Shown in pieces: positions 1 to 64,000 of a stretch of 64,000 bases of DNA (its first letter is position 1; the number at the start of each line of letters is the position of its first letter). The position numbers and the translations under genes are program-made. Below the pieces are notes generated by a model. That model was not told the origin of the DNA, did not search any database, and saw only the letters and a list, made by a program, of their open reading frames with translations. Where the stretch lies: assembly GCA_947258975.1 (NCBI GenBank), contig CAMYKK010000029.1, positions 1 through 64,000 on the forward strand. The letters run 5' to 3'. This DNA is from an uncultured Gammaproteobacteria bacterium. GTDB taxonomy: Bacteria; Pseudomonadota; Gammaproteobacteria; Arenicellales; JAANXG01.

Positions 1-2
1 CG

Positions 3-137
3 CGTTGGAAAGGCCTTGATCAAAAGCCTTACGGCGACGCTAATGTGGCCCAGGAATGCGTGGCTTGCCACACCCCGGTCAAGGACAACAACTGGGTGTT
101 CACCCGCCCGGCTCCTCTACCACCCGTGGCGAAGTGA
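3..137 (+). CDS. Cytochrome P460-type heme c protein, C-terminal fragment
   Basis: Only the last 44 residues are inside the window; the start lies upstream. The reading frame shows a c-type heme attachment motif, ECVACH, followed about ten residues later by NNWVFT, then a short proline-rich tail and a TGA stop. This arrangement, CxxCH close to the C-terminus with a D/N-x-VFT segment after it, is typical of cytochrome P460 family proteins. These are periplasmic heme proteins that oxidise hydroxylamine or detoxify NO in nitrifiers and methanotrophs. The fragment is too short to separate P460 from related cytochrome c'-beta proteins. A weak stem (149-155 with 172-178) follows the stop. Confidence 0.6.
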   Translation, partial: RWKGLDQKPYGDANVAQECVACHTPVKDNNWVFTRPAPLPPVAK

Positions 138-283
138 ATTCGACTTGAGTCGGTTCGTTGTGGATGGCTTAAACCGACCCCCAGCAGGCATTTGAATTAA
201 GAAGGAACCAATGCCCGGTATGAGGTCCGACCGGCCGTTCACGCAACATGCCCTGAAGGGCGAGGTCTGGCCGCACTTAGAAG

Positions 284-343
284 TAAGTGACTAAGGGCAG
301 TAGGCGTGACCGCCGATCATTTGGCCTAACCATTAGTCACTTA
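284..343. repeat. Perfect 11-bp inverted repeat upstream of CHRD gene
   Basis: TAAGTGACTAA at 284-294 is exactly repeated in inverse as TTAGTCACTTA at 333-343, 38 bases apart. The right arm ends six bases before a -35-like TTGACG. It could be a split activator or repressor site, or a long-loop RNA hairpin. The exact match is seen; the role is inferred. Confidence 0.55.
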
Positions 344-348
344 GAGAG

Positions 349-377
349 TTGACGGACAAAATCCACAATAAGATACT
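349..377 (+). promoter_or_regulatory. Putative sigma70 promoter for CHRD gene
   Basis: TTGACG (349-354) and GATACT (372-377) are separated by 17 bases. They lie about 145 bases upstream of the CHRD start and next to the right arm of the inverted repeat. The -35 matches five of six consensus bases; the -10 is weaker. Confidence 0.4.
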
Positions 378-520
378 TGGTATTTGGGAGAACACGATTG
401 CGTTTCATTCGGATCGTGAAGACTGTCCTGTTAATGCGGAAGGTCTGAATAAGTCAAACCTCCCCTCAATGAATCGGCGCCGCGTTCTGAGTGGCGCATC
501 CACTCAGGAGGAACCTGGTC

Positions 521-1045
521 ATGTACAAAACACAAATATCGATATTGCTATCCACGGCCGCGCTAATCGCAAGCGGTACACTGAATGCGGCTTCTGGCCT
601 GAGGTGTGAGGCAAAGCTCTCGGGCGCGCAGGAGACCCCCAACGTGATAACGGACGCGTCGGGAAAACTCGTGGCGAAGTTCGACGGGGCGTTCACGAAA
701 GTTGACGTAATGCTGCGGGTACGCGGAGCGCCAACTGCCAATCGTGCTCACTTTCACTGTGCACGCCCAGGTGCGAATGGTCCAGTCGCCTTCGGTCTGG
801 TCGATCCTGGCCCCCTCGTTTTCGATGGTGAAGTCGTCAAAGGCACGTTGGTCAACGCCGATTTCACCGGTGCCGACTGTGGGCCGTCAGTCGAGCGCCC
901 GGTCAATAATATTGCGGCGTTAGCATTTGCCATGCGTGATGGGCTCGTCTATATCAATGTCCACACACCGGAGAATCCGGCTGGGGAGGTTCGAGGACAG
1001 ATGTTGTGCAAAGAAAAAGAAGATGACGACAGTAGCAGTGATTAG
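521..1045 (+). CDS. Secreted CHRD-domain protein
   Basis: A 174-residue protein with an N-terminal signal peptide (about residues 1-24, ending near LNAAS) and one CHRD domain. The domain is recognised by the opening LSGAQETPNV, the middle HFHCARPGANGP, and the closing YINVHTPENPAGEVRGQM, which is the usual CHRD end. The tail is very acidic (EKEDDDSSSD). CHRD domains occur in chordin and in many bacterial secreted proteins; their biochemical role is unknown. The ATG at 521 was chosen over a start 30 bases upstream because AGGAGG lies at 507-512 and the signal peptide then begins cleanly. It stands alone, with its own promoter and a terminator downstream. Confidence 0.85.
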   Translation: MYKTQISILLSTAALIASGTLNAASGLRCEAKLSGAQETPNVITDASGKLVAKFDGAFTKVDVMLRVRGAPTANRAHFHCARPGANGPVAFGLVDPGPLVFDGEVVKGTLVNADFTGADCGPSVERPVNNIAALAFAMRDGLVYINVHTPENPAGEVRGQMLCKEKEDDDSSSD

Positions 1046-1062
1046 AACCTGACGGTCAGCAC

Positions 1063-1097
1063 GAGCGACGGGGGCCGCCGTGAGACCCTCGTCGCTC
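1063..1097 (+). terminator. Terminator of CHRD gene
   Basis: A 12-bp stem, arms 1063-1074 and 1086-1097 with one G-U pair, closes an 11-base loop. It begins 17 bases after the CHRD stop and is followed by a weak T-rich run (CTTTCTTTA). Confidence 0.6.
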
Positions 1098-1575
1098 CAC
1101 TTTCTTTACACTACACGTTATTTCTTCCCACTGTTTTGTTACCGCATTTCCCCGCTTCTCGCAACAATCCCCGCCGTTGATGCAGACCGCGTATCGAGGT
1201 GGCACGACAGACACACATCATCCTGGAGCCCTTGTATTTCATCGCTCGTTTGGCGGCCTTGACACTTAGATTGTGGGTCAACCTGACCCGATTTCCTGGA
1301 GAGTTCGTCTCCTACAGCAGTATACGGCAACGTTTCGCGCTGGCGGGTCGCGGTAAATGTTTTGGATATCGTGAAAACAGGACAGCTTCAGAGCATCACA
1401 TCGCGATGACCTGAGCCTCACTCTTAAAAACGTAAGTTTACGATCGACATCGAAACCTGTCACCGCTACGGCGGCGCGGTATTACGGCTACAGCGGGAAA
1501 GCGGAACTTCAAAACGCAAGTTTGTTCGTGCGTCGAACGTCGGGTCCTGGCCGTAGGCCTATTAACAATACCCAA

Positions 1576-1619
1576 GAACGATCGCCGGTGGAGTCGGCCT
1601 CCAGCTCCGGCGATCGTTC
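1576..1619 (-). terminator. Terminator of the secreted-protein gene at 1651
   Basis: GAACGATCGCCGG (1576-1588) pairs perfectly with 1607-1619, and GGAG/CTCC extend the pairing in the loop. It lies about 30 bases past the stop of the minus-strand gene. No strong T-run flanks it on either side, so it may act in both directions or mainly protect the 3' end. Confidence 0.6.
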
Positions 1620-1650
1620 TGGCCTTATTGATGACTAGCGTTCGTGATAT

Positions 1651-2814
1651 TCAATCCTCGCAAAACGCATCGGGAGATAATCTGCACAGTTGGTCCTGTA
1701 GGTCCGGCAGATCGGCGGGAGCGATACCGCAGTTTGCGTCGGTAGCCAGAATGGACAGCGAATCACCGACGCATAATACTTCATCACGCTCACCGGTGGG
1801 TTCCCCATCTTCGAGGTCAACACCCAGCACGAAACCTGTGCCTGCCAAGAAGTACTTGAATTCACCCGCGCCCGGCTCCGGAGGGATAAATTCCTCCGTC
1901 TTCACGCAGCCTCCGTTACAGGGAAAGTTGGGATTGTCGCCATCCTCACCGGGCCCGACGGAGGTCAGGTCGTCTTCCCCGGACACATATCGGATAACGT
2001 CCTCGGCCTCACCGAGTAAGTACTCTTGCCGGTGTGCGTCGTCCGTCTCGGGATCGGCTTTGATCAGGATTCCCGATATCGCAAGATCGCGTCCAGCCTC
2101 GAAGGAACCGTCAAGATTGACCAATGCACCATCCTCGAAATTACGCGCGACTTCGCCACAGTAGTGTACGTCTCCGGTGACAGCATGCTCGGCATAGTAG
2201 TCGTCGGTGACTTCGACGGCAACGTATTCGCCATCTTCCTTCACCAGGACGATATCGACCACGATACGGCAATTAACACCTAGTATTTCCCGCACTTGGT
2301 CTGTCACGGTTACCACAATGGTTTCCTCGAAACCTTCACCGGCCCGGGCTACGTAGGTATGTCCTGGCACCAAAGAAAAATATTCATTACCAATGGGGTC
2401 TGCAACGAAATTACCCTCCATCAACAGTTCGGGAAAGCGATTTTCGCCCAGCAGATCACAGACATCCTCGCGCGCTTCTCTTTGCTCTCCGCAACCCTCT
2501 CTATCTTCCAGGCGTGTTTTCCATGCTATTTCTTTACACTCCCTTCGTTCATCCGCCTCGCCTAGATTGATGCATTTGGCGATTGTCGCGTGGTGCTCTT
2601 CATTAACGTCAAAACGGCATGACCGGAACATCTTGTTCGCGGAGCGTTCGCAAACATTCGACCCATCGTGACTGTCATCGTCGTCGGCTATTGCGGGAAT
2701 GGCCACCGCTGTCAGGGCCATAGCTAGTGCAATGGACAATGCTCTCTCGGCCGCCACGGCAAGCGCGCCCGCGGCAGCGGAGAATGAAGGCAGTTTACGC
2801 ATACGTTTCGTCAT
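1651..2814 (-). CDS. Secreted protein of unknown function
   Basis: A 387-residue exported protein. The signal peptide covers roughly residues 1-43 and ends near PAIADDDD. A charged, Cys-containing region follows (about 45-125). The middle (about 130-290) contains a conserved pattern that I recall from uncharacterised secreted proteins of many bacteria: FSLVPGHTY, then VTDQVREILGVNCRIV, a D-WYA/YYAE-like segment, LDGSFEAG and YRQEY-like HRQEYLLGEAED. The C-terminus is rich in Asp, Glu, Pro and Cys. The first possible start is 69 bases further upstream, but the ATG at 2814 has AGGAG before it and gives the better signal peptide. No enzyme motif was recognised. The gene is monocistronic. Confidence 0.7.
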   Translation of the reverse strand: MTKRMRKLPSFSAAAGALAVAAERALSIALAMALTAVAIPAIADDDDSHDGSNVCERSANKMFRSCRFDVNEEHHATIAKCINLGEADERRECKEIAWKTRLEDREGCGEQREAREDVCDLLGENRFPELLMEGNFVADPIGNEYFSLVPGHTYVARAGEGFEETIVVTVTDQVREILGVNCRIVVDIVLVKEDGEYVAVEVTDDYYAEHAVTGDVHYCGEVARNFEDGALVNLDGSFEAGRDLAISGILIKADPETDDAHRQEYLLGEAEDVIRYVSGEDDLTSVGPGEDGDNPNFPCNGGCVKTEEFIPPEPGAGEFKYFLAGTGFVLGVDLEDGEPTGERDEVLCVGDSLSILATDANCGIAPADLPDLQDQLCRLSPDAFCED

Positions 2815-3503
2815 TTCAATTGCTCCTGTAACAGTTAGATTGTCAATGCGAAACTCATACTGGCACGCCAACATTAATAACACCTTAGTATGAGATAAGA
2901 TCTATGCAGGCAACTGGAATCTAACTTCTCAGCATTTCTGCCTGACGTGGTCAGCGAGAGGATGGCGGTGAGCTTCGGGGCACACGGTCTTCCATCTTCA
3001 GATGCCCTGTTAAAATCGAGACGTTCAGAAAACAACAAACTCTGGGAGACCCATAGATCAAAGCAACACACATGGCGACATGTCCTCTTAAGGATGCTCG
3101 GCAAGAATGGGGGCGGGACGCCTTGGTGCGCGATGCGGGCGAGAGGGATCGGGCGCAGAGGTGCGGGATCAAGGTGCCCCTAACGTAGAGCCACTACCCC
3201 TCGCGCGCCTTACACCCAGTTCACATAGAACGAAGCAAGGCCTTCTATCTAGAACCCTTCTGCATCTGGTCCATGACCTGGTCCAGTATGCGATTGGTAC
3301 ATCGCATCGAACAGGACATCGCCCCGCGCAACCGCAACCTCATGAAGCATATTTTCTCCACCTGAGTTGGAGACGAAAACACCGGGCGGTTCAGGTTCGT
3401 TCAATGGACTCTGTTGATCTCAGGACTTGCGTTCGGTGATGGGTGCGGAGCAGCAGATATCGTATTGATAGGTTTCGCGGACCACAATCCTTGGAAAGTG
3501 GCG
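2815..3503. other. Gene-free stretch, about 690 bases
   Basis: Lies upstream of the secreted-protein gene and downstream of the NlpC/P60 gene, both on the minus strand. Several short overlapping open frames are present on both strands, but none shows a known motif or convincing ribosome binding site. The promoter of the 1651-2814 gene must lie near 2815-2900; I could not define its boxes. Confidence 0.4.
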
Positions 3504-4025
3504 TCAAAGTATCCGCCGTGCCTTCCAGTAGCGCTTGCGCCAATAGTGGTCCTGCAATGAGGATCTCGTCACGCCCTTTGATTCTGAGGCATGAATGAAA
3601 GTACCGCTACCCGCATAGACTCCGACATGTTTGCCGAACCAACCCGTTTTGAAGAACACCAAATCGCCGGGTGCCAACTCGCGCTTGGACACACGCTTGC
3701 CAAGCTTTGACTGTTCCCGGGTTGTGCGTGGTATGCGCACGCCGAACACGTCGCGATAGGTGAGTTGCACGAAGGCCGAGCAGTCCACTCCGCGGCGTGA
3801 CGCGCCACCATAGTGGTGGCGCACACCCCGCCAGGACGAAAAATGACCGTTTAGCGCGTGGCTAACTGCTTGGGGGCGGCGGAGAGCAGGAGTAGGGCCC
3901 TGAGCGGAAGACGCACCGCGCGGCATCGAGCCGATGCCGACGCGATGGTCGGGGACCGGGGCGGTCGCAGTTGCCTGGCAGCCTGTAATGACCCCCAGGA
4001 ACAAGAAGACCAATAACGGGTTCAT
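3504..4025 (-). CDS. NlpC/P60 peptidoglycan endopeptidase lipoprotein
   Basis: A 173-residue lipoprotein of the Spr/MepS type, expected to cleave D-Glu-mDAP or mDAP-mDAP bonds in peptidoglycan. The signal ends in the lipobox VITGC, so Cys16 would be acylated. After a linker, the NlpC/P60 domain covers about residues 60-173. Its catalytic set is visible: Cys82 in DCSAF, His133 in KHVGVY and His145 in FIHAS. Domain size and the GDLVFF strand match MepS. The ATG at 4025 follows GGGAGG at good spacing; a GTG two codons earlier is less likely. It is 51 bases downstream of the SIMPL gene on the same strand, so the two may be co-transcribed. Confidence 0.9.
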   Translation of the reverse strand: MNPLLVFLFLGVITGCQATATAPVPDHRVGIGSMPRGASSAQGPTPALRRPQAVSHALNGHFSSWRGVRHHYGGASRRGVDCSAFVQLTYRDVFGVRIPRTTREQSKLGKRVSKRELAPGDLVFFKTGWFGKHVGVYAGSGTFIHASESKGVTRSSLQDHYWRKRYWKARRIL

Positions 4026-4076
4026 CGTCACCTCCCGTGTTGACGGGATGTGGGGAGTGTAGGCGAATCCTGAATC

Positions 4077-4778
4077 TTAATGCAATATGTTGTACACCAC
4101 TTGGACCGAAGCCCGGATCTCGTTCTCCCCCACCGCCATCGGCACTTGCGAGGCCGCTTGCGCCGCCGCCATCCGATGTGCACGGCGAGGCAGTGGCACG
4201 CTTACCGGTCCCTCCGTAATGAGTTGGACGCCTCCGAGTTTGACGTTGGCCTCCGCCGCATACAGTTCGGCGCGCTCCCGAGCGTTGCGGAAAGCGTTTC
4301 GCCGCGCCTGATCCTTGAGGGAAGACGCATCCTTGAACGCAAACTGAATGCCGGAAATCTGGTTACTGCCCGCCTGAACCAACGCATCCAAGACTGTTGC
4401 GAGTGCATTTAGATCGCGAACTTTCACGGTGACGCCATTGGTGACGCGGTACCCGATTATTGCTGGTGGTTGTTCACGATCCTTGTAATTGAACTCCGGC
4501 TGAACGTTGAATCCTGAAGTTTGCACGTATTTTTTCTCGATACCGTGTTGATTCAAAACGCTCATCACGCGCGTCATGGCGGAACTGTTACGGGACAAGG
4601 CCTCTGAAGCAGAACCGCTGCGGGTCATTACCCCCGTATTCACGACGGCCATATCGGGTGCGGCGCTTACGCTGCCGTTCCCAGTCACGGTAATCGCGGC
4701 CGTGGGTTCATCGGCCCCCGCCATGGCGACAGAGCTGGTGATCAGCAATCCCAATGTCAATAACGATATAATCTTCAT
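4077..4778 (-). CDS. SIMPL (DUF541) domain periplasmic protein
   Basis: A 233-residue exported protein with a signal peptide (about 1-20, ending SVAMAGA). The SIMPL/DUF541 domain fills the rest. Its typical opening ITVTGNGSVSAAPDMAVV is visible, as are GYRVTNGVTVKV and the alpha segment around KDQARRNAFRNARERAE. Family members such as E. coli YggE and the IRAK-binding SIMPL are envelope or cytosolic proteins with loosely defined roles in stress tolerance. It heads a two-gene unit with the NlpC/P60 lipoprotein. A -10-like TATAAT lies on the minus strand at 4812-4817, about 35 bases before the start. Confidence 0.85.
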   Translation of the reverse strand: MKIISLLTLGLLITSSVAMAGADEPTAAITVTGNGSVSAAPDMAVVNTGVMTRSGSASEALSRNSSAMTRVMSVLNQHGIEKKYVQTSGFNVQPEFNYKDREQPPAIIGYRVTNGVTVKVRDLNALATVLDALVQAGSNQISGIQFAFKDASSLKDQARRNAFRNARERAELYAAEANVKLGGVQLITEGPVSVPLPRRAHRMAAAQAASQVPMAVGENEIRASVQVVYNILH

Positions 4779-4889
4779 CGATTTCTGTTTGACCGGTTGA
4801 TAGTGGTATAAATTATAGAGATGTTATTATCCACCATTATGCTGAATTATTGCTGAATAATGCATCTTCCTTGGAACTTCAAATCGCCA

Positions 4890-4905
4890 ACCGTTATCTA
4901 ACGGT
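4890..4905. promoter_or_regulatory. 16-bp palindrome upstream of a lipoprotein gene
   Basis: ACCGTTATCTAACGGT has two perfect 7-bp arms around a TC centre. It ends 32 bases before the ATG at 4938 in the divergent region, where an operator would be expected. The symmetry is seen; the function is inferred. Confidence 0.4.
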
Positions 4906-4937
4906 GGTTGATAGTCACGAACTCACAAGAGGTTTCT

Positions 4938-5546
4938 ATGCAGCGGTTCTTGATCCTGGTTGTGGTGGCGTTACTAACAGCCTGTCAGGGTTACTATCAA
5001 AGGCATATCCACGGTAACGAAAACTCGCCTTATTTCCGTGTGCCCGTCGATTCAATGCTAGTGCTCACCACACCTGTCACCATACCCGCCGGAACCGAAC
5101 ATATATTCTTTCAAAATAACAAATTGACGCCCATTCGCGACGTCAATCGCTATCTGCCATATTGCGAGATACAAGTCTCCGCCGCGCGAAGCTCGGCACA
5201 AACCATCGACCCTGACGAGTTCGTCATCTTCAAAATTTATCACTTGAACAAATTTCAACTTGCAGAAGGCGGTCTGATACGTACCGAAATGCGGGACGAT
5301 TCGGGTGGTGAAGATTTCGAGGTCGTCGCGACAGTCATGGAACTCTACTCAGCACAGCAACCGGAGGTGCGCCGCTTGCTGTGTGCGTCGTGGGGTTTGC
5401 CGCAAAGCATGTCATTTGTGACCGTGCACATGATTCGCGAACAATTGGCCGGCTATTTCGATCTTCGCCTCCGGATGGGTGACCTGCCGGCGAGTAAGGT
5501 ACGCATACCAGCGGAACGCACGCGGCGTAACGTGTTGGGGTATTAA
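4938..5546 (+). CDS. Lipoprotein of unknown function
   Basis: A 202-residue protein with a clear lipoprotein signal: MQRFLILVVVALLTAC, lipobox LLTAC, acylated Cys16. The mature part has no domain that I recognise. It has a mixed alpha/beta look, with a Tyr-rich N-terminus (CQGYYQRH), a hydrophobic strand VLTTPVTIPAG and an internal Cys at YCEIQV that could pair with Cys in LLCASWG. The start at 4938 was taken over an upstream frame start because AGAGG precedes it and the signal begins there. It is divergent from the SIMPL gene, separated by a 16-bp palindrome, and appears monocistronic. Confidence 0.7.
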   Translation: MQRFLILVVVALLTACQGYYQRHIHGNENSPYFRVPVDSMLVLTTPVTIPAGTEHIFFQNNKLTPIRDVNRYLPYCEIQVSAARSSAQTIDPDEFVIFKIYHLNKFQLAEGGLIRTEMRDDSGGEDFEVVATVMELYSAQQPEVRRLLCASWGLPQSMSFVTVHMIREQLAGYFDLRLRMGDLPASKVRIPAERTRRNVLGY

Positions 5547-5666
5547 GCCCTAGGTTCGGGTGCGGTGCGCTATGTGCCGATCCATGGGCCCGGGGCGGAA
5601 TCGAGGGCACGCAAATGGGACCGTTGGCCGTCGTGACTTTCCAATGACTTTTTTGTCCGCTTGGTG

Positions 5667-5846
5667 ATGTCCGAAATTCAGCCCAAAGGTGAGCAGCTGC
5701 GGAACGCGGTCCGCTGGCTATCCGAACAACGCCGCTACACCGCCGACGCCATCGGCCAGGCCGCCCGCCGCTTCGATCTGTCACCGGCCGAAGAACAGTT
5801 CTTGTTTGACCACTTCCTCCACGCCGACAACGCCGCCGAGGACTGA
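5667..5846 (+). CDS. Small conserved-type protein, 59 residues
   Basis: A short, charged cytoplasmic protein starting MSEIQPKGEQLRNAVRWLSE and continuing to a segment RFDLSPAEEQFLFDHF. I recall similar small proteins in other proteobacteria with the same order: an N-terminal QPKGExLRxAVRW helix and a C-terminal RFDLSPxEExFL motif. No function is known to me. The ATG follows in-frame TTG and GTG codons, and the ribosome binding site is weak. It lies about 150 bases upstream of the DUF2089 gene in the same direction, separated by an AT-rich promoter region, so it is probably transcribed separately. Confidence 0.6.
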   Translation: MSEIQPKGEQLRNAVRWLSEQRRYTADAIGQAARRFDLSPAEEQFLFDHFLHADNAAED

Positions 5847-5902
5847 CCGGCGGTCAACGCCCGGGTACGGCCGGTGCCGGGCCGCGGTCCCAACCCGCGT
5901 AT

Positions 5903-5950
5903 TTGAATTATATTAAGTAAATGTGCTTTATAATATTAGAAATATTTACT
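5903..5950 (+). promoter_or_regulatory. AT-rich promoter with inverted repeat before DUF2089 gene
   Basis: A very AT-rich island in GC-rich surroundings. It contains a consensus -10 TATAAT at 5929-5934. AGTAAAT at 5916-5922 and its exact inverse ATTTACT at 5944-5950 bracket that -10. TTGAAT at 5903-5908 is a possible but badly spaced (20 bases) -35. The layout suggests repression of the cluster, possibly by the DUF2089 protein itself. Confidence 0.5.
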
Positions 5951-5996
5951 ATTATCAGAATACATATACACAATATTGGCAAACGCGGCTCGAATC

Positions 5997-6356
5997 ATGT
6001 CCGTCATCCACAACCAATGCGGTTACTGTGGTGCCAGCATGCGCATCACTAAGCTGACCTGTGACGATTGCGGCTTTGCCCACGCTGGTGATTTCTACAC
6101 GCCGAGGTTGTATCGGCTTAACCCTGAGGAGCAGCGGTTTATCGAGCTTTTCGTACTCGCCAGCGGCAGCCTGAAGCAGATGGCGGAACTGTTAGGGGTA
6201 TCGTATCCCACGGTCCGCAGCCGGCTCGACAGGCTCATCGAGCGTCTCGAGGACGAAACACGTGCGGACGACAGACGTAAACAGAAGATCCTGGCCGACG
6301 TCGACGCCGGCCGTATTTCGGCAAAGCACGGGATGCGAATGATCGATGCGCTATAG
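5997..6356 (+). CDS. DUF2089-family zinc-ribbon HTH protein
   Basis: A 119-residue protein with two parts. Residues about 8-32 form a zinc ribbon with two CxxC pairs (CGYCG and CDDCG). Residues about 45-85 form a helix-turn-helix, visible as MAELLGVSYPTVRSRLDRLI, which resembles sigma-factor region 4. This order defines DUF2089 proteins, believed to be small transcription regulators often next to membrane-protein genes of unknown role. The ATG at 5997 was preferred to a TTG 21 bases earlier. It begins a tight plus-strand cluster: the next gene starts 9 bases after its stop. It probably controls that cluster from the AT-rich promoter just upstream. Confidence 0.8.
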   Translation: MSVIHNQCGYCGASMRITKLTCDDCGFAHAGDFYTPRLYRLNPEEQRFIELFVLASGSLKQMAELLGVSYPTVRSRLDRLIERLEDETRADDRRKQKILADVDAGRISAKHGMRMIDAL

Positions 6357-6365
6357 GGGCCAACC

Positions 6366-7337
6366 ATGACCACAACATCTTCCGATACCGCGCGCATCGA
6401 CCAAATGCTCAAGGACGGCAAGATCTCGGAACACGAGGCGCATCGGCTACGTGATTCGCTCCATGCACAGCAAGTGCGTGATGAGATCTTTATCAAGCGT
6501 ATTGCCGCGCGGGCAAATTCGTCACGGCGGCGTGTGACGATGTTGTTAATAGTCTGTGGTGCATTCTTTGTCACCGGGCTGGTGGGCGGCCGCCTATGGC
6601 TCCAACAGCCAAACACCGTGGCGATACCCGTCACCGAACATACCGCCCAGGGGCCGGCGACCGCATCTGGGAACCGTACAATCGATTTGCAGGTGTTGAA
6701 TAAAGAAAGGAGCAAGACCATGGGAAACGCAAGATCATTTTCGACTTCGATCTTTGTCATTGTCATCGCAGGCGTAGTGGGCGTTGCAATTCTGCTGATT
6801 TATAATGGATTGGTTGACGCGCGAGAAAAGGTCAACGCGGGTTGGGCGCAAGTGGAAAATCAGTATCAGCGCCGCCTCGATCTGGTGCCGGTTTTAATCG
6901 ATGGCGTGAAGACCTACATGGAGCATGAACGTGAGACGCTCACCGCGCTTACTGAGGCGCGCGCTAATGCGTTGGGCGCGACTAGCGCCTTGGCCGGGCA
7001 GCCGCCCCAAACCAGTGAGCAACTGCGCGTACTCGAGGCCTCGCAGGGTGACGTCAAATCAGCGTTGACACGTCTGTTCGCGGTGGTGGAAAACTATCCG
7101 GACCTCAAGGCCAGCCAGAATTTTTTGACTCTGCAGGATCAGATCGAAGGCAGCGAAAATCGGATCGCTGTAGAGCGGCGCAATTACAATGAATTCTCGC
7201 GCCGTTACAACGCCAAGACCCTAAAATTTCCCTCCAATGTGATCGCCGACCTTTTGGGTTTTGAGGCCAAACCGTATTTTCAAGCCGAATCTGCTGCTAT
7301 GGAGGGTTTGAGTGATCCCTTCGGTAAAAAAAGATAG
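6366..7337 (+). CDS. Membrane protein fused in frame to LemA
   Basis: A 323-residue continuous frame made of two modules. Residues 1-118 carry a short helix resembling a SHOCT/bacterial oligomerisation segment (QMLKDGKISEHEAHRLRDSL) and one transmembrane helix (about 58-78). Residues 119-323 are a full-length LemA protein: an N-terminal membrane helix (FVIVIAGVVGVAILLIY), then the LemA helical bundle with VNAGWAQVENQYQRRLDLVP, FPSNVIADLLGF and PYFQ near the end. A strong ribosome binding site, AAGGAG, lies eight bases before Met119 at 6721, so a free LemA of 205 residues may also be made. LemA proteins are membrane-anchored and poorly understood, and are commonly next to TPM-domain genes, as here. 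Confidence 0.8.
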   Translation: MTTTSSDTARIDQMLKDGKISEHEAHRLRDSLHAQQVRDEIFIKRIAARANSSRRRVTMLLIVCGAFFVTGLVGGRLWLQQPNTVAIPVTEHTAQGPATASGNRTIDLQVLNKERSKTMGNARSFSTSIFVIVIAGVVGVAILLIYNGLVDAREKVNAGWAQVENQYQRRLDLVPVLIDGVKTYMEHERETLTALTEARANALGATSALAGQPPQTSEQLRVLEASQGDVKSALTRLFAVVENYPDLKASQNFLTLQDQIEGSENRIAVERRNYNEFSRRYNAKTLKFPSNVIADLLGFEAKPYFQAESAAMEGLSDPFGKKR

Positions 7338-7346
7338 ATAGCTACG

Positions 7347-9023
7347 ATGCGTGGCGTACGGTGGGGCGTCGTTGTGTTGTTGGTTGCCGGGGGGGTGTTA
7401 GTGCTCACGCGTTATATCCCCGGCAGCCCGGACGCACCCGGCCGATTATCGTCTTTCACACTCGAGAAAAGACCGCAGGAGAATCGCTTTCTATTCGATT
7501 ATGCGGCGATCCTCGAACACTACGAAGAGGGGGCCCAGCGCTATCTGCGCCGTATCGCCGAGCGCTTTCACATCGAAATGTTGATCGTGACCTTGCCCAA
7601 CTTGAGCGCAGCGCGGACCATTCAAGAACTCGCAGTCGATATAGTGAACCACTGGCAGGTTGGCCGCGACTTCGAAGGACGTGGTTTGTTGTTGGTGTTG
7701 GTAGACGAACAAAAGCAAGTAAAACTTGAAGTGGGCTACCAACTCGAGGATGTGTTCACCGATGCGTTCACGGGTCACGTGGAGGATCTCCAGCTCAAAC
7801 CCTATTTTCTGCAGCAAGATATCGGCACCGGTCTGGTCGCAGTATTGGAGGAACTCGAACGCCGCGCGCAGGTCAAGCATCAAGGAGGCTATAATCCGGG
7901 CATAATCGCTAAGCTCGATGGGGACCTCTTGGCTGGTGGTGCCGGCGCCAAAAGGCAGCTCACCCGATATCGAAGTGAATATCCCCAGCAGACCACCCGT
8001 GCTTTGACAGCCGGGACCGGCGCAACGACGCCGGGCGAAGCCTGGCGCAGCATGCTCAGCAAGTGGGCGGGGGCGGGGTCCCACATCAAAGCTGACATCT
8101 ACACCGAGATGACAAAATTGGCCATGGGTGATCAAAATCATCCCGATCAGCGCACCAAGGCGGCCCTCGATCACTGGCAAGATGCGTCATTTCAGATACT
8201 GCAAGACGGTGACCATGCGGTCATTTACTTTGGCAACAAGAAAGGATGGAACAATGCGCCTTTTTTATTCTGCAAAACAACTTCAGGCTGGAAGTTCGAT
8301 ATCGTACATCAACGCCGGTTGGTGGTGATGGGTCCCAATCCCACCTGGATGGTGGAGCAGGGTAACTATCCCTACGTGCACCTTTTGCCCAAGGTTCCCC
8401 AATCAACCGGCAAGGATCTTCCGTTGTCCGGAGAGGATCTCTATTCATGTGCGCGTGACGAGGAGTATGCGCGGCAAATCCGGAGCTTGGAAAACGAAGT
8501 CAAACAGCGCCCCAACAACTTCGAAGTGGTGATGGCGCTGGCGCGAGTCAATGTCATCATCGGCCGGCGACCCAATCACGTTCAACCGTTGCTCAAGCGC
8601 GCGAAACAGCTCAACCCCGGCCACCCGGAACCCTACAGAATCTCCGCGATCTACAACGTCAACACGTTTTTGCAGTACCAGACCGCGCTCAAGGAAATCG
8701 AAGTGTATATCGTCAAGCGTCCCGGCGATGTCTTCGGCTATAACATGCAGGGGTTCCTCCACTATCGGTTGGGTGGCTATCAAAAATCCATCGACGCATT
8801 GAACAAGGCCGTCGAAGTGAATCCGGATAATGCCTATGCCTATGCGTTAATGGCGCGTGATTATGCTTTGTTGTACAAGAACGCCGACAAAATCGACCCC
8901 CGCCGGTCTGGATACAAGACTGCAGCGCTGGCGATGCTGCGTAACGCGAAAGCGGCACCAACGCATGACGCCAGGCGTGTCGCGTGGTTGACGTCGTGGC
9001 TAAAACGACGGCAGTTCTTGTGA
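7347..9023 (+). CDS. TPM-domain membrane protein with C-terminal TPR repeats
   Basis: A 558-residue protein. An N-terminal hydrophobic helix (about 5-22) anchors or exports it. A TPM (DUF477) domain follows at about 45-180: it starts at the FDYAAILEHYEE segment and contains GRGLLLVLVDEQKQVKLEVGYQ-like strands that match the R-G-x-L-x-V core of the family. TPM domains act in photosystem II repair in plants and elsewhere show weak phosphatase activity. The middle (about 230-370) is unassigned. Residues about 380-555 contain TPR-like helices (PNNFEVVMALARVNVIIGRR, then a second unit ending NPDNAYAYALMARDYALLY). It starts 9 bases after the LemA gene, so it is in one operon with it. Confidence 0.8.
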   Translation: MRGVRWGVVVLLVAGGVLVLTRYIPGSPDAPGRLSSFTLEKRPQENRFLFDYAAILEHYEEGAQRYLRRIAERFHIEMLIVTLPNLSAARTIQELAVDIVNHWQVGRDFEGRGLLLVLVDEQKQVKLEVGYQLEDVFTDAFTGHVEDLQLKPYFLQQDIGTGLVAVLEELERRAQVKHQGGYNPGIIAKLDGDLLAGGAGAKRQLTRYRSEYPQQTTRALTAGTGATTPGEAWRSMLSKWAGAGSHIKADIYTEMTKLAMGDQNHPDQRTKAALDHWQDASFQILQDGDHAVIYFGNKKGWNNAPFLFCKTTSGWKFDIVHQRRLVVMGPNPTWMVEQGNYPYVHLLPKVPQSTGKDLPLSGEDLYSCARDEEYARQIRSLENEVKQRPNNFEVVMALARVNVIIGRRPNHVQPLLKRAKQLNPGHPEPYRISAIYNVNTFLQYQTALKEIEVYIVKRPGDVFGYNMQGFLHYRLGGYQKSIDALNKAVEVNPDNAYAYALMARDYALLYKNADKIDPRRSGYKTAALAMLRNAKAAPTHDARRVAWLTSWLKRRQFL

Positions 9024-9085
9024 TCGCAGCGCCCGCAACCTGAGTGGCAATCCGATGTTGGCGGCATAAAGGCGAGTGTGTGATT

Positions 9086-12000
9086 ATGGGTAACCGCATA
9101 AGAACCTATGTGTGGGAGTCGGGCGTCGTCCTGCTGTTGGGATGGGGCATGACCGCGCACGCCGCTTTACGGCACGACTTGACGGTCGCAGTGAGTCCCA
9201 CATCTCATCATATCAGTGTGTCTGATCGGATTACCCTATCGGACGAATCGACTGGGACACTGTCTTTCTTATTGCATGCCGGGATGCAGCCGGCGGCGGG
9301 CAGCGGCGCCAAGTTGATATCCATAACGCCGGCCGGTGTCCGTGGCGTACCTTTGGAACGTATTACCATCGCACTGGATCCAGGTCAGCATGAATTTGTG
9401 CTGCAATACAGCGGCAAGATATACCACCAGGTGCAACAACTGAGCGAGGAATACGCACGCAGCTTCAGCGTGTCTCCAGGTCTGATATCCGAAAACGGGA
9501 TATACCTGTCCGGCGCCAGTCACTGGGTGCCGCATTTCAATGACACGCTGATGTCGTTTTCCCTGGATGTGACGCTGCCGAAAGGCTGGCGTTCAGTCAC
9601 TCAGGGCGCGCGAGTGGAGCGGCGACATCATGCCGGGCAAGTCATCGACAGGTGGTCTCTAGATATCCCGCAAGAGGAGATCTATCTCATCGCCGCGGCG
9701 TTCGAGGAATACAATGATACAGCCGGCGCAGTGGACGCAATGGTATTTCTGCGTCAAGCGGATCCCACCCTCGCAAGCAAGTACTTGGATGCGACCAAAC
9801 AATACATTGAATTGTATCGCAATCTCATCGGCCCGTACCCGTATCGCAAGTTTGCGCTCGTGGAAAATTTCTGGGAGACCGGATACGGCATGCCATCGTT
9901 CACGCTTCTGGGTCCGCGCGTCATTCGGTTTCCATTCATTCTGCACTCGTCTTATCCCCATGAGATACTGCACAACTGGTGGGGCAACGGTGTGTATGTT
10001 GACTATGATCAGGGCAACTGGGCGGAGGGATTGACCAGTTATCTCGCCGATCACTTGATCAAGGAGCAACGCGGACAGGGCGTGGCGTACCGGCGGCAAG
10101 TGCTGCAGAAGTACACTGACTACGTGCGCGATCAAAAAGACTTTCCGCTAACCAGGTTCAGCTCCCGGCACAGCTCGGTAACAGAAGCGGTTGGCTACGG
10201 CAAGACCATGATGCTGTTTCATATGCTGCGCCAAGGGTTGGGTGATGAGGCATTTACCGCCGCCCTGCGTCAGCTGTATCGACGATATCGCTTCAAGGTC
10301 GCCTCATTCGATGATGTGGCCACGGTATTTCAAGACGCGAGCACCAAGCCGCTTGACCGGTTTTTCCATCAGTGGGTGACTCGTACCGGTGCGCCGCGTT
10401 TACGAGTCGTTGATGTGCAGGTGACACAACGCGGTGACAAAGAACAGGGATTTTTGCTGGCGGCGGTGATCGAGCAAACCCAGGAGGGCGAAGGTTATGA
10501 GCTCTCGATTCCGATTGCGGTACACCTTGTCGGAGAACGCGCCGCGTATCAAACCAGCGTAGCCATGAAAAGGAAGCGGCAGCGCTTCGAGTTCCCGTTG
10601 CCCGCACGGCCCGTACGGTTTGAGGTGGATCCGGAATTCGACCTGTTCAGGCGTCTCGACCGGAGCGAGATCCCCCCGGCCCTGAGCCAGGCGTTTGGCG
10701 CCAGCCGCGCGCTGATCGTGTTACCGTCCGCCGCGCCTGGTCCGGTCCGCGACGCTTACCGCGCCCTGGCGCGTTCATGGGCGGAGCAACGTCGCTCGCA
10801 GATCGAAGTGAAGTTCGATAATGAGGTCAGCGCCTTACCCGATGGGCGCGCGGTGTGGATACTTGGCTGGGATAACCGCTTCCGTTCCGCGGTGCAGGCC
10901 GCGCTAACCGACTATGCGTATATGGACGAGGACCGTGAGATCAAGATCGCCGGCGAGACATTGCGCCGCGCAGAGCACTCCGTGGTCGTCGTCACCCGGC
11001 ACCCGGATAATCCCAGCGAAGCGTTGGCCTGGGTTGCCGCGGACCATGCAGCGGCCATTCCGGGACTGGGACGCAAGCTGCCGCATTACGGTAAGTACAG
11101 TTATCTTGCCTTCACTGGTGACGAGCCCGCCAATGTCGTGAAGGGTCAATGGCCGGTGATCGGTTCGCCCATGGCGGTTGCTATCGTAGAGCCCGGCGCG
11201 CAACAAAGATCCACTGGCAAATCCTCACTGGCCCCGCGTACGGCGCTGGCCGCGCTGCCACCGGTATTTTCGTCGCAGCGCATGCGGCGGGACATCGAGC
11301 GATTGGCGGCGCCGGAAATGGCCGGGCGGGGTCTGGGGTCGGCGCAGTTGGACCGGGCGGCGGAGTACCTGGTGGAGAAGTTTCGGCTGGCGGGGTTGGC
11401 GCCTGGGGGTGATTCAGGCGGCTATTTCCAGACATGGACTGCAAGAGTCGCTGGATTGGACGGCGATGTCGCGCTCAAGAACGTCGTTGGTGTGCTCCCG
11501 GGTACCAATCCACGGCGCGCCGGAGAGAGTGTGGTGCTCGGGGCGCACTACGATCATCTCGGCCGGGGGTGGCCGGATGTGCGCAAAGGAAACGAAGGCA
11601 AGGTGCATCCGGGTGCGGATGACAATGCCAGCGGCATTGCAGTGATGCTGGAACTGGCCCGCGTGCTGGGTGCGGGCTGGCAACCGGAGCGCAGCGTGGT
11701 GTTTGTCGCGTTCACCGGTGAGGAGGCCGGTAAGCTGGGGTCGCGCTATTACCTGCAAAATGCGGAGACCCATCCGGCGGGGAAGATCATGGGCATGTTG
11801 AATCTGGATACCGTCGGGCGTCTGGGCAACAATCCCCTGTTCGTATTGGGGACCGCTTCAGCGCGTGAGTGGGTGCACATATTTCGTGGCGCCGGGTACG
11901 TTACCGGCGTAAAGATCAAGTCGGTGGCCGACGACTACGGATCGAGCGACCAGACGAGCTTTCTCGATCGTGGGATCCCTGCGGTGCAATTTTTTTCCGG

Positions 12001-12442
12001 CGCCAATGCCGACTTCCATCGGCCGAGCGATACCGTCGACAAGATCGATGCGGCGGGACTGGTGAAAATCGCCGCAGTCGTAAAAGAGGCAGTGGAATAT
12101 CTGGCCTCGCGGCCCGATGCCCTGCACCCCAATTTGACGGGCAGCCCAAAGCGTGCCGCATCCGAGGGTGGGGCCGGCCGGCGCGTACTGCTGGGCACGG
12201 TGCCGGATTTCGGCTTCGCGGGCCCCGGTGTGCAATTAGCGGGGGTGACTGCAGATTCCCCGGCGGCACGGGCGGGATTGCGAACTGGCGATGTCATCAT
12301 TGGCATTAACGCGACCATCATTCGTGATCTGAGGGCGTACTCGGAAGTTCTCAAGACACTGAATATCGGTGAGCGGGTGGTGATACGTTTTGTGCGCGGC
12401 GGGAGCGAACAGGCCGTGGCGGCGAAATTAGTGGCCCGATAA
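9086..12442 (+). CDS. M1-M28-PDZ multidomain exported peptidase
   Basis: An 1118-residue protein with a signal peptide (about 1-25). Residues about 30-480 are an M1 aminopeptidase-like domain with zinc motif HEILH at 292-296 and the distal Glu in WAEG at about 314; the spacing is one residue shorter than in classical M1 enzymes. Residues about 510-720 are unassigned. Residues about 740-1010 form an M28 zinc peptidase domain with GAHYDHLG, GADDNASG, FTGEEAG, NLDTVGR and FHRPSDT, so all metal ligands are present. A PDZ domain ends the protein (about 1035-1118, TADSPAARAGLRTGDVI). The ATG at 9086 was chosen because it starts the signal peptide. It is 62 bases after the TPM gene, same strand. Confidence 0.88.
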   Translation: MGNRIRTYVWESGVVLLLGWGMTAHAALRHDLTVAVSPTSHHISVSDRITLSDESTGTLSFLLHAGMQPAAGSGAKLISITPAGVRGVPLERITIALDPGQHEFVLQYSGKIYHQVQQLSEEYARSFSVSPGLISENGIYLSGASHWVPHFNDTLMSFSLDVTLPKGWRSVTQGARVERRHHAGQVIDRWSLDIPQEEIYLIAAAFEEYNDTAGAVDAMVFLRQADPTLASKYLDATKQYIELYRNLIGPYPYRKFALVENFWETGYGMPSFTLLGPRVIRFPFILHSSYPHEILHNWWGNGVYVDYDQGNWAEGLTSYLADHLIKEQRGQGVAYRRQVLQKYTDYVRDQKDFPLTRFSSRHSSVTEAVGYGKTMMLFHMLRQGLGDEAFTAALRQLYRRYRFKVASFDDVATVFQDASTKPLDRFFHQWVTRTGAPRLRVVDVQVTQRGDKEQGFLLAAVIEQTQEGEGYELSIPIAVHLVGERAAYQTSVAMKRKRQRFEFPLPARPVRFEVDPEFDLFRRLDRSEIPPALSQAFGASRALIVLPSAAPGPVRDAYRALARSWAEQRRSQIEVKFDNEVSALPDGRAVWILGWDNRFRSAVQAALTDYAYMDEDREIKIAGETLRRAEHSVVVVTRHPDNPSEALAWVAADHAAAIPGLGRKLPHYGKYSYLAFTGDEPANVVKGQWPVIGSPMAVAIVEPGAQQRSTGKSSLAPRTALAALPPVFSSQRMRRDIERLAAPEMAGRGLGSAQLDRAAEYLVEKFRLAGLAPGGDSGGYFQTWTARVAGLDGDVALKNVVGVLPGTNPRRAGESVVLGAHYDHLGRGWPDVRKGNEGKVHPGADDNASGIAVMLELARVLGAGWQPERSVVFVAFTGEEAGKLGSRYYLQNAETHPAGKIMGMLNLDTVGRLGNNPLFVLGTASAREWVHIFRGAGYVTGVKIKSVADDYGSSDQTSFLDRGIPAVQFFSGANADFHRPSDTVDKIDAAGLVKIAAVVKEAVEYLASRPDALHPNLTGSPKRAASEGGAGRRVLLGTVPDFGFAGPGVQLAGVTADSPAARAGLRTGDVIIGINATIIRDLRAYSEVLKTLNIGERVVIRFVRGGSEQAVAAKLVAR

Positions 12443-12547
12443 GGATGCCGAGACGATATCGAGCATCTCATTGCCGGAGCCTTACCGCTGTCACTCATCA
12501 TGGAAACGTACCGTATAATGAGACCCACCAGGATTAAGGAAACCGTG

Positions 12548-13603
12548 ATGCGTCGATTTTTTTTATTGATTTTAATGTTGCTTGTTAACCCCAATGCCCA
12601 GGCGGCCGGTGAGAGCCAAGGCATGGCACCGCCAACCGGCGTTGAGTTTGGCGAAGTACATCTCAAGAACATCAGGCAATTGACCTTTGGAGGTCAAAAT
12701 GCCGAGGCGTATTTTTCCCATGACGGGCAAGAACTGATTTATCAATCCACTCGGAATGAGCTGAATTGCGATGCGATATTCCGGATGAACATAGACGGCG
12801 CTAATCAGCGTTTGGTGTCGTCAGGCAAGGGCGTCACTACCTGCGCATTCATCGCCCCTGACAACCACGCCATCATCTACGCGTCCACGCACCTGGCCGG
12901 CGAGAACTGTCCGCTCAAACCCGACTACTCGCGGGGATACGTCTGGCCGCTGTACGAGAGCTATGACATCTTCAAAGCAGGTCCGAATGGCGGCAATCTG
13001 GAACGCTTGACCCACACCCCCGGCTACGATGCCGAGGCGGTGTTTTCCCCCCAAGGGGACAAGATCTTGTTTACCTCTCTACGCTCCGGAGACCTGGATC
13101 TGTACCTCATGAATCCGGATGGGTCCGGTGTCCAACGCTTGACCGACGAACCCGGTTATGACGGGGGCGCATTTTTCTCCTTGGACGGGGAATGGATTGT
13201 GTGGCGGGCGTCGCGCCCGAAGGGTAAGGCGCTGCAGGACTACCAAGCGTTACTGTCCCGGGCTCTGATCCGTCCTGGCAACCTGGAGATATTCATCATG
13301 AGCCTTACCGCGCGCAAACCCATCCAGCTGACCAACAACGGCGCCGCCAACTTCGCGCCATATTGGCACCCGGGTGGTAAACACGTAATTTTTGCCTCCA
13401 ACATGGAGAACCCCAAAGGGCGCAACTTTGATCTATTCCTACTCGAGGTCGATAGCAAAAAGGTCGAGCGCGTGACCAACTATCCCGGTTTCGACAGTTT
13501 TCCGATGTTTTCCCATGATGGAACGAAGCTGGTGTTTGCATCGAATCGAAACGGCAGGGTACGCGGCGAGACCAACGTCTTTATAGCCGAGTGGGCCTGG
13601 TAA
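12548..13603 (+). CDS. TolB-like beta-propeller periplasmic protein
   Basis: A 351-residue exported protein with a signal peptide (MRRFFLLILMLLVNPNAQA). The rest consists of WD40-like/PD40 repeats, seen as recurring units of the form hPGYDAEAVFSPQGDKILFTS, then SGDLDLYLMNPDGSGVQRLT and EPGYDGGAFFSLDGEWIVW, with later copies at HPGGKHVIFASN and FSHDGTKLVFASN. Such propellers resemble the C-terminal part of TolB or the non-catalytic domain of DPP IV-type peptidases, and usually bind peptides or partner proteins. No catalytic Ser/Asp/His set was seen. AAGGA precedes the ATG at 12548, and TATAAT at 12514-12519 may be its own -10. It is the last gene of the protease cluster. Confidence 0.8.
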   Translation: MRRFFLLILMLLVNPNAQAAGESQGMAPPTGVEFGEVHLKNIRQLTFGGQNAEAYFSHDGQELIYQSTRNELNCDAIFRMNIDGANQRLVSSGKGVTTCAFIAPDNHAIIYASTHLAGENCPLKPDYSRGYVWPLYESYDIFKAGPNGGNLERLTHTPGYDAEAVFSPQGDKILFTSLRSGDLDLYLMNPDGSGVQRLTDEPGYDGGAFFSLDGEWIVWRASRPKGKALQDYQALLSRALIRPGNLEIFIMSLTARKPIQLTNNGAANFAPYWHPGGKHVIFASNMENPKGRNFDLFLLEVDSKKVERVTNYPGFDSFPMFSHDGTKLVFASNRNGRVRGETNVFIAEWAW

Positions 13604-13697
13604 CCGGTGTAAAATCCGCGGCACCGCTGACCGCATTGAAAATTCCTTATGTGGTCCCCAGCTTAATAACCCGTCAAGAATTCGGCGATGCAGGATC

Positions 13698-14129
13698 ATG
13701 GAAGCGTTACATATCACCTGTCCCAACTGTCTGGCGACCAACCGCGTACCCCGCGACAAGCCGGCCCTGGACGGCAAATGCGGAAAATGCGGCGACCCCT
13801 TGTTCTCCGGTAAGCCGATAGAGCTTACGCGGGAAAACTTCGATCGCCACATCAACCATACGGGCGTGCCCATTGTGATCGACTTCTGGGCGTCGTGGTG
13901 TGGACCTTGTAAGATGTTTGCGCCAATATTCGCCGACGCGGCGGGGAAACTGGAACCGCATGCACGCCTTGCCAAGCTGGACACCGAAGCCCATCCGCAG
14001 CTGGCCGCTCAATTCGGGGTGCGCAGTATCCCGACCTTGGTCATAATGAAAAACGCGCGCGAAGTAGCCCGCCAGATGGGGGCAATGAGCGCGTCTCGAT
14101 TTCAGACCTGGGTCGAGAGTGCCATCTAA
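13698..14129 (+). CDS. trxC: Thioredoxin 2
   Basis: A 143-residue cytoplasmic thioredoxin of the TrxC type. An N-terminal zinc finger uses Cys8, Cys11, Cys28 and Cys31 (CPNC and CGKC). The thioredoxin fold follows with active site WCGPC (Cys68, Cys71) and the cis-proline strand RSIPTLVIM. E. coli TrxC has the same length and layout; it reduces protein disulfides and resists oxidative inactivation through its zinc site. AGGATC precedes the ATG. It sits 94 bases after the propeller gene and may be transcribed with it or alone. Confidence 0.93.
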   Translation: MEALHITCPNCLATNRVPRDKPALDGKCGKCGDPLFSGKPIELTRENFDRHINHTGVPIVIDFWASWCGPCKMFAPIFADAAGKLEPHARLAKLDTEAHPQLAAQFGVRSIPTLVIMKNAREVARQMGAMSASRFQTWVESAI

Positions 14130-14455
14130 CTCGGGGTGCCAAGCGGAGAGACCCGCAGCGTGTCGTCCATGCATTGGCGGCATTCGATTCTCCAGGTTGC
14201 GTGGCAAACATAAAGACGCGCTCCCTTGTTGCAGTGTTCGGGTGAGCTGGTTGCCACGTCGTGGCGGCACAAATTTTAGAAACGCTGTCTATTTGGAAGG
14301 ACTCTGCTAAACCTATTTATTTGACACGAAACTAAGTTAGCAAAGTTGATCGTGGTGGCAAGATCGATAATATCGGCGGCAACCTGGGCAGGACCGGCGA
14401 TGGTAGACTGATTTGGCACCAACGTAAGCTGATGCGCTAGAGTACCAGGACTGTT
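14130..14455. other. Intergenic region, no gene seen
   Basis: About 325 bases. A compact palindrome GCCACGTCGTGGC lies at 14253-14265, and a perfect -35-like TTGACA at 14321-14326 without a convincing -10 at normal spacing. Nothing else was recognised. Confidence 0.4.
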
Positions 14456-15253
14456 ATGCCTGATTCTGACATAGTGGACGCTCCTCGAGAGCCATCAACC
14501 GAACGCATGACGACGGGACCGATAAGTTTTGCGGTCGATTCCCGGCGTGTACTGATCATCGTGTTCGTCGCTTGCGTATCTGCGGAGATATTGTTTTTCA
14601 TTCTCGATCTGGTGATTAATCATCAGCGCGGCTCCGAAATCAGGGCCATACGCCGCATATTCAATACCGCGCGGGAGGGAAGCCTGCCGTCATGGTTTGG
14701 TGTCATGCAAACCTTCGTGATCGGTATGATTGCGTTAATGAATTTTATACTGGTGAGCAAGATCGATGCGTCCGTCCGGCGCCGGATCGGTTGGTTGTTG
14801 TTGGCGATTGCGTTTGTCTACATGTCGGCGGATGACGATGCCAAGATCCATGAGCGCCTCGGGACCGCGTCCAGGTCGTTTGGATTCATGAGTGGCGCGC
14901 TGCAAGCCTACCCTAGTTATGCGTGGCAGGTTGTCGTGGGTCCGCTGTTTGTGTCTCTTGGTTTGTTCATACTGATTTTTTTATGGAATGAATTGACAAC
15001 ACCATTAGCGCGTTACGCCGTAGTGGTGGCGTTGGGGTGTCTCGCTTTTGCGGTGTTTTTGGATTACGTAGAAGGATTAGAGGATGGTTACGTACTGCTG
15101 CTCGACAACACCGATTGGTCGAAACGCTCGGTAGAGCATTTTTCGAAGTCTATTGAAGAGGTGATGGAGATGTTTGGGATGACGATTTTTCTCGTCGTCT
15201 TTTTAGGTCACTCGATGCGGCTTGGCTCATCGGTTTCCGTCGAGTTTTATTAG
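14456..15253 (+). CDS. Integral membrane protein of unknown function
   Basis: A 265-residue protein with about six predicted membrane helices (around residues 30-52, 78-98, 108-124, 160-180, 188-208 and 240-258). Polar, acidic motifs sit between the helices: SADDDAKIHERLG after the third and HFSKSIEEVMEMFGM before the last. I recall this pattern (a D/E-rich xxIHE motif and a later EExxEMxG) from uncharacterised bacterial membrane proteins, where it could form a metal site or charged pore; that is inference. No signal for a transporter family was recognised. It stands alone, convergent with the HEAGH protein gene downstream. Confidence 0.6.
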   Translation: MPDSDIVDAPREPSTERMTTGPISFAVDSRRVLIIVFVACVSAEILFFILDLVINHQRGSEIRAIRRIFNTAREGSLPSWFGVMQTFVIGMIALMNFILVSKIDASVRRRIGWLLLAIAFVYMSADDDAKIHERLGTASRSFGFMSGALQAYPSYAWQVVVGPLFVSLGLFILIFLWNELTTPLARYAVVVALGCLAFAVFLDYVEGLEDGYVLLLDNTDWSKRSVEHFSKSIEEVMEMFGMTIFLVVFLGHSMRLGSSVSVEFY

Positions 15254-15308
15254 CCGGCGATTCAATATCAGCGGTTCCGGATTGTGTGGGTCGCCATGCG
15301 GTAATTTG

Positions 15309-16085
15309 TTAACGCTGAATCTCGCGACGCTGCAGATAAAGGATATAACCGCCCCATACGAAAGACAGCCACATCGACAGCTCGCCGAAGAGATCGAACC
15401 CTGCGGCAATACGGTGGTCATGGTGTAACAAGCCAAGCACGGACAGGATGTTGTGCCAATCATGCACACCCGGCATGTCCTGGCCGGTGACTCCACCAAG
15501 TAACATCAGCTGTCCCGCGCGCGCATCGTTCGCATAGGGTGCCACATCCATCATGCTTTGCGCGAACCACCAAAGGCCCAGGGATGCACCGAAGTTGTCA
15601 TGGTTCTGCCGGATCAACGCTATGATCACGATCAGCGGCATCAGTAATTGGCCGAGGGTCCCGCCCAGGATCGTCATGAATTCCCCGAACGGCCGAAAGA
15701 TCCAATGCCCGGCCTCGTGAAACACGAGGTTGACGTTGTGCATGAACGAGGCGCCGATGGCATTGGTCGCGAACGACATCTGGATGAACTGCCAGCCCCA
15801 CACCATGAACAAGATATAAAGCAGCACGCGGCCATAGAAAACCAGGGGATCAATATTGGACGGCACGTACAGCAGCGTATACTTCAGCCGCTGGAATAAC
15901 GAATCGGCGGGCTCGCTTTTACCTGGCGCCGGGGATTCGACTTGAAACCGCGTTCGCATCCACTTGGAGAAGATCAGCCCACATCGGGGACATACATCGG
16001 GGGAGCCCTGATCTGTGGTCCGGCGCTGGTAATCACATTCCGGGCAGGTCTTATACATAGCTTCAAGTGTAGCCCAGTCTGTCAT
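15309..16085 (-). CDS. Zinc-ribbon membrane protein with HEAGH metalloprotease motif
   Basis: A 258-residue protein. Residues about 10-40 form a zinc ribbon with CPEC and CPRC pairs. After a linker come several membrane helices (about 85-105, 120-140, 160-180, 225-250). Helix two ends in NLVFHEAGHW, an HExxH metal motif of the kind used by membrane-embedded M50/site-2 proteases; a second acidic ligand is not obvious, although MMDVAPYANDARAG follows in the right direction. It may cleave in or near the membrane, or merely bind zinc. The ATG at 16085 was taken; a GTG at 16127 would add 14 residues. It is divergent from the MazG-like gene. Confidence 0.65.
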   Translation of the reverse strand: MTDWATLEAMYKTCPECDYQRRTTDQGSPDVCPRCGLIFSKWMRTRFQVESPAPGKSEPADSLFQRLKYTLLYVPSNIDPLVFYGRVLLYILFMVWGWQFIQMSFATNAIGASFMHNVNLVFHEAGHWIFRPFGEFMTILGGTLGQLLMPLIVIIALIRQNHDNFGASLGLWWFAQSMMDVAPYANDARAGQLMLLGGVTGQDMPGVHDWHNILSVLGLLHHDHRIAAGFDLFGELSMWLSFVWGGYILYLQRREIQR

Positions 16086-16190
16086 TGCCCCCGTGCCACG
16101 TTCGCCGCTCCCTGAAACAAAGCGCACGCGTCAATGGATGGGGATCCGTTACAAATTTCATAATATGGCTCTAGACGCTAGAATGCGCAC

Positions 16191-16544
16191 ATGGACGACG
16201 ATGCACTAGAGACGTTGAAACAAGAACTGCGCAACTTTGCTGCCGTGCGGGGTTGGGAGAAATTTCATTCGCCGAAAAATCTGGCCATGGCGTTGATCGG
16301 CGAGGCGGGAGAGCTGGTGGAGCATTTTCAATGGCTCAGCGAGCGGCAGAGTGAAGAACTGCCGCGTTCAAAGGTAGAGGAAATCGAGTTGGAGCTTGCG
16401 GATGTTCTGATTTATCTCGTGCGACTTGCCGACAGGCTGCATGTCGACTTGGCAGCAGCCGCAAAGAAGAAGCTGAAGCTCAATGATGAAAAGTACCCCG
16501 CGGATTTGGTGCATGGCAGTGCCAAGAAATATAGAGATTATTAA
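16191..16544 (+). CDS. MazG-like nucleotide pyrophosphohydrolase
   Basis: A 117-residue all-alpha protein of the MazG/RS21-C6 superfamily, which hydrolyses non-canonical or surplus (d)NTPs to the monophosphate and PPi. The magnesium motif is visible: ALIGEAGELVEHFQW (E-x-x-E) followed by EEIELELADVLIYLVRLADR (E-x-x-D). The N-terminal segment RGWEKFHSPKNLAMAL is typical of the single-domain dCTPase-like group. It is followed 65 bases later by the sirtuin gene on the same strand and may share its transcript. Confidence 0.88.
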   Translation: MDDDALETLKQELRNFAAVRGWEKFHSPKNLAMALIGEAGELVEHFQWLSERQSEELPRSKVEEIELELADVLIYLVRLADRLHVDLAAAAKKKLKLNDEKYPADLVHGSAKKYRDY

Positions 16545-16609
16545 CGTCTGTTGACCACACTGCGTCCCTTGCATTGCAACCGACACCTATAACGTCAGCA
16601 GGGTCCTTT

Positions 16610-17422
16610 ATGGATGGTTTGATTGACTACGTAGCGGATTATCGCCGCCTGTTTGTACTCACGGGGGCCGGGTGCAGCACCGCTTCCGGCATCCCCGACT
16701 ACCGCGACTTTCAGGGCCGGTGGAAGCAACGGCAACCGGTGATGTATCAAGATTTCGTGCGCAGTGAAGCGGTCCGCCAGCGTTACTGGGCGCGCAGCTT
16801 TTTTGGTTGGCCCGGTATCGACCATGCCCGTCCCAATGATGCCCACCATGCACTGGCTTGCCTGGAGGCCCGCGGGCACATTCACCAACTCGTGACCCAG
16901 AATGTTGATGGCCTGCATCAACGTGCCGGAAGCCGGCGCGTGACCGATCTGCACGGCCGGTTGGATGCCATTGAATGCTTGCATTGCCGCCAAACCGAAT
17001 CGCGGGCGGTTTTTCAAGCCGTTTTGCAGGATCTCAACCCCGAATTGCAAGCCTGTATCGCGATCGCCGCCCCAGACGGCGATGCCGTCATTGACGGTCT
17101 CGATTTCGATGCCGTGCGCGTGCCCGAATGCGGGCAATGTGGAGGGGTACTTAAACCTACGGTGATCTTCTTTGGGGAGGCGGTGCCGGCGGCGCGGGTA
17201 ACGAATGCTTTCCGACGCCTGGAAGAATGCGACGCCATGTTGGTGGTGGGCTCGTCGCTGATGGTGTTTTCCGGTTACCGCTTCTGCCGTGCGGCGCGCG
17301 AACAGGGCAAACCCATCGCCGCGATTAACCTCGGCCGTACGCGTGCAGACGCCGAGTTGACCTTCAAGCTCAACGATGACTGCGGCCGTGTATTGACGTC
17401 CCTGGTTGATCGTCTCAGCTAA
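16610..17422 (+). CDS. SIR2-family NAD-dependent deacylase, class II (SIRT4-like)
   Basis: A 270-residue sirtuin. The NAD-binding signature GAGCSTASGIPDYR is at residues 19-32. TQNVDGLH follows at 96-103, and catalytic His115 is in DLHG. Zinc is held by CLHC at 123-126 and CGQC about 60 residues on. The segment DFVRSEAVRQRYWARSFFGW is a close match to the class II/SIRT4 group rather than to CobB, which points to lipoamidase or long-acyl deacylase activity rather than plain deacetylation. The ATG at 16610 was chosen over a TTG 36 bases upstream. Its stop overlaps the convergent glucokinase stop by four bases. Confidence 0.92.
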   Translation: MDGLIDYVADYRRLFVLTGAGCSTASGIPDYRDFQGRWKQRQPVMYQDFVRSEAVRQRYWARSFFGWPGIDHARPNDAHHALACLEARGHIHQLVTQNVDGLHQRAGSRRVTDLHGRLDAIECLHCRQTESRAVFQAVLQDLNPELQACIAIAAPDGDAVIDGLDFDAVRVPECGQCGGVLKPTVIFFGEAVPAARVTNAFRRLEECDAMLVVGSSLMVFSGYRFCRAAREQGKPIAAINLGRTRADAELTFKLNDDCGRVLTSLVDRLS

Positions 17423-18366
17423 TGTTCGCGCAGCAACTGTTGGAGATAATAACTCAGTCCCACGAGCGCCGGGGTCTCCGCGGTGATCAAGAACACCGGG
17501 ATCCGGCTCAAGTATTCTTCGAAACGGCCCTTGGACTCGAAGCGTTGCCGGAATCCAGAATGCACCAGTTGTGCGCGCAACTTGGGCAGAATACCCCCGC
17601 CCAAATAGATGCCGCCCCGTGCTCCCAACGTCAATGCAAGATTGCCGGCCACCGTGCCCAATAAAGCGAAGAACAAATCCAGCGCGTCCTTGGCGTGCGG
17701 TTCGCCATCGACGGCCATCTGTGATATTGCAGCGGGCGTTACTTCGCCGTGTTTGCGGTTGGTCACTGCCTCATAGAGTGTCGCCAGGCCCGGACCCGAC
17801 AACACCCGCTCTGCGGACACATGGCCGTACTGCCCGCGCAGTCGCTCGATGATCGCCGCCTCACGTGCATTCACCGCCGGCAAGGTGACATGGCCGCCTT
17901 CACTGCTGATCGGCATCCAACGATCGTCGAACGATATCAGGCCCGCGACACCTAGCCCAGTACCAGGTCCGAGCACACCGATGGGTGCTCCGCCAACCGG
18001 GGCTGTGCCTCCAATCTGCACACGATCCTCCCTATGCAGTCTGGGAATGGCACACGCGAGTGCGGCGAAGTCGTTGATCAGGGTCGCGCGCGTCGCGTGG
18101 AATTGCGATCGCAGTTGTGCCGCGTCGATGGTCCAGGCGAGATTGGTCAACTTTGCCACCCCGCCGTGAACCGGCGCCGCGACGGCGACCGTGAGGCTGA
18201 CGGGCTGAGCCTCTCCGGTCTCGGAAAGATAGTGCTCGAACAGCGCGATCAGGTCGTTAAAGTCTTGATTTTGGTAAGTGCGTAGGTGTTGCGCAGTGGA
18301 CTGTTCACCGCCAAATCCACATCGTGTGTGGGTACCCCCGACGTCAGCCAGCAGGTGTCGAGTCAT
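17419..18366 (-). CDS. glk: Glucokinase
   Basis: A 315-residue glucokinase of the proteobacterial Glk family, phosphorylating glucose with ATP in the cytoplasm. The phosphate-binding start LLADVGGTHTR (6-16), the catalytic LINDFAALA, GPGTGLGVAGL and the adenosine segment GGIYLGGGILPKL are all present, and the length is normal. Its ATG overlaps the stop of an upstream reading frame as ATGA, so translation is probably coupled to that frame. That frame is the C-terminal remnant of a trehalose-6-phosphate synthase, so glucokinase was once paired with trehalose synthesis here. Confidence 0.95.
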   Translation of the reverse strand: MTRHLLADVGGTHTRCGFGGEQSTAQHLRTYQNQDFNDLIALFEHYLSETGEAQPVSLTVAVAAPVHGGVAKLTNLAWTIDAAQLRSQFHATRATLINDFAALACAIPRLHREDRVQIGGTAPVGGAPIGVLGPGTGLGVAGLISFDDRWMPISSEGGHVTLPAVNAREAAIIERLRGQYGHVSAERVLSGPGLATLYEAVTNRKHGEVTPAAISQMAVDGEPHAKDALDLFFALLGTVAGNLALTLGARGGIYLGGGILPKLRAQLVHSGFRQRFESKGRFEEYLSRIPVFLITAETPALVGLSYYLQQLLREH

Positions 18367-18540
18367 TGCCTGGTATCTTGCAATTGCCGCACAAAGTTAT
18401 CACGCGACACGCGAATATCGTGACGCCGGATCGTTTCCATCATCGCGGCATGACGTTCATTGCGTTCCGCCAAGGGCATGTTGAGGGCGGTTTGCAGTGC
18501 TTCGGCGCTACCAACCATATCGAAAGGTCTTGATCCTCTC
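18363..18540 (-). pseudogene. otsA: Remnant of trehalose-6-phosphate synthase C-terminus
   Basis: Reading on the minus strand, the frame contains PFDMVGSAEALQTAL, then MPLAERNERHAAMMETIRRH and DIRVSRDNFVRQL. These match the last 50 residues of GT20 trehalose-6-phosphate synthases, where NPFD-x-x-G-x-AEAL, ALTMPLxER and RxHDIxxW are conserved. Everything upstream (about 400 residues of catalytic domain) is missing; the fragment starts directly after the stop of the alpha/beta-hydrolase gene. An in-frame ATG at 18516-18518 could still give a 51-residue peptide. The stop overlaps the glucokinase ATG. I read this as an internal deletion that left the translational coupling to glk in place. Confidence 0.75.
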
Positions 18541-19458
18541 TTATTTTGTCGTGCGTTGCAGGTGCCGGCGCAGAAACGCCGCGGTACGTTGCATGGCGTC
18601 TTTGGCGGCCAGATCATCGGCGAAGGTGCGTACGTTGGGCGGGCGAAATTCGAAACCCCGTCCTACGCCTGGATAGACGATCAGCCGCACATCCCGTCCT
18701 TTTTGTTTCAAGGCCTCGTAAACAAAGATGATCGGACGGTGGCGCTGATATTGCTCATGCTCGCCAAAGAACATCAACGCCGGCACCTTGAGGTCTTCAG
18801 CCTCCGGCGCGTACTTGTAGATCTGCATCGGTTCTGCCGCATTCGGATGCTGCAGGTGCGGGTAATACGACACCCAACAGGCCACCGCCTGGTCCTGCTT
18901 TTTGTGGGTGACCAGCGCCTTGAGGGAGATGTAGCCGCCGCGGGTGTGGGACACGGTGCAGATCTTATTGTTGCTCAAATAGGGCAGGGTGAGCAGAAAG
19001 TCGATGCTATCGGCGGTGTCACGTTCGACCACCGCATCATGTTCCAGGGGAAACTTATCAATGAAGTTCGCGAACCACAGATCCGGGGCGAGCACCACGA
19101 AGCCCCGCGCCGCCAGCCGCTTCGGGTGGAGCAGGGTCAGCTCGTCAAGGCCGCGGCGGCCATGGACAAACAGCACCCCTGGGTGCTGCTTGCCGTCCCG
19201 GGGACGAAACAAATAGGCGGGAATCTCCTTGTCACCGCTGGTGATGGAGATCTTTTCCATCACTACGTCATGGTTAGTGGGCTCGCGAAGCTTGCCGTCA
19301 TTCCACCAAGCATCGTCCCACCACCACTTTTCCTCATCCTGGGGGTACAGATAACGCACCCAGCTCTTGTCATACATATAGCCCCAGTCATCTGCGATCA
19401 CAGACAAGGGAAGCCATGCCAGCAAGACAAACCAATTGCCCAATTTCACCGGACTCAC
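18541..19458 (-). CDS. Exported dienelactone hydrolase-like alpha/beta-hydrolase
   Basis: A 305-residue protein with a signal peptide (ending near PLSVIADD) and an alpha/beta-hydrolase domain from about residue 70. PGVLFVHGRRGLDE is the oxyanion strand, VLAPDLWF the next core strand, PALMFFGEHEQY supplies the Asp/Glu region, and the last His is not certain (VGRGFEF stands where DLH proteins have HGF). The nucleophile elbow reads SHTRGG, where family members have G-x-C/S-x-G-G, so a threonine sits at the nucleophile position. It could be inactive or an unusual hydrolase. A Trp-rich stretch (EKWWWDDAWW) lies before the domain. It precedes the otsA remnant and glk on the same strand. Confidence 0.75.
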   Translation of the reverse strand: MSPVKLGNWFVLLAWLPLSVIADDWGYMYDKSWVRYLYPQDEEKWWWDDAWWNDGKLREPTNHDVVMEKISITSGDKEIPAYLFRPRDGKQHPGVLFVHGRRGLDELTLLHPKRLAARGFVVLAPDLWFANFIDKFPLEHDAVVERDTADSIDFLLTLPYLSNNKICTVSHTRGGYISLKALVTHKKQDQAVACWVSYYPHLQHPNAAEPMQIYKYAPEAEDLKVPALMFFGEHEQYQRHRPIIFVYEALKQKGRDVRLIVYPGVGRGFEFRPPNVRTFADDLAAKDAMQRTAAFLRRHLQRTTK

Positions 19459-19668
19459 CTTTGTTTTAGTTCATGTATTTGCCCGCATGCACCCATATCC
19501 TGTAAGTAATATAAATGCAGCGAGACTGCCGTGGTGGAATACTAACGCCGTTCTGGCGGTCTATTAACAGAATATACGCCACGTAGGCGCATACTTGGCG
19601 TAAGCGGCAGTTGACGCTTGTACCGCCGGCCGTTGCGCGCGGACCCCAGAGACGAGGGAAATATCATT

Positions 19669-20223
19669 GTGAGAATCCATACCAAGCGCCTGTTTTTTAT
19701 CGTGATGCTGCTGTTTCCGCTGCTGATCGCGGCGGACGAGCAGGCAAAGAGCCGTTCTTCCGCGTCGCCGGTCACCGAGGCGGGGCCTGTCCTCACGGAT
19801 TTTGCGGGGAACCCGCGCACCATAAACGAGTTTGTGGGCGATGGTAAGTGGCTGGTGGTGATGATCTGGGCCTCGGACTGCCACATCTGCAACACCGAGG
19901 TTCCGGAATACATGGCATTCCATGAGACGCACCAAGGCAAAGACGCCTCGGTGCTGGGTATTTCAATGGACGGAGAATCGCACCAGAAAGACGCGATGGC
20001 ATTTATCGATCGGCACCTGGTTAATTTTCCGAATCTCATCGGCGAGGTCGCAGCGGTAACCGATTTGTATGGAAGACTCACCGGTTCATACCTGGCTGGT
20101 ACCCCGGCGTTTCTCATCTACAACCCTTCCGGTGAACTCGCCGCCAAGCAAATTGGCGCCGTGCCGGTAAAATTGATCGAGGATTTCATCACGGCAAACG
20201 CCAAGGCGGCGAACAGAGATTGA
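19669..20223 (+). CDS. TlpA/redoxin-like exported thiol protein
   Basis: A 184-residue protein with an N-terminal hydrophobic signal (LFFIVMLLFPLLIAA) and a thioredoxin-fold domain. The active site is WASDCHIC, with Cys71 and Cys74 as a CxxC pair, and the following residues VLGISMDGE and GTPAFLIYNPSGEL match TlpA/ResA-type periplasmic reductants. Such proteins reduce cytochrome c apoprotein or other exported disulfides. The start is a GTG at 19669 with GAGGGA before it; an earlier in-frame start would spoil the signal peptide. It is divergent from the alpha/beta-hydrolase gene and 244 bases before malic enzyme. Confidence 0.82.
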   Translation: MRIHTKRLFFIVMLLFPLLIAADEQAKSRSSASPVTEAGPVLTDFAGNPRTINEFVGDGKWLVVMIWASDCHICNTEVPEYMAFHETHQGKDASVLGISMDGESHQKDAMAFIDRHLVNFPNLIGEVAAVTDLYGRLTGSYLAGTPAFLIYNPSGELAAKQIGAVPVKLIEDFITANAKAANRD

Positions 20224-20467
20224 TCACCTGACCGGTGCATAAGCGGTCCTCGGCGCACGTTCGCCCCCATGGGGTAGGCCAGCAAAGCTGGATTTCGTGA
20301 GCCGTAATTTGTAAAGGACAAGCAAATTCCCTTATCCTACATCCGCTATGACAGATTCGGTGCAATTCACGAGCTAGATCGCCTGCGCCGGGTGTCTGAC
20401 CATTGGTTACTGGCCGTTCTCCGCCGCTTGTCGGCGACCCGGCGAAATCGTACACCGTGATGTCATT

Positions 20468-22132
20468 ATGAGCACAAAATCCCCGAACCCCGCGGACCTC
20501 GAGCCGGGCGCCATGCCCACAGGGGTAGAGCTACTGCACGACCCGGTTTTGAACAAGGGCACCGCTTTTACCGACGAAGAGCGCGACGCCTTCAGTCTGC
20601 GAGGTTTGTTGCCGCCGCATGTGCACTCTATCAAAGAGCAGGTCATGCGAGTGATGGAGAACTTCCGGCGTAAACCGACGCCGCTCGAGCAGTATATCAA
20701 TATCACCGCACTTCAGGCCCGCAACGAGACCTTGTTCTATCGCGCGGTGCTCGATTATCTCGAGGAGATGATGCCCATTATCTATACGCCGACCGTCGGC
20801 GAGGCCTGCCAGCGGTATGGGCATATTTTCAACCGGCCTCGCGGATTATTCATCACCGCCAAAGACCGTGGACGTATTGTCGACGTGCTTCGGAACTGGC
20901 CGCGCAGGGATGTGCGCGTCATTGTGGTCACCGACGGTGAGCGGATCCTGGGACTGGGAGATTTGGGGGCCGACGGCATGGGGATCCCGGTTGGCAAGCT
21001 CAGTCTGTACACCGCGTGCGGCGGCGTGCATCCGAATCAGTGCCTGCCCATTACTCTCGATGTGGGCACCGAGAACGAAGAGTTGCTGGCGGATCCGCTG
21101 TATATCGGTCTCAAGGAGCACCGGTTACGAGGTGCGGCCTACAGCGACCTGGTTGACGAGTTTGTCGACGCCGTGCAAGAGGTATACCCACACGCCCTGA
21201 TTCAGCTCGAGGACTTCGCCAACAACAACGCGTTCTGGATATTGGAGAAATACCGCGATCGCATATGCACTTTTGACGATGACATTCAGGGCACCGGCGC
21301 GGTGGCGCTGGCCGGTTTACTGGCCGCGCCGCGAATCACCGGAGGCAGTATTGCCGACCAGACCGTGCTGTTTCTGGGTGCGGGAGAGGCGGGAATCGGC
21401 ATCGGTGATATGGTGGCCGCTGCGATGCGCGAGGCAGGACTCTCGGAAGCCGATGCCAAGCGGCGATGCTGGTTCTTCGATTCCCGGGGCCTGGTAGTCA
21501 AGTCGCGCACCGACCTGGTCGCACACAAACGCCCGTATGCCCACGAGCACGCCCCGGCGGAGCTGTTCCTCGACGCCATCGAAACTTTGCGACCCACGGC
21601 AATCATTGGCGTGAGCGGGCAGCCCAGGACCTTCACCCAGGACGTGCTCGAAGCCATGGCGCGCATCAACGACCGGCCCATAGTCTTCGCGCTGTCGAAT
21701 CCGACCTCGAAGTCCGAGTGTACCGCGGAAGAAGCTTACAACTGGACCCAGGGCCGCGCGGTGTTCGCCAGCGGCAGCCCGTTTGATCCGGTGAATTTTG
21801 GAGACCAGACCTTTGTACCCGGCCAGGGTAACAATGCGTACATCTTTCCCGGCGTCGGCTTGGGTGTCGTCGTTTCCGGGGCGCGTTTGATCACCGATGA
21901 GATGTTTTCTGAAGCGGCCAAGGCATTGGCGGATCAGGTGACCGCAGCGGATTTAAGGCTGGGGCGTCTGTATCCGCCGCTTTCAAACATTCGTGAGGTC
22001 TCCGCCCACATCGCGGCGTCGGTCGCCGAGGTCGCATGGCGGTGTGATCTGGCGACCATAGAGCAGCCGGAGGATGTTTTGAGCTACGTCAAGTCACAGA
22101 TGTATCAGCCGGTCTACCGGAGCTATGTATAA
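20468..22132 (+). CDS. maeA: NAD-dependent malic enzyme
   Basis: A 554-residue malic enzyme of the large (SfcA/MaeA) type, oxidatively decarboxylating malate to pyruvate. Key features are the catalytic region YIYTPTVGEACQRYG-like (IIYTPTVGEACQ), the metal site LIQLEDFANNNAF and CTFDDDIQGTGAV, and the dinucleotide fold FLGAGEAGIGIGD. The size and the full C-terminal domain match the NAD-type E. coli enzyme rather than the phosphotransacetylase-fused MaeB. The fumarase gene starts 39 bases later, so malate and fumarate metabolism are co-transcribed. Confidence 0.93.
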   Translation: MSTKSPNPADLEPGAMPTGVELLHDPVLNKGTAFTDEERDAFSLRGLLPPHVHSIKEQVMRVMENFRRKPTPLEQYINITALQARNETLFYRAVLDYLEEMMPIIYTPTVGEACQRYGHIFNRPRGLFITAKDRGRIVDVLRNWPRRDVRVIVVTDGERILGLGDLGADGMGIPVGKLSLYTACGGVHPNQCLPITLDVGTENEELLADPLYIGLKEHRLRGAAYSDLVDEFVDAVQEVYPHALIQLEDFANNNAFWILEKYRDRICTFDDDIQGTGAVALAGLLAAPRITGGSIADQTVLFLGAGEAGIGIGDMVAAAMREAGLSEADAKRRCWFFDSRGLVVKSRTDLVAHKRPYAHEHAPAELFLDAIETLRPTAIIGVSGQPRTFTQDVLEAMARINDRPIVFALSNPTSKSECTAEEAYNWTQGRAVFASGSPFDPVNFGDQTFVPGQGNNAYIFPGVGLGVVVSGARLITDEMFSEAAKALADQVTAADLRLGRLYPPLSNIREVSAHIAASVAEVAWRCDLATIEQPEDVLSYVKSQMYQPVYRSYV

Positions 22133-22171
22133 GAAAAAACCGATGCGCATTTTGACATCGTGCTGTATGGC

Positions 22172-23776
22172 ATGACGGATTTCACATTCGAGCAGGTCTT
22201 TCAGTACGGTGACGATACCACCGAGTACCGTCTGCTCACCGGCGACTACGTGTCGGAGGGCGAGTTCGAGGGCCACGGGATTCTGAAAGTCGAACCCGAG
22301 GGTCTGCGGTTTCTCGCCCGCGAGGCGTTCAGCGATGTATCGTTCTATCTGCGTTCCTCGCATCTGGAAAAGCTGACCCGGGAACTGCAGGACCCCGATG
22401 CCACAGACAATGACCGGTTTGTCATCTACACCCTGCTGCAGAATGCCTGTGTCGCCGCCGCCGGTGTGCTGCCGTCGTGCCAGGATACCGGCACCGCCAT
22501 CGTGACGGGCAAGAAAGGGCAGCGGGTGTGGACCGGCGTGAACGACGAAGAAGCTTTATCACGCGGCATCTATGACACTTTCCAAGACAAGAACCTGCGC
22601 TATTCGCAGATTGCCCCGCTGTCGATGACCGAAGAGAAAAATACCAGCACAAATCTGCCGGCCCAGATCGACATCATGGCGACCGAGGGCGATGAGTACT
22701 CGTTCCTGTTCATCGCCAAAGGGGGAGGCTCGGCCAACAAGTCGCAGTTGTTTCAAGAGACCAAGAGCCTGCTCAATGAGGAATCGCTGGTTCGCTTCAT
22801 CAGCGAGAAACTGCGCGGCCTGGGCACCGCGGCATGTCCGCCTTATCACATCGCTGTCGTGATCGGTGGCACCAGTGCCGAGACCACTATGAAGATGGTC
22901 AAATTGGCATCATGCGGCTATCTGGATTACCTGCCTACCAGCGGCAGCAAACTCGGCCGGGCGTTTCGTGACTTGGAGTGGGAGCAACACGTGTTCCGGA
23001 TCGCTCAGGAGACGGGGATCGGCGCACAGTTCGGCGGCAAATATCTGGCCCACGATGTGCGTGTCATTCGTTTGCCGCGTCACGCGGCGTCGTGCCCGGT
23101 GGGGCTGGGCGTCAGTTGCAGTGCGGACCGCAACATCAAGGCCAAAATTACCCGTGACGGCATATTCCTCGAGCAGCTCGAGCACCATCCGGAGAAATTC
23201 ATGCCGGCGCAGGCTCCGGAGACTGCACCACCGGTCAGCATCGATATTGACCGGCCGATGGGCGAGACGTTACAAACCTTGAGCCGTTTCCCGGTCCGCA
23301 CCCGCTTGAGTCTGACTGGCACCTTGATCGTTGCCCGTGATATCGCCCACGCGAAAATTAAACAAAAGCTCGATAGTGGCGAGCCGATGCCGGATTATTT
23401 TAAGGATCATCCGATCTACTATGCGGGACCGGCGAAGACGCCACAGGGTATGCCCTCTGGCAGTTTTGGTCCCACAACCGCCGGGCGCATGGATTCTTAC
23501 GTAGATTTGTTTCAGTCTCACGGTGGTTCGATGGTTATGCTGGCCAAAGGTAACCGCTCGCCGCAGGTGCGTGAGGCATGCGGTAAACACGGTGGATTCT
23601 ATCTCGGATCAATTGGTGGACCTGCCGCGATCCTTGCCCGGGACAACATCGAAGAGGTACAAATCCTTGACTTCGAAGAGCTTGGCATGGAGGCGGTGCG
23701 CAAGATCCGCGTCAAAAACTTTCCCGCTTTTATCATTGTCGACGACAAAGGCAACGATTTCTTCATAGACCTTTGA
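22172..23776 (+). CDS. Class I fumarate hydratase (iron-sulfur)
   Basis: A 534-residue one-chain class I fumarase of the FumA/FumB type, converting fumarate and malate with a labile 4Fe-4S cluster. The likely cluster cysteines are seen in [10 protein letters not shown] (N-terminal alpha part), in SCGYLDY-like [10 protein letters not shown] or CPVGLGVSC in the middle, and the beta part is recognised from [16 protein letters not shown] and [13 protein letters not shown]. The ATG at 22172 was preferred to a GTG 12 bases earlier. It follows malic enzyme by 39 bases. Oxygen-labile, cluster-type fumarases suit micro-oxic or iron-replete conditions. Confidence 0.92.
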
Positions 23777-23869
23777 CCGTGGACTGGGAGGCGGATGATC
23801 GGGCACCGATGAATGCGGGCAACCCCATGTGGATCTTGGCGGTAAATCCCATCACCCGATAAATCCAAT

Positions 23870-24802
23870 ATGTCGACATTAATGTTCAAGAGCGAGGTCG
23901 ACTCCGCGCGTGACTGGAAGCGGGCGCTGCAACTGATGATGCCGGAACTCGAGGTGCGCATCTGGCCCGAATCGGGCGATCCCGGCGAGATCGAATACGC
24001 GCTGCTATGGACGCCCATCGGCGACGTGATGCAATCGTTGCCGAATCTCAAGGTGGTCTTTTCGTTGGGTGCCGGCGTGGATCACTTGTTACGGCAGGAA
24101 GGCCTGCGCCGTGATATACCGATTGTGCGCATGGTCGATGCAGCGCTGACCCAGGGAATGAGCGAATATCTTCTGTTTCATGTGCTGCGCTATCATCGGC
24201 GCATGCCCGAGTATGCATTTTTGCAGGGCGAACGGCGCTGGCAACAGCTGCGCCAGGTCGCGGCCGAGCGGCGAAAAATCGGCATAATGGGTTTGGGCGT
24301 CATGGGCGCCGACGTAGCCGGCAAGTTGGCCGCATTGAATTTTTCTGTTGCCGGTTGGAGCCGCACTCCCAAATCGCTGCCCGGGATTCAGGGCTTTTTT
24401 GGCGCCGACCAATTGCATAGCTTTTTGCGCGGCACCGAGATACTCATCTGTCTTTTGCCGTTGACCCCGCAGACCAGAGCCGTCATCAATCAACAAACGC
24501 TGGCGACACTGCCGCGTGGTGCCTGTGTGATCAACGTGGCGCGGGGCGCGCATGTCAATGAGGACGATTTGCTTGCGGCCCTGGAATCGGGGTACATCGC
24601 CGGCGCCACCATGGATGTGTTTGCCGACGAGCCGTTGCCCCCTGGCCATCCGTTCTGGCGGCATCCCGCCGTGACCGTAACCCCGCACATCGCCAGCCTC
24701 ACCAATCCCAGCACCGCTGCGTCCCACGTCGTAAACAACATTCGCCGCCACCAGCACGGGGAACCACTCACCGATGTCGTGGATTGGGAACAGGGATATT
24801 GA
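23870..24802 (+). CDS. GhrA-like glyoxylate/hydroxypyruvate reductase
   Basis: A 310-residue D-2-hydroxyacid dehydrogenase close to GhrA, reducing glyoxylate or hydroxypyruvate with NAD(P)H. The nucleotide motif is GIMGLGVMGADVAGKL, followed by GWSRTPK, whose Arg after the beta-strand favours NADP. INVARGAHVNEDDL, the DEPLPPGHPFW segment and VTPHIAS provide the expected Arg/Glu/His catalytic framework. It starts 93 bases after fumarase and its end touches the following aspartate dehydrogenase frame. A specific substrate cannot be fixed from the sequence. Confidence 0.87.
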   Translation: MSTLMFKSEVDSARDWKRALQLMMPELEVRIWPESGDPGEIEYALLWTPIGDVMQSLPNLKVVFSLGAGVDHLLRQEGLRRDIPIVRMVDAALTQGMSEYLLFHVLRYHRRMPEYAFLQGERRWQQLRQVAAERRKIGIMGLGVMGADVAGKLAALNFSVAGWSRTPKSLPGIQGFFGADQLHSFLRGTEILICLLPLTPQTRAVINQQTLATLPRGACVINVARGAHVNEDDLLAALESGYIAGATMDVFADEPLPPGHPFWRHPAVTVTPHIASLTNPSTAASHVVNNIRRHQHGEPLTDVVDWEQGY

Positions 24803-24815
24803 TCGTCCGGTGCCG

Positions 24816-25649
24816 ATGACGACCCCACGCGGCAGTGACCGAAAACCCTTATGCGTCGCCGTCGGCGGTCTCGGTGCCGTCGGCAGCGTGGTCGCACGCC
24901 GCCTTGATCGTGGCATCGACGGCCTGATGCTCACCGCGGTGTCCGCTCGCGACCGTCAACGCGCCGCGGAGAAAATGGTCGAGTTTCGCAATCCGGTTCC
25001 GGTGTTGCCGCTGGAAGAGCTGGCGACGGTGGCGGACGTGATTGTGGAGTGCGCCCCGGCGGGGGTGTTTGCTCCGCTGGCGCGCGCGGTGCTGAGCGCA
25101 GGCAAAACTCTAATCACGATTACTGTCAGCGCGTTGCTCGAGAATTGGGCTCTGGTCGATCTCGCCGGGATCCACGGTGCGCGCATCGTTGTTCCCACCG
25201 GGGCGCTGCTGGGGCTGGATGCGGTGCAAGCGGCGGCCGAAGGCCATATTGAATCGGTGCGCATGGTCACTCGCAAGCCCCCCGCCGGATTGGCCGGTGT
25301 ACCTTATCTGGTCGCGCAGGGCATTGACCTCACCGGGCTCGATGCGCCGTTGCAGGTGTTCGCGGGGAACGCACGCGAGGGAGCACATCATTTTCCGGCC
25401 AACGTAAACGTGGCCGCGGTGTTGGGACTTGCCGGCATCGGGCCGGACCGCACCCGGCTCGAAATTTGGGCCGATCCGACCATCACGCGCAACACGCATC
25501 ATGTCGTTGTCGATGCTGACAGCGCACGTTTCGAACTTAAGATCGAAAACGTGCCGTCCCCAGGCAACCCGCGTACCGGTAAGATTGTCGCTTTAAGTGT
25601 GATTGCCGCGCTGAGAAAGTTCACTTCGCCTTTGAGCATCGGAACTTGA
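24816..25649 (+). CDS. nadX: L-aspartate dehydrogenase
   Basis: A 277-residue protein of the NadX family (Asp_DH_NAD_bind plus DUF108). An N-terminal NAD fold (VAVGGLGAVGSVVARRL) is followed by VDVIVECAP-like DVIVECAPAGVF, the PTGALLGLDAV segment and the signature FPANVNVAAVLGLAGIGPDRT, then the active His in NTHHVVVD. The enzyme oxidises aspartate to iminoaspartate, which either feeds NAD synthesis or hydrolyses to oxaloacetate. Beside malic enzyme and fumarase a catabolic role is likely. The start is uncertain: ATG at 24774 overlaps the preceding gene; ATG at 24816 does not. Confidence 0.88.
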   Translation: MTTPRGSDRKPLCVAVGGLGAVGSVVARRLDRGIDGLMLTAVSARDRQRAAEKMVEFRNPVPVLPLEELATVADVIVECAPAGVFAPLARAVLSAGKTLITITVSALLENWALVDLAGIHGARIVVPTGALLGLDAVQAAAEGHIESVRMVTRKPPAGLAGVPYLVAQGIDLTGLDAPLQVFAGNAREGAHHFPANVNVAAVLGLAGIGPDRTRLEIWADPTITRNTHHVVVDADSARFELKIENVPSPGNPRTGKIVALSVIAALRKFTSPLSIGT

Positions 25650-25757
25650 GTTGTGTCGGCCGCCGCGGAAACTGGCGGGTAGTTTCAATCTTTGAATGAG
25701 CCGGTGATATAGTCGTGCTCACTGTTGAGTCCGAACAATGGGAATTTCTTAACCACG

Positions 25758-27545
25758 ATGTTTACTACTCGCCCTGAGTTACTCGGCACCTTCGGCATGG
25801 TGGCGTCCACCCACTGGCTCGCCTCTGCCGTGGGCATGGCCATTTTGGAGAAGGGCGGCAATGCCTTTGACGCCGCCGCCGCGGCTGGATTTGTCCTGCA
25901 AGTAGTGGAACCGCACCTCAACGGCCCCGCCGGCGATCTGCCAATCCTTTTCTATAGTGCCGAGCGGCGCAAGGCGCTGGTGATCTGCGGTCAGGGTGTG
26001 GCGCCGGCCGCGGCGACGATTGAACGCTATCGTGCGTTGGACCTGGACCTGGTGCCGGGCTCAGGGCTGTTGGCGGCCACCGTGCCCGGTGCGTTTGACG
26101 CCTGGTTATTGATGCTGCGGGAGTTCGGTACGTTGCCTCTGTCCGCTGTCATTGCCCCGGCCATCCACTATGCCCGGGACGGTTATCCCTTGACGCCAGG
26201 CATATGCGCAACCATCGGCGGCGTCAGCGGCCTGTTCCGCGATGAATGGTCAAGTTCCGCCGCGCTGTATCTGCGAAACGGCGCGCCGCCAAGCGCCGGC
26301 ACGCTGTTTCGCAATCCGGAGCTGGCTGCCGCCTACGAACGTATTGTGCGTGAGGCCGAGGACGGGGGCGGCGACCGGGAGACACAAATTGAGGCAGCGC
26401 GTGGCCATTTTTACCGCGGTTTTGTCGCGGAGGCGATTGATGAATTTTGCCGTAACAATGAGTTCATGGATACGTCCGGACGCCGGCACCGGGGTTTTCT
26501 TACCGCGAACGATCTAGGGGCTTGGCAGGCGACCATCGAAGAGCCGTTGTCCTACGATTACCACGGCTACCGGGTGTACAAAACGGACAGCTGGGGACAG
26601 GGTCCGGTGTTCTTGCAGCAGTTGGCGCTGTTGAAAGATATGGATCTCGCGTCCATGGATCCCGTCGGCTCCGAGTTCGTGCACACGGTGCTGGAATGCG
26701 CGAAGCTCGCGTTCGCCGATCGTGAAGCGTTCTATGGCGACCCCGACTTTGTACAGGTACCCATGGACCGGCTGTTGAGTGATGCGTACAACCATGCACG
26801 CCGGGGCCTCATTGAGCCGCGGGCAAGCCTGGAACTGCGCCCGGGGGACATACCTGGTTTTGGCGCAGTTCCGATCAACCGCGTTGCCACATCGGACGCT
26901 GCATCAGGCGGCGCAGCCGTGTTGGGTACCGCCGAAGACACGATGGCTCAATACGGCGGGGTGCGCGGCGACACCTGTCACCTGGACGTGATCGACCGGG
27001 CCGGCAATATGGTGGCCGCCACCCCCAGCGGCGGCTGGTTGCAAAGCTCTCCGGTGATCCCTGGTCTCGGATTTGCGTTGGGCACGCGGGCGCAGATGTT
27101 CTGGCTGCAAGAAGGTATGCCGACGAGCATGGCCCCGGGGGCGCGTCCGCGCACAACCTTGACTCCATCGCTTGCGTTTCGGGACGGTGAGCCATACATG
27201 GTGTTTGGCACGCCCGGGGAAGATAAGCAGGATCAGTGGTCTTTGACGTTTTTCCTGCGCCACGTGCATTTCGGCATGAATCTGCAAGAGGCGATCGATG
27301 CGCCCATGTTTCATAGCAATCACTTTCCAGGTTCGTTTTATCCCCGCGAGTCGTATCCCGGACGGGTCGCGATTGAAGGACGTTTCCCCGGTGGAACCAT
27401 CACCGATCTGCGCCGGCGTGGTCACGACGTACAAATCGAAGCCGACTGGTGCCTTGGACGCCTCAGCGCGGTGAGTAGAGAAGGACCGCTATTGAAGGCG
27501 GGGGCAAATCCACGCTATATGCAGGGTTATGCGGTGGGAAGGTAA
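25758..27545 (+). CDS. Gamma-glutamyltransferase family protein
   Basis: A 595-residue Ntn-hydrolase of the GGT family. The large-subunit start MVASTHWLASAVGMAILEKGGNAFDAA-type region (seen as GMAILEKGGNAFDAAAAAGF) and EPHLNGPAGD match. The autocatalytic Thr is expected in GDTCHLDVIDRAGN, where E. coli GGT has TTHYSV. No signal peptide is visible, unlike periplasmic GGT; the cytoplasmic subgroup is often linked to acid uptake or amide degradation. The ATG at 25758 was chosen over a TTG 33 bases upstream. It lies between aspartate dehydrogenase and the TctC gene, followed by a stem-loop at 27551-27596. Confidence 0.85.
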   Translation: MFTTRPELLGTFGMVASTHWLASAVGMAILEKGGNAFDAAAAAGFVLQVVEPHLNGPAGDLPILFYSAERRKALVICGQGVAPAAATIERYRALDLDLVPGSGLLAATVPGAFDAWLLMLREFGTLPLSAVIAPAIHYARDGYPLTPGICATIGGVSGLFRDEWSSSAALYLRNGAPPSAGTLFRNPELAAAYERIVREAEDGGGDRETQIEAARGHFYRGFVAEAIDEFCRNNEFMDTSGRRHRGFLTANDLGAWQATIEEPLSYDYHGYRVYKTDSWGQGPVFLQQLALLKDMDLASMDPVGSEFVHTVLECAKLAFADREAFYGDPDFVQVPMDRLLSDAYNHARRGLIEPRASLELRPGDIPGFGAVPINRVATSDAASGGAAVLGTAEDTMAQYGGVRGDTCHLDVIDRAGNMVAATPSGGWLQSSPVIPGLGFALGTRAQMFWLQEGMPTSMAPGARPRTTLTPSLAFRDGEPYMVFGTPGEDKQDQWSLTFFLRHVHFGMNLQEAIDAPMFHSNHFPGSFYPRESYPGRVAIEGRFPGGTITDLRRRGHDVQIEADWCLGRLSAVSREGPLLKAGANPRYMQGYAVGR

Positions 27546-27550
27546 TGACA

Positions 27551-27596
27551 AACTGGTCAAGCCTACACCGGATGCGTTAGGCTAACTTCACCAGTT
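27551..27596 (+). terminator. Nested stem-loop between GGT and TctC genes
   Basis: AACTGGT (27551-27557) pairs with ACCAGTT (27590-27596), and inside it AGCCTA (27560-27565) pairs with TAGGCT (27578-27583). The loop is 12 bases, with unequal internal bulges. It starts 6 bases after the GGT stop. No T-run follows, so it may be a processing or mRNA-stability hairpin rather than an intrinsic terminator. Confidence 0.5.
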
Positions 27597-27622
27597 AGAT
27601 GATCAATCACAGAGGGTGGAGC

Positions 27623-28588
27623 ATGATGAAGCGTTATATTTTCAATATCCTAGTTGCTGCTTTTGCGTTCGTAGTGCTGCCGACGAAGGTGCTCGCCGCC
27701 GACATTCCGTGCAGCACCGCCAAGTTGATCGTGCCGTGGAAGGCCGGTGGCGGCACCGACATCATTTTTCGTGTCGTCGTCGATGCGGTGAACAAAGGCG
27801 GCATCAAGCCCCCGCTTCAGGTGGTCAACATCACCGGGCAGGGCGGCAATAAAGGCGCGAAGGAGGCACGTGCTGCGAAGGCGGACGGATGCACGCTGTT
27901 CGCGATGCATCAAAGCGCCATTACTAGTTTCTTCAGCGGCCGTGTTGATTTTACCTGGGACTCTTTCGAGCCAGTGGCCATGGTGACCAACACGCCGTCC
28001 ATCATCGGCGCTAACAAGGACGTCCCCTACAATGATCTCAATGACCTGATCGCGGCGGCCAAGGCGAAACCGCAAACGATTCTCGCGGGGGGCACCCTGG
28101 GTTCCACCAGTCAATTTATTTTTCTGTTGTTGGAAGATGCCGCAAGTGTGAAGTTCAAACACATCTCGTACGACGGCACCCGTGAGCGCATGACGGCGCT
28201 GCTTGCGAAGAACATTGAGCTCGGCGAGATCAACGTGACCGCCGCACAAAAATACATCAAGACCAATGAACTCAAAGCTCTGGGCATCGCCACGCCGGAG
28301 CGGGACAAGCGGGTGCCGGATGTGAAAACGCTGAAGGAGCAGGGCATCGATTTGGAATTTGGTCTGGACCGCGGGGTGATGGCTCCCAAGGGTACGCCCG
28401 CCGGCGTCATCAAGCATTATGAAACCGCGATACTCAAGGCTATGAGTTCTCCGGAAGTGGTTGCGCAGCTGGAGGCCAAAGGCAGTATCGTACGGCCTCT
28501 TGGCACCGCGGATTACCGACAGCATCTTCAGCAGACATACGATACCCTGAAGACAACGGCGATCAAGGTTGGAATATATAAGCCGTAA
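27623..28588 (+). CDS. tctC: TctC-type tripartite tricarboxylate transporter binding protein
   Basis: A 321-residue periplasmic substrate-binding protein of the Bug/TctC family. A signal peptide (ending PTKVLAAD) is followed by VPWKAGGGTD, the characteristic first strand and loop; GQGGNKGAKEARAAKADG, ILAGGTLGSTSQF and DRGVMAPKGTPAGV follow the family pattern. It captures a carboxylated substrate for the TctAB membrane pair encoded next. ATG codons at 27623 and 27626 are both possible. It is the first gene of a complete three-component transporter. Confidence 0.92.
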   Translation: MMKRYIFNILVAAFAFVVLPTKVLAADIPCSTAKLIVPWKAGGGTDIIFRVVVDAVNKGGIKPPLQVVNITGQGGNKGAKEARAAKADGCTLFAMHQSAITSFFSGRVDFTWDSFEPVAMVTNTPSIIGANKDVPYNDLNDLIAAAKAKPQTILAGGTLGSTSQFIFLLLEDAASVKFKHISYDGTRERMTALLAKNIELGEINVTAAQKYIKTNELKALGIATPERDKRVPDVKTLKEQGIDLEFGLDRGVMAPKGTPAGVIKHYETAILKAMSSPEVVAQLEAKGSIVRPLGTADYRQHLQQTYDTLKTTAIKVGIYKP

Positions 28589-28678
28589 CACCTTCAGTAA
28601 GCGCTGATCGAACATGTGCGGCCGGCGGTCTCGATGAACGGCCGTCGGTTGCGTTTGTCTGAAGCGGAGGAAAGCAGT

Positions 28679-29170
28679 GTGAGCCGATTTCACCTAGACA
28701 CACTGGTGGCCATTTTCCTGTTACTTTTTTGCGGTATTTTCCTCACTGCCAGTTTCAGCATTCGAGAGACCAGCTACGCAAGCCTCGGCGCAGAGGTCTG
28801 GCCGCGCCTCATTCTCATCTTTCTGACTCTGTTGAGCTTCGGCTATCTCGTCCAGTCCGTGCGCCACCACGGCCGGCCCGAGGGGGCGGTGCCCGAGCGG
28901 CGTGGATTGAGGCAGTGGTTCCTTCGCCATCTCAACGCGTTCTGGTGCTTCCTTTGGTTCGGTTTGTTTCTGCTCAGCTTGCCCCATCTCGGCATGTTGG
29001 CCGGTGGGGTTGTATTCGTATACGCCACGCTGACGTCCCTCGGGCGCCGGGATTGGTATGGCCATCTGGTACACGCGGCGATTGCGGTCATGTCGGTAGG
29101 AACTATGTGGGCGATTTTTACCTATGGTCTGAAGGTATTTCTCCCCGCCGGGACCGTTTTTTTCTTCTGA
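28679..29170 (+). CDS. tctB: TctB small membrane subunit
   Basis: A 163-residue protein with four membrane helices (about 8-27, 41-60, 89-109 and 128-150), the standard topology of TctB. The N-terminus contains ASFSIRETSYASLGAEVWP, where the family has a conserved GPxxFP-like segment. The start is a GTG at 28679 with GGAGG just upstream. It is followed by TctA after a short gap of about 20 bases. TctB and TctA form the membrane part of the sodium- or proton-driven symporter. Confidence 0.85.
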   Translation: MSRFHLDTLVAIFLLLFCGIFLTASFSIRETSYASLGAEVWPRLILIFLTLLSFGYLVQSVRHHGRPEGAVPERRGLRQWFLRHLNAFWCFLWFGLFLLSLPHLGMLAGGVVFVYATLTSLGRRDWYGHLVHAAIAVMSVGTMWAIFTYGLKVFLPAGTVFFF

Positions 29171-29189
29171 TCAGGGGGACGAACCGCTG

Positions 29190-30845
29190 ATTGAGAATAT
29201 ACTCAGCGCGGGGTACGAAGTTTTTCAGCTGCACACGCTGGCATTGATGACCCTCGGCGTTACCGCGGGTTTGATCGCCGGCGCGATTCCTGGCTTTACC
29301 ATTGCTATGGCCGTGGTATTGACGTTGCCATTTACCTTCGGCATGACCGCTACCGAGGGTCTGTCGACCATGATCGGTGTGCTGGTCGGCGGCCTGTCCG
29401 GAGGGCTCATGGCGGGCATGCTCACCGGCATTCCCGGTACGCCATCGTCGGTGGCGACCACGTTTGACGGATTTCCCATGGCGCGCAAGGGCCAACCGGG
29501 GCTCGCCCTGGGGATCGGAGTGTGGTCGTCGTTCTTCGGTGGCATCACCGGCGCGGTGGTGCTCGTGACCTTGGCGCCGCAGCTGGCGCGCGTCGGGTTG
29601 GAGTTCGGGCCCTGGGACTATTTCGCGTTAGTCATGTTTGCGCTGACAATCACTTCCAGCCTGTCCGGGAAGGCCCTGCTCAAAGGTATTATCGCGGGCA
29701 CCCTGGGGTTGCTGGTCGCCGCGATCGGTGAGGATGAAGTCAACGGCGTCGCCCGATTCACCTTTGGCAACGACGCTATTCGGCAGGGTTTTGCGTTCCT
29801 GCCAGTGTTGGTCGGCCTGTTTGCCTTCAGTCAACTGTTGAGCGATGTCCAGGATCGTGCCAAGGCGAGCAAACCACTCATGCCAAAGGGAGCCAAAGCG
29901 GTGAGAGTCGAACACCGGCGAGCCATCGTCGAGGTGCTGCGCCTTTGGGTGGTGGTGTTGCGATCGTCGTTAATAGGGGTGTTCACCGGCATCCTGCCCG
30001 GTGCGGGCTCGTCGGTCTCCAATATCCTTGCTTATGATCAAGCCAAAAAGGCATCTAAAAACCCGGATGAATTTGGCACCGGCATTCCAGACGGGATTGT
30101 CGCGCCCGAGTCTTCGAATAACGCCACTGAAGGCGGCGCTCTGATCATGATGATGGCCTTGGGCATTCCAGGCGATATCATAACCGCCGTGATGCTCGGT
30201 GCGTTGTTGATTCACGACGTCGTGCCGAGTCCCTCATTCATCAGCGAAGAACCGGTACTCGCCTATTCCATTTTTATCGCCTTCTTCTTTGCGCATTTCA
30301 TCATGGTCGCGATGCAGGCACTTTGTCTGCGCATCTTCGTGCTTATTACCCGCGTACCGATGTATATCCTCGCGTCGGTAATCCTTATTTATTGCGCGAT
30401 CGGTGTTTTCGCTTTACACAACGTCGGTTTCGATTTATGGACATTGTTTTTGTTTGGCATACTTGGTTATGTAATGCGTAATCTCGGCTTTCCGCTGGCG
30501 CCGATGATACTGGGCGTTGTGTTGGGTGATATCGCCGAACTGAATCTCAATCGGGCATGGTCCATCAGCAATGACCTTTCCTTATTTTTCACCCGTCCCT
30601 GGTCGGCGTTTTTCCTGACCCTGGCGGCGTTCTCTACGGTATTCCCGTTGTATCAGCGTGATCGCGGCAGCAAGAATTGGACGCAGTTTTATTTTCCCAT
30701 ATTCGTATTTGCCATCGCCATCCCGGTGATGTTCATGGGAGGCACGGTCCGACCGGTGATCGGATCATGCCTCATCGTTCTGGGGGCGTATCTAATGTGG
30801 CGCCGGTTTCAACAACGCACGCCGCGACGCGTATCTGCCGAGTAA
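29190..30845 (+). CDS. tctA: TctA large membrane subunit, non-canonical start
   Basis: About 551 residues and 11-12 membrane helices. It carries the TctA signature GLIAGAIPGFTIAMAVVL and the second motif GVFTGILPGAGSSVSN, plus APESSNNATEGGALI, all conserved in TctA. The frame stays homologous upstream of the first ATG/TTG (29247/29244): residues IENILSAGYEVFQLHTLALM match the usual TctA N-terminal helix. There is no ATG, GTG or TTG there; ATT at 29190 or CTG at 29187, with AGGGGG a suitable distance before it, is the probable start. If the conventional start is used, the first helix is truncated. Confidence 0.9.
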   Translation: MENILSAGYEVFQLHTLALMTLGVTAGLIAGAIPGFTIAMAVVLTLPFTFGMTATEGLSTMIGVLVGGLSGGLMAGMLTGIPGTPSSVATTFDGFPMARKGQPGLALGIGVWSSFFGGITGAVVLVTLAPQLARVGLEFGPWDYFALVMFALTITSSLSGKALLKGIIAGTLGLLVAAIGEDEVNGVARFTFGNDAIRQGFAFLPVLVGLFAFSQLLSDVQDRAKASKPLMPKGAKAVRVEHRRAIVEVLRLWVVVLRSSLIGVFTGILPGAGSSVSNILAYDQAKKASKNPDEFGTGIPDGIVAPESSNNATEGGALIMMMALGIPGDIITAVMLGALLIHDVVPSPSFISEEPVLAYSIFIAFFFAHFIMVAMQALCLRIFVLITRVPMYILASVILIYCAIGVFALHNVGFDLWTLFLFGILGYVMRNLGFPLAPMILGVVLGDIAELNLNRAWSISNDLSLFFTRPWSAFFLTLAAFSTVFPLYQRDRGSKNWTQFYFPIFVFAIAIPVMFMGGTVRPVIGSCLIVLGAYLMWRRFQQRTPRRVSAE

Positions 30846-31019
30846 GAGTGACGACAACTCGATTCAACGCCGCTAGTGTCTGTTCTTTTGTCAATGTGAT
30901 TGGTTGGTTCGTACCTGCGTGCACAGCCGTGGCCAGGTCTGGGTTTTACGCGATATGCTGCGCTGCGGCCGTCCTCAGCGCCGCCCGGATGATATGACGA
31001 GCATGTGGCTTCACTTGTA

Positions 31020-31907
31020 ATGCAACGACCCATCCTCAGTGTTCACAATTTGCAGAAACGGTATCCCGGCGTTGTTGCCGTTGACGGCGTAGGTTTCACC
31101 ATCACCGAAGGGACCTGTTTTGGGCTGTTGGGACCCAACGGTGCCGGCAAGACCACCACGATCGAGATCATGGAGGGAATCACCGAGTCCACCGCAGGAG
31201 AGGTTCGCTATCGCGGCGCGCCGCGCGACAGGCGTTTTCGCGAAGAGATCGGCATTCAGTTTCAAACCACTGCGTTACAGGACCACCTCACCGTCAAGGA
31301 GACGCTGGACCTGTTTCATCGCTTGTACGAGCACACCGCCAATCTCGACGAGATTGTCGCGGCGTGCGCCTTGGAAGAACTGCTCGCCCGCGACAACCGC
31401 AAACTATCCGGTGGTCAACGCCAGCGCTTGTTGTTGGCAATTGCGCTGTTGAACGATCCGCAGGTATTGTTTCTCGATGAGCCGACAACCGGCCTGGACC
31501 CGCAATCACGCCGTAATTTTTGGCAACTTATCGAAAGTATCAAGCGGCAAAAGAAAACCATTGTGCTCACCACCCATTACATGGAAGAGGCATACCGGTT
31601 GTGTGATGATATCGTCATCATGGAACACGGCAGGATTATTGCCGCGGGACCACCTGCAGATTTACTGGCTGAACATTTTGACGAAACGATTCTCCAGCTG
31701 CCGGCGGAAGACTTTACCGCCTCCAATTATCGTTTCCCGTTCACCGTATTGCAGGGTGACGGCTGTGTGGAGATTTCCGTCAGGGACGTGGACGAAGCCA
31801 TCAAACAGCTACAGCAACAGGGCATTTCCCTACAACGCCTCGAGATTCGGCCGCGTACCCTCGATGACTTGTTCCTCGAACTTACTGGTAAGGAACTGCG
31901 CCCATGA
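31020..31907 (+). CDS. ABC-2 type exporter ATP-binding protein
   Basis: A 295-residue ATPase. Walker A GPNGAGKTTT, signature LSGGQRQRL and Walker B VLFLDEPTTGLDP are in order, followed by the switch His in TTHYMEEAYRLCDD. The C-terminal 70 residues form the extra domain seen in NodI/DrrA/YadG-type exporters. The next gene encodes the permease and overlaps by four bases (ATGA). The substrate is unknown; candidates are lipids, drugs or exopolysaccharides. A GTG at 31005 is an alternative start. Confidence 0.92.
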   Translation: MQRPILSVHNLQKRYPGVVAVDGVGFTITEGTCFGLLGPNGAGKTTTIEIMEGITESTAGEVRYRGAPRDRRFREEIGIQFQTTALQDHLTVKETLDLFHRLYEHTANLDEIVAACALEELLARDNRKLSGGQRQRLLLAIALLNDPQVLFLDEPTTGLDPQSRRNFWQLIESIKRQKKTIVLTTHYMEEAYRLCDDIVIMEHGRIIAAGPPADLLAEHFDETILQLPAEDFTASNYRFPFTVLQGDGCVEISVRDVDEAIKQLQQQGISLQRLEIRPRTLDDLFLELTGKELRP

Positions 31908-32923
31908 TGCGGCGTTTCCTGGCGATACTCCATGCCCGAAACATGGAATTCCTACGGGACCGATCCTCGCTGAGCTGGAACCTATTGGTCCCGATACTGC
32001 TGGTGTTGGGGATGGCCTGGATCTTTTGGGAGGACGATCGCCCGTTGTTCAAGGTGGCAATCCTGGATCAATCCCAGCAAATCGACCGGGAGGCGCATCC
32101 GTTTCTGTCCACCCGGCATATTCACTTCTACACCGTCCCAGATCAACAGGAAGCGATACGAAAGGTTTCCCGCCATCAGATCGACATGTTGATCAAGCTC
32201 GGCGGAACGCGCACTTATTGGATCAACGCGGATTCCCCGAAGGGTTATGTCCTGGAGAGGATGTTGCTGGGCAGCGGGGGTGCTCCGCTGAGCAAGGCCG
32301 CGGTTTCCGGGCACCCGGTACGTTATATCGACTGGTTGTTACCCGGAATATTGGGGATGAATATGATGTTTTCTTGTTTGTTCGGTGTGGGCTTTGTCGT
32401 CGTACGTTATCGCAAGAACGGTTTTTTGAAGCGGCTCAATGCCACTCCTCTTCGTGCCGTCGAGTTCCTTTCAGCACAAATCGCGTCACGTCTCATGATC
32501 ACGCTGACGTCCGTTACGCTTGTGTTTTGGGGCATGGGTGTATTTCTCAACATCCGCATGGACGGTAGTTACCTTCTGTTGTTTATGGTTGCCGCCCTGG
32601 GCGCGGTTTCTCTCATTGCATTGGCGTTGGTTGCCACGTCACGCGTCAGCAGCGAAGAATTGGCAAGTGGCCTGTTGAATTTCCTCGGTTGGCCGATGAT
32701 GCTGTTATCCGGAGTTTGGTTTTCGATGGAGGGCACTAACGAGTTCTTGCAGGCGCTTGCCCAGCTTCTGCCGTTGACTCATGTGCTAGAGGCTGCCCGC
32801 GCAATCATGATTGACGGTTACGGTTGGCCGCATATTGCAAGGAATGTCATGGCATTGGTGGCCATGGGTGCGGTTTTTATGGGACTGGGTGCAATATTAT
32901 TCAAGTGGCGCGCGGATAGTTGA
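31904..32923 (+). CDS. ABC-2 type exporter permease
   Basis: A 339-residue protein with one N-terminal membrane helix (about 24-42), a periplasmic loop of about 110 residues, then five helices in the second half (from YIDWLLPGILGMNMMFSCLFG to the last near 315-335). This 1+5 layout is usual for ABC-2/YhhJ-type permeases. It overlaps the ATPase gene stop as ATGA, indicating translational coupling. The conserved LNATPLRAVEFLSAQI coupling helix is visible after the second helix. Confidence 0.9.
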   Translation: MMRRFLAILHARNMEFLRDRSSLSWNLLVPILLVLGMAWIFWEDDRPLFKVAILDQSQQIDREAHPFLSTRHIHFYTVPDQQEAIRKVSRHQIDMLIKLGGTRTYWINADSPKGYVLERMLLGSGGAPLSKAAVSGHPVRYIDWLLPGILGMNMMFSCLFGVGFVVVRYRKNGFLKRLNATPLRAVEFLSAQIASRLMITLTSVTLVFWGMGVFLNIRMDGSYLLLFMVAALGAVSLIALALVATSRVSSEELASGLLNFLGWPMMLLSGVWFSMEGTNEFLQALAQLLPLTHVLEAARAIMIDGYGWPHIARNVMALVAMGAVFMGLGAILFKWRADS

Positions 32924-33056
32924 ATTCTCAATACAGCTTGGCGGTATATTGGGGACTTTTGCATGGCAACCGGTTGTATTATCTTGCTTGGCAATCGTGG
33001 CCAAATCACAATTAGTACGTAACGCTGGCAGAACCATTTTGCGGAGGATATCGGGT

Positions 33057-34358
33057 GTGTTCGTAGATCACCGACGACGGCTGTTGCAGTTGGTTGATGC
33101 GATAGTCGTATCACTCCTTTTGTGCGTATCGGTCCATGGCCAACCGACGCAAGACCCGTTGGAATATGCCGAGATTAAAGCGCCGTACACCGCGGAGGCA
33201 GATCCTGCGAATCAAGCGTCGGATCACTCGATCGGTTCGAACCTCGAGGGGTGGGACCATTTTCTACTTGCGCTCGTCAAGCAAACGGTCGCGAATCTGC
33301 CTGTTGATGACCTGACTCGATTCGAGTTGATGGAGATCTTGATCGATGCGCGCTACGAAGCCGTCAATGTTCTGGAACGCGACACGAAAGATTGGCATGC
33401 GGCGTTCCGCGGATTATTCATTCAATCCTGGCAGCGGTTGATACCAATATTGAAACGCTTCAGCGACCAGGCCGACGCGGGATCCCCGTTCCAATTTATG
33501 TTGAGTGCAGAGGAAATGCTGGATGCCATGGAACAGATGGGCAGCAATTTCGGTATCGATCTGCCGGAGGTGATCCGGCGTCTAACAACTATGTATGTGC
33601 CACCAGGCCGGGAGATCAAGGGACGGCCCACCGACGTCGACCCGGAATTGCGGCGAATGTTTGGATTTGGACCGCCCCTGCCGCCGCCGGCCGTGCGTCA
33701 ACTGCCCGCACCCACCGGTCGGCCTAAACGCCCAAGTTCATTATTTTCCAACGCCTGGGCGTCGCCCCCGGAAGTCGACTTGTTACGGTTACGGGGTTGG
33801 GCGCCAACCCGTCGGGATCTGGACGAGTATCTGCCTTTGGTCCGACACTTGCTCACGGATACTGTGCAAGAGCGACTCATCAATACACGCTTATCAAGTG
33901 AGTTTCATGAAATGTATCGGCACCTGGTGTTAGCGGCAGCGTGGCAAGAGACGTGTTGGCGTCAGTTCATCAAGGTCGGTGACGGGATCAAACCGATCCG
34001 TTCCCGGCGCGGTGCGGTCGGGTTAATGCAGGTGGTGCCCCGAGTGTGGCGAGGCTTCTACGATGTCAATGGGCTCACCTTCGACATCTTTTACAACGCT
34101 CGTGCCGGTAGCGAGATTCTGCTTCACTATCTCCAGAACTATGCGATCGCCAAGGGTGAACATCAGGTAACGGGAAAAGTCGACAGCCTTGCGCGCGCCA
34201 CCTATGCGGCCTACAACGGTGGACCTAGACAATTGCGCCGCTACCGGAGCAAATCCACGTCTACCAAGATACGCGCAATCGACCGGGCATTTTATAAAAA
34301 GTTTCGTGTCACGAAGAAAGGTAACGAACTTGCGGTAGCCGGCTGCTATTCGGGATAG
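33057..34358 (+). CDS. Exported lytic transglycosylase (SLT domain)
   Basis: A 433-residue protein with a signal peptide (VVSLLLCVSVHGQ). The first 300 residues are a helical, Pro-rich region without known domain. The SLT lysozyme-like domain is at about 295-410: catalytic Glu in LAAAWQETCW, then RGAVGLMQVVPRVW and the closing AAYNGGPRQLRRY. It cleaves peptidoglycan between MurNAc and GlcNAc. The GTG at 33057 was chosen because GGAGG stands about ten bases before it and the signal peptide starts there; further in-frame codons upstream overlap the permease gene. The next open frame is a dead GGDEF gene. Confidence 0.85.
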   Translation: MFVDHRRRLLQLVDAIVVSLLLCVSVHGQPTQDPLEYAEIKAPYTAEADPANQASDHSIGSNLEGWDHFLLALVKQTVANLPVDDLTRFELMEILIDARYEAVNVLERDTKDWHAAFRGLFIQSWQRLIPILKRFSDQADAGSPFQFMLSAEEMLDAMEQMGSNFGIDLPEVIRRLTTMYVPPGREIKGRPTDVDPELRRMFGFGPPLPPPAVRQLPAPTGRPKRPSSLFSNAWASPPEVDLLRLRGWAPTRRDLDEYLPLVRHLLTDTVQERLINTRLSSEFHEMYRHLVLAAAWQETCWRQFIKVGDGIKPIRSRRGAVGLMQVVPRVWRGFYDVNGLTFDIFYNARAGSEILLHYLQNYAIAKGEHQVTGKVDSLARATYAAYNGGPRQLRRYRSKSTSTKIRAIDRAFYKKFRVTKKGNELAVAGCYSG

Positions 34359-34385
34359 CATTTTTCGTCCGCCGCGCTTCCGGCG

Positions 34386-34700
34386 GAGGGTGATCGTGTC
34401 CCTGTTGATTTGGCCCAGCTTCTACTGCGCACGTTTCGCGAGTGCGACGTCATCGGGCGGCTCGGAGGCGATGAGTTTTGCGTGTTGGTGACCGGCGGCG
34501 AGCAGCAAAGTATTTCCAAAGTGTTAGAGCGGCTTGACGAGGGCGTTCATATTCGTAATGTTGAGTACGCAAATCGATATCGAGTCGCCTATAGTTTTGG
34601 TGTATGCGCTTGGGATAGGGAGCGGGAGCGGCACGGGTCGATTGCGGAGCTGCTTCACGATGCGGAAGCCATTACGTAGGCATCCAAGAGGGCCAAGTGA
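34386..34700 (+). pseudogene. Degraded GGDEF diguanylate cyclase
   Basis: The frame AEGDRVPVDLAQLLLRTFRE, then CDVIGRLGGDEFCVLV and YSFGVCAWDRE, is plainly the second half of a GGDEF domain. The N-terminal half, including the usual sensor and DxD region, is absent and no start codon leads into it. Near the end, where GGDEF proteins have DADAAMYASKR, the sequence reads DAEAIT, a TAG stop at 34677-34679, then ASKRAK and a TGA. So an amber codon replaces the conserved tyrosine. The gene is truncated at the front and broken at the back, and cannot make cyclic di-GMP. Confidence 0.8.
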
Positions 34701-34881
34701 GGCGCGCAAAATTGGATCGCGCTGTTCCAGATGATTACTTTTACGGTCCCCTCCGTATACAAGTTTGTGTCGATCTTCAATTCCCGCTGTCTGATCATTG
34801 GCCGCCGGATATCCGAAAACGCAGAACCTAACACGTCATCGGGTTGTCCAAGGTGGTTGGAGTTCAACAAACCCGTTTCCG

Positions 34882-35526
34882 ATGCCAGCGAATCCCCAAA
34901 GACGCAATTTAGTGATGGGTATTACCGGTCTGCTGCTTGCCGGACCCGTAGCCGCGCGGTTGCTTCAGCCGACACCGCGGCAGACTGCCGGCCCATTTTA
35001 CCCGGTACAGCCACCCCTCGACGACGACAATGACCTGATTCAAGTTCATGGCCGCCGGGGCGTGGCCCAGGGTCGCATCACCGATCTGTCCGGTCGTGTG
35101 TTGGATCTCAACGGTCGGCCGCTGCGCGATGTGCGCGTCGAGATTTGGCAATGTGATGCCAACGGGCGCTACCATCACCCACGGGATCGCGGCCGGGCAA
35201 TGGATGAGAACTTCCAGGGTTTCGGGCATAGCATCACCGATGGGAACGGCCGTTATCGATTTAGGACCATCCGGCCGGTGCCGTACCCGGGCCGCACCCC
35301 GCACATACATGTCGCGGTGTTGGTGCCGGATACGGCGCCATTCATCACCCAGCTTTATGTGCGCGGCGAGCCGCGCAATGCGGAAGATTTCATCTTCAAT
35401 CGTGTGCCGGCCGAGCGCCGGGAGATGGTGTTGGCAGACTTCGTCCCGGCCGTCAGCGATGCGGCGGAGTTGCGCGCGGAATTTGGTATCGTGTTAGCCG
35501 GCGCAGACGGTACCCCACGCGCCTGA
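34882..35526 (+). CDS. Exported intradiol ring-cleavage dioxygenase-like protein
   Basis: A 214-residue protein with a Tat-like N-terminus (QRRNLVMGITGLLLAGP). The intradiol dioxygenase core follows: QTAGPFYPVQPPLDDDNDL, GRVLDLNGRPLRDVRVEIWQCDANGRYHH-type region with Tyr ligand, TDGNGRYRFRTIRP supplying the second Tyr, and PHIHV giving the two His ligands of the ferric site. Length and single domain match the protocatechuate 3,4-dioxygenase beta subunit-like exported group, which acts on catecholic compounds. The ATG at 34882 lacks a strong ribosome binding site. It is convergent with the MDR oxidoreductase gene. Confidence 0.82.
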   Translation: MPANPQRRNLVMGITGLLLAGPVAARLLQPTPRQTAGPFYPVQPPLDDDNDLIQVHGRRGVAQGRITDLSGRVLDLNGRPLRDVRVEIWQCDANGRYHHPRDRGRAMDENFQGFGHSITDGNGRYRFRTIRPVPYPGRTPHIHVAVLVPDTAPFITQLYVRGEPRNAEDFIFNRVPAERREMVLADFVPAVSDAAELRAEFGIVLAGADGTPRA

Positions 35527-35622
35527 TCGTGCAAACAGGCAACATGCGGGAGAGTCGTGGCACCGACTGTTTGTTTTTAGTAGCCGGCCTTCGGCATGCT
35601 GTTGTCCACGCCTTGGCATGCG

Positions 35623-36606
35623 CTACTGGTTGGGCGTAAACACTATCTTTCCACTGCGGCGTTCACGCTCGGCATGCTTCAGGGCCCGGGCGACTTCTTC
35701 GAGTCCGTAGGTCGCATCGACCGGCGCCTGAATCGTACCCTCGGAGATGAGTCGGGCGATGTCGGCGTACACGGATTCAATCTTAACGCGCGGACCCTGG
35801 AACAGTTGCCGCACCAACCAGAAGCCCTGCAATCTGATGTCATGTAGGATGGTGTGATGGGGCGTGATCATGCATGGCTCACCGCTCAGGAAACCATAGT
35901 TCACAACCGTCCCACCGTCCGAGAGGCAGTCGGCAAGCGCAAGACACGACCGCCCGCCCGCTGCGTCGAGGGCGAGCGGCACACGGACGTTGCCGATGTT
36001 TGCGCGCACGCGCTCCCCCAGATCATCCCCCTCGAGCACCACGAGGTCGGCCCCCGCAGCGGAGAGAGGTTCGAACAAAGTCTCGCGCCGCACTACGTTG
36101 ATCGTGTGCACACCGCGGGTTCTGGCGAGCCGGATCACATGGTACCCAACCGCGGAGTTGGCGGCGTTTTGTATAATCCAGTCGCCCGACCGTAGATCGA
36201 CAAATTCGTCGAGCATGAGCAGGGCGGTAGGGGGGTTGGCTTTCATCATTGCTGCCTGCAGTACGTCGAGATCGTCGGGAATCTTGATCGCCTGGCTGGC
36301 CTCGATGCGGACCTTCTCGGCCCAGTTCGCCCGATCCAGGATCAGCACGCGGTCGCCGGTCGCGAGGCCAATGACCCCGCTGCCGGTCGCCTCCACGCGG
36401 CCCGTCCCTTCGATCCCGACGCGGGCGGGGAGCTGACTCGGGCCCGGATAACGTCCCTCTATAATGAGAAGATCGGCGGGATTGATGGCGCTGGCATCCA
36501 CGGTCACGATGATTTCCCCCGGTTCGGGATAACCGACATCCTCGACGTCGACGCAGCGGCACACCCGATGCGGCGTACCGTGGTGGGTAAATTCAATGGC
36601 TTTCAC
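35623..36606 (-). CDS. Zinc-independent MDR oxidoreductase (MECR/ETR-like)
   Basis: A 327-residue medium-chain dehydrogenase/reductase of the 2-enoyl thioester reductase/quinone oxidoreductase branch. SAINPADLLIIEGRYP at about 40-55 is characteristic of MECR/ETR proteins, as are GIEGTGRVEATGSGV and NAANSAVGYHVIRLARTRG, which carries the NADP-binding loop (VVRRE provides the Arg). No structural zinc cysteines are present. It probably reduces an enoyl or quinoid substrate. The start is GTG at 36606 with GAGAGG upstream. The FAH-family gene lies upstream on the same strand, 116 bases away. Confidence 0.85.
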   Translation of the reverse strand: MKAIEFTHHGTPHRVCRCVDVEDVGYPEPGEIIVTVDASAINPADLLIIEGRYPGPSQLPARVGIEGTGRVEATGSGVIGLATGDRVLILDRANWAEKVRIEASQAIKIPDDLDVLQAAMMKANPPTALLMLDEFVDLRSGDWIIQNAANSAVGYHVIRLARTRGVHTINVVRRETLFEPLSAAGADLVVLEGDDLGERVRANIGNVRVPLALDAAGGRSCLALADCLSDGGTVVNYGFLSGEPCMITPHHTILHDIRLQGFWLVRQLFQGPRVKIESVYADIARLISEGTIQAPVDATYGLEEVARALKHAERERRSGKIVFTPNQ

Positions 36607-36722
36607 AAGCTGCCTCTCGGTTCAAGACGTGGTGCCGGATGATACGGGATGTGGGGTCGTTGACCAACTCAATACGTAGCGGTTTATCCCCGCATCGCGC
36701 AACGGAATCGATCCGGCCGCAA

Positions 36723-37409
36723 TCACACGACGGTAATACGCAACTCACCGATACCGTCGATGCCCCCATGCAGAACGTCGCCGCGCTGGACCGCCGCCAC
36801 CCCGGCGGGTGTGCCGGTGTAGATCAAGTCTCCCGCCGCGAGGGTAAACAGCCCCGACAGGTAGGCGATGGTATCCGGCACGGACCAGATCATCTGATTA
36901 AGATCGCCGTACTGGCGCGTCTTCCCGTTTACCTTGAGCCATATGGCGCCCTGTGCCGGATGCCCGGTCTGCGTAATTGGAACGATCTCACTGCACGGTG
37001 CGGCGAATTCAAAGGCCTTGCCTATCTCCCATGGCCGTCCCGCTGCTTTCATTTGGCCTTGCAAATCGCGTCGTGTCATGTCGAGACCAACCGCGTAGCC
37101 GTATACATGATTTAGGGCATCGGCGGCCGCAATATCCTTGCCTCCCGCCCCAAGTGCGACCACCATTTCGATTTCGTGATGCACCTCATTGGTTTTGTCA
37201 GGATAAGGGAACTTGCCTCCGTCGGGTACGAGGCTGTCCGGGTTTTTCTGAAAGAAAAATGGCGGTTCGCGATCAGGATCGTGCCCCATCTCCCGTGCAT
37301 GTTCGGCGTAGTTGCGCCCGACACAATAGATGCGGTGCACGGGAAACACGTCCGCCGTATTGCGGACGGTAAGCTTTGGAGCGGGTGGCGGCACAATGAC
37401 GTTATTCAT
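36723..37409 (-). CDS. Fumarylacetoacetate hydrolase-family protein
   Basis: A 228-residue single-domain FAH protein. The metal ligands are visible as EVHHEIEMVVALG (two Glu) and VYGYAVGLDMTRRDLQ (Asp). YCVGRNYAEHAREMG and FQKNPDSLVP are standard for the fumarylpyruvate hydrolase/acylpyruvase group. It splits a carbon-carbon bond of a diketo acid or decarboxylates oxaloacetate. Together with the intradiol dioxygenase-like and MDR proteins it suggests side pathways of aromatic or diketo-acid breakdown, but no full pathway is encoded here. Confidence 0.88.
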   Translation of the reverse strand: MNNVIVPPPAPKLTVRNTADVFPVHRIYCVGRNYAEHAREMGHDPDREPPFFFQKNPDSLVPDGGKFPYPDKTNEVHHEIEMVVALGAGGKDIAAADALNHVYGYAVGLDMTRRDLQGQMKAAGRPWEIGKAFEFAAPCSEIVPITQTGHPAQGAIWLKVNGKTRQYGDLNQMIWSVPDTIAYLSGLFTLAAGDLIYTGTPAGVAAVQRGDVLHGGIDGIGELRITVV

Positions 37410-37523
37410 GTGCCGTGGCCGTCATGTGCTGCGCCATGTGAAAGACCATACTGCAACCTGAGGCAAATACCAAGCGCATGATAGAGTCCGAAATGCTTGG
37501 CGAAATTCTCCAGTTACGGCGCA

Positions 37524-37622
37524 GATAGCATATATGGGGGAGGCATCCTCCCCTGCTATGCGGGGACAAATACTGCGACTCCGCGCAGCAAACGTGTCAC
37601 GATCATCGCGGCCATAAGCCGC
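37524..37622. repeat. REP-like palindromic intergenic element
   Basis: Contains two hairpins. The first joins ATAGCA (37525-37530) to TGCTAT (37554-37559) around an inner GGGGAGG-cat-CCTCCCC (37537-37553). The second is GCGGC-cataa-GCCGC (37608-37622) followed by TCCCACAA. The minus-strand reading TTGTGGGAGCGGCTTATGG resembles the core of REP elements common between gammaproteobacterial genes. No second copy was found here. Confidence 0.5.
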
Positions 37623-37848
37623 TCCCACAATTGTTTTCTGCAGAGTTTTCCGGGTTGTGCGCATGATGGTCACTTGGCTCTGCTAGTTTGTTACACTAGC
37701 TGCATATGGCAAGCATTACCGGGATCGAGGAGGTCCAGCCGGACACCGTCGACGCGGCATGGTTGAAGCACCGAAAAGTTGAGGCGCGGTTCGTCTGGAC
37801 TACGGCTCCAATGTTGCACTGAAGATTTGCAATCCGATCAGAATTCCG

Positions 37849-38988
37849 ATGCTCAAAGAACCAAGTTTCTCCGTCGGTATCGAGGAAGAGTACTGGCTGG
37901 TCGACCACGAGACGCGCGACCTGATCAAAGAGTCTCCGCCGACAATGTTGGATGAGTGCACGAAGGAACTGGAGCAGCAGGTCATGCCCGAGTTCCTGCA
38001 GTCCCAGATTGAGGTTGGTACTCGCGTCTGCGGGACAATGCAAGAGGCGCGCGCAGATGTTGTGCGCTTGCGCGGTTGCGTATCACGAGTGGCGGCGAAT
38101 CATGGGCTTGCGATGATTGCCGCTTCCACCCACCCCTTTGCGAGGTGGGGCACCCAGAAACACACCGAAAAGGAACGCTACGATATTATCGCCCGTGACA
38201 TGCAGGGTGTGGCAAGCCGCCTATTGATCAGCGGCATGCACGTTCATGTCGGCATCGACGACGATCAGTTGCGCATCGATCTCATGGGTCAGGCGGTATA
38301 CATGTTGCCACATCTTCTCGTGCTCAGCACGTCCTCTCCGTTTTGGGAAGGCCAAGACACCGGACTCAAGTCTTACCGTGTTGCGGTTTGGAACAGTTTT
38401 CCGCGCACCGGTTTACCTGAGCGTTTCGAAAGCTTCGCGGAATTTCAGCGCCACATCGATGTGTTGATCAGATCGGGGGTGATCGAGGATCGAACCAAGG
38501 TTTGGTGGGACATCCGCCCTAACGTCAGATTTCCCACGCTTGAAATGCGTATCACCGACATCTGCACGCGCGTTGATGATGCCGTGTGCATTGCCGCGCT
38601 GTATCGCTGCTGGTTACGCATGCTCTATCGGCTGCGCCTGAATAATCAGCGTTGGCGCAGTTACGTCAATATGCTCATCAATGAAAACCGCTGGCGCGCG
38701 GAACGTTACGGCTTCGAGGAAGGACTCATCGACTTTGGCAAAGGTATCGTGGTGCCTTATGCAGAATTGCTGGAAGAGATGTTGATGTTGATAAGGGAAG
38801 ATGCCGAGTATTTTGACTGCGTGAGCGAAGTACAGCATGCGCGGCAAATACTTGCACGCGGCACCAGCGCGCACCTGCAGATCAAGACCTATAATGACGC
38901 GAAGGCGGCCGGAGCGGCTAACATGGAAGCTCTGCAGGCGGTGGTAGACATGCTGATCGAAGAGACCCTGCACGGCGTGGATGTGTAA
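37849..38988 (+). CDS. Carboxylate-amine ligase, GCS2/YbdK family
   Basis: A 379-residue protein of the glutamate-cysteine ligase type 2 (GCS2) family, which includes E. coli YbdK, a weak gamma-glutamylcysteine ligase. It starts with FSVGIEEEYWLVD, the usual metal/ATP site, and continues with GMHVHVGI, TGLKSYRVAVWNSFPRTGLP and VWWDIRPNVRFPTLEMRITD, all signature stretches. It probably forms a gamma-glutamyl or related amide bond with ATP. It begins about 130 bases downstream of TTACACTAG-type promoter-like sequence and is followed 68 bases later by cfa. Confidence 0.9.
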   Translation: MLKEPSFSVGIEEEYWLVDHETRDLIKESPPTMLDECTKELEQQVMPEFLQSQIEVGTRVCGTMQEARADVVRLRGCVSRVAANHGLAMIAASTHPFARWGTQKHTEKERYDIIARDMQGVASRLLISGMHVHVGIDDDQLRIDLMGQAVYMLPHLLVLSTSSPFWEGQDTGLKSYRVAVWNSFPRTGLPERFESFAEFQRHIDVLIRSGVIEDRTKVWWDIRPNVRFPTLEMRITDICTRVDDAVCIAALYRCWLRMLYRLRLNNQRWRSYVNMLINENRWRAERYGFEEGLIDFGKGIVVPYAELLEEMLMLIREDAEYFDCVSEVQHARQILARGTSAHLQIKTYNDAKAAGAANMEALQAVVDMLIEETLHGVDV

Positions 38989-39056
38989 CCGTCCCGTTCC
39001 CTTTTTCCTAACGCAGGGTCGCTGGGTCTTTCCGCGAGTATGTACCCACAATTAAG

Positions 39057-40172
39057 ATGAAGAACGCAGCACAGACTATCCAGGATCTGTTAACAAGCGC
39101 CGAGATCGAAATCAACGGATCACGGGCATTTGATGTGCAGGTCCATCGGCCCGAGTTTTATGACCGCGTACTGGGCGACGGTGTCATCGGGTTTGGCGAG
39201 TCCTACATGTCCGGATGGTGGGATTGCGCGGCCTTGGATGAATTGATTCACCGGTTATTGCGGGCCGACCTGGAGCACGCGATCTCTCCAGTCAAACTGC
39301 TGCTGCCTTTTGTGCTGTCGAAGCTGATCAATCGTCAACGGCGTTCCCGCGCGTTCAAGATCGGCGAACAACATTATGATCTGGGTAACGATCTTTTCCG
39401 CAGCATGCTGGATAAACGTATGACCTATACCTGCGGCTACTGGCAAGACGCGACAGATCTCGATGCCGCACAGGAGGCGAAGCTCGACCTTGTGTGCCGC
39501 AAGATCGGCCTGAAACCAGGCATGAAGATCCTGGATATAGGATGTGGCTGGGGCAGCTTTGTGCGCTTTGCAGCCGAGAAGTATCAAGTGGAGGCGGTGG
39601 GCATCACCGTGGCGGAGGAACAAATAGAACTTGGGCGCCGGTTGTGCGCGGGGCTGCCGGTAGAGCTGCTTTTGCAGGACTACCGGGATGTGACCGGGCG
39701 GTTCGATCGCATTGTGTCGCTGGGTATGTTTGAACACGTAGGGGTCAAGAACTATCGAAATTACATGAATCGGATTCGCCGTTGCCTGGCTGATGATGGA
39801 CTTTTTCTGCTACATACGATTGGCACTAATACGCCCAAAACGAGTGTCGATCCATGGTCCGACAAATACATCTTCCCGGGTGGCATGCTACCGACTCAGA
39901 AGTGGATCGCAGCGGCGACCGAAGGCAAATTGGTCATGGAGGACTGGCATAATTTCGGTGTGGATTACGATCCGACGCTGATGGCATGGATGGTAAACGT
40001 GGACAACCATAGGCAGGAACTGGCACGAGCAGGTTACGGCGAAGATTTCTATCGCATGTGGCGGTTTTTTTTGCTGTCATCAGCAGGGTCGTTTCGTGCG
40101 CGTAGAAACCACCTGTGGCAGATCGTTTATTCGAAGGACGGTGTGGATGGCGGCTATGATTCGGTGCGGTAA
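39057..40172 (+). CDS. cfa: Cyclopropane-fatty-acyl-phospholipid synthase
   Basis: A 371-residue Cfa. SAM-dependent methyl transfer to unsaturated membrane lipids strengthens the membrane. The sequence shows QHYDLGNDLFRSMLDKRMTYTCGYW, of which the YTCGYW part is the hallmark, then ILDIGCGWGSFVRFAAE (SAM motif I), MFEHVGVKNYRNYMNR and DKYIFPGGMLPT. The N-terminal lipid-binding domain covers residues 1-100. Length is normal for the group. It is 68 bases after the GCS2 gene in the same direction. Confidence 0.94.
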   Translation: MKNAAQTIQDLLTSAEIEINGSRAFDVQVHRPEFYDRVLGDGVIGFGESYMSGWWDCAALDELIHRLLRADLEHAISPVKLLLPFVLSKLINRQRRSRAFKIGEQHYDLGNDLFRSMLDKRMTYTCGYWQDATDLDAAQEAKLDLVCRKIGLKPGMKILDIGCGWGSFVRFAAEKYQVEAVGITVAEEQIELGRRLCAGLPVELLLQDYRDVTGRFDRIVSLGMFEHVGVKNYRNYMNRIRRCLADDGLFLLHTIGTNTPKTSVDPWSDKYIFPGGMLPTQKWIAAATEGKLVMEDWHNFGVDYDPTLMAWMVNVDNHRQELARAGYGEDFYRMWRFFLLSSAGSFRARRNHLWQIVYSKDGVDGGYDSVR

Positions 40173-40181
40173 GGTGGTCGT

Positions 40182-40475
40182 ATGTTGCGATCAGTCATCG
40201 ATGTGTGGAACTGGTCCTTTACGTCATCCTCCGATTGGCCACTTGACTTGTTCCGTTTCGTCACGAGGCGGAAGCAAGTTGGACCGGGCGCGCTCGCGAG
40301 TCCGCTGAAGACGACTAAGGACACGGCGCTCGAGTGTGGGCGCCGGCGGCGCGATTGTCAGCGTCGGGCGACAGAGCTGGAGTCTACACTGGAGCGCCAC
40401 GCAGAACTTGAACGCCGACTCGCCACCGAGTTGCAGCATCTCGAGAACCGTGTCAGCGATAATTCGCAGCAATGA
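40182..40475 (+). CDS. Small hypothetical protein, coiled-coil tail
   Basis: A 97-residue frame starting 10 bases after cfa. The C-terminal half (ATELESTLERHAELERRLAT) could form a coiled coil; the N-terminus contains Trp/Ser-rich residues without a known motif. There is no clear ribosome binding site. A competing frame exists on the other strand, so this is only a possible gene. Confidence 0.35.
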   Translation: MLRSVIDVWNWSFTSSSDWPLDLFRFVTRRKQVGPGALASPLKTTKDTALECGRRRRDCQRRATELESTLERHAELERRLATELQHLENRVSDNSQQ

Positions 40476-40481
40476 AACCTG

Positions 40482-40706
40482 ATGCACACCCGTCAATCGA
40501 CGGCGGAAGCGCCGCGTTCGATAAACAACCTCGATAATTCAACGACAATTGATGTTGACGATAGCTGCGAACGCTGGGGAATCCGGATCGCCGAGACAGA
40601 GTTGGCCACCGGACAAGTTGTTCCATCGGACATCCTGGAGTGGCAGTTTCTAAAAGCCGACGACCGCGAGGTTCTGCGCGCGATAACCCACGCACAGGAG
40701 AGCTAA
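40482..40706 (+). CDS. Small hypothetical protein
   Basis: A 74-residue frame just after the previous one. The segment WGIRIAETELATGQVVPSDI followed by LEWQFLKADDREVLRAI looks protein-like, while the first 20 residues are low in information. No family was recognised and no strong ribosome binding site is seen, so it may be a spurious frame. Confidence 0.3.
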   Translation: MHTRQSTAEAPRSINNLDNSTTIDVDDSCERWGIRIAETELATGQVVPSDILEWQFLKADDREVLRAITHAQES

Positions 40707-41443
40707 ATCATGTAAACGACACCGGAAACTACCCTCGCCGACGAAATCACGACACAAGAGCTTTCCCGGTCTGCGGGATTTGTCAACGCTTTGTTTAGTT
40801 TCAAGGCCCTTCCCGATAAATCGTCACGTTCCCGCGGTATTGCGAAACACGAAATACACCCTAAAAATCTATTGCTCAACCAAAATATCAGTCCGCCAGG
40901 CGCCGGTCGCGGACCGCTGCAGCGCTCGTATTCGTCTTGAGGTGCGTTATCATTGGAGTGGGAAACATCTGCCGATCTTCGCATTGAGACGAGTGGCGTA
41001 GCCCAAGCGCTTCGGCATATCTCAGCATCGGCGACACCTGTTGGCGTCGATGGTTTTCGTTGTGCTCCAATGTTCGTGAAGTGGTCATCTTGCAGCGTCT
41101 GCGCTGGGAAGGCGCCGACCAACACAGGCAAAGTCCAGTAAATTGCCGTGCAAGTATGGGAGCAAACTTTCGCTGGACCAGGACACCGTACCAAACGGCG
41201 GCCACTTCCCAAAATTGCAGAAACTGATTGAATTGATTAAACAAAAATCATTTTCAAATTTCAACCCATTGAAATTACGAGATTTTCTTATCTGGAGTTT
41301 TGGCGCTTTTCTTCAGGAAACCCCGAGTCCGTCGTCCGCCTGGATCAGGGCAACGATAAAGTGAATTGCTTTTCATACGCAGAGGGCTCAGCTGCACGAG
41401 TCATGCGCCAGCATTCGGGATCCTGGTGAGAAATGCGGGCATC
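40707..41443. other. Gene-free stretch, partly AT-rich
   Basis: About 740 bases. The part 41220-41300 is markedly AT-rich. Position 41378-41440 is one copy of a 63-bp dispersed repeat. Translated frames are short or unconvincing on both strands. It could be a decayed gene area. Confidence 0.4.
41378..41440. repeat. Dispersed 63-bp repeat, copy B
   Basis: Aligns without gaps to 49631-49693. The clearest part is CAGCATTCGGGATCCTGGTG followed by AGAAA, which differs from the other copy at only a few positions; over 47 bases I counted nine differences. It ends four bases before the ArfB gene stop codon. Confidence 0.55.
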
Positions 41444-41866
41444 TCAGCGCTCGGAGTTAACCGGGCCGCGCAGACGCTTGGTCTTTCCACGGCGGCGCTT
41501 TTCATCGAGGCGACGCTTCTTAGCCGCGGTTGACGGCCTGGTTTTGCGTCGCGGTTTGGGCACCTTGGCGGCCCTTTGAATCCAGTGTGCCAATCGTTGG
41601 AGGGCGTCTTGTCGATTTCGCTCCTGGGTACGAAAGCGGCGCGCGTCGATTACGAGTATTCCGTCACGGGTGACGCGTTTACCGGCCAAGCGGACGAGTC
41701 GTTCGCGCACCGTGTCGGTCAGCGACGGTGAGCGGGCGACATCGAATCTTAGCTTGACAGCGGTGGCGACCTTGTTCAATTTTTGTCCGCCCGGTCCCGA
41801 CGCGCGCACAAACCGCAAATCGATCTCGCTTTCGTCTATGTGAATGTTTTTCGTGACGCGGAGCAT
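41444..41866 (-). CDS. arfB: Alternative ribosome-rescue factor ArfB
   Basis: A 140-residue peptidyl-tRNA hydrolase that frees stalled ribosomes without tmRNA. The catalytic GGQ is in SGPGGQKLNK near residue 27-36, preceded by FVRASGPGG, and the C-terminus is the long basic tail (RRKTRPSTAAKKRRLDEK and onward) that enters the empty mRNA channel. This matches E. coli YaeJ in length and order. The ATG at 41866 was chosen over one 21 bases upstream because the fold begins there. It is an isolated minus-strand gene. Confidence 0.93.
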   Translation of the reverse strand: MLRVTKNIHIDESEIDLRFVRASGPGGQKLNKVATAVKLRFDVARSPSLTDTVRERLVRLAGKRVTRDGILVIDARRFRTQERNRQDALQRLAHWIQRAAKVPKPRRKTRPSTAAKKRRLDEKRRRGKTKRLRGPVNSER

Positions 41867-42521
41867 GTGCGCGAAACACGGAACCAAGGTTGGCCCTGTT
41901 GATCTCTCGAACTCATTCGTTCACCCGACGCAGCAGCTTATAGCCGCTAAGTGCGTGACACTCGTGCTGTGCGGAGTCGCAGTACTTACCCCCGTGTTGT
42001 TCTCGCCTTGTCCTCGAAAGGCAGAGGAAAAGCAGAGGAGGATGTCGTTTCCACATTTATTGATGTCACCGCCAACGGCCGAGCACTACTTATGATTTCA
42101 TTTCGAGCGCAGGGAATCGCACCGTAATTCACCATGGCGGAGATTACAAGAGCCAGGCATCCTGCGCACGACAAGATCCTTCCCGGGGACTGAGTGCAGG
42201 ATAAGCAGCCGTTCGGGCTCGAAGTTTATCGCCCCGGTGCTGGTTTGGTCTCGAACGCCAGGACCTGAGCTTCACTCAATCCACAGCCGGCCATCGGTGG
42301 CGTTCCAGCGCGACGTTCGTGCCAACCGACCCTGCGACTATGCGCAGTACAAGTCTCTTTACCAGCTGCCGGGGTCCTTGGTGCAATATCCGGGGTCAGC
42401 GCCGTAATCATCGGTTGTCCCAACCTGCCCATGCGTAATTCAGTCATTGATGTGATAGGACCGGCACCTGTTTTTATCTACTATTAGCGTGCATGGTTCC
42501 CAGCACTGGAGGTGAATCGCC
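41867..42521. other. Gene-free stretch, about 650 bases
   Basis: Between divergent ArfB and the TVP38-type gene. No convincing gene. The last 60 bases carry an AT-rich TTTTTATCTACTATTAGCG segment and the GGAGG of the next gene; its promoter is probably there. Confidence 0.4.
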
Positions 42522-43265
42522 GTGGATGATCAGACGTCGCACAGATTTCCCGCTGTCTTGAGTGTGATCGGGGCTTTGATTGCAGTGGTTACATTAGGAT
42601 TCCTGCTTGTTGAGGGTCTGACTGAAGAGTCCTTTTGGTATGCGTGGTGGCCACATGTATCCATGCAGGGGATCGTATCTCTGATTCGCGATTCCGGCCC
42701 CTGGGGTGTGGTGGCTTCGATTTCAGTCATGGTGGCGCATTCCTTTGTGCCGTTTCCAGCCGAACTTGTCGCCATTGCCAACGGCATGGTCTATGGTCCT
42801 TTCTGGGGAACGGTAGTGACTTGGACTGGGGCCATGCTGGGCGGCACTCTGGCTTTCGCTCTAGCGAGGATACTGGGGAGACCTTTCGTGCGCCGCGTAT
42901 TGTCTGATAAAAGTAATCGGCGCATGGATGAGTGGGCACGTACCCATGCCGGGGGCGCGCTGCTTTTCAGCCGCTTCATTCCGGTGATCGCGTTCAATTT
43001 GATCAACTACGCTGCTGGCCTGATGAAGGTCTCGTGGTGGACGTTCATATGGACGACCGGGCTGGGGATTTTGCCATTAACTGCGCTCATGGTTGTGATG
43101 GGTGATAACATTGACGCATTTCCGTGGTACTTATGGTTAATGCTGCTTGCCGGTGGAGTGGTGTTATGGTTGCTGACACACCGTGTTTTACGTTGGTCGG
43201 CCCATGGTGTTGATGCAACCGACGGAGTCGACGAAACACCGCCGACCAAAGCAGGCGAGGCATAG
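42522..43265 (+). CDS. TVP38/TMEM64 (VTT-domain) membrane protein
   Basis: A 247-residue protein with about six membrane helices. The VTT/SNARE-associated domain is recognised by VPFPAELVAIANGMVYGPFWG, GAMLGGTLAFALARILGRP and SRFIPVIAFNLINYAAGL, which carries the conserved R-x-x-P-x-x-xFN motif of TVP38 and DedA relatives. Related proteins act as lipid scramblases or undecaprenyl-phosphate flippases. The start is GTG at 42522 with GGAGG nine bases upstream. It is monocistronic. Confidence 0.88.
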   Translation: MDDQTSHRFPAVLSVIGALIAVVTLGFLLVEGLTEESFWYAWWPHVSMQGIVSLIRDSGPWGVVASISVMVAHSFVPFPAELVAIANGMVYGPFWGTVVTWTGAMLGGTLAFALARILGRPFVRRVLSDKSNRRMDEWARTHAGGALLFSRFIPVIAFNLINYAAGLMKVSWWTFIWTTGLGILPLTALMVVMGDNIDAFPWYLWLMLLAGGVVLWLLTHRVLRWSAHGVDATDGVDETPPTKAGEA

Positions 43266-43642
43266 CATTTGCCGCACACGGATATTGGCGTTAATCCGGT
43301 GTTTGTTCCGGCCGCTCGGACAGGGAATGCCGCGCTGAGGCTGGGCCCGTATGTCGCACCGGGGCGGCACAGAAAAGCGCTTATGTGGTTTGGAATCAAG
43401 CATTCGATCAATGCCCGGTGTGACACTATGTGCTCGGGTTCGCGCCGATACCGGCGTCGGCTCGGTCGCGAGCAGCTGAACTCGCGCTTCACGCACAAGA
43501 AAGGTGGGGGTTGCGGTCTACGGCGCCTGCCCCTGATTGTCATCGCTCCAGCTGATGTTCAGCCACCCAATCCCTTCGCCATCACCCGGGATCCTCGTTG
43601 CAAGATGCGGGTCAGGCACATATCTTCCCTGTCTGCAATACG
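43266..43642. other. Gene-free stretch
   Basis: About 375 bases between the TVP38-type gene and the DUF3301 gene. Open frames on both strands are short and lack motifs or ribosome binding sites. I see nothing functional in it. Confidence 0.4.
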
Positions 43643-43939
43643 ATGCCAACTACTCTGATCATCTTTATTGCCTTAGGCCTGGGCGTGTGGTTTTGGTTCG
43701 ATTCCATGCAGGCGCGGGAGAAAGCGGTATCGGGAGCGCGCCGGTATTGCAGGCAGAATGATGTTCAGTTCCTGGATGATACGGTGGCCTTGGGATGGTT
43801 GGGATTACGGCGAAGAGACGGTTTGCTACATTTCTTGCGCGTTTACGTCTTTGAATATGCCACTTCCGGAGCCACGAGACACCATGGCGTGGTTGCGATT
43901 TTTGGTCGACGAATGCTGCAGATTCGATTGGAACCATGA
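43643..43939 (+). CDS. DUF3301 membrane-anchored protein
   Basis: A 98-residue protein with one N-terminal membrane helix (IIFIALGLGVWFWF) and a compact soluble part. The order FDSMQAREKA, ARRYCRQNDVQFLDDTVAL and YVFEYATSGATRHHGVV is the DUF3301 pattern, including the conserved Cys and the LLDxTV segment. DUF3301 is largely gammaproteobacterial and of unknown function. The ATG at 43643 was chosen since earlier in-frame codons add unrelated residues. It is convergent with the cation exchanger gene. Confidence 0.85.
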   Translation: MPTTLIIFIALGLGVWFWFDSMQAREKAVSGARRYCRQNDVQFLDDTVALGWLGLRRRDGLLHFLRVYVFEYATSGATRHHGVVAIFGRRMLQIRLEP

Positions 43940-44145
43940 ACTATCAAAGGTCGCATTTGGACTCTAGACCGCATTTCTAACCAGGCGCTCCGCCCCAATT
44001 GTTTCCAAGCAACATATTTCCCCTCGGCGAACAATTCTAATTGAACCTGGTAGGATCACATTTAAGTTCCCACGCTGAGGAGAGACAACCGCTAACCCTC
44101 TGGTTTAACGCTGGTTTTAATCCGCACACGCTGTGCAAAGCCCGC

Positions 44146-45102
44146 TCATTCGCCATACAGATAGATCACGTAGGAATTAAAAAGATAGACGGTGAATAAA
44201 AATATGCTCGCCCATCCCACCGTCTTCAACACGCGGGTTTTGGTTCGATAAAGCAGCGCCACAATGGCGACCCCGGTCATCATGATGGCGGAGATCGCGG
44301 ACACCGCATGAGTGGTGGACACATGAGCCAACAATGGCCCGGGGAGATACAAGATATCGTCCACGGCTAGAATCAGGATATTGAAAAGGTTGCTGCCAAA
44401 GAGATTTCCAATTGCCATATCCAAGGCATGGAGGCGCAGCGCCGACACGGTCACCACCAATTCCGGTAGTGAGGTGACAAACGCCACGAGCAGCGTCCCG
44501 ACAAAGCTCTCGTACCAACCCATCTGTTGGGCGATATACTTGGCGACGAATGGCAACCAGCTCCCGGCCGCGACGACCAAAAATGCGGCCGCGATATAAC
44601 GGATCGTCAACTGGCGCAGCGTGAACTGAGGGTACCGGTCTGCTTCTGCCTCCGCGAATGCTGCAAGTTGGTTACGCTCGTAGCGAAATACCGTGCTCAT
44701 CGCGACGGCGTATAGAACGACGATAAAGACACTATAAATGCCGACGTGCCCCACGGATATCGAGAAACCGCTCGACGAGAGCAGAATATTGAACCCCGCG
44801 AAACCGATCAGTATGACCGATTCGCCGCGGTGTAGGAAATCCAGAACAACAATAATGAGCAGGTTGAATACACAACTACCCAAGACGTCACCGACGGCGA
44901 TGTCGGGCACGTTGGCAATGGTGACCGCGCTGACGCCGGTTACCAGTTCCGGCAAAGATGTGACGGACGCCAGTAGGATCAGGCCGATCCAGGTACCGCC
45001 GAGCCCGGTCTTGTCGGCGATGGCGTCACCATAACGCGATAACTTGATGCCCGCATAGCCGATTACCAGGATGCACATCAAGAACTGTAACCAGATAATC
45101 AT
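44146..45102 (-). CDS. Calcium/cation antiporter (CaCA family)
   Basis: A 318-residue exchanger with about ten membrane helices and two inverted alpha-repeats. Repeat one carries ASVTSLPELVTGVSAVTI and repeat two AFVTSLPELVVTVSALRL, each with the conserved Glu in SLPEL; both are followed by GDVLGSCVFN and GNLFGSNLFN. This matches YrbG-type Na+/Ca2+ exchangers. It likely exports Ca2+ or another divalent cation. GGGAG precedes the ATG. It is alone on the minus strand. Confidence 0.9.
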   Translation of the reverse strand: MIIWLQFLMCILVIGYAGIKLSRYGDAIADKTGLGGTWIGLILLASVTSLPELVTGVSAVTIANVPDIAVGDVLGSCVFNLLIIVVLDFLHRGESVILIGFAGFNILLSSSGFSISVGHVGIYSVFIVVLYAVAMSTVFRYERNQLAAFAEAEADRYPQFTLRQLTIRYIAAAFLVVAAGSWLPFVAKYIAQQMGWYESFVGTLLVAFVTSLPELVVTVSALRLHALDMAIGNLFGSNLFNILILAVDDILYLPGPLLAHVSTTHAVSAISAIMMTGVAIVALLYRTKTRVLKTVGWASIFLFTVYLFNSYVIYLYGE

Positions 45103-45275
45103 CGTTTACGGCTCCCGCGCTACGGCGTACCTTTTTTCGGTAGCGACTTCAGGGCGCTCGGCAAAACTTGGGCCGCTCGGCGATGGTCGTGCGCGATTTT
45201 CAAAACGCCAGTAAAATCCCATTAGTTACAATTAGTTATATCAATATGCGGTGATCGGGAAAAAAGATTCGCAAA

Positions 45276-45318
45276 TTGTTGCACTGCAACAAAAGTTCTG
45301 TTATGCTGCACCGCAACA
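45276..45318 (+). promoter_or_regulatory. Phasin promoter with two PhaR-like operators
   Basis: TTGTTGCACTGCAACAA (45276-45292) is a perfect 17-bp palindrome. A second copy, TGCTGCACCGCAACA (45304-45318), differs at two of 15 positions. They overlap a -35-like TTGCAC (45279-45284) and a -10-like TATGCT (45302-45307), 17 bases apart. PhaR repressors of PHA-storing bacteria bind TGC-rich palindromes in phasin promoters; the match is by recall and not tested. Confidence 0.65.
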
Positions 45319-45351
45319 TAGTCAATTCATTAATTTATCAGGAGCAACATC

Positions 45352-45696
45352 ATGGCAAACGTTAATATTACCAAGCAAGCCGGCGACGCGTTGGCGATCG
45401 CCAAAGAAGTGAACCAGTTGACCTTGGCCAACGTCGAGCGTCTCGTGGACCTCAATATCGAGAGTGTTCGCAAGTATACCGATGTGGTGCTGGGTAGCTG
45501 GAAGGATGCCTTAGCCATTTCCGATCTGGAGAGCGGTCAGGAATACATCGCAAAGCAGGGCAAGGTTGCGCAGGAAGTCGTGAAAAATCTGGCCGACGAC
45601 GCCAAAGTAGTGGCGGAAATTGGTCAAGAGTATGCGAGCGACATGCAGAAAGTCGTCGCCGAGAACGTCGCGAACGTAACCAAGAAAGTTGCTTAA
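45352..45696 (+). CDS. Phasin family protein
   Basis: A 114-residue, wholly helical, amphipathic protein rich in Ala, Val, Lys and Glu: VERLVDLNIESVRKYTDVVL, then SWKDALAISDLESGQEYIAK and VVKNLADDAKVVAEIGQEYA. It matches phasin_2 family proteins, which coat polyhydroxyalkanoate granules and control their size. GGAG stands seven bases before the ATG. It is monocistronic, framed by paired operators upstream and a strong hairpin 20 bases downstream. No PHA synthase gene lies in the window. Confidence 0.85.
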   Translation: MANVNITKQAGDALAIAKEVNQLTLANVERLVDLNIESVRKYTDVVLGSWKDALAISDLESGQEYIAKQGKVAQEVVKNLADDAKVVAEIGQEYASDMQKVVAENVANVTKKVA

Positions 45697-45716
45697 GCAG
45701 CGCCCGCGCGAAACCG

Positions 45717-45741
45717 GAGGCCACCGGAAACCGGTGGCCTC
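45717..45741 (+). terminator. Terminator of phasin gene
   Basis: GAGGCCACCGG (45717-45727) and CCGGTGGCCTC (45731-45741) form a perfect 11-bp stem with an AAA loop, 20 bases after the phasin stop. There is no T-run, but the stem is very stable. Confidence 0.65.
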
Positions 45742-45866
45742 TATGGTTACCACCGCGGCCGTTCGTAATCGCGGTCTTGTTCCACCTTCGACTGTCGCGT
45801 TACTCAATAGCCGTACCTTGGACCGGAAGCCGGGTGCGACTCGTTCAATCCGAGAGGATGACTGCG

Positions 45867-45944
45867 ATGTCTTTGACACTACAGTATCGGTTGGTTCTGA
45901 CATTGTTATTGTTTATGTTTAGCAATACGCCAGTTCTGGCTTGA
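45867..45944 (+). pseudogene. Orphan signal-peptide ORF
   Basis: The frame MSLTLQYRLVLTLLLFMFSN plus TPVLA is a textbook signal peptide ending in a V-L-A cleavage site, then TGA stops it exactly at the boundary. GAGAGGATG lies about eight bases upstream as a possible ribosome binding site. Reading past the TGA gives 26 more residues with two Cys (VCGRNTCEAV) and a TAA. It may be a gene whose mature part was lost or disabled by a nonsense mutation, or a genuine tiny peptide. Confidence 0.4.
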
Positions 45945-46327
45945 GGACTCACCGTTTCGAGTTTGCGCGTTTGCGGCCGCAATACATGCGAAGCTGTGAT
46001 GGGGGCGGACGGTTCACAGTGCTAAGCCAGAAAGCCATCACATGGACTTCATTTGACCCAGGTTGTGAAAAAAGTCGCCGAGATTTCGAACGACTGGGAC
46101 AACGCTCCACTTTGGTTGTGGTATTGTTTTACACGCTTCCTTATTTTTCCATAGCCATCGTGTTTGCGACGAACATACGTATCGTTTTACCACCGGTTAT
46201 TTTGATCTCGACTTTTTACACGGCCTGAGTTTAAAATTGGGATGAGTTTTTGACAGGGATGTCATCCCGATTTATTCGGCTTCTCCTGCACTGCTGTTTT
46301 AGGCGGACTCCGGATTCTGCCTCTCAC

Positions 46328-46630
46328 TCACTCTTCATCATCGTGTAGATTGGCTAAGCGAGTCCGGTGGATAATGCGTTCCCACCAGGTCACGTGGCGC
46401 AAACACGGATCGTCCAAACTGATCACATGCCGCTTGCCGCGGCGCGTCTGGGCGACTACTTGACCATCCGGCGTCTGTTCCACGATTCTCCAGAATTTCG
46501 TTACCGTGTAACTATACTGGTCTCCCTGTGTTGCCGGGGTAATGCTCTTGGCACGGACTCCCGGATGGTTGCTGTGTTTGGTTACCTGATATATCACCGG
46601 GTCGCCCGGATTGTACGGCCGCTTAACCAA
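46328..46630 (-). CDS. Conserved-type hypothetical protein
   Basis: A small basic cytoplasmic protein, about 100 residues if started at TTG 46630. The order YNPGDPVIYQVTKHSNHPG, then DQYSYTVTKFWRIVEQ, VVAQTRRGKRHVISLDDP and LRHVTWWERI looks familiar from uncharacterised bacterial proteins, where the TRRGKxH motif and a C-terminal WWERL are conserved. It may be a beta-barrel RNA- or protein-binding domain, but I have no evidence for a function. An ATG at 46723 would add 31 residues that look unrelated. Confidence 0.6.
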   Translation of the reverse strand: MVKRPYNPGDPVIYQVTKHSNHPGVRAKSITPATQGDQYSYTVTKFWRIVEQTPDGQVVAQTRRGKRHVISLDDPCLRHVTWWERIIHRTRLANLHDDEE

Positions 46631-47014
46631 TGGTCGCTCTCTGCTTTGCTGATTTAAATGTGTGTGAAACCCATTTAAGATTATCGACTTTTGCACAAAT
46701 TGTCCTGAAAAGTCTATGGCCATCGGAGGATTGTTCGGTGGCTAAAGTCATATAGGCTCGCGCGCATCGCGTCGATTGCCGGCAGATGACCGATTGTTGG
46801 ACTGGCTGCGGAGTGCTTTGTAAGAGGTAATGGTGGCGGCGGTTGCCCTGGTTTAACAGCCGATTCAGTCGAAAAACGTCTATTGGGCTTAGTATCTTGC
46901 CATTTTTTCAGATACAAAGCCCGATTTTTGCATCAGTCACGATTTTCCGGACTCCACTTGTTTGGACGAGTGGAATCAATTATACAGGTGGTCGATATTC
47001 GGGAAATCATAGAT
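46631..47014. other. Upstream region of the phosphate transport pair
   Basis: About 380 bases before the DUF47 gene. It has an interrupted dyad TCCACT (46953-46958) and AGTGGA (46969-46974) about 45 bases before the start. No Pho box was recognised and no gene is seen. Confidence 0.4.
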
Positions 47015-47695
47015 ATGGCGACCGGCGGTTACTTATCGAGAATTTTCAGCAGTTCCCCCGTAAAACCGATGCAACACCACATGGAAAAAGTGGTGGCGTG
47101 TGTTTTTGCATTACAGGCCTTCTTTGATGCGGTTGTAAAAGGGGACTGGGACGAGGCAGGAGAGATCCAGCACGCCATTAGCGCCTTGGAGAACGAAGCC
47201 GATGACATCAAGAGGGATATTCGCCTGCATTTGCCAAAGGGGATCTTCATGCCGGTGTCGCGCGTAGATCTCCTCGAAATGTTGCGCATTCAGGATATGG
47301 TCGCCAATAAGGCCAAGGACATAGCGGGTCTCATGCTCGGTCGCAAGATGGAAATCCCGCGCGCGATATCGGGCGAATTGATCGAGTTTGTAAACCGTTC
47401 CGTGGAAGCGACCAGTCAGGCGCGGACCGCCATCAATGAGTTAGATGAGCTTTTCGAGACCGGGTTTCGCGGCGCCGAAGTCGAGTTGGTCGAGTCGATG
47501 ATAAAACGCTTGGATGCCATCGAGAAGCAAAATGATGAACAACAAGTTAAATTGCGCGCAAGTTTGTTTGTACTAGAAGAGACCCTCAATCCCGTTCAGG
47601 TAATGTTTCTCTACAAAATGATCGATTGGATCGGGGAGATTGCTGATCTCGCGCAACGCGTTGGCAGCCGTCTCGAATATTTACTGGCAAGATGA
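47015..47695 (+). CDS. DUF47 PhoU-like phosphate transport regulator
   Basis: A 226-residue, all-helical protein of the DUF47/YkaA family (TIGR00153 type), distantly like PhoU. It opens with the typical FSSSPVKPMQHHMEKVVACV, continues with ENEADDIKRDIRLHLPKGIF, PVSRVDLLEMLRIQDMVANKAKDIAGL and ends in DWIGEIADLAQRVGSRLEYL. These proteins accompany low-affinity Pit transporters and are thought to modulate them. The ATG at 47015 was chosen since upstream frame residues do not fit the family. The Pit gene starts 19 bases after its stop. Confidence 0.9.
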   Translation: MATGGYLSRIFSSSPVKPMQHHMEKVVACVFALQAFFDAVVKGDWDEAGEIQHAISALENEADDIKRDIRLHLPKGIFMPVSRVDLLEMLRIQDMVANKAKDIAGLMLGRKMEIPRAISGELIEFVNRSVEATSQARTAINELDELFETGFRGAEVELVESMIKRLDAIEKQNDEQQVKLRASLFVLEETLNPVQVMFLYKMIDWIGEIADLAQRVGSRLEYLLAR

Positions 47696-47714
47696 AAGCC
47701 AACTAACCAATCCC

Positions 47715-48971
47715 GTGGAATTCTCCACCACCTATCTTGTCCTGGCGGCCGTATTCGGCCTTTTCATGGCCTGGGGGATTGGCGCGAACGACGTCGCGAA
47801 CGCAATGGCCACTTCAGTGGGCTCCCGCGCGTTGACCATTGGTCAGGCGGTATTCATTGCTGCCATATTCGAGTTCCTGGGAGCGTTTTTAGCCGGTGGC
47901 GAGGTGACCGCCACCATTCGCAAAGGGATCATCGATGTCACCACAGTTGCGGACGCGCCGGAACATCTCGTTATCGGCATGCTCGCCTCTCTGCTCGCGG
48001 CGGGCACATGGCTGCTGGTCGCGTCAACATTTGGTTGGCCGGTATCCACCACACACTCCATCATTGGTGCGATCGTCGGATTTGCGATGGCTGGTATCGG
48101 CGTGGATGCGATCAATTGGGGCAAAATCGGTTCCATTGTCAGCAGCTGGGTGGTCTCTCCGTTGCTCGCGGGGGCGATCGCGTTCCTGCTTTTCAGGAGC
48201 GTGCAGAAATTGATTCTGAGTACCGAAGACCCGTTTAGGAATTCCCAACGTTACGTACCCATGTATATATTCGTGGTAGGTTTTATTATCGCCTTGGTGA
48301 CGTTGTTCAAGGGTCTGAAACACGTTGGCTTAGGATATTCTGCCGCGCAGAATTATCTGCTGGCACTGATTCTGGGTCTGATTGTGATGGGAGTGGGAAA
48401 GTTCTTTGTTAACCGCGTGCGCCCGGACCCGTCGCTCGATAAGGAGTTTCATTACGCGAATGTGGAGAAGGTGTTTGGTGTGTTGATGATCTTTACCGCC
48501 TGTGCCATGGCGTTTGCACATGGTTCCAACGACGTTGCCAACGCCGTGGGACCAGTAGCCGCTGTGGTGGGCCTCGTGCAGAGTGGCGGGGAACAAATCG
48601 GACAGAAAACGGCGGTTTCGGCTTGGATATTGTTGCTCGGGGGAGTAGGTATCGTGCTCGGTTTGTTGATGTTCGGAACCCGCGTGATTACCACCGTCGG
48701 CAACAACATCACCGAGTTGACACCCAGCCGCGGTTTTGCGGCAACCCTGGCTGCGGCAACCACCGTGGTGATGGCCTCTGGAACCGGTTTACCCATCTCC
48801 ACTACCCACACACTGGTAGGTGCGGTGCTAGGTGTGGGCATGGCGCGGGGTATTGGTGCTCTGAACTTGAACGTCGTGCGCAATATATTTATGTCATGGA
48901 TTGTGACACTGCCCGCGGGTGCGATTCTGTCGATCGTATTCTTTTTTATATTCAGGGCCTTATTTACCTAG
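47715..48971 (+). CDS. Pit-family inorganic phosphate permease
   Basis: A 418-residue PiT transporter with about ten to twelve helices and two inverted repeats. Signature motifs are GANDVANAMATSVGSRAL near the N-terminus and HGSNDVANAVGPVAAVV in the second half, with PVSTTHSIIGAIVGFA and PISTTHTLVGAVLGVG as paired repeats. It takes up metal-phosphate or phosphate by H+ or Na+ symport. The start is GTG at 47715; an earlier in-frame codon overlaps DUF47. It forms an operon with DUF47 and ends in a long-loop hairpin at 48993-49037. Confidence 0.92.
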   Translation: MEFSTTYLVLAAVFGLFMAWGIGANDVANAMATSVGSRALTIGQAVFIAAIFEFLGAFLAGGEVTATIRKGIIDVTTVADAPEHLVIGMLASLLAAGTWLLVASTFGWPVSTTHSIIGAIVGFAMAGIGVDAINWGKIGSIVSSWVVSPLLAGAIAFLLFRSVQKLILSTEDPFRNSQRYVPMYIFVVGFIIALVTLFKGLKHVGLGYSAAQNYLLALILGLIVMGVGKFFVNRVRPDPSLDKEFHYANVEKVFGVLMIFTACAMAFAHGSNDVANAVGPVAAVVGLVQSGGEQIGQKTAVSAWILLLGGVGIVLGLLMFGTRVITTVGNNITELTPSRGFAATLAAATTVVMASGTGLPISTTHTLVGAVLGVGMARGIGALNLNVVRNIFMSWIVTLPAGAILSIVFFFIFRALFT

Positions 48972-48992
48972 CGTTCGCGCCAGCTTAGTACT

Positions 48993-49037
48993 GGCCCGCA
49001 CTCTCCTCATCGAAGTTTTTCGGTTTTTTTGCGGGCC
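48993..49037 (+). terminator. Hairpin after pit
   Basis: GGCCCGCA (48993-49000) pairs with TGCGGGCC (49030-49037). The 29-base loop is T-rich (GTTTTTCGGTTTTTT). It lies 21 bases after the Pit stop; the T-runs are inside the loop, so termination efficiency is uncertain. Confidence 0.45.
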
Positions 49038-49100
49038 ATTTCTGTCAACGAATCTACTGTTTCACCGTTATAATCAATACGTTCCCAAGGAGGAAAGACA

Positions 49101-49571
49101 ATGTGTGGCTCGATCAAAGTGCTTTTAACGGTGGCGCTATCGGCGATTCTGGCGACGAATATCGCGGTGGCCGGTGGAAACTACGGTGGGCACTACCGCG
49201 GTTATAAACATCACGGCCACCACAGATATGACAGTGGCGATATCGGCTCGGCGTTAGGGCTCGGGCTTTTGTTTGGTGCCGTGCTGGGCCATGCAATGAG
49301 TCAGCCCCGCTATGACTACTACGATCCACCGAGGCCTTATCGGTCGCATCGCCACCATCGCCGTGATTACGAATACGATCAACCGCGTGTCGTGTATCGC
49401 GAGGTCGCACCGACCTACCGCGCGGCTGTCCCGAGTAATCACTGTCTCCAGGAACGCGAATATCAGACCACCGTCGTCATTGGCGGCAAAGAGGTCGCGG
49501 CTTATGGTACTGCGTGTCTGCAACCCGACGGTTCCTGGCGGCGCGGCGCAGCAAAGCTGGTTCCAGATTAA
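49101..49571 (+). CDS. Exported Gly/His/Tyr-rich small protein
   Basis: A 156-residue protein with a signal peptide (ending near NIAVAGG), a Gly/His/Tyr-rich stretch (GGHYRGYKHHGHH), one membrane-like Gly-rich helix (ALGLGLLFGAVLGHA), and a conserved-looking C-terminus NHCLQEREYQTTVVIGGKEV, then AYGTACLQPDGSWRRG. The last part I recall in exported proteins of many gammaproteobacteria; the two Cys may form a disulfide. The Gly-zipper helix suggests an outer-membrane or surface association, as in Gly-zipper lipoproteins. AGGAGG lies ten bases before the ATG. No function is known. Confidence 0.7.
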   Translation: MCGSIKVLLTVALSAILATNIAVAGGNYGGHYRGYKHHGHHRYDSGDIGSALGLGLLFGAVLGHAMSQPRYDYYDPPRPYRSHRHHRRDYEYDQPRVVYREVAPTYRAAVPSNHCLQEREYQTTVVIGGKEVAAYGTACLQPDGSWRRGAAKLVPD

Positions 49572-49917
49572 GAGCGCGTGTCTTGCACCAGGGCCCGTTT
49601 TTTCATCGCGACTACGCGCCACACAAGCACGGCAGGGGGCTCGGTTGCGCGAGTCCAGCGTCAGCATCCGGGATTCCGGTGAGAAAGACGGGCTGGGAGT
49701 GGTACACGACTGATGTAGCCCCGCGGTTTCCCTCTCTGCTACATCGAACAGGCACATCGAGATTCCACCGACGTCGGGCATGACCGGCTCCGCGCTGCGG
49801 GACTGTGCGCGGATAATTACAACACTAAAACGCACCCACAAAATGTATACCGCGCCTGCATGAGACGGTGATTTCCAACACCGGGTGGTTTCGATAATCT
49901 GAGACATCGTGTAGTTT
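49572..49917. other. Intergenic region with a dispersed repeat copy
   Basis: About 345 bases without a gene. It contains copy A of the 63-bp repeat (49631-49693). No other feature was seen. Confidence 0.4.
49631..49693. repeat. Dispersed 63-bp repeat, copy A
   Basis: Matches 41378-41440 without gaps; CAGCATCCGGGATTCCGGTG and the following AGAAA are the best-conserved part. It lies in a non-coding region downstream of the small exported protein gene. The two copies are about 8.3 kb apart and in the same orientation. Confidence 0.55.
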
Positions 49918-50691
49918 ATGGCCATGGCCACGCTAAGCAAAGATCGCTCCGCCATAACTGCGGCGCTGGTCCTGATCGGCAATGAGTTGTTGTCCGGGCG
50001 CACCCAGGACGTGAATCTGCATCATTTGGCGCAGCGGCTCAGTGAGGCCGGCATCCGTTTGGTGGAGGCCCGGGTGATTCCCGACATCGAAGAAACAATC
50101 ATTGCTACTGTCAATGAAATGCGTGAACGCGTGAGCTATGTGTTCACCACCGGCGGGATCGGGCCCACCCATGACGACATCACCGCCGAATGCGTCGCCA
50201 AGGCATTTGATGTGCCGCTCATCCGGCACCCTGAGGCGGCACGTCGGCTGATTGATTATTTTGAAACCCGGGGCGTCGAGGTAAACGAGGCGCGGCTGCG
50301 CATGGCCAACACACCCGAAGGCGCCGAACTGATCGCAAACCAGATATCGGTTGCGCCGGGATTTTATATCGGTAACGTTTACGTCATGGCCGGTGTCCCC
50401 AAGGTGATGCAGGTGATGGTGGAGGAGATATTGCCGAGGCTCGAACACGGCACGCCCATTACCAGTGCCACCGTGGTGTGCGATTTACCGGAAGGCACCG
50501 TAGCGATGGGTTTGCGCGAGATTCAATCCAGGTATACTGATCTGAGCATCGGCAGTTATCCCGGCAAAGCCAACACCGGATACCGGGTTTCGTTAGTGGT
50601 GCGCGGCGCGGATGCCGAACAAGTATCCGCAGCAGCGGCTGCTATTACATCGCTTGTGCGTGGTCTGGGTGGCCGCGTCGAGCAGAGTTGA
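49918..50691 (+). CDS. CinA-like molybdopterin-binding domain protein
   Basis: A 257-residue protein containing the MoCF/CinA N-terminal domain: LVLIGNELLSGRTQDVN near the start, YVFTTGGIGPTHDDITAECV in the middle, and RMANTPEGAELI and VYVMAGVPKVM, all conserved in CinA and its short homologues. The C-terminal nicotinamide deamidase domain of full CinA is absent. Short forms act on pyridine nucleotide-like substrates (ADP-ribose or CoA hydrolysis has been shown for some). It starts with tandem ATGs at 49918 and 49924. It precedes metK by about 150 bases. Confidence 0.85.
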   Translation: MAMATLSKDRSAITAALVLIGNELLSGRTQDVNLHHLAQRLSEAGIRLVEARVIPDIEETIIATVNEMRERVSYVFTTGGIGPTHDDITAECVAKAFDVPLIRHPEAARRLIDYFETRGVEVNEARLRMANTPEGAELIANQISVAPGFYIGNVYVMAGVPKVMQVMVEEILPRLEHGTPITSATVVCDLPEGTVAMGLREIQSRYTDLSIGSYPGKANTGYRVSLVVRGADAEQVSAAAAAITSLVRGLGGRVEQS

Positions 50692-50840
50692 CCGGAATAC
50701 GCAGCATGGGGCATCGCGCGTTTGCGGCAACGACGCTGTAGCCGGTTCCCAGTATACTGAGTGCACGCATATCGACCGTGACGCCGGCTTGGGTCGGTGG
50801 CAAACTTACGCTGCAACTTTACGGGTAACAAGGTGATGAT

Positions 50841-52031
50841 ATGGCTGAAAAGCGGATCCTAACGTCGGAATCGGTAACAGAAGGACATCCTGACAAGATG
50901 TGCGACCAGATCAGCGATGCCATTCTCGACGAGGCCCTCAAGCAGGATATGAACAGCAGGGTAGCCATTGAGGCCGCAGCAAAGAACGGCGGCATAATGG
51001 TGTTTGGTGAAATGACAACCCAGGCATGGGTCGACGTTCCGCATATCACCAGGGATGTTATTAAACAGATCGGATACACGGATTCCCATTACGGTATCGA
51101 ATGGGAGACCTGTTCGGTGTGGACGCAGATAACCGAGCAGTCACCGGATATATCCATTGGCGTCAGCGAAGGGCAAGGCTTGCACAAAGAGCAAGGGGCC
51201 GGCGATCAAGGAATGATGTTCGGCTACGCAAGCAATGAGACACCGGAACTCATGCCGCTTCCTATCATGCTTGCCCACCAGCTGACGAGAAGGCTTGCAC
51301 AGGCAAGAAAGAATGAGAAATTGCTCTGGCTGCGGCCGGATGGAAAGTCCCAGGTATCTATTGAGTACGACGAGGCGGGCAAGCCCCAGCGCGCCGATAC
51401 CATCTTGATTTCCACCCAGCATGATGCCGGAATCGAGCACGACGAGATCAAGGCGGCAGTGATTGAAACCGTGATCAAACCGATAGCCAAGGATTGGCTA
51501 GACGTTGATACCAAGTTCTATGTCAACCCGACGGGCTTCTTTATAAGGGGCGGACCTTACGCCGATGCCGGTTGCACCGGCAGGAAGATCATCGTCGACA
51601 GTTATGGTGGAGTCGGGAGACACGGTGGCGGATGTTTCTCCGGGAAGGATCCCAGCAAAGTCGACCGATCGGGCGCCTATGCGGCCAGGTACATCGCCAA
51701 GAACATCGTGGCGGCCGACTTGGCGGATCGGTGTGAAATACAATTGGCCTATGCCATCGGTGTTGCCGACCCGGTGTCGATCAACGTGGATTGCTTCGGT
51801 ACCAATAAATTTCCCGAAGGCTGGATCACGGTGTTGGTGAGGAAGCATTTTCCGCTCACCCCGGCGGCGATATTGAAAGAGTTGGACTTGCAGCGACCGA
51901 TCTATCTGAAGACCGCCACATACGGGCATTTTGGTCGTGACGACCCCGACTTTTGTTGGGAGCACACCGACAAGGCCGAGTTGCTGAAAAACGAGGTGAG
52001 GACGTTGAACGGGAAGCGCGAGATCTCTTAA
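50841..52031 (+). CDS. metK: S-adenosylmethionine synthetase
   Basis: A 396-residue MetK with the whole set of motifs: [21 protein letters not shown] (ATP/metal), [29 protein letters not shown], and the glycine loop [19 protein letters not shown]. It makes SAM from methionine and ATP. The N-terminus ([11 protein letters not shown]) and [12 protein letters not shown] resemble Firmicute/deltaproteobacterial enzymes more than typical gammaproteobacterial MetK (IADQISDAVLD). AAGGTGAT precedes the ATG. No SAM riboswitch was recognised upstream. The GYD gene follows after 114 bases. Confidence 0.95.
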
Positions 52032-52145
52032 TCCAAGTCTCACCACTAGGCAGTCCGTTTTGACCGGGATGAGTCTCCAAGGGGCATGGATCCCTTTCAA
52101 ATACGACTCATGGAATAAGATATCTTTCCCACCAGGAGGATCAAC

Positions 52146-52466
52146 ATGGCCAAGTACTTATTCATAGCGTCGTATACGGCGCACGGCACCAAAGGCATTG
52201 TGAAAGATGGCGGCTCGAGCCGGCGCGACCAAGTGGACCGGATGGTCCGCGGCTTGGGCGGCACACTCGAATCCTTCTACTTCGCGTTTGGCGGCGCCGA
52301 CATTTACGGCATCGTCGATTTACCCGATCACGCCAGCGCCGCTGCGGTGAGTATGACCATCAACGCTACCGGTGCGGTGCAGGTGAAGACGGTGATACTA
52401 TTGTCGCCGGAAGAAATCGACGCAGCGGCGAAGAAATCAGTGGAATACCGTCCCCCCGGGGATTAG
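52146..52466 (+). CDS. GYD-domain protein
   Basis: A 106-residue single-domain protein with the dimeric alpha/beta-barrel GYD signature: YLFIASYTAHGTKGIVKDGG at the start and FGGADIYGIVDLPDHASAAA later, where the family is named for GxYD. The domain occurs in small proteins linked to one-carbon and phenolic metabolism, with no fixed function. CAGGAGGATC precedes the ATG. It follows metK on the same strand. A stem CAGGGC (52496-52501) with GCCCTG (52513-52518) lies 29 bases after its stop. Confidence 0.85.
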   Translation: MAKYLFIASYTAHGTKGIVKDGGSSRRDQVDRMVRGLGGTLESFYFAFGGADIYGIVDLPDHASAAAVSMTINATGAVQVKTVILLSPEEIDAAAKKSVEYRPPGD

Positions 52467-52668
52467 TAAACAGCGTTGGTCGGAGATGCAGGCCCCAGGG
52501 CAGCGCCATTCAGCCCTGCTTAAGGTATACATCCTGTGCCGTCGCGCGGGGCGATCGCCGTTGATCGCGCAGGACATAAGTTGTTGCGGTCTTCGATCCC
52601 CGAGCTCCGGTTCCCAACCCCCCCCGGTCCCCGTCGATTTGTTGGTATCTACGAGATGAGAGCGACAC

Positions 52669-52674
52669 TATAAT
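52669..52674 (+). promoter_or_regulatory. -10 TATAAT before the ABC importer operon
   Basis: A consensus TATAAT 70 bases before the binding-protein start. TTGGTA at 52642-52647 is a possible -35 with a long 21-base spacing. The match of the -10 is seen, the rest is inferred. Confidence 0.4.
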
Positions 52675-52743
52675 AAGCGCAAAAGACGATTCAGAAGATC
52701 GTGCGCAAGTAACCACCAGCGCTTAACCAAAGGAGCGATATCG

Positions 52744-54096
52744 ATGAGTAAGAGCAGCAGTATTTTCCGTATTGCCGGAATTTTGACTCTCGTTGCGGGT
52801 CTATTAGCCGCGCCGACGCTGGTTCAGGCGCTCGAGGACAAGCTGGTTGTTGTGACCTCTTTTCCTAAAGACCTGACCGGTGCCTTCAAGGCGGCGTTCG
52901 AGAAAAACCATCCCGGCGTTAAGGTCGAGATGTTAAAAAAGAAGACCACGGCGGGAGTCAAGTATCTGCAAGAGACGGCGTCCAACAACACATCGGACAT
53001 GTTTTGGGCATCCGCGCCCGACGCGTTCGAGGTATTGAAGAGCGACGGGTTGCTACAGAAATATCAACTCAAGGCCACCGGCATCCCGGACATGATCGGC
53101 GCCTACCCGATCAATGATCCCGATGGGTATTACAAAGGATTCGCCGGCGCGGGTTACGGGATCATGTGGAACGAGCGCTACATCAAGGCCAAAAAATTGC
53201 CGGCGCCCAAGGAGTGGTCCGATCTGGTCAAACCCGTATACCATGGGCATGTGGGTATGTCGGCGCCATCGCGCTCCGGTACCACCCATCTCACCGTTGA
53301 AACGCTGCTGCAGGGCGAGGGCTGGGAGAAAGGCTGGTCTATGTGGAAAGAGATCGCGGGTAACTTCAACACCGTGACGGAAAGAAGTTTCGGTGTTCCC
53401 GACGGCGTCAATTCCGGGCAGTTCGGACTCGGTGTGGTCATCGATTTCTTCGGTCTGTCATCCCAGGCCTCCGGTTTCCCAGTGCAATTCGTTTACCCGA
53501 CCGTCACCACACTGGTGCCGGCCAACATCGGGATTGTTGCCAACGCGCCACACCCCGAGGCGGCGGGGGCATTTATCGAGTTTTTGATGTCGCAGCAAGG
53601 CCAGGAATTGTTACTCGACCCGAAGATCCGCCGCCTGCCGGTGCGCCCGGATATTTACCGCAACGCGCCCGCCGGGTTTCCTAACCCGTTCAAGGACAAG
53701 TCGATCGGCGCGGCAGTCAAATTCGATGTGGTCAAGTCCAAGAACCGTTATAACCTGGTCAATTCCCTGTTCGACGTGATGATCACCTACCGGCTGGACG
53801 ACCTGCGCGCCGCGACCAAGGCCATCCAGGATGCCGAGTCCGCGCTGTCCGGTAAGTCCAATGCCGAGGCGCAGAAACTGATCGCAGAGGCCAAGGCATT
53901 GGTCGGTGCGGTGCCGATCGATGAGGCGATGGGGTTGAACAAGGATTTCGCCGGCATTTTCAAGAAAAAGCGTAAGAAAGCCACCGACAAGGTGACCGGC
54001 CGGCAGGCGGAGGTCGAGGCCGAATGGGACAACATGGTCAAGGCCAATTACGCCAAGGCCAAAGCGTTGGCGGATAAAGCCATATCGATGTTGTGA
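52744..54096 (+). CDS. Iron-type ABC importer substrate-binding protein
   Basis: A 450-residue periplasmic protein with a signal peptide (ending APTLVQALE). The first 330 residues follow the Fbp/AfuA or 2-aminoethylphosphonate group: VVVTSFPKDLTGAFKAAFEK, DMFWASAPDAFEVLKSDGLL, YKGFAGAGYGIMWNERYIKA, NIGIVANAPHPEAAGAFIEF and LLDPKIRRLPVRPDIY. The last 110 residues are an unusual Lys/Ala-rich helical tail (from DLRAATKAIQDAESALSGKS to KAKALADKAISML). AAGGAG precedes the ATG. The permease and ATPase genes follow. Substrate: ferric iron, a spermidine/putrescine-type or phosphonate compound; not decided. Confidence 0.85.
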   Translation: MSKSSSIFRIAGILTLVAGLLAAPTLVQALEDKLVVVTSFPKDLTGAFKAAFEKNHPGVKVEMLKKKTTAGVKYLQETASNNTSDMFWASAPDAFEVLKSDGLLQKYQLKATGIPDMIGAYPINDPDGYYKGFAGAGYGIMWNERYIKAKKLPAPKEWSDLVKPVYHGHVGMSAPSRSGTTHLTVETLLQGEGWEKGWSMWKEIAGNFNTVTERSFGVPDGVNSGQFGLGVVIDFFGLSSQASGFPVQFVYPTVTTLVPANIGIVANAPHPEAAGAFIEFLMSQQGQELLLDPKIRRLPVRPDIYRNAPAGFPNPFKDKSIGAAVKFDVVKSKNRYNLVNSLFDVMITYRLDDLRAATKAIQDAESALSGKSNAEAQKLIAEAKALVGAVPIDEAMGLNKDFAGIFKKKRKKATDKVTGRQAEVEAEWDNMVKANYAKAKALADKAISML

Positions 54097-54111
54097 CCTG
54101 CGACCCTTGGT

Positions 54112-54128
54112 GGGGCGGCTCGCGCCCC
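54112..54128 (+). other. Stem-loop between binding-protein and permease genes
   Basis: GGGGCG (54112-54117) pairs with CGCCCC (54123-54128) around a 5-base loop, 15 bases after the binding-protein stop. Such hairpins commonly stabilise binding-protein mRNA and reduce read-through into the permease gene. Confidence 0.45.
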
Positions 54129-54166
54129 GCCATGACCGCCACCCTTTGTTACCGGAGCGGTCAGCG

Positions 54167-55876
54167 TTGAGCAACTTCGCACGTACCTCGCCGGGCCCGG
54201 CCGTTGTTGCCGTTTTGCTCGCGTTGTTCTTGCTCGTGTTTCTGGTGATCCCGGTGGCCAAGGTCATCTTCGTCGCGTTTCAAGATCCCAATACCGGCGC
54301 GCTGACCCTGGTCAATTTTGCGGACTTCTTCAATACATCCTTATTCCGCGAATCATTCTTCAATTCCCTGTATGTCGCCTTGATGTCGGTGTTGGTGGGT
54401 TCGGTAATTGCTATGCCGCTCGCATATTTCACCACCCGTTTCAATTTCCATGGTGCGGTCCTCATACAAACCCTGGGCGTGATACCGCTGATCATGCCGC
54501 CTTTTGTCGGCGCGGTTGCGATGCAACTGCTGTTCGGCGCCAACGGATCGATCAATTTGTTATTAGACGATTGGTTTGGCATCAATATCCCGTTTATGGA
54601 GGGCCTGAACGGCGTGATCCTGGTGGAGAGCATCCATTATTTTCCCTTTATCCTCATCAATCTGTCTGCCGCATTGAACAACATCGACCGGTCCATGGAG
54701 GAGTCGGCGCAGAATCTCGGGGCCAATGGCTTACGCTTGTTCCGGCGCATTGTTTTTCCACTGGCCATGCCCGGGTACGTGGCCGGCGCGTCGTTGGTAT
54801 TTTTGAAAGTATTCGACGACTTGGGTACGCCGCTGCTGCTCAATGTCAACAATATGCTCGCCCCCCAAGCCTATCTGCGAATCACATCCATCGGCATCTC
54901 GGACCCGATGGGTTACGTGATTTCCGTGATCCTGGTATTGTTTTCTTTGTTTGCGTTGTGGACCTCATTTCTGGCGATGCGCGGCAAAGACTACGCGACG
55001 GTGCAAAAGGGCGGTGGCGGTCTTATGAAACGGGATTTGCGGATCTGGGAGAAAGTCGGGGCCTACGCGGTGGTGATCTTCACATTGTTGGTCGTGTTGT
55101 CACCGCATATTGGTTTGACACTGTTGTCCTTCGGCACCATCTGGTCGTTCAGCGTGCTTCCGGACGGCTTCACGCTCGCCAATTACCAGGAAATAATCGG
55201 CACCACGTCCGAGTACATCACCAATACCATGCTGTATGCCGGTTTGGCGGCGTTAATCGATGTGATCTTTGGAATCGCCATCGCCTACCTCGTGTGGCGG
55301 ACAAAGCTGGTGGGGCGCAAGTGGTTGGACTACCTGGCCACCGGCGCACTCGCGATCCCCGGGGTGGTGTTGGGAATTGGCTATCTGCGCACCTTCTACG
55401 AATTTGAGGTGCCGTTCATCGGCCAGCCGCTGGCGAGCTGGTGGGTTATTATTGTTGTCGCCTTGGCGATTCGCCGTTTGCCTTACGCATTGCGTGCCTG
55501 CGTCGCCGCGTTGCAGCAGGTGGCGGTGGCATTGGAGGAGGCGGCGGAGAACCTCGGCGCCACCAAGTACCGCACCGTTAAGCGGGTGGTGGTGCCGCTG
55601 ATGTCGGGCGGTATCATCGCCGGGTTCGTTACCAGCTTCGCCACCGCGGCGGTGGAATTGTCGGCGACCATCATGCTGGTGTCGGCGGAGTCGGATGCGC
55701 CGTTATCTTATGGTATCTATGTGTTCATGCAGTCGGCCGCCGGCCGCGGACCCGGCGCAGCCTTGGGTATGATCGCGGTCATCATAGTGGGTGTCGCCAC
55801 CTACTTGTCGCATCGGGTGATCGAGCGCGGCAAACGCGAGCGAGCGCTTGACGCTGCCCTGGCGGGAGGAGTCTAA
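54167..55876 (+). CDS. Fused two-domain ABC importer permease
   Basis: A 569-residue permease made of two BPD_transp_1 domains, about twelve helices in all, as in FbpB/AfuB. Each half carries an EAA loop: MEESAQNLGANGLRLFRRIV and LEEAAENLGATKYRTVKRVV. The start is TTG at 54167, with GGAG eight bases upstream and an N-terminal membrane helix right after; upstream in-frame codons overlap the hairpin. Only 3 bases separate it from the ATPase gene. Confidence 0.88.
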   Translation: MSNFARTSPGPAVVAVLLALFLLVFLVIPVAKVIFVAFQDPNTGALTLVNFADFFNTSLFRESFFNSLYVALMSVLVGSVIAMPLAYFTTRFNFHGAVLIQTLGVIPLIMPPFVGAVAMQLLFGANGSINLLLDDWFGINIPFMEGLNGVILVESIHYFPFILINLSAALNNIDRSMEESAQNLGANGLRLFRRIVFPLAMPGYVAGASLVFLKVFDDLGTPLLLNVNNMLAPQAYLRITSIGISDPMGYVISVILVLFSLFALWTSFLAMRGKDYATVQKGGGGLMKRDLRIWEKVGAYAVVIFTLLVVLSPHIGLTLLSFGTIWSFSVLPDGFTLANYQEIIGTTSEYITNTMLYAGLAALIDVIFGIAIAYLVWRTKLVGRKWLDYLATGALAIPGVVLGIGYLRTFYEFEVPFIGQPLASWWVIIVVALAIRRLPYALRACVAALQQVAVALEEAAENLGATKYRTVKRVVVPLMSGGIIAGFVTSFATAAVELSATIMLVSAESDAPLSYGIYVFMQSAAGRGPGAALGMIAVIIVGVATYLSHRVIERGKRERALDAALAGGV

Positions 55877-55879
55877 GCG

Positions 55880-56959
55880 GTGACGACAGGACCCGTAAGT
55901 GTCAAGATCGAGGATGTGCACGTGTCCTTTGGCCGCACGCGCGTGTTGACCGGTGTGAACCTCGATATCGAACCAGGGGAGTTTTTCGCGTTTCTGGGGC
56001 CCTCGGGTTCAGGTAAATCGACACTGTTGCGCGCGATTGCGGGATTCGGACCCCTGCCGGCGGGACGTATTCTCATCGATGGCCAGGATATCACCGCATT
56101 GCCGCCATGGAAACGCAACGTCGGCATGGTGTTTCAGAGCTATGCCCTGTGGCCGCACATGACGGTGCGCAAGAATATCGCGTTTGGACTTGAAGAACAC
56201 AAGGTCGACGCCAAGGAGATTCGGCGCCGGGTGGATGCCGCGCTCGATTTGGTAGGCTTGGCCGAGTATGCCGATCGGCGACCCACCCAGCTCTCCGGCG
56301 GGCAGCAACAACGGGTCGCCCTGGCGCGCACGGTGGTGATTGAACCGCGTGTCCTGCTTCTGGACGAACCGCTGTCCAACCTGGATGCCAATCTCAGGGT
56401 GCAGATGCGCCGGGATATCCTCGACCTGCAACGCAAGTTATCACTCACCACGATTTTTGTGACCCACGATCAGGAGGAGGCCAACACGATGTCGGATCGC
56501 ATGGCGGTATTAAACGACGGCGTGATTCAACAGGTGGGCGCGCCGATGGCGCTGTATGACCGGCCGGCTAATTTGTTCGTGGCGGATTTTCTCGGCACCG
56601 CGAATGTGCTCGAGGGACGCTTTATCACCGACAATGGGCGCAGCCGCTTCACGGATGAAAGCGGCATCGAGATTGTTATCGACAAGACAGTGGAACCTGG
56701 GTACGGCGCGCTGGTGCTCCGGCCGCAGAACTTGACCATCCAGCCTCCCGGGGCGTCCCATCGGGCCCACATCGTGCCGTTACCGGGCACTGTGCAATAC
56801 GTCGAATTCTTGGGTTCCATTGTCCGCTATGCAGTGCAAGTCGGACCGCATGTCATCCTTATCGATGAGAGTCACCATCAGGGGGACCAGGTGTTCGAGC
56901 AATGGGTAGCGGTGGAAGTTGGCGTGGATACGAATTATTTGACCACCCTTGCCCAATAA
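55880..56959 (+). CDS. Iron-type ABC importer ATPase
   Basis: A 359-residue ATPase with Walker [12 protein letters not shown]-loop [12 protein letters not shown], signature [13 protein letters not shown] and Walker [15 protein letters not shown]-terminal TOBE-like regulatory domain covers about residues 240-355. It resembles FbpC/PotA-type importers. The start is GTG at 55880 with GGGAGGAG about ten bases before it. It completes the operon of binding protein, fused permease and ATPase. Confidence 0.92.
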
Positions 56960-57144
56960 CGGGAGTAACCGGTTCTACGGGCGATCTTTGATTCTATCAT
57001 CTGTGTCGGTGTTTATTGGCGCCCAGTTTGGCCTGCCGTCTCCACGGTGTCCCGTCGAGCGTGTAAATTGCACCCAGGACACCAGATGATGGTGAAGGGA
57101 TCGGGAGCTTAGATGCCGTTCCGCGGACTGGGTTATTGCTCGGT

Positions 57145-57261
57145 TCAGACCATAGATAACGATATCACCACCAACACGATTACAATCGCCGCTGCGAGCA
57201 ACCAACTACCTGCCACATAGCTTCCAGGTGCGATGTGGTCTTCTGGCCGGTAATCCAACAT
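57145..57261 (-). CDS. Single-span small membrane protein, 38 residues
   Basis: MLDYRPEDHIAPGSYVAGSW followed by the hydrophobic helix LLAAAIVIVLVVISL. GGGAG stands about seven bases before the ATG at 57261. It lies 130 bases downstream of the Crp-like gene on the same strand and may be co-expressed with it. Short single-helix proteins often tune membrane complexes, but nothing specific is known here. It is too short for ordinary gene callers. Confidence 0.5.
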   Translation of the reverse strand: MLDYRPEDHIAPGSYVAGSWLLAAAIVIVLVVISLSMV

Positions 57262-57391
57262 GACTTTCTCCCAGGTTGTCGCCGGTAATCCGGCAGTCTG
57301 TGGAGGAAAGCGTAATGAAATGGAGGGGGACAGTCTGTGCGGCGTTACAGAATAGTTTGTGAAATATGCACACCCGTACGGCGTAGGCGGC

Positions 57392-58051
57392 TCACCAAGC
57401 CGGCGGTAGTTTTTGGTGAATGAGGATATGATCCTTCTTGATGTCGATATATCCACCCGTTGACAGGTCCTTGAGAATACGGCTCACCATCTCGCGTGAG
57501 GCGCCCACCATTTTGGCAATTTCCTGCTGCGAAGGCCTTTCATCAATTATTAATTTGCCGTCAATTTCTTTCGCCATGTCGAGCAAAACCCTTGCAATCC
57601 GGCCGTAGACATCCAGCAATGCCAAGCCTCTAACGTTCTCTGTCAGATGCCTGATCTTTTTCGTGAGGGTTTCCAAGAGCGTGAGTGCAACAGTGGGATT
57701 GTTGACGAGATACGCATCGAAGTCCGCTTTTGAGATCACCGCGACGGTTGTGGGTTCCAGGGTCATCACCGAAGCGGAGCGGGCGCCACCGTCAAGCAAT
57801 GACAGTTCACCAAAGTACTCGTTCGGCTCTAATCTAGCGAGGATGATCTCTTTTCCATGCTCATCATTCAGGAATACCTTTACCTTGCCGGAATGAATGA
57901 CGTACAAGGTGTTCGTGATGTCGCCTTCCGTCATGACGATGGTGTTTTTGGGAAAGCTGCGGGTAATGGCATGGCTCGAAATAGTCTTCAAGTCTGCTTC
58001 CTTGAGACCGGAAAAAAGTGGGATGTTCTCCAACGTTTTGTGTACGTCCAT
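57392..58051 (-). CDS. Crp/Fnr-family transcription regulator
   Basis: A 219-residue protein. Residues about 10-120 form a cyclic-nucleotide binding domain with the phosphate cassette FGELSLLDGGARSASV, in which the Gly-Glu and Arg-Ser residues of CRP are kept, so cAMP or a similar ligand is plausible. A long dimer helix follows (about 125-150), and residues 165-215 are a winged helix with PSQQEIAKMVGASREMVSRI as the recognition unit. The Cys cluster of FNR is absent. It is divergent from the CHASE2 cyclase gene, and two palindromes sit between them. It is therefore the likely receiver of the cyclase product. Confidence 0.88.
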   Translation of the reverse strand: MDVHKTLENIPLFSGLKEADLKTISSHAITRSFPKNTIVMTEGDITNTLYVIHSGKVKVFLNDEHGKEIILARLEPNEYFGELSLLDGGARSASVMTLEPTTVAVISKADFDAYLVNNPTVALTLLETLTKKIRHLTENVRGLALLDVYGRIARVLLDMAKEIDGKLIIDERPSQQEIAKMVGASREMVSRILKDLSTGGYIDIKKDHILIHQKLPPAW

Positions 58052-58090
58052 AGGGCCGATGTCCGCAAGCGTGGGTTCACGGAGATCATA

Positions 58091-58131
58091 CTATGACCAT
58101 TCATAGAATGACATTGTTTGGAGTTCAAACA
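58091..58131. promoter_or_regulatory. Two palindromes between crp-like gene and cyclase gene
   Basis: CTATGACCATTCATAG (58091-58106) has perfect 6-bp arms and a TATGA-N4-TCATA core with the spacing of Fnr-type sites. TGTTTGGAGTTCAAACA (58115-58131) is a second palindrome (6-bp arms, 5-base centre). They lie 40-80 bases upstream of the Crp-like start. Likely targets are the Crp-like protein and perhaps another regulator. Confidence 0.55.
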
Positions 58132-58324
58132 CTCACTAGACAACCCAATTTTCCCGCAGAACACACTTGCTAAGTTTCCCCCACATGCACAATACATCGT
58201 ATGATGGGCTCGGTACTGAATAAAAGTTTCAGGGTAAAGACCTTCAAACGACTTTGTCATCCGCGGTCACCGGGCTTGTGCCTTCGAAATCCACACGCGG
58301 GTGCGACCGCCGTTTAGAAAGAAC

Positions 58325-60532
58325 ATGTCGCATCGCAAAAATGCCACGGTATTGGGTTTGTTGGTGGGATTGCTCGGCAGCTTGGCATCGCTGACATCAA
58401 CCGGTTGGTTTGTAGAGCAAGAGATCGGACTCAGCTGGTTGTTCAAGCTGCGAGGGAAGGTAACGGCGCCTGCGGATGCCGTGGTTGTCGTGTTGGATAA
58501 GGAATCGGCGGCGCGGTTTGGGCAGTCGTCGAAGATCCGCAACTGGGCGCGGTCGTTACATGCGGAACTCATCGACAAGCTGACCGCGCGTGGCGCAGCG
58601 GTTATCGTATTCGATATTTTTTTCGAAGCAAACCGCGATCCTGGCGGTGATCGTGCGTTGGCGGGCGCCATGCGACGGAGTGGGCGGGTGGTGCTGTTCC
58701 AACGCGTCGAGCGCGAACGAACCCCCGTCGTCACATTGGACAGTTTGGTCACGCCAACGCCTGTAGTAGCGGCAGCGGCGGCGGGGCTCGGGCCTTTTCC
58801 TCTTCCCAAGGTTCCCAATCGCGTGAATCAGGTGTGGGCGTTTTACCCGGCGGTGGGCAATGTTGCGACGCTGCCTGCCGCGGCGCTGCACATTTATGCC
58901 TTGCAACGGCTCGGGTATGCCAACCTAATCTCTCGGCTGAAACAGGCCGGTTTCCCGTTAACGGACGTGCTTTCCAGGGAACCCGCATCGGCGCGGGATC
59001 TGCAAGCGTTTATCGGTGTGTTGCGCAGTGGATTCCGCGGCCGGCCCGGTTTTGCGAACTGGTTTATCACGGAACTAGGGAAGTCAACGGAACTGCCGCC
59101 CGGCACGGAAAAGATCCTTACCGCCTTGGCACGTATGTACGCGCGGGATGACAGTTACTTTTTGAACTTTTATGGTCCCGCCGGGACGATAACCACGATT
59201 CCGTATCATGCGCTCTGGGATGAGCGTGCGGATTCGGCCGCGTTGCCAGATCTTGCCGGCAAGGCGGTGTTTGTGGGCAGCACGCACATATCGCTCACCG
59301 ACCGATTAGACGATTTCCACACCGTGTTCTCTACCGAGGATGGGGTAGACCTCGCCGGCGTGGAAATTGCCGCGACCGCGTTTGCCAACCTGTTAGACGA
59401 TCGTGCGTTGCGCCCCGTGGACAAATGGATGGGCGGCGCAATTTTGTCGTTGCTGGGGCTCCTGAGCGGCTGGCTGGGCTACCGATTACCCGGTGTACGG
59501 GCGGTGAGCGCCATCGTGGTTCTGGGCACCGGTTACCTGTTTGCCTGCGGGCATGTTTTTTCCAACCACGGTCTGTGGATGCCGACTTTTATCCCCCTGG
59601 TCGTCCAGCTGCCGTTGGCCCTGACGTTGGGTCTTTTGTGGCAGTACCTCGGCGCACGGCGCACCAGCGAGAGGGTCACACGGGCGATCCGATATTACGT
59701 GCCACGCAGAGCGGTGGATCGCCTGGTTGAGGAGGGCGAACCCAGCACAGCGGTGGAATTCGATTATGGCGTTTGTCTGTTCACCGATGTGAGCGGATAC
59801 ACGACGTTGACGGAGGAGGTGGCGCCGGCCGAACTGGCCAGGCTATCGAACGAATACTTTTCACTGCTGGGTGTACGTCTTGGTCAGTGGCAGGGGGAGA
59901 TGATGGGATTCGGCGGGGATGGCATGGTCGGATTGTGGACCGAAGCGCATCCTGCCAAGAACGCGTGCCTGAGCGCGTGTTGCGCGGCACTCGACATCCT
60001 CGATGACGTTGATGATTTCAACACGAAACATCCCGATCGGCCCTTCCACACGCGCATCGGCGTGCACGCCGGCTCGGTGGTGTTGGGCAACGTTGGCGGT
60101 GGTGGACATTACAGCTACGTGGCGCGGGGTGACATCATGAACACCGCTTCGCGGATCGAAGGGCTGAGTAAGCTGTTGCAAACTCGGCTGCTGGCTGATG
60201 AATCGGTGGTTAGGCATCTAGACGAATTGCTGGTGCGCGGGACGGGGACATTCGTACTGAAGGGCAAGCATGATGCATTGACGATCTATGAAATTCTATG
60301 CCGGTGGCAGGATGCGACCCGGAATCAGCAGCAACTCTGTGAGATGTTCGACGCCGCGATGAAAGTTTTCGACGCAAGGCGATGGTCTGTCGCCGGGAGG
60401 GATTTTGAAGAAATCCTCACGCAGCACCCCGGCGACGGTCCAACGCGGTTTTATCGCGATCTATGCCGAAAGTATGCCGCCGGAACGCGCGACGAGGATG
60501 CGAGCGCCACTATTCGAATTGTGACGAAATAG
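58325..60532 (+). CDS. CHASE2-domain class III nucleotide cyclase
   Basis: A 735-residue membrane protein. An N-terminal helix is followed by a large periplasmic CHASE2 sensor (about 35-380; typical DKESAARFGQ and RGAAVIVFDIFFE segments), then three membrane helices (about 375-455), a class III cyclase domain (about 478-665) and a helical C-terminal extension. Metal Asp488 (LFTDVSGYT) and Asp532 (FGGDGMVGLW) are kept. The substrate Lys of adenylyl cyclases, expected at 528 in KFxGD, is Gly here (MGFGGD), and the second specificity residue in VARGDIMNTASR is also atypical. It may make cAMP with unusual recognition, another cyclic nucleotide, or be inactive. ATG 58325 was chosen over GTG 58301. 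Confidence 0.85.
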   Translation: MSHRKNATVLGLLVGLLGSLASLTSTGWFVEQEIGLSWLFKLRGKVTAPADAVVVVLDKESAARFGQSSKIRNWARSLHAELIDKLTARGAAVIVFDIFFEANRDPGGDRALAGAMRRSGRVVLFQRVERERTPVVTLDSLVTPTPVVAAAAAGLGPFPLPKVPNRVNQVWAFYPAVGNVATLPAAALHIYALQRLGYANLISRLKQAGFPLTDVLSREPASARDLQAFIGVLRSGFRGRPGFANWFITELGKSTELPPGTEKILTALARMYARDDSYFLNFYGPAGTITTIPYHALWDERADSAALPDLAGKAVFVGSTHISLTDRLDDFHTVFSTEDGVDLAGVEIAATAFANLLDDRALRPVDKWMGGAILSLLGLLSGWLGYRLPGVRAVSAIVVLGTGYLFACGHVFSNHGLWMPTFIPLVVQLPLALTLGLLWQYLGARRTSERVTRAIRYYVPRRAVDRLVEEGEPSTAVEFDYGVCLFTDVSGYTTLTEEVAPAELARLSNEYFSLLGVRLGQWQGEMMGFGGDGMVGLWTEAHPAKNACLSACCAALDILDDVDDFNTKHPDRPFHTRIGVHAGSVVLGNVGGGGHYSYVARGDIMNTASRIEGLSKLLQTRLLADESVVRHLDELLVRGTGTFVLKGKHDALTIYEILCRWQDATRNQQQLCEMFDAAMKVFDARRWSVAGRDFEEILTQHPGDGPTRFYRDLCRKYAAGTRDEDASATIRIVTK

Positions 60533-60603
60533 TTGAGCGGAGCGATAAGTTATCGAACGTACGCCGAACGCGAACCATTTTATTGATTAATACCCCGATC
60601 AGT

Positions 60604-60619
60604 GGTATGGAGTGATACC
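60604..60619. promoter_or_regulatory. GGTAT-N6-ATACC dyad upstream of FecR-barrel gene
   Basis: A 16-base dyad about 100 bases before the start of the FecR-TPR-barrel gene and 70 bases after the cyclase stop. The spacing of six matches CRP-like sites, but the half-site is not TGTGA. It suggests separate control of the barrel gene. Confidence 0.35.
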
Positions 60620-60719
60620 GATCTCTGCAATTGTTTGACGACCATAGCCGCATCGGCAGTAGCTGTCGCTGTATGACGCTCGAAAGTAGTGTCCACACTG
60701 CGAGTTACAAGGAAACACA

Positions 60720-63700
60720 ATGAGAAAGTTGTCGCTAAAACTGGCAGTTGTTGTGCGTGTTTTTCTTGTTTGTCTTATGTCATGGCCGTCGCTGGCGGGC
60801 GCGCTATGCGTCAACCCTGTCGCCGAGCTCGTTTCCACACAAGGCACAATCGAACTCAACAAATCCCCCGCAAGACTATCCGATGCGATTTGTCCCGGTG
60901 ATGTCGTCACAGTAGGCCCCCGCAGCCGCGCGGCAATCGTGATTCTGGAAACAGACACGGTGTTGCGAATCGATCAAGATACGGAGCTGCGTGTGCGCAA
61001 TGTTTCTCCTCAGGGAGCTTCTCTTCTCGATCTGTTGCAGGGGGCGATCAATCTGTTGACGCCGGCACCGCGATCGCTGGAGATCACAACGCCGGTGGTC
61101 AATGCCGCGGTGGAGGGAACCGAATTCTACATGCGTGTCGCAGCGGATCGTGCGGTGATCACCGTCTTCGAGGGACGCGTGGCAGCGAGCAACGATTTCG
61201 GCAGCTTGAAGTTAACCGCTAATGAATCGGCTGTCGTCGTCGCCACCCAAGCCCCGAAAAGGCAGGCCATGGTCCGCCCCCGCGACACCGTACAATGGGC
61301 CTTGTACTACCCGCCTATCGGCGTCGATGAAACCGCGTCACCGTCAACGCGCCGCGCGGCGGAGTTGCTGGCGGTTGGCAGGGTGGATGAGGCCGGCGGC
61401 CTGTTGGATGATGCAATTCGCAAGAACCCCAACGAGGTCGCTGCCCTTGCGTTAAAAAGCATTATTGCCGTTGCCCAAAACCAGACTGATGCGGGGTTAC
61501 AGCTAGCGGAGGATGCGGTTTCCACGAATTCAGGATCGGGAGTTGCCCACATCGCGCTTTCCTATGCGCAGCAAGCGAACTTCCGGCTCGACCTTGCCAG
61601 GCAAAGTGTAGACAAGGCGGTAGAGTTGGATGCGGATAACGCGTTTGCATGGGCCAGATTATCGGAGTTGTGGTTGTCTGAAGGCAATCTCAATAAAGCG
61701 CTGGAGGCCGCGGACCAGGCCGTGAAGCGTGCCCCGGACCTGGCGCGGACCCAATCGGTGCTGGGTTTTGCCTATCTGGTCCGCATAAACATCGGCGAGG
61801 CAAAACAAGCGTTCGAGAATGCAATTCAACGCGATCAAGCCGATCCCCTGCCGCGCCTCGGCCTGGGTCTGGCGAAGATCCGGCGTGGCGATCTCATCGC
61901 AGGGCGCCGGGACATGGAAATCGCCGCCAGCCTCGACCCGAACAATTCACTGCTGCGCAGTTATCTCGGCAAGGCCTATTTCGAAGAAAGGCGCACGCCC
62001 CTGGACGCGCGGCAGTTTGCACTGGCCAAGGAGTTGGATCCCAACGATCCAACACCGTGGTTGTACGACGCCATCCGCAAACAGACCCAGAACCGGCCGG
62101 TCGAGGCGTTGCAAGATCTGCAGCGATCTATTGATCTCAACGACAACCGCGCAGTGTACCGATCCCAGTTGTTCCTCGACCAAGACTTGGCAGCACGCAG
62201 CGCCGGATTGGGACGGATATACACTGATCTTGGCTTCGAGCAGCGGGCGTTGGTCGAGGGTTGGAAATCCGTCAACCGTGAACCGGGTAATTTTTCTGGG
62301 CATCGACTGCTGGCTGATACCTACGCGACACTGCCACGCCACGAGATCGCACGGGTCAGTGAGCTGCTCCAGTCTCAACTCCTGCAACCTCTCAATGTAA
62401 CGCCGCTTCAGCCTCAACTGGCGGAAAGCGATCTTTTTATTATCAGTGGCACTGGACCATCGGATCCGGCTTTTAACGAGTTCAATCCCCTCTTTGCCCG
62501 TGACCGGTTGGCCTTGCAGGCTAACGGGGTACTTGGTGGGAATGACACCATCGGTAACGACCTGGTGCTGTCCGGTTTGCACGGTAAGATATCGTATAGC
62601 GTCGGCCAGTTTCACTTTGAGTCGGAGGGATTTCGTGACAACAACGACCAGAATCAGGACATCTATAACGCCTTTGTGCAGGCAAACCTGTCACCTGTGA
62701 CCAGCATCCAAGCGGAAATTCGATCGACAGACAAAGACCAGGGCGATCTTGGCCTGCGTTTTGATCCGGACGATTTTTCGCCAGTCTTACGCAGTCAAGA
62801 GGAAACTGATCTCGTTCGTGTCGGATTGCGTCATAACTTGACGCCGGGTTCCAGTGTCGTCGGATCTCTAATTTCCCAGCGTGCAGACTTTAGAACAAGC
62901 GAAAGCTTCCCACCGCTGGGAGACGTTTTATTCGATGAAGAGGTAGATGGGTATATTGCCGAGCTTCAACATCTATTCCGAGCGGAACGTTTCAACATCA
63001 TTAGTGGTTTAGGATATTTTGAGGGAGATGTGGAGGAATTTAGCAATGTTTTTGGAACTGTCGAGCAAGAAACAAGCGACATAAACCATACCAATGGGTA
63101 TGTTTATTCGAAAATCGAATATCCCAGGAATGTAACGTGGACAGTCGGCTTGAGCGCGGACTCATTCGAAGAAGTGTTAATAGATAGTGATGAACTTAAC
63201 CCAAAATTCGGAGCAACATGGAATCTGCGCCCGGAAACAACTATCCGTCTTGCTGCGTTTCAGGTATTGAGGCGGACTTTAGTTGCTCAGCAGACCATCG
63301 AGCCCACGCAGGTAGCCGGCTTCAATCAGTTTTTTGACGATGACAACGGTACCAAATCCAAGCGGTACGGCATTGCTATAGATCAGCAATTTTCTGAAAA
63401 ACTCTACACCGGGATTGAGTTGTCGAAAAGGGAACTGACGATACCCAACGACATTTTCCTCACGCCGCGTCAACTCATCGAATTCGATTGGGAAGAACGA
63501 GCCGACCGGGCCTATCTGTATTGGACGGTACATCCGCGGATGGCGGTTACCAGTGAAATCCAACGTGAGCGCTTCGATCGACCGCAACCTGATGGCCTGG
63601 GACCTTTTTTTGGTGTACGGCGCCTCACGACGTATCGTGTTCCATTAGGCGTTAATTTCTATCACCCATCTGGTTTTATCGCACGCTTTAGAGCCGTCTA

Positions 63701-63935
63701 TTTAGATCAAGAAGGCACGTTTGTAGATACGTTTGGGGCTACGGTAGAGGGTGACGAAGATTTCTGGGTGGCCGATCTAGATATTGGCTACCGTCTGCCA
63801 AAAAGGCGCGGTCTTATCACCATCGGTGCGAGAAACTTATTTGATAAGAAATTCAGATTTGAAGATGTAGATCCTGGTAATCCTTCACTACAGCCGGAGC
63901 GGTACGTGTTTGCGCGCGCCACTTTGGCTTTTTGA
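60720..63935 (+). CDS. FecR-TPR-outer membrane beta-barrel fusion protein
   Basis: A 1071-residue exported protein. The signal peptide ends near residue 29 (SLAGALC). Residues about 45-180 are a FecR domain (GDVVTVGPRSRAAIVILET, LQGAINLLTP and TPVVNAAVEGTEFYMRV). TPR repeats follow at about 200-560 (recurring A-x-x-LDPNN and ALEAADQAVKRAPDLARTQS units). The remainder (about 570-1071) is rich in amphipathic beta-strands, ends in ARATLAF with a C-terminal Phe and contains GYRLPKRRGLITIGARNLFD, all typical of TonB-dependent receptor-like barrels. There is no plug domain. It lies 187 bases after the cyclase. FecR normally signals to an ECF sigma factor; none is present. ATG 60720 follows AAGGAA. 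Confidence 0.85.
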   Translation: MRKLSLKLAVVVRVFLVCLMSWPSLAGALCVNPVAELVSTQGTIELNKSPARLSDAICPGDVVTVGPRSRAAIVILETDTVLRIDQDTELRVRNVSPQGASLLDLLQGAINLLTPAPRSLEITTPVVNAAVEGTEFYMRVAADRAVITVFEGRVAASNDFGSLKLTANESAVVVATQAPKRQAMVRPRDTVQWALYYPPIGVDETASPSTRRAAELLAVGRVDEAGGLLDDAIRKNPNEVAALALKSIIAVAQNQTDAGLQLAEDAVSTNSGSGVAHIALSYAQQANFRLDLARQSVDKAVELDADNAFAWARLSELWLSEGNLNKALEAADQAVKRAPDLARTQSVLGFAYLVRINIGEAKQAFENAIQRDQADPLPRLGLGLAKIRRGDLIAGRRDMEIAASLDPNNSLLRSYLGKAYFEERRTPLDARQFALAKELDPNDPTPWLYDAIRKQTQNRPVEALQDLQRSIDLNDNRAVYRSQLFLDQDLAARSAGLGRIYTDLGFEQRALVEGWKSVNREPGNFSGHRLLADTYATLPRHEIARVSELLQSQLLQPLNVTPLQPQLAESDLFIISGTGPSDPAFNEFNPLFARDRLALQANGVLGGNDTIGNDLVLSGLHGKISYSVGQFHFESEGFRDNNDQNQDIYNAFVQANLSPVTSIQAEIRSTDKDQGDLGLRFDPDDFSPVLRSQEETDLVRVGLRHNLTPGSSVVGSLISQRADFRTSESFPPLGDVLFDEEVDGYIAELQHLFRAERFNIISGLGYFEGDVEEFSNVFGTVEQETSDINHTNGYVYSKIEYPRNVTWTVGLSADSFEEVLIDSDELNPKFGATWNLRPETTIRLAAFQVLRRTLVAQQTIEPTQVAGFNQFFDDDNGTKSKRYGIAIDQQFSEKLYTGIELSKRELTIPNDIFLTPRQLIEFDWEERADRAYLYWTVHPRMAVTSEIQRERFDRPQPDGLGPFFGVRRLTTYRVPLGVNFYHPSGFIARFRAVYLDQEGTFVDTFGATVEGDEDFWVADLDIGYRLPKRRGLITIGARNLFDKKFRFEDVDPGNPSLQPERYVFARATLAF

Positions 63936-63986
63936 TAGTATGTTTTAAACCTGGTTACTACGATAAATTAGGTACAGGTCAAAGGA

Positions 63987-64000
63987 TGCTAAACAAGCAA
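63987..64000 (+). other. Possible start of the next gene
   Basis: ATGCTAAACAAGCAA-like frame (M L N K Q) begins 13 bases before the window end after CAAAGG. The spacing from CAAAGG is very short, so this is only a weak indication. Confidence 0.2.

Follow-up and report, generated by a model that had tools for sequence, protein, structure and literature searches.

The window analysed here, a stretch of 64,000 nucleotides, carries a trio of genes for a Crp/Fnr-type regulator, a CHASE2 nucleotide cyclase and a FecR-TPR-barrel protein. This Crp-cyclase-barrel trio is recurrent in many gammaproteobacteria. It is probably a trans-envelope pathway of gammaproteobacteria related to NsrA-CyaK-Clr, in which a signal would run from the barrel to FecR, then to the CHASE2 cyclase and to Crp. 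Most of the cyclases carry changes in the substrate pocket and may produce another messenger.

The gene trio and its barrel protein

The locus spans positions 57392-63935, with the following features:

57392..58051, minus strand: crp, Crp/Fnr-type regulator of 219 aa (Pfam cNMP_binding 88.2 bits, HTH_Crp_2 53.3 bits)
58325..60532, plus strand: CHASE2 class III nucleotide cyclase, 735 aa from its likely start (Pfam CHASE2 and Guanylate_cyc; start set by relatives)
58421..59458, plus strand: CHASE2 domain (Pfam CHASE2 95.9 bits)
59774..60283, plus strand: class III cyclase domain (Pfam Guanylate_cyc 47.3 bits)
60720..63935, plus strand: FecR-TPR-outer-membrane barrel protein of 1071 aa (Pfam, family profile, comparison with the S. 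meliloti barrel)
60903..61181, plus strand: FecR domain (Pfam FecR 46.8 bits)
62397..63932, plus strand: barrel region behind family profile A3, ending in Phe

Pfam agrees on all three proteins, and the row of genes given in the preliminary description is thereby confirmed. The cyclase, which has three hydrophobic segments in its sequence, probably starts at the ATG at 58325 and not at 58301, since the proteins of relatives begin there. AlphaFold runs, with four sequences each, yielded no usable structure, either for the barrel protein (mean pLDDT 37.5) or for the cyclase (36.2).

In the third protein, FecR, TPRs and an outer-membrane barrel are combined as in NsrA, the barrel being recognised by sequence only. 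Its Pfam match to TonB_dep_Rec_b-barrel stayed below the cut-off (23.1 of 27 bits). The predicted barrel is better supported by the matches of the family profile, which resembles the barrel of NsrA from S. meliloti (probability 96.6%, E 5.6e-10, 411 columns). Against the PDB, the profile gave one convincing match, an outer-membrane receptor for iron transport (5fok, E 5.4e-6); E values of the remaining four matches were 0.04-0.06.

Conservation of the locus and association of FecR with CHASE2

Co-occurrence in related genomes, which the preliminary description had called for, was found. Among 369 Gammaproteobacteria, 45 matched the barrel family; 35 genomes were judgeable after removal of a weak match and of nine loci whose flank was short. 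All three genes were together in 21 of the 35, from 15 families. The cyclase and barrel genes were present without Crp in nine, and seven of these nine loci were long enough to show one. The other situations were a barrel gene with a CHASE2 histidine kinase (1/35), Crp with a barrel gene (1/35), and a barrel gene alone with both flanks present (3/35). The cyclase was absent from at least 6 kb 5' of the barrel gene in G087, G237 and G407. The ORF script kept the longest frames and so hid genes in GC-rich loci; with tblastn, three genomes (G208, G319 and G270) were reassigned to the triple group. The cyclase-barrel pair stays linked although its orientation changes between genomes. Crp is encoded apart from the pair in four genomes of the window's order (G008, G012, G015 and G032). 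The reading that Crp is a neighbour at genus level only, drawn from same-order relatives, was dropped because the class survey showed the triple in other families.

In 114 genomes of the class, 42 of 92 FecR matches lay within 8 kb of a CHASE2 match, where about 1.3 were expected, and none of the 92 lay within 8 kb of the control domain CHASE; the association is thus more than chance. This count used the 92 FecR and 129 CHASE2 rows over their families' cut-offs, four FecR and two CHASE2 rows under the cut-offs being dropped; rows are matches, not genes, and a few genes have two. It supersedes an earlier count of 41/90 (90 FecR and 123 CHASE2 rows). The window's genome has four CHASE2 proteins, each with a FecR neighbour, and their outputs are a kinase, a GGDEF-EAL protein and two cyclases. 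In G127, the same barrel family is accompanied by a sigma-54 regulator and a kinase with CHASE2. Co-location of FecR and CHASE2 genes is by itself no proof of contact.

Cyclase active site, Crp and candidate operator

All four catalytic residues of class III enzymes, namely the two metal-binding Asp and the transition-state Asn and Arg, are present in the window cyclase (D488, D532, N606 and R610, in the 735-aa numbering). They are conserved in the family as well: metal Asp in 41/41 and 42/42, Asn in 40/42 and Arg in 42/42 (this set of 42 cyclases is without that of G208). The purine-reading positions behave differently. In the window they are G528 and V599 (same numbering), where adenylate cyclases have Lys with Ser, Thr or Asp, and Gly/Val is found in all four genus members; other odd pairs occur within the window's order. 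In the family, Asp/Arg replaces the pair in 26 of 42 cyclases and Lys/Thr is kept in one. The acid that guanylate cyclases carry at the Lys position is replaced by Gly in the window, and is present as Asp or Glu in 31 of 41 readable relatives. Because both purine-reading residues are lost, cyclase activity of the window protein appears doubtful, and its product cannot be predicted from the sequence. For the Asp/Arg enzymes, the acid at the first purine site leads us to guess cGMP.

The window's crp product has the pocket motif FGE...RSA and a Crp-type recognition helix. The motif, a predicted nucleotide pocket, occurs in 23/23 module Crps (the set used for motif, tree and operator scans, without the Crps of G208, G319 and G270). 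These Crps group on the tree, with 4 label changes compared to 16.5 when shuffled. Of 26 free Crp loci, two from a single genus had a class III cyclase within 500 bp, and a third locus had one at 3 kb.

Upstream of crp, two features were singled out in alignment A5 (window, L009, L010 and L011):

58085..58124, no strand: 40-bp block, nearly invariant in four genus members
58091..58106, no strand: dyad CTATGA-N4-TCATAG, candidate Crp operator

The block overlaps a TATGAT hexamer on the crp strand. The dyad is perfect in the window, L009 and L011, has one change in L010, and exists as a single exact copy in the genome. Allowing up to one mismatch, it has 5 genome sites, compared to 10 for a reversed control pattern; the dyad therefore does not allow a regulon to be deduced. 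In the regions upstream of the 23 module crp genes, any given 5-mer dyad was common to 4 regions at most (20 shuffles give 3-4), and the CRP consensus scored a mean of 6.74, compared to 6.76 in 200 shuffles. Both measures stay at shuffle level; the search turned up no operator common to the families. Of the intergenic palindromes pointed out earlier, there thus remains a single dyad, conserved among four close relatives but without a counterpart in other families.

Known systems, rival readings and proposed pathway

NsrA-CyaK-Clr, a relay for a plant signal in the nitrogen-fixing bacterium Sinorhizobium meliloti, was reportedly studied by Garnerone in 2018. According to four papers (PMC7529298, PMC13001267, PMC5498481, PMC10127613), the FecR-TPR-barrel protein NsrA is encoded directly upstream of the CHASE2 cyclase CyaK and acts via the Crp-like Clr; genetic evidence indicates that NsrA and CyaK are needed for the cAMP response. 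As in the window, the barrel protein is encoded beside the cyclase, the barrels are related by profile, and the Crp-type reader has a G/E/R/S pocket, predicted to bind a cyclic nucleotide in the Crp next to our cyclase-barrel pair. Sequence similarity is low, however (24-25% for the barrel protein in blastp), and CyaK keeps a Lys/Ser purine pocket, whereas the gammaproteobacterial enzymes mostly do not. A Campylobacterota cluster of CHASE2-FecR type with a CHASE2 cyclase was described in 2022 (PMC9239204); there, TPR is a separate gene, a phosphodiesterase is present, and Crp is not named in the relevant passage. In the BiofilmReg operon of Burkholderia (LysM-FecR, CHASE2 histidine kinase and response regulator; PMC5192318), the FecR protein also adjoins the CHASE2 sensor, but LysM takes the place of the TPR-barrel and the output is two-component. 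The initial statement that such a linked set is uncharacterised is thus no longer tenable for the kind, given the domain layout and genetics of NsrA-CyaK-Clr and the Campylobacterota cluster. What looks new is the fixed Crp-cyclase-barrel locus and, judging from residues, cyclases whose metal and transition-state residues are intact but whose purine-reading pair has given way to other residues.

Classical FecI/FecR/FecA surface signalling, with the sigma factor encoded elsewhere, likewise ties a FecR domain to an outer-membrane barrel, and both are present here. It implies an anti-sigma FecR with a membrane helix and an ECF sigma gene. Yet FecR and the barrel share one polypeptide here, which has a signal-peptide-like segment at its N-terminus (residues 8-26) and no further membrane segment; Pfam detected neither an anti-sigma nor a plug domain in it. 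A sigma gene, whose absence had been remarked from the start, was not found among the 16 proteins of larger ORFs scanned on this contig, between 47.6 kb and some 8 kb beyond the end of the window. On domain layout and the proteins scanned, this reading was rejected as highly improbable.

Two further readings are each unlikely. The genus cyclase domain could be a pseudo-enzyme that makes no cyclic nucleotide, the module signalling by contact or decaying; its Gly/Val pair, the odd pairs elsewhere in the order and G004, where the cyclase-barrel pair is absent and crp is kept with an ABC transporter, are in line with this. The catalytic residues are kept, however, protein identity within the genus is 70-79%, and there are no frame breaks in the window. 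Alternatively, Crp could be a bystander, with barrel, FecR and CHASE2 cyclase forming the pathway and other Crps or receptors reading the product. G004 again fits, as do the same-order genomes with a separate Crp and S. meliloti, where clr adjoins cyaD1, not cyaK; the triples from 15 families and the clustering of module Crps on the tree argue against it.

We thus favour the relative of NsrA-CyaK-Clr. The barrel protein, in the outer membrane, would sense an outside ligand or the envelope state; its periplasmic FecR (and TPR) part would act on CHASE2 of the inner-membrane cyclase; the cytoplasmic cyclase domain would alter the level of a cyclic nucleotide; and the neighbouring Crp-type protein would read this nucleotide and switch transcription, perhaps at its own promoter too. 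For the relay as originally proposed, conserved linkage and the S. meliloti precedent for its direction are favourable, but the kind is known, Crp lies elsewhere in several same-order genomes, and no operator common to the families turned up. More tentatively, FecR could be the general partner of CHASE2 in the periplasm, with outputs that can be exchanged, the Asp/Arg cyclases making cGMP or another non-cAMP nucleotide and neighbouring Crps being tuned to the product, in a dedicated gammaproteobacterial outer-membrane-to-Crp relay.

The single pathway of a plant symbiont would thereby become one case of a widespread, sigma-factor-free kind of trans-envelope signalling, with a conserved sensing part (FecR barrel and CHASE2) and an interchangeable output. 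The signals of CHASE2 were called unknown in 2016 (PMC5192318); the FecR barrel would give this domain a concrete, testable partner, and the altered purine pocket a direct prediction about the messenger.

The locus in the window and in its order

All three proteins encoded at the locus in the window (bases 1-64000 of contig C29, in a genome of 5.49 Mb) were confirmed with Pfam, the barrel match of the FecR-TPR protein falling below its cut-off:

57392-58051, minus strand, Crp-type protein (crp)
58325-60532, plus strand, CHASE2 class III cyclase
60720-63935, plus strand, FecR-TPR-barrel protein

For the cyclase, ATG 58325 is the most likely start, being the position where the relatives' proteins begin. 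A simple hydropathy scan gave it one N-terminal hydrophobic segment and two behind CHASE2; the barrel protein had a single segment, resembling a signal peptide. One match in PDB, an iron-transport outer-membrane receptor, was obtained with the barrel-family profile (E 5.4e-6). The preliminary description had reported that no sigma gene lies nearby, and this held: none was found among the 16 proteins scanned around the trio, on the same contig from 47.6 kb to about 8 kb beyond the window end. An ABC transporter (solute-binding protein, permease and ATPase; window 52744-56959) adjoins crp, an adjacency kept in G005 and in G004, the latter without the cyclase and barrel genes (G, genomes compared; L, loci fetched from them).

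Near relatives with names are the uncultured Gammaproteobacteria MAGs FCS_M_Gamma_073, 074 and 077. Among 60 relatives compared within the order, cyclase homologues (28-79% identity) were found close to a barrel-protein homologue in G001, G002, G003, G006, G008, G012, G015 and G032, in two pairs in G005, and in G037, where a fragment at a contig edge is involved. The two genes may be in the same direction, divergent or convergent, with proximity kept throughout; at L049 two genes separate them. Crp adjoins the pair in G001, G002 and G005, and the final 32 Crp residues stand beside the cyclase at a contig end in G006. In G008, G012, G015 and G032 the pair and the best Crp homologue sit on different contigs. 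In G004, which belongs to the window's genus and is 86% complete, Crp (88%) and the ABC transporter are retained, but neither the full cyclase nor the barrel protein has a good match there.

Distribution across the class

Profile A3 of the barrel region, built from 16 barrel sequences and run over 369 Gammaproteobacteria with a cut-off of E 1e-10, matched the family in 45 of them. Each genome was classed by its best locus. G399, a partial match (E 1.5e-12), was left out, as were nine genomes with one flank shorter than 3.5 kb (G060, G087, G152, G190, G222, G232, G237, G290, G407). The predicted co-occurrence of crp, cyclase and barrel gene was observed in 21 of the 35 judgeable genomes, from 15 families as labelled in the profile survey. 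The trio as first described is confirmed, with more support than could be known from the window. A first ORF script yielded 18 of these triples and tblastn added three (G208, G319 and G270, in the last of which Crp lies beyond the barrel gene).

Nine genomes had the pair without Crp (G104, G140, G160, G191, G244, G255, G343, G380, G417); the contigs of G140 and G343 end short of a possible Crp, so that seven of the nine have no Crp in a stretch long enough to show one. G127 combined the barrel gene with a CHASE2 histidine kinase, G147 had Crp and the barrel gene, and G187, G272 and G342 the barrel gene alone. Counting against the pattern, G087, G237 and G407, which had been set aside, lack a cyclase in at least 6 kb 5' of the barrel gene. 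The barrel frame is split in two in G144 and G092, and G380 (L116, L117) carries three barrel genes, two near a single cyclase and one by itself. With one module cyclase as query, 20 of the 27 genomes without a triple in the first pass were searched: 17 had a homologue of 34-47% somewhere, and the other three, G127, G152 and G272, yielded nothing closer than 28-30%.

A phylum sample gave the barrel family in 5 of 398 genomes, two of them Gammaproteobacteria and three, weakly matched, from one genus outside the class (L141-L143; G596, G561, G450). The distant genes of this genus carry a FecR part; CHASE2, cyclase and Crp were all absent from the fetched stretches, one just 5 kb long.

Cyclase active site and Crp partner

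Active sites were read in 42 cyclases from family loci, including two fragments (L054, L097) and two whose contigs end before a possible barrel gene (L048, L105). The first metal Asp was present in 41 of 41 readable cyclases; all 42 had the second metal Asp and the Arg, and 40 had the Asn. The purine-reading pair was Asp/Arg in 26 cyclases from 26 genomes, none of the window's order, Gly/Val in all four cyclases of the window's genus, Lys/Thr in one (L054), and mixed in the remainder. CyaK of Sinorhizobium meliloti has Lys/Ser; Lys and Thr are retained in a second CHASE2 cyclase encoded in the window's own genome (L007). Guanylate cyclases are described as having Glu in place of Lys, touching guanine N1/N2 (PMC7384201). 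Because an acid occupies the Lys position in 31 of 41 readable members, as in guanylate cyclases, cGMP is a reasonable guess for the product of those 31, not extended to the window enzyme.

The crp gene is divergent from the cyclase in 20 of the 22 module loci having one. When 49 Crps were placed on a tree, the module's 23 required 4 label changes; shuffled labels required 16.5, and none of 500 shuffles came as low. The module Crps do not form a single clade, and many forks are open. The pocket motif FGE...RSA, whose counterparts in Clr are named nucleotide contacts (PMC10127613), was retained in 23 of 23. With the register set by eye, the Thr-Thr of Clr appears to be Leu-Thr in the window Crp. 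Crp homologues of 50% also occur at L066 8338-12536 (G015) and L067 95-4328 (G025), oriented divergently to long frames of class III cyclases that differ in architecture from those of the module.

A 40-bp block 5' of crp is almost invariant in four genus members and holds CTATGA-N4-TCATAG, perfect in three of them and occurring exactly once in the genome. This dyad shares its 6-4-6 lengths with the Clr site HGTYHC-N4-GRWACA. It also overlaps a TATGAT hexamer, so that promoter constraint by itself could account for its conservation. No operator common to families was found upstream of module crp genes.

FecR, CHASE2 and published systems

In a set of 114 genomes of the class, 92 FecR matches passed the cut-off, and 42 of these had a CHASE2 match no more than 8 kb away; given how many matches there are and how large the genomes, about 1.3 would be expected. 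For the control domain CHASE, the figure was 0 of 92, 67 of the 92 being in genomes that possess it. Within the window's own genome, all four CHASE2 proteins have a FecR neighbour:

L006 8119-12416, LysM-FecR beside a CHASE2 histidine kinase
L008 7410-11690, FecR beside a CHASE2 GGDEF-EAL protein
L007 8559-13303, FecR near a CHASE2 cyclase, with a ShlB/POTRA protein in the locus
Window pair, the fourth CHASE2 protein

In G127 (L101 1206-8279), a gene of the barrel family that also encodes FecR and TPRs has a CHASE2 histidine kinase and a sigma-54 response regulator as neighbours, which we read from sequence as the barrel/FecR input joined to a different output. With one constant input and varying outputs, the four cases in the window's genome give the strongest sequence evidence that signalling would run from FecR to CHASE2 to the output, with FecR presumably contacting CHASE2.

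By tblastn against plasmids, the barrel protein matched S. meliloti pSymB within the FecR domain (33%), in the gene that immediately precedes cyaK (annotated record CP140955). We take this gene to be nsrA, by position and from the reported description in Garnerone 2018. Its product has FecR and TPRs, like the window protein, and the alignment of its C-terminal part to A3 has a probability of 96.6%. In S. meliloti, NsrA and CyaK are described as required for the plant-signal response (PMC7529298), which is routed via Clr and cyclases of the CHASE2 type (PMC13001267); there, clr lies in one neighbourhood with cyaD1 and a FecR gene (SMc numbers; PMC5498481). The relay from barrel/FecR through the cyclase to Crp is plausible and has this studied precedent.

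The suggestion that a set of this kind is uncharacterised was not borne out: besides NsrA-CyaK-Clr, a Campylobacterota cluster that encodes a CHASE2 cyclase and a phosphodiesterase together with a FecR outer-membrane protein and a TPR protein (PMC9239204) and an operon of LysM-FecR and CHASE2 kinase (PMC5192318) are already published. A gammaproteobacterial Crp-cyclase-barrel locus was not found in the literature searched, which covers few subscription journals. The features of this variant worth following are its fixed Crp partner and its altered purine pocket.
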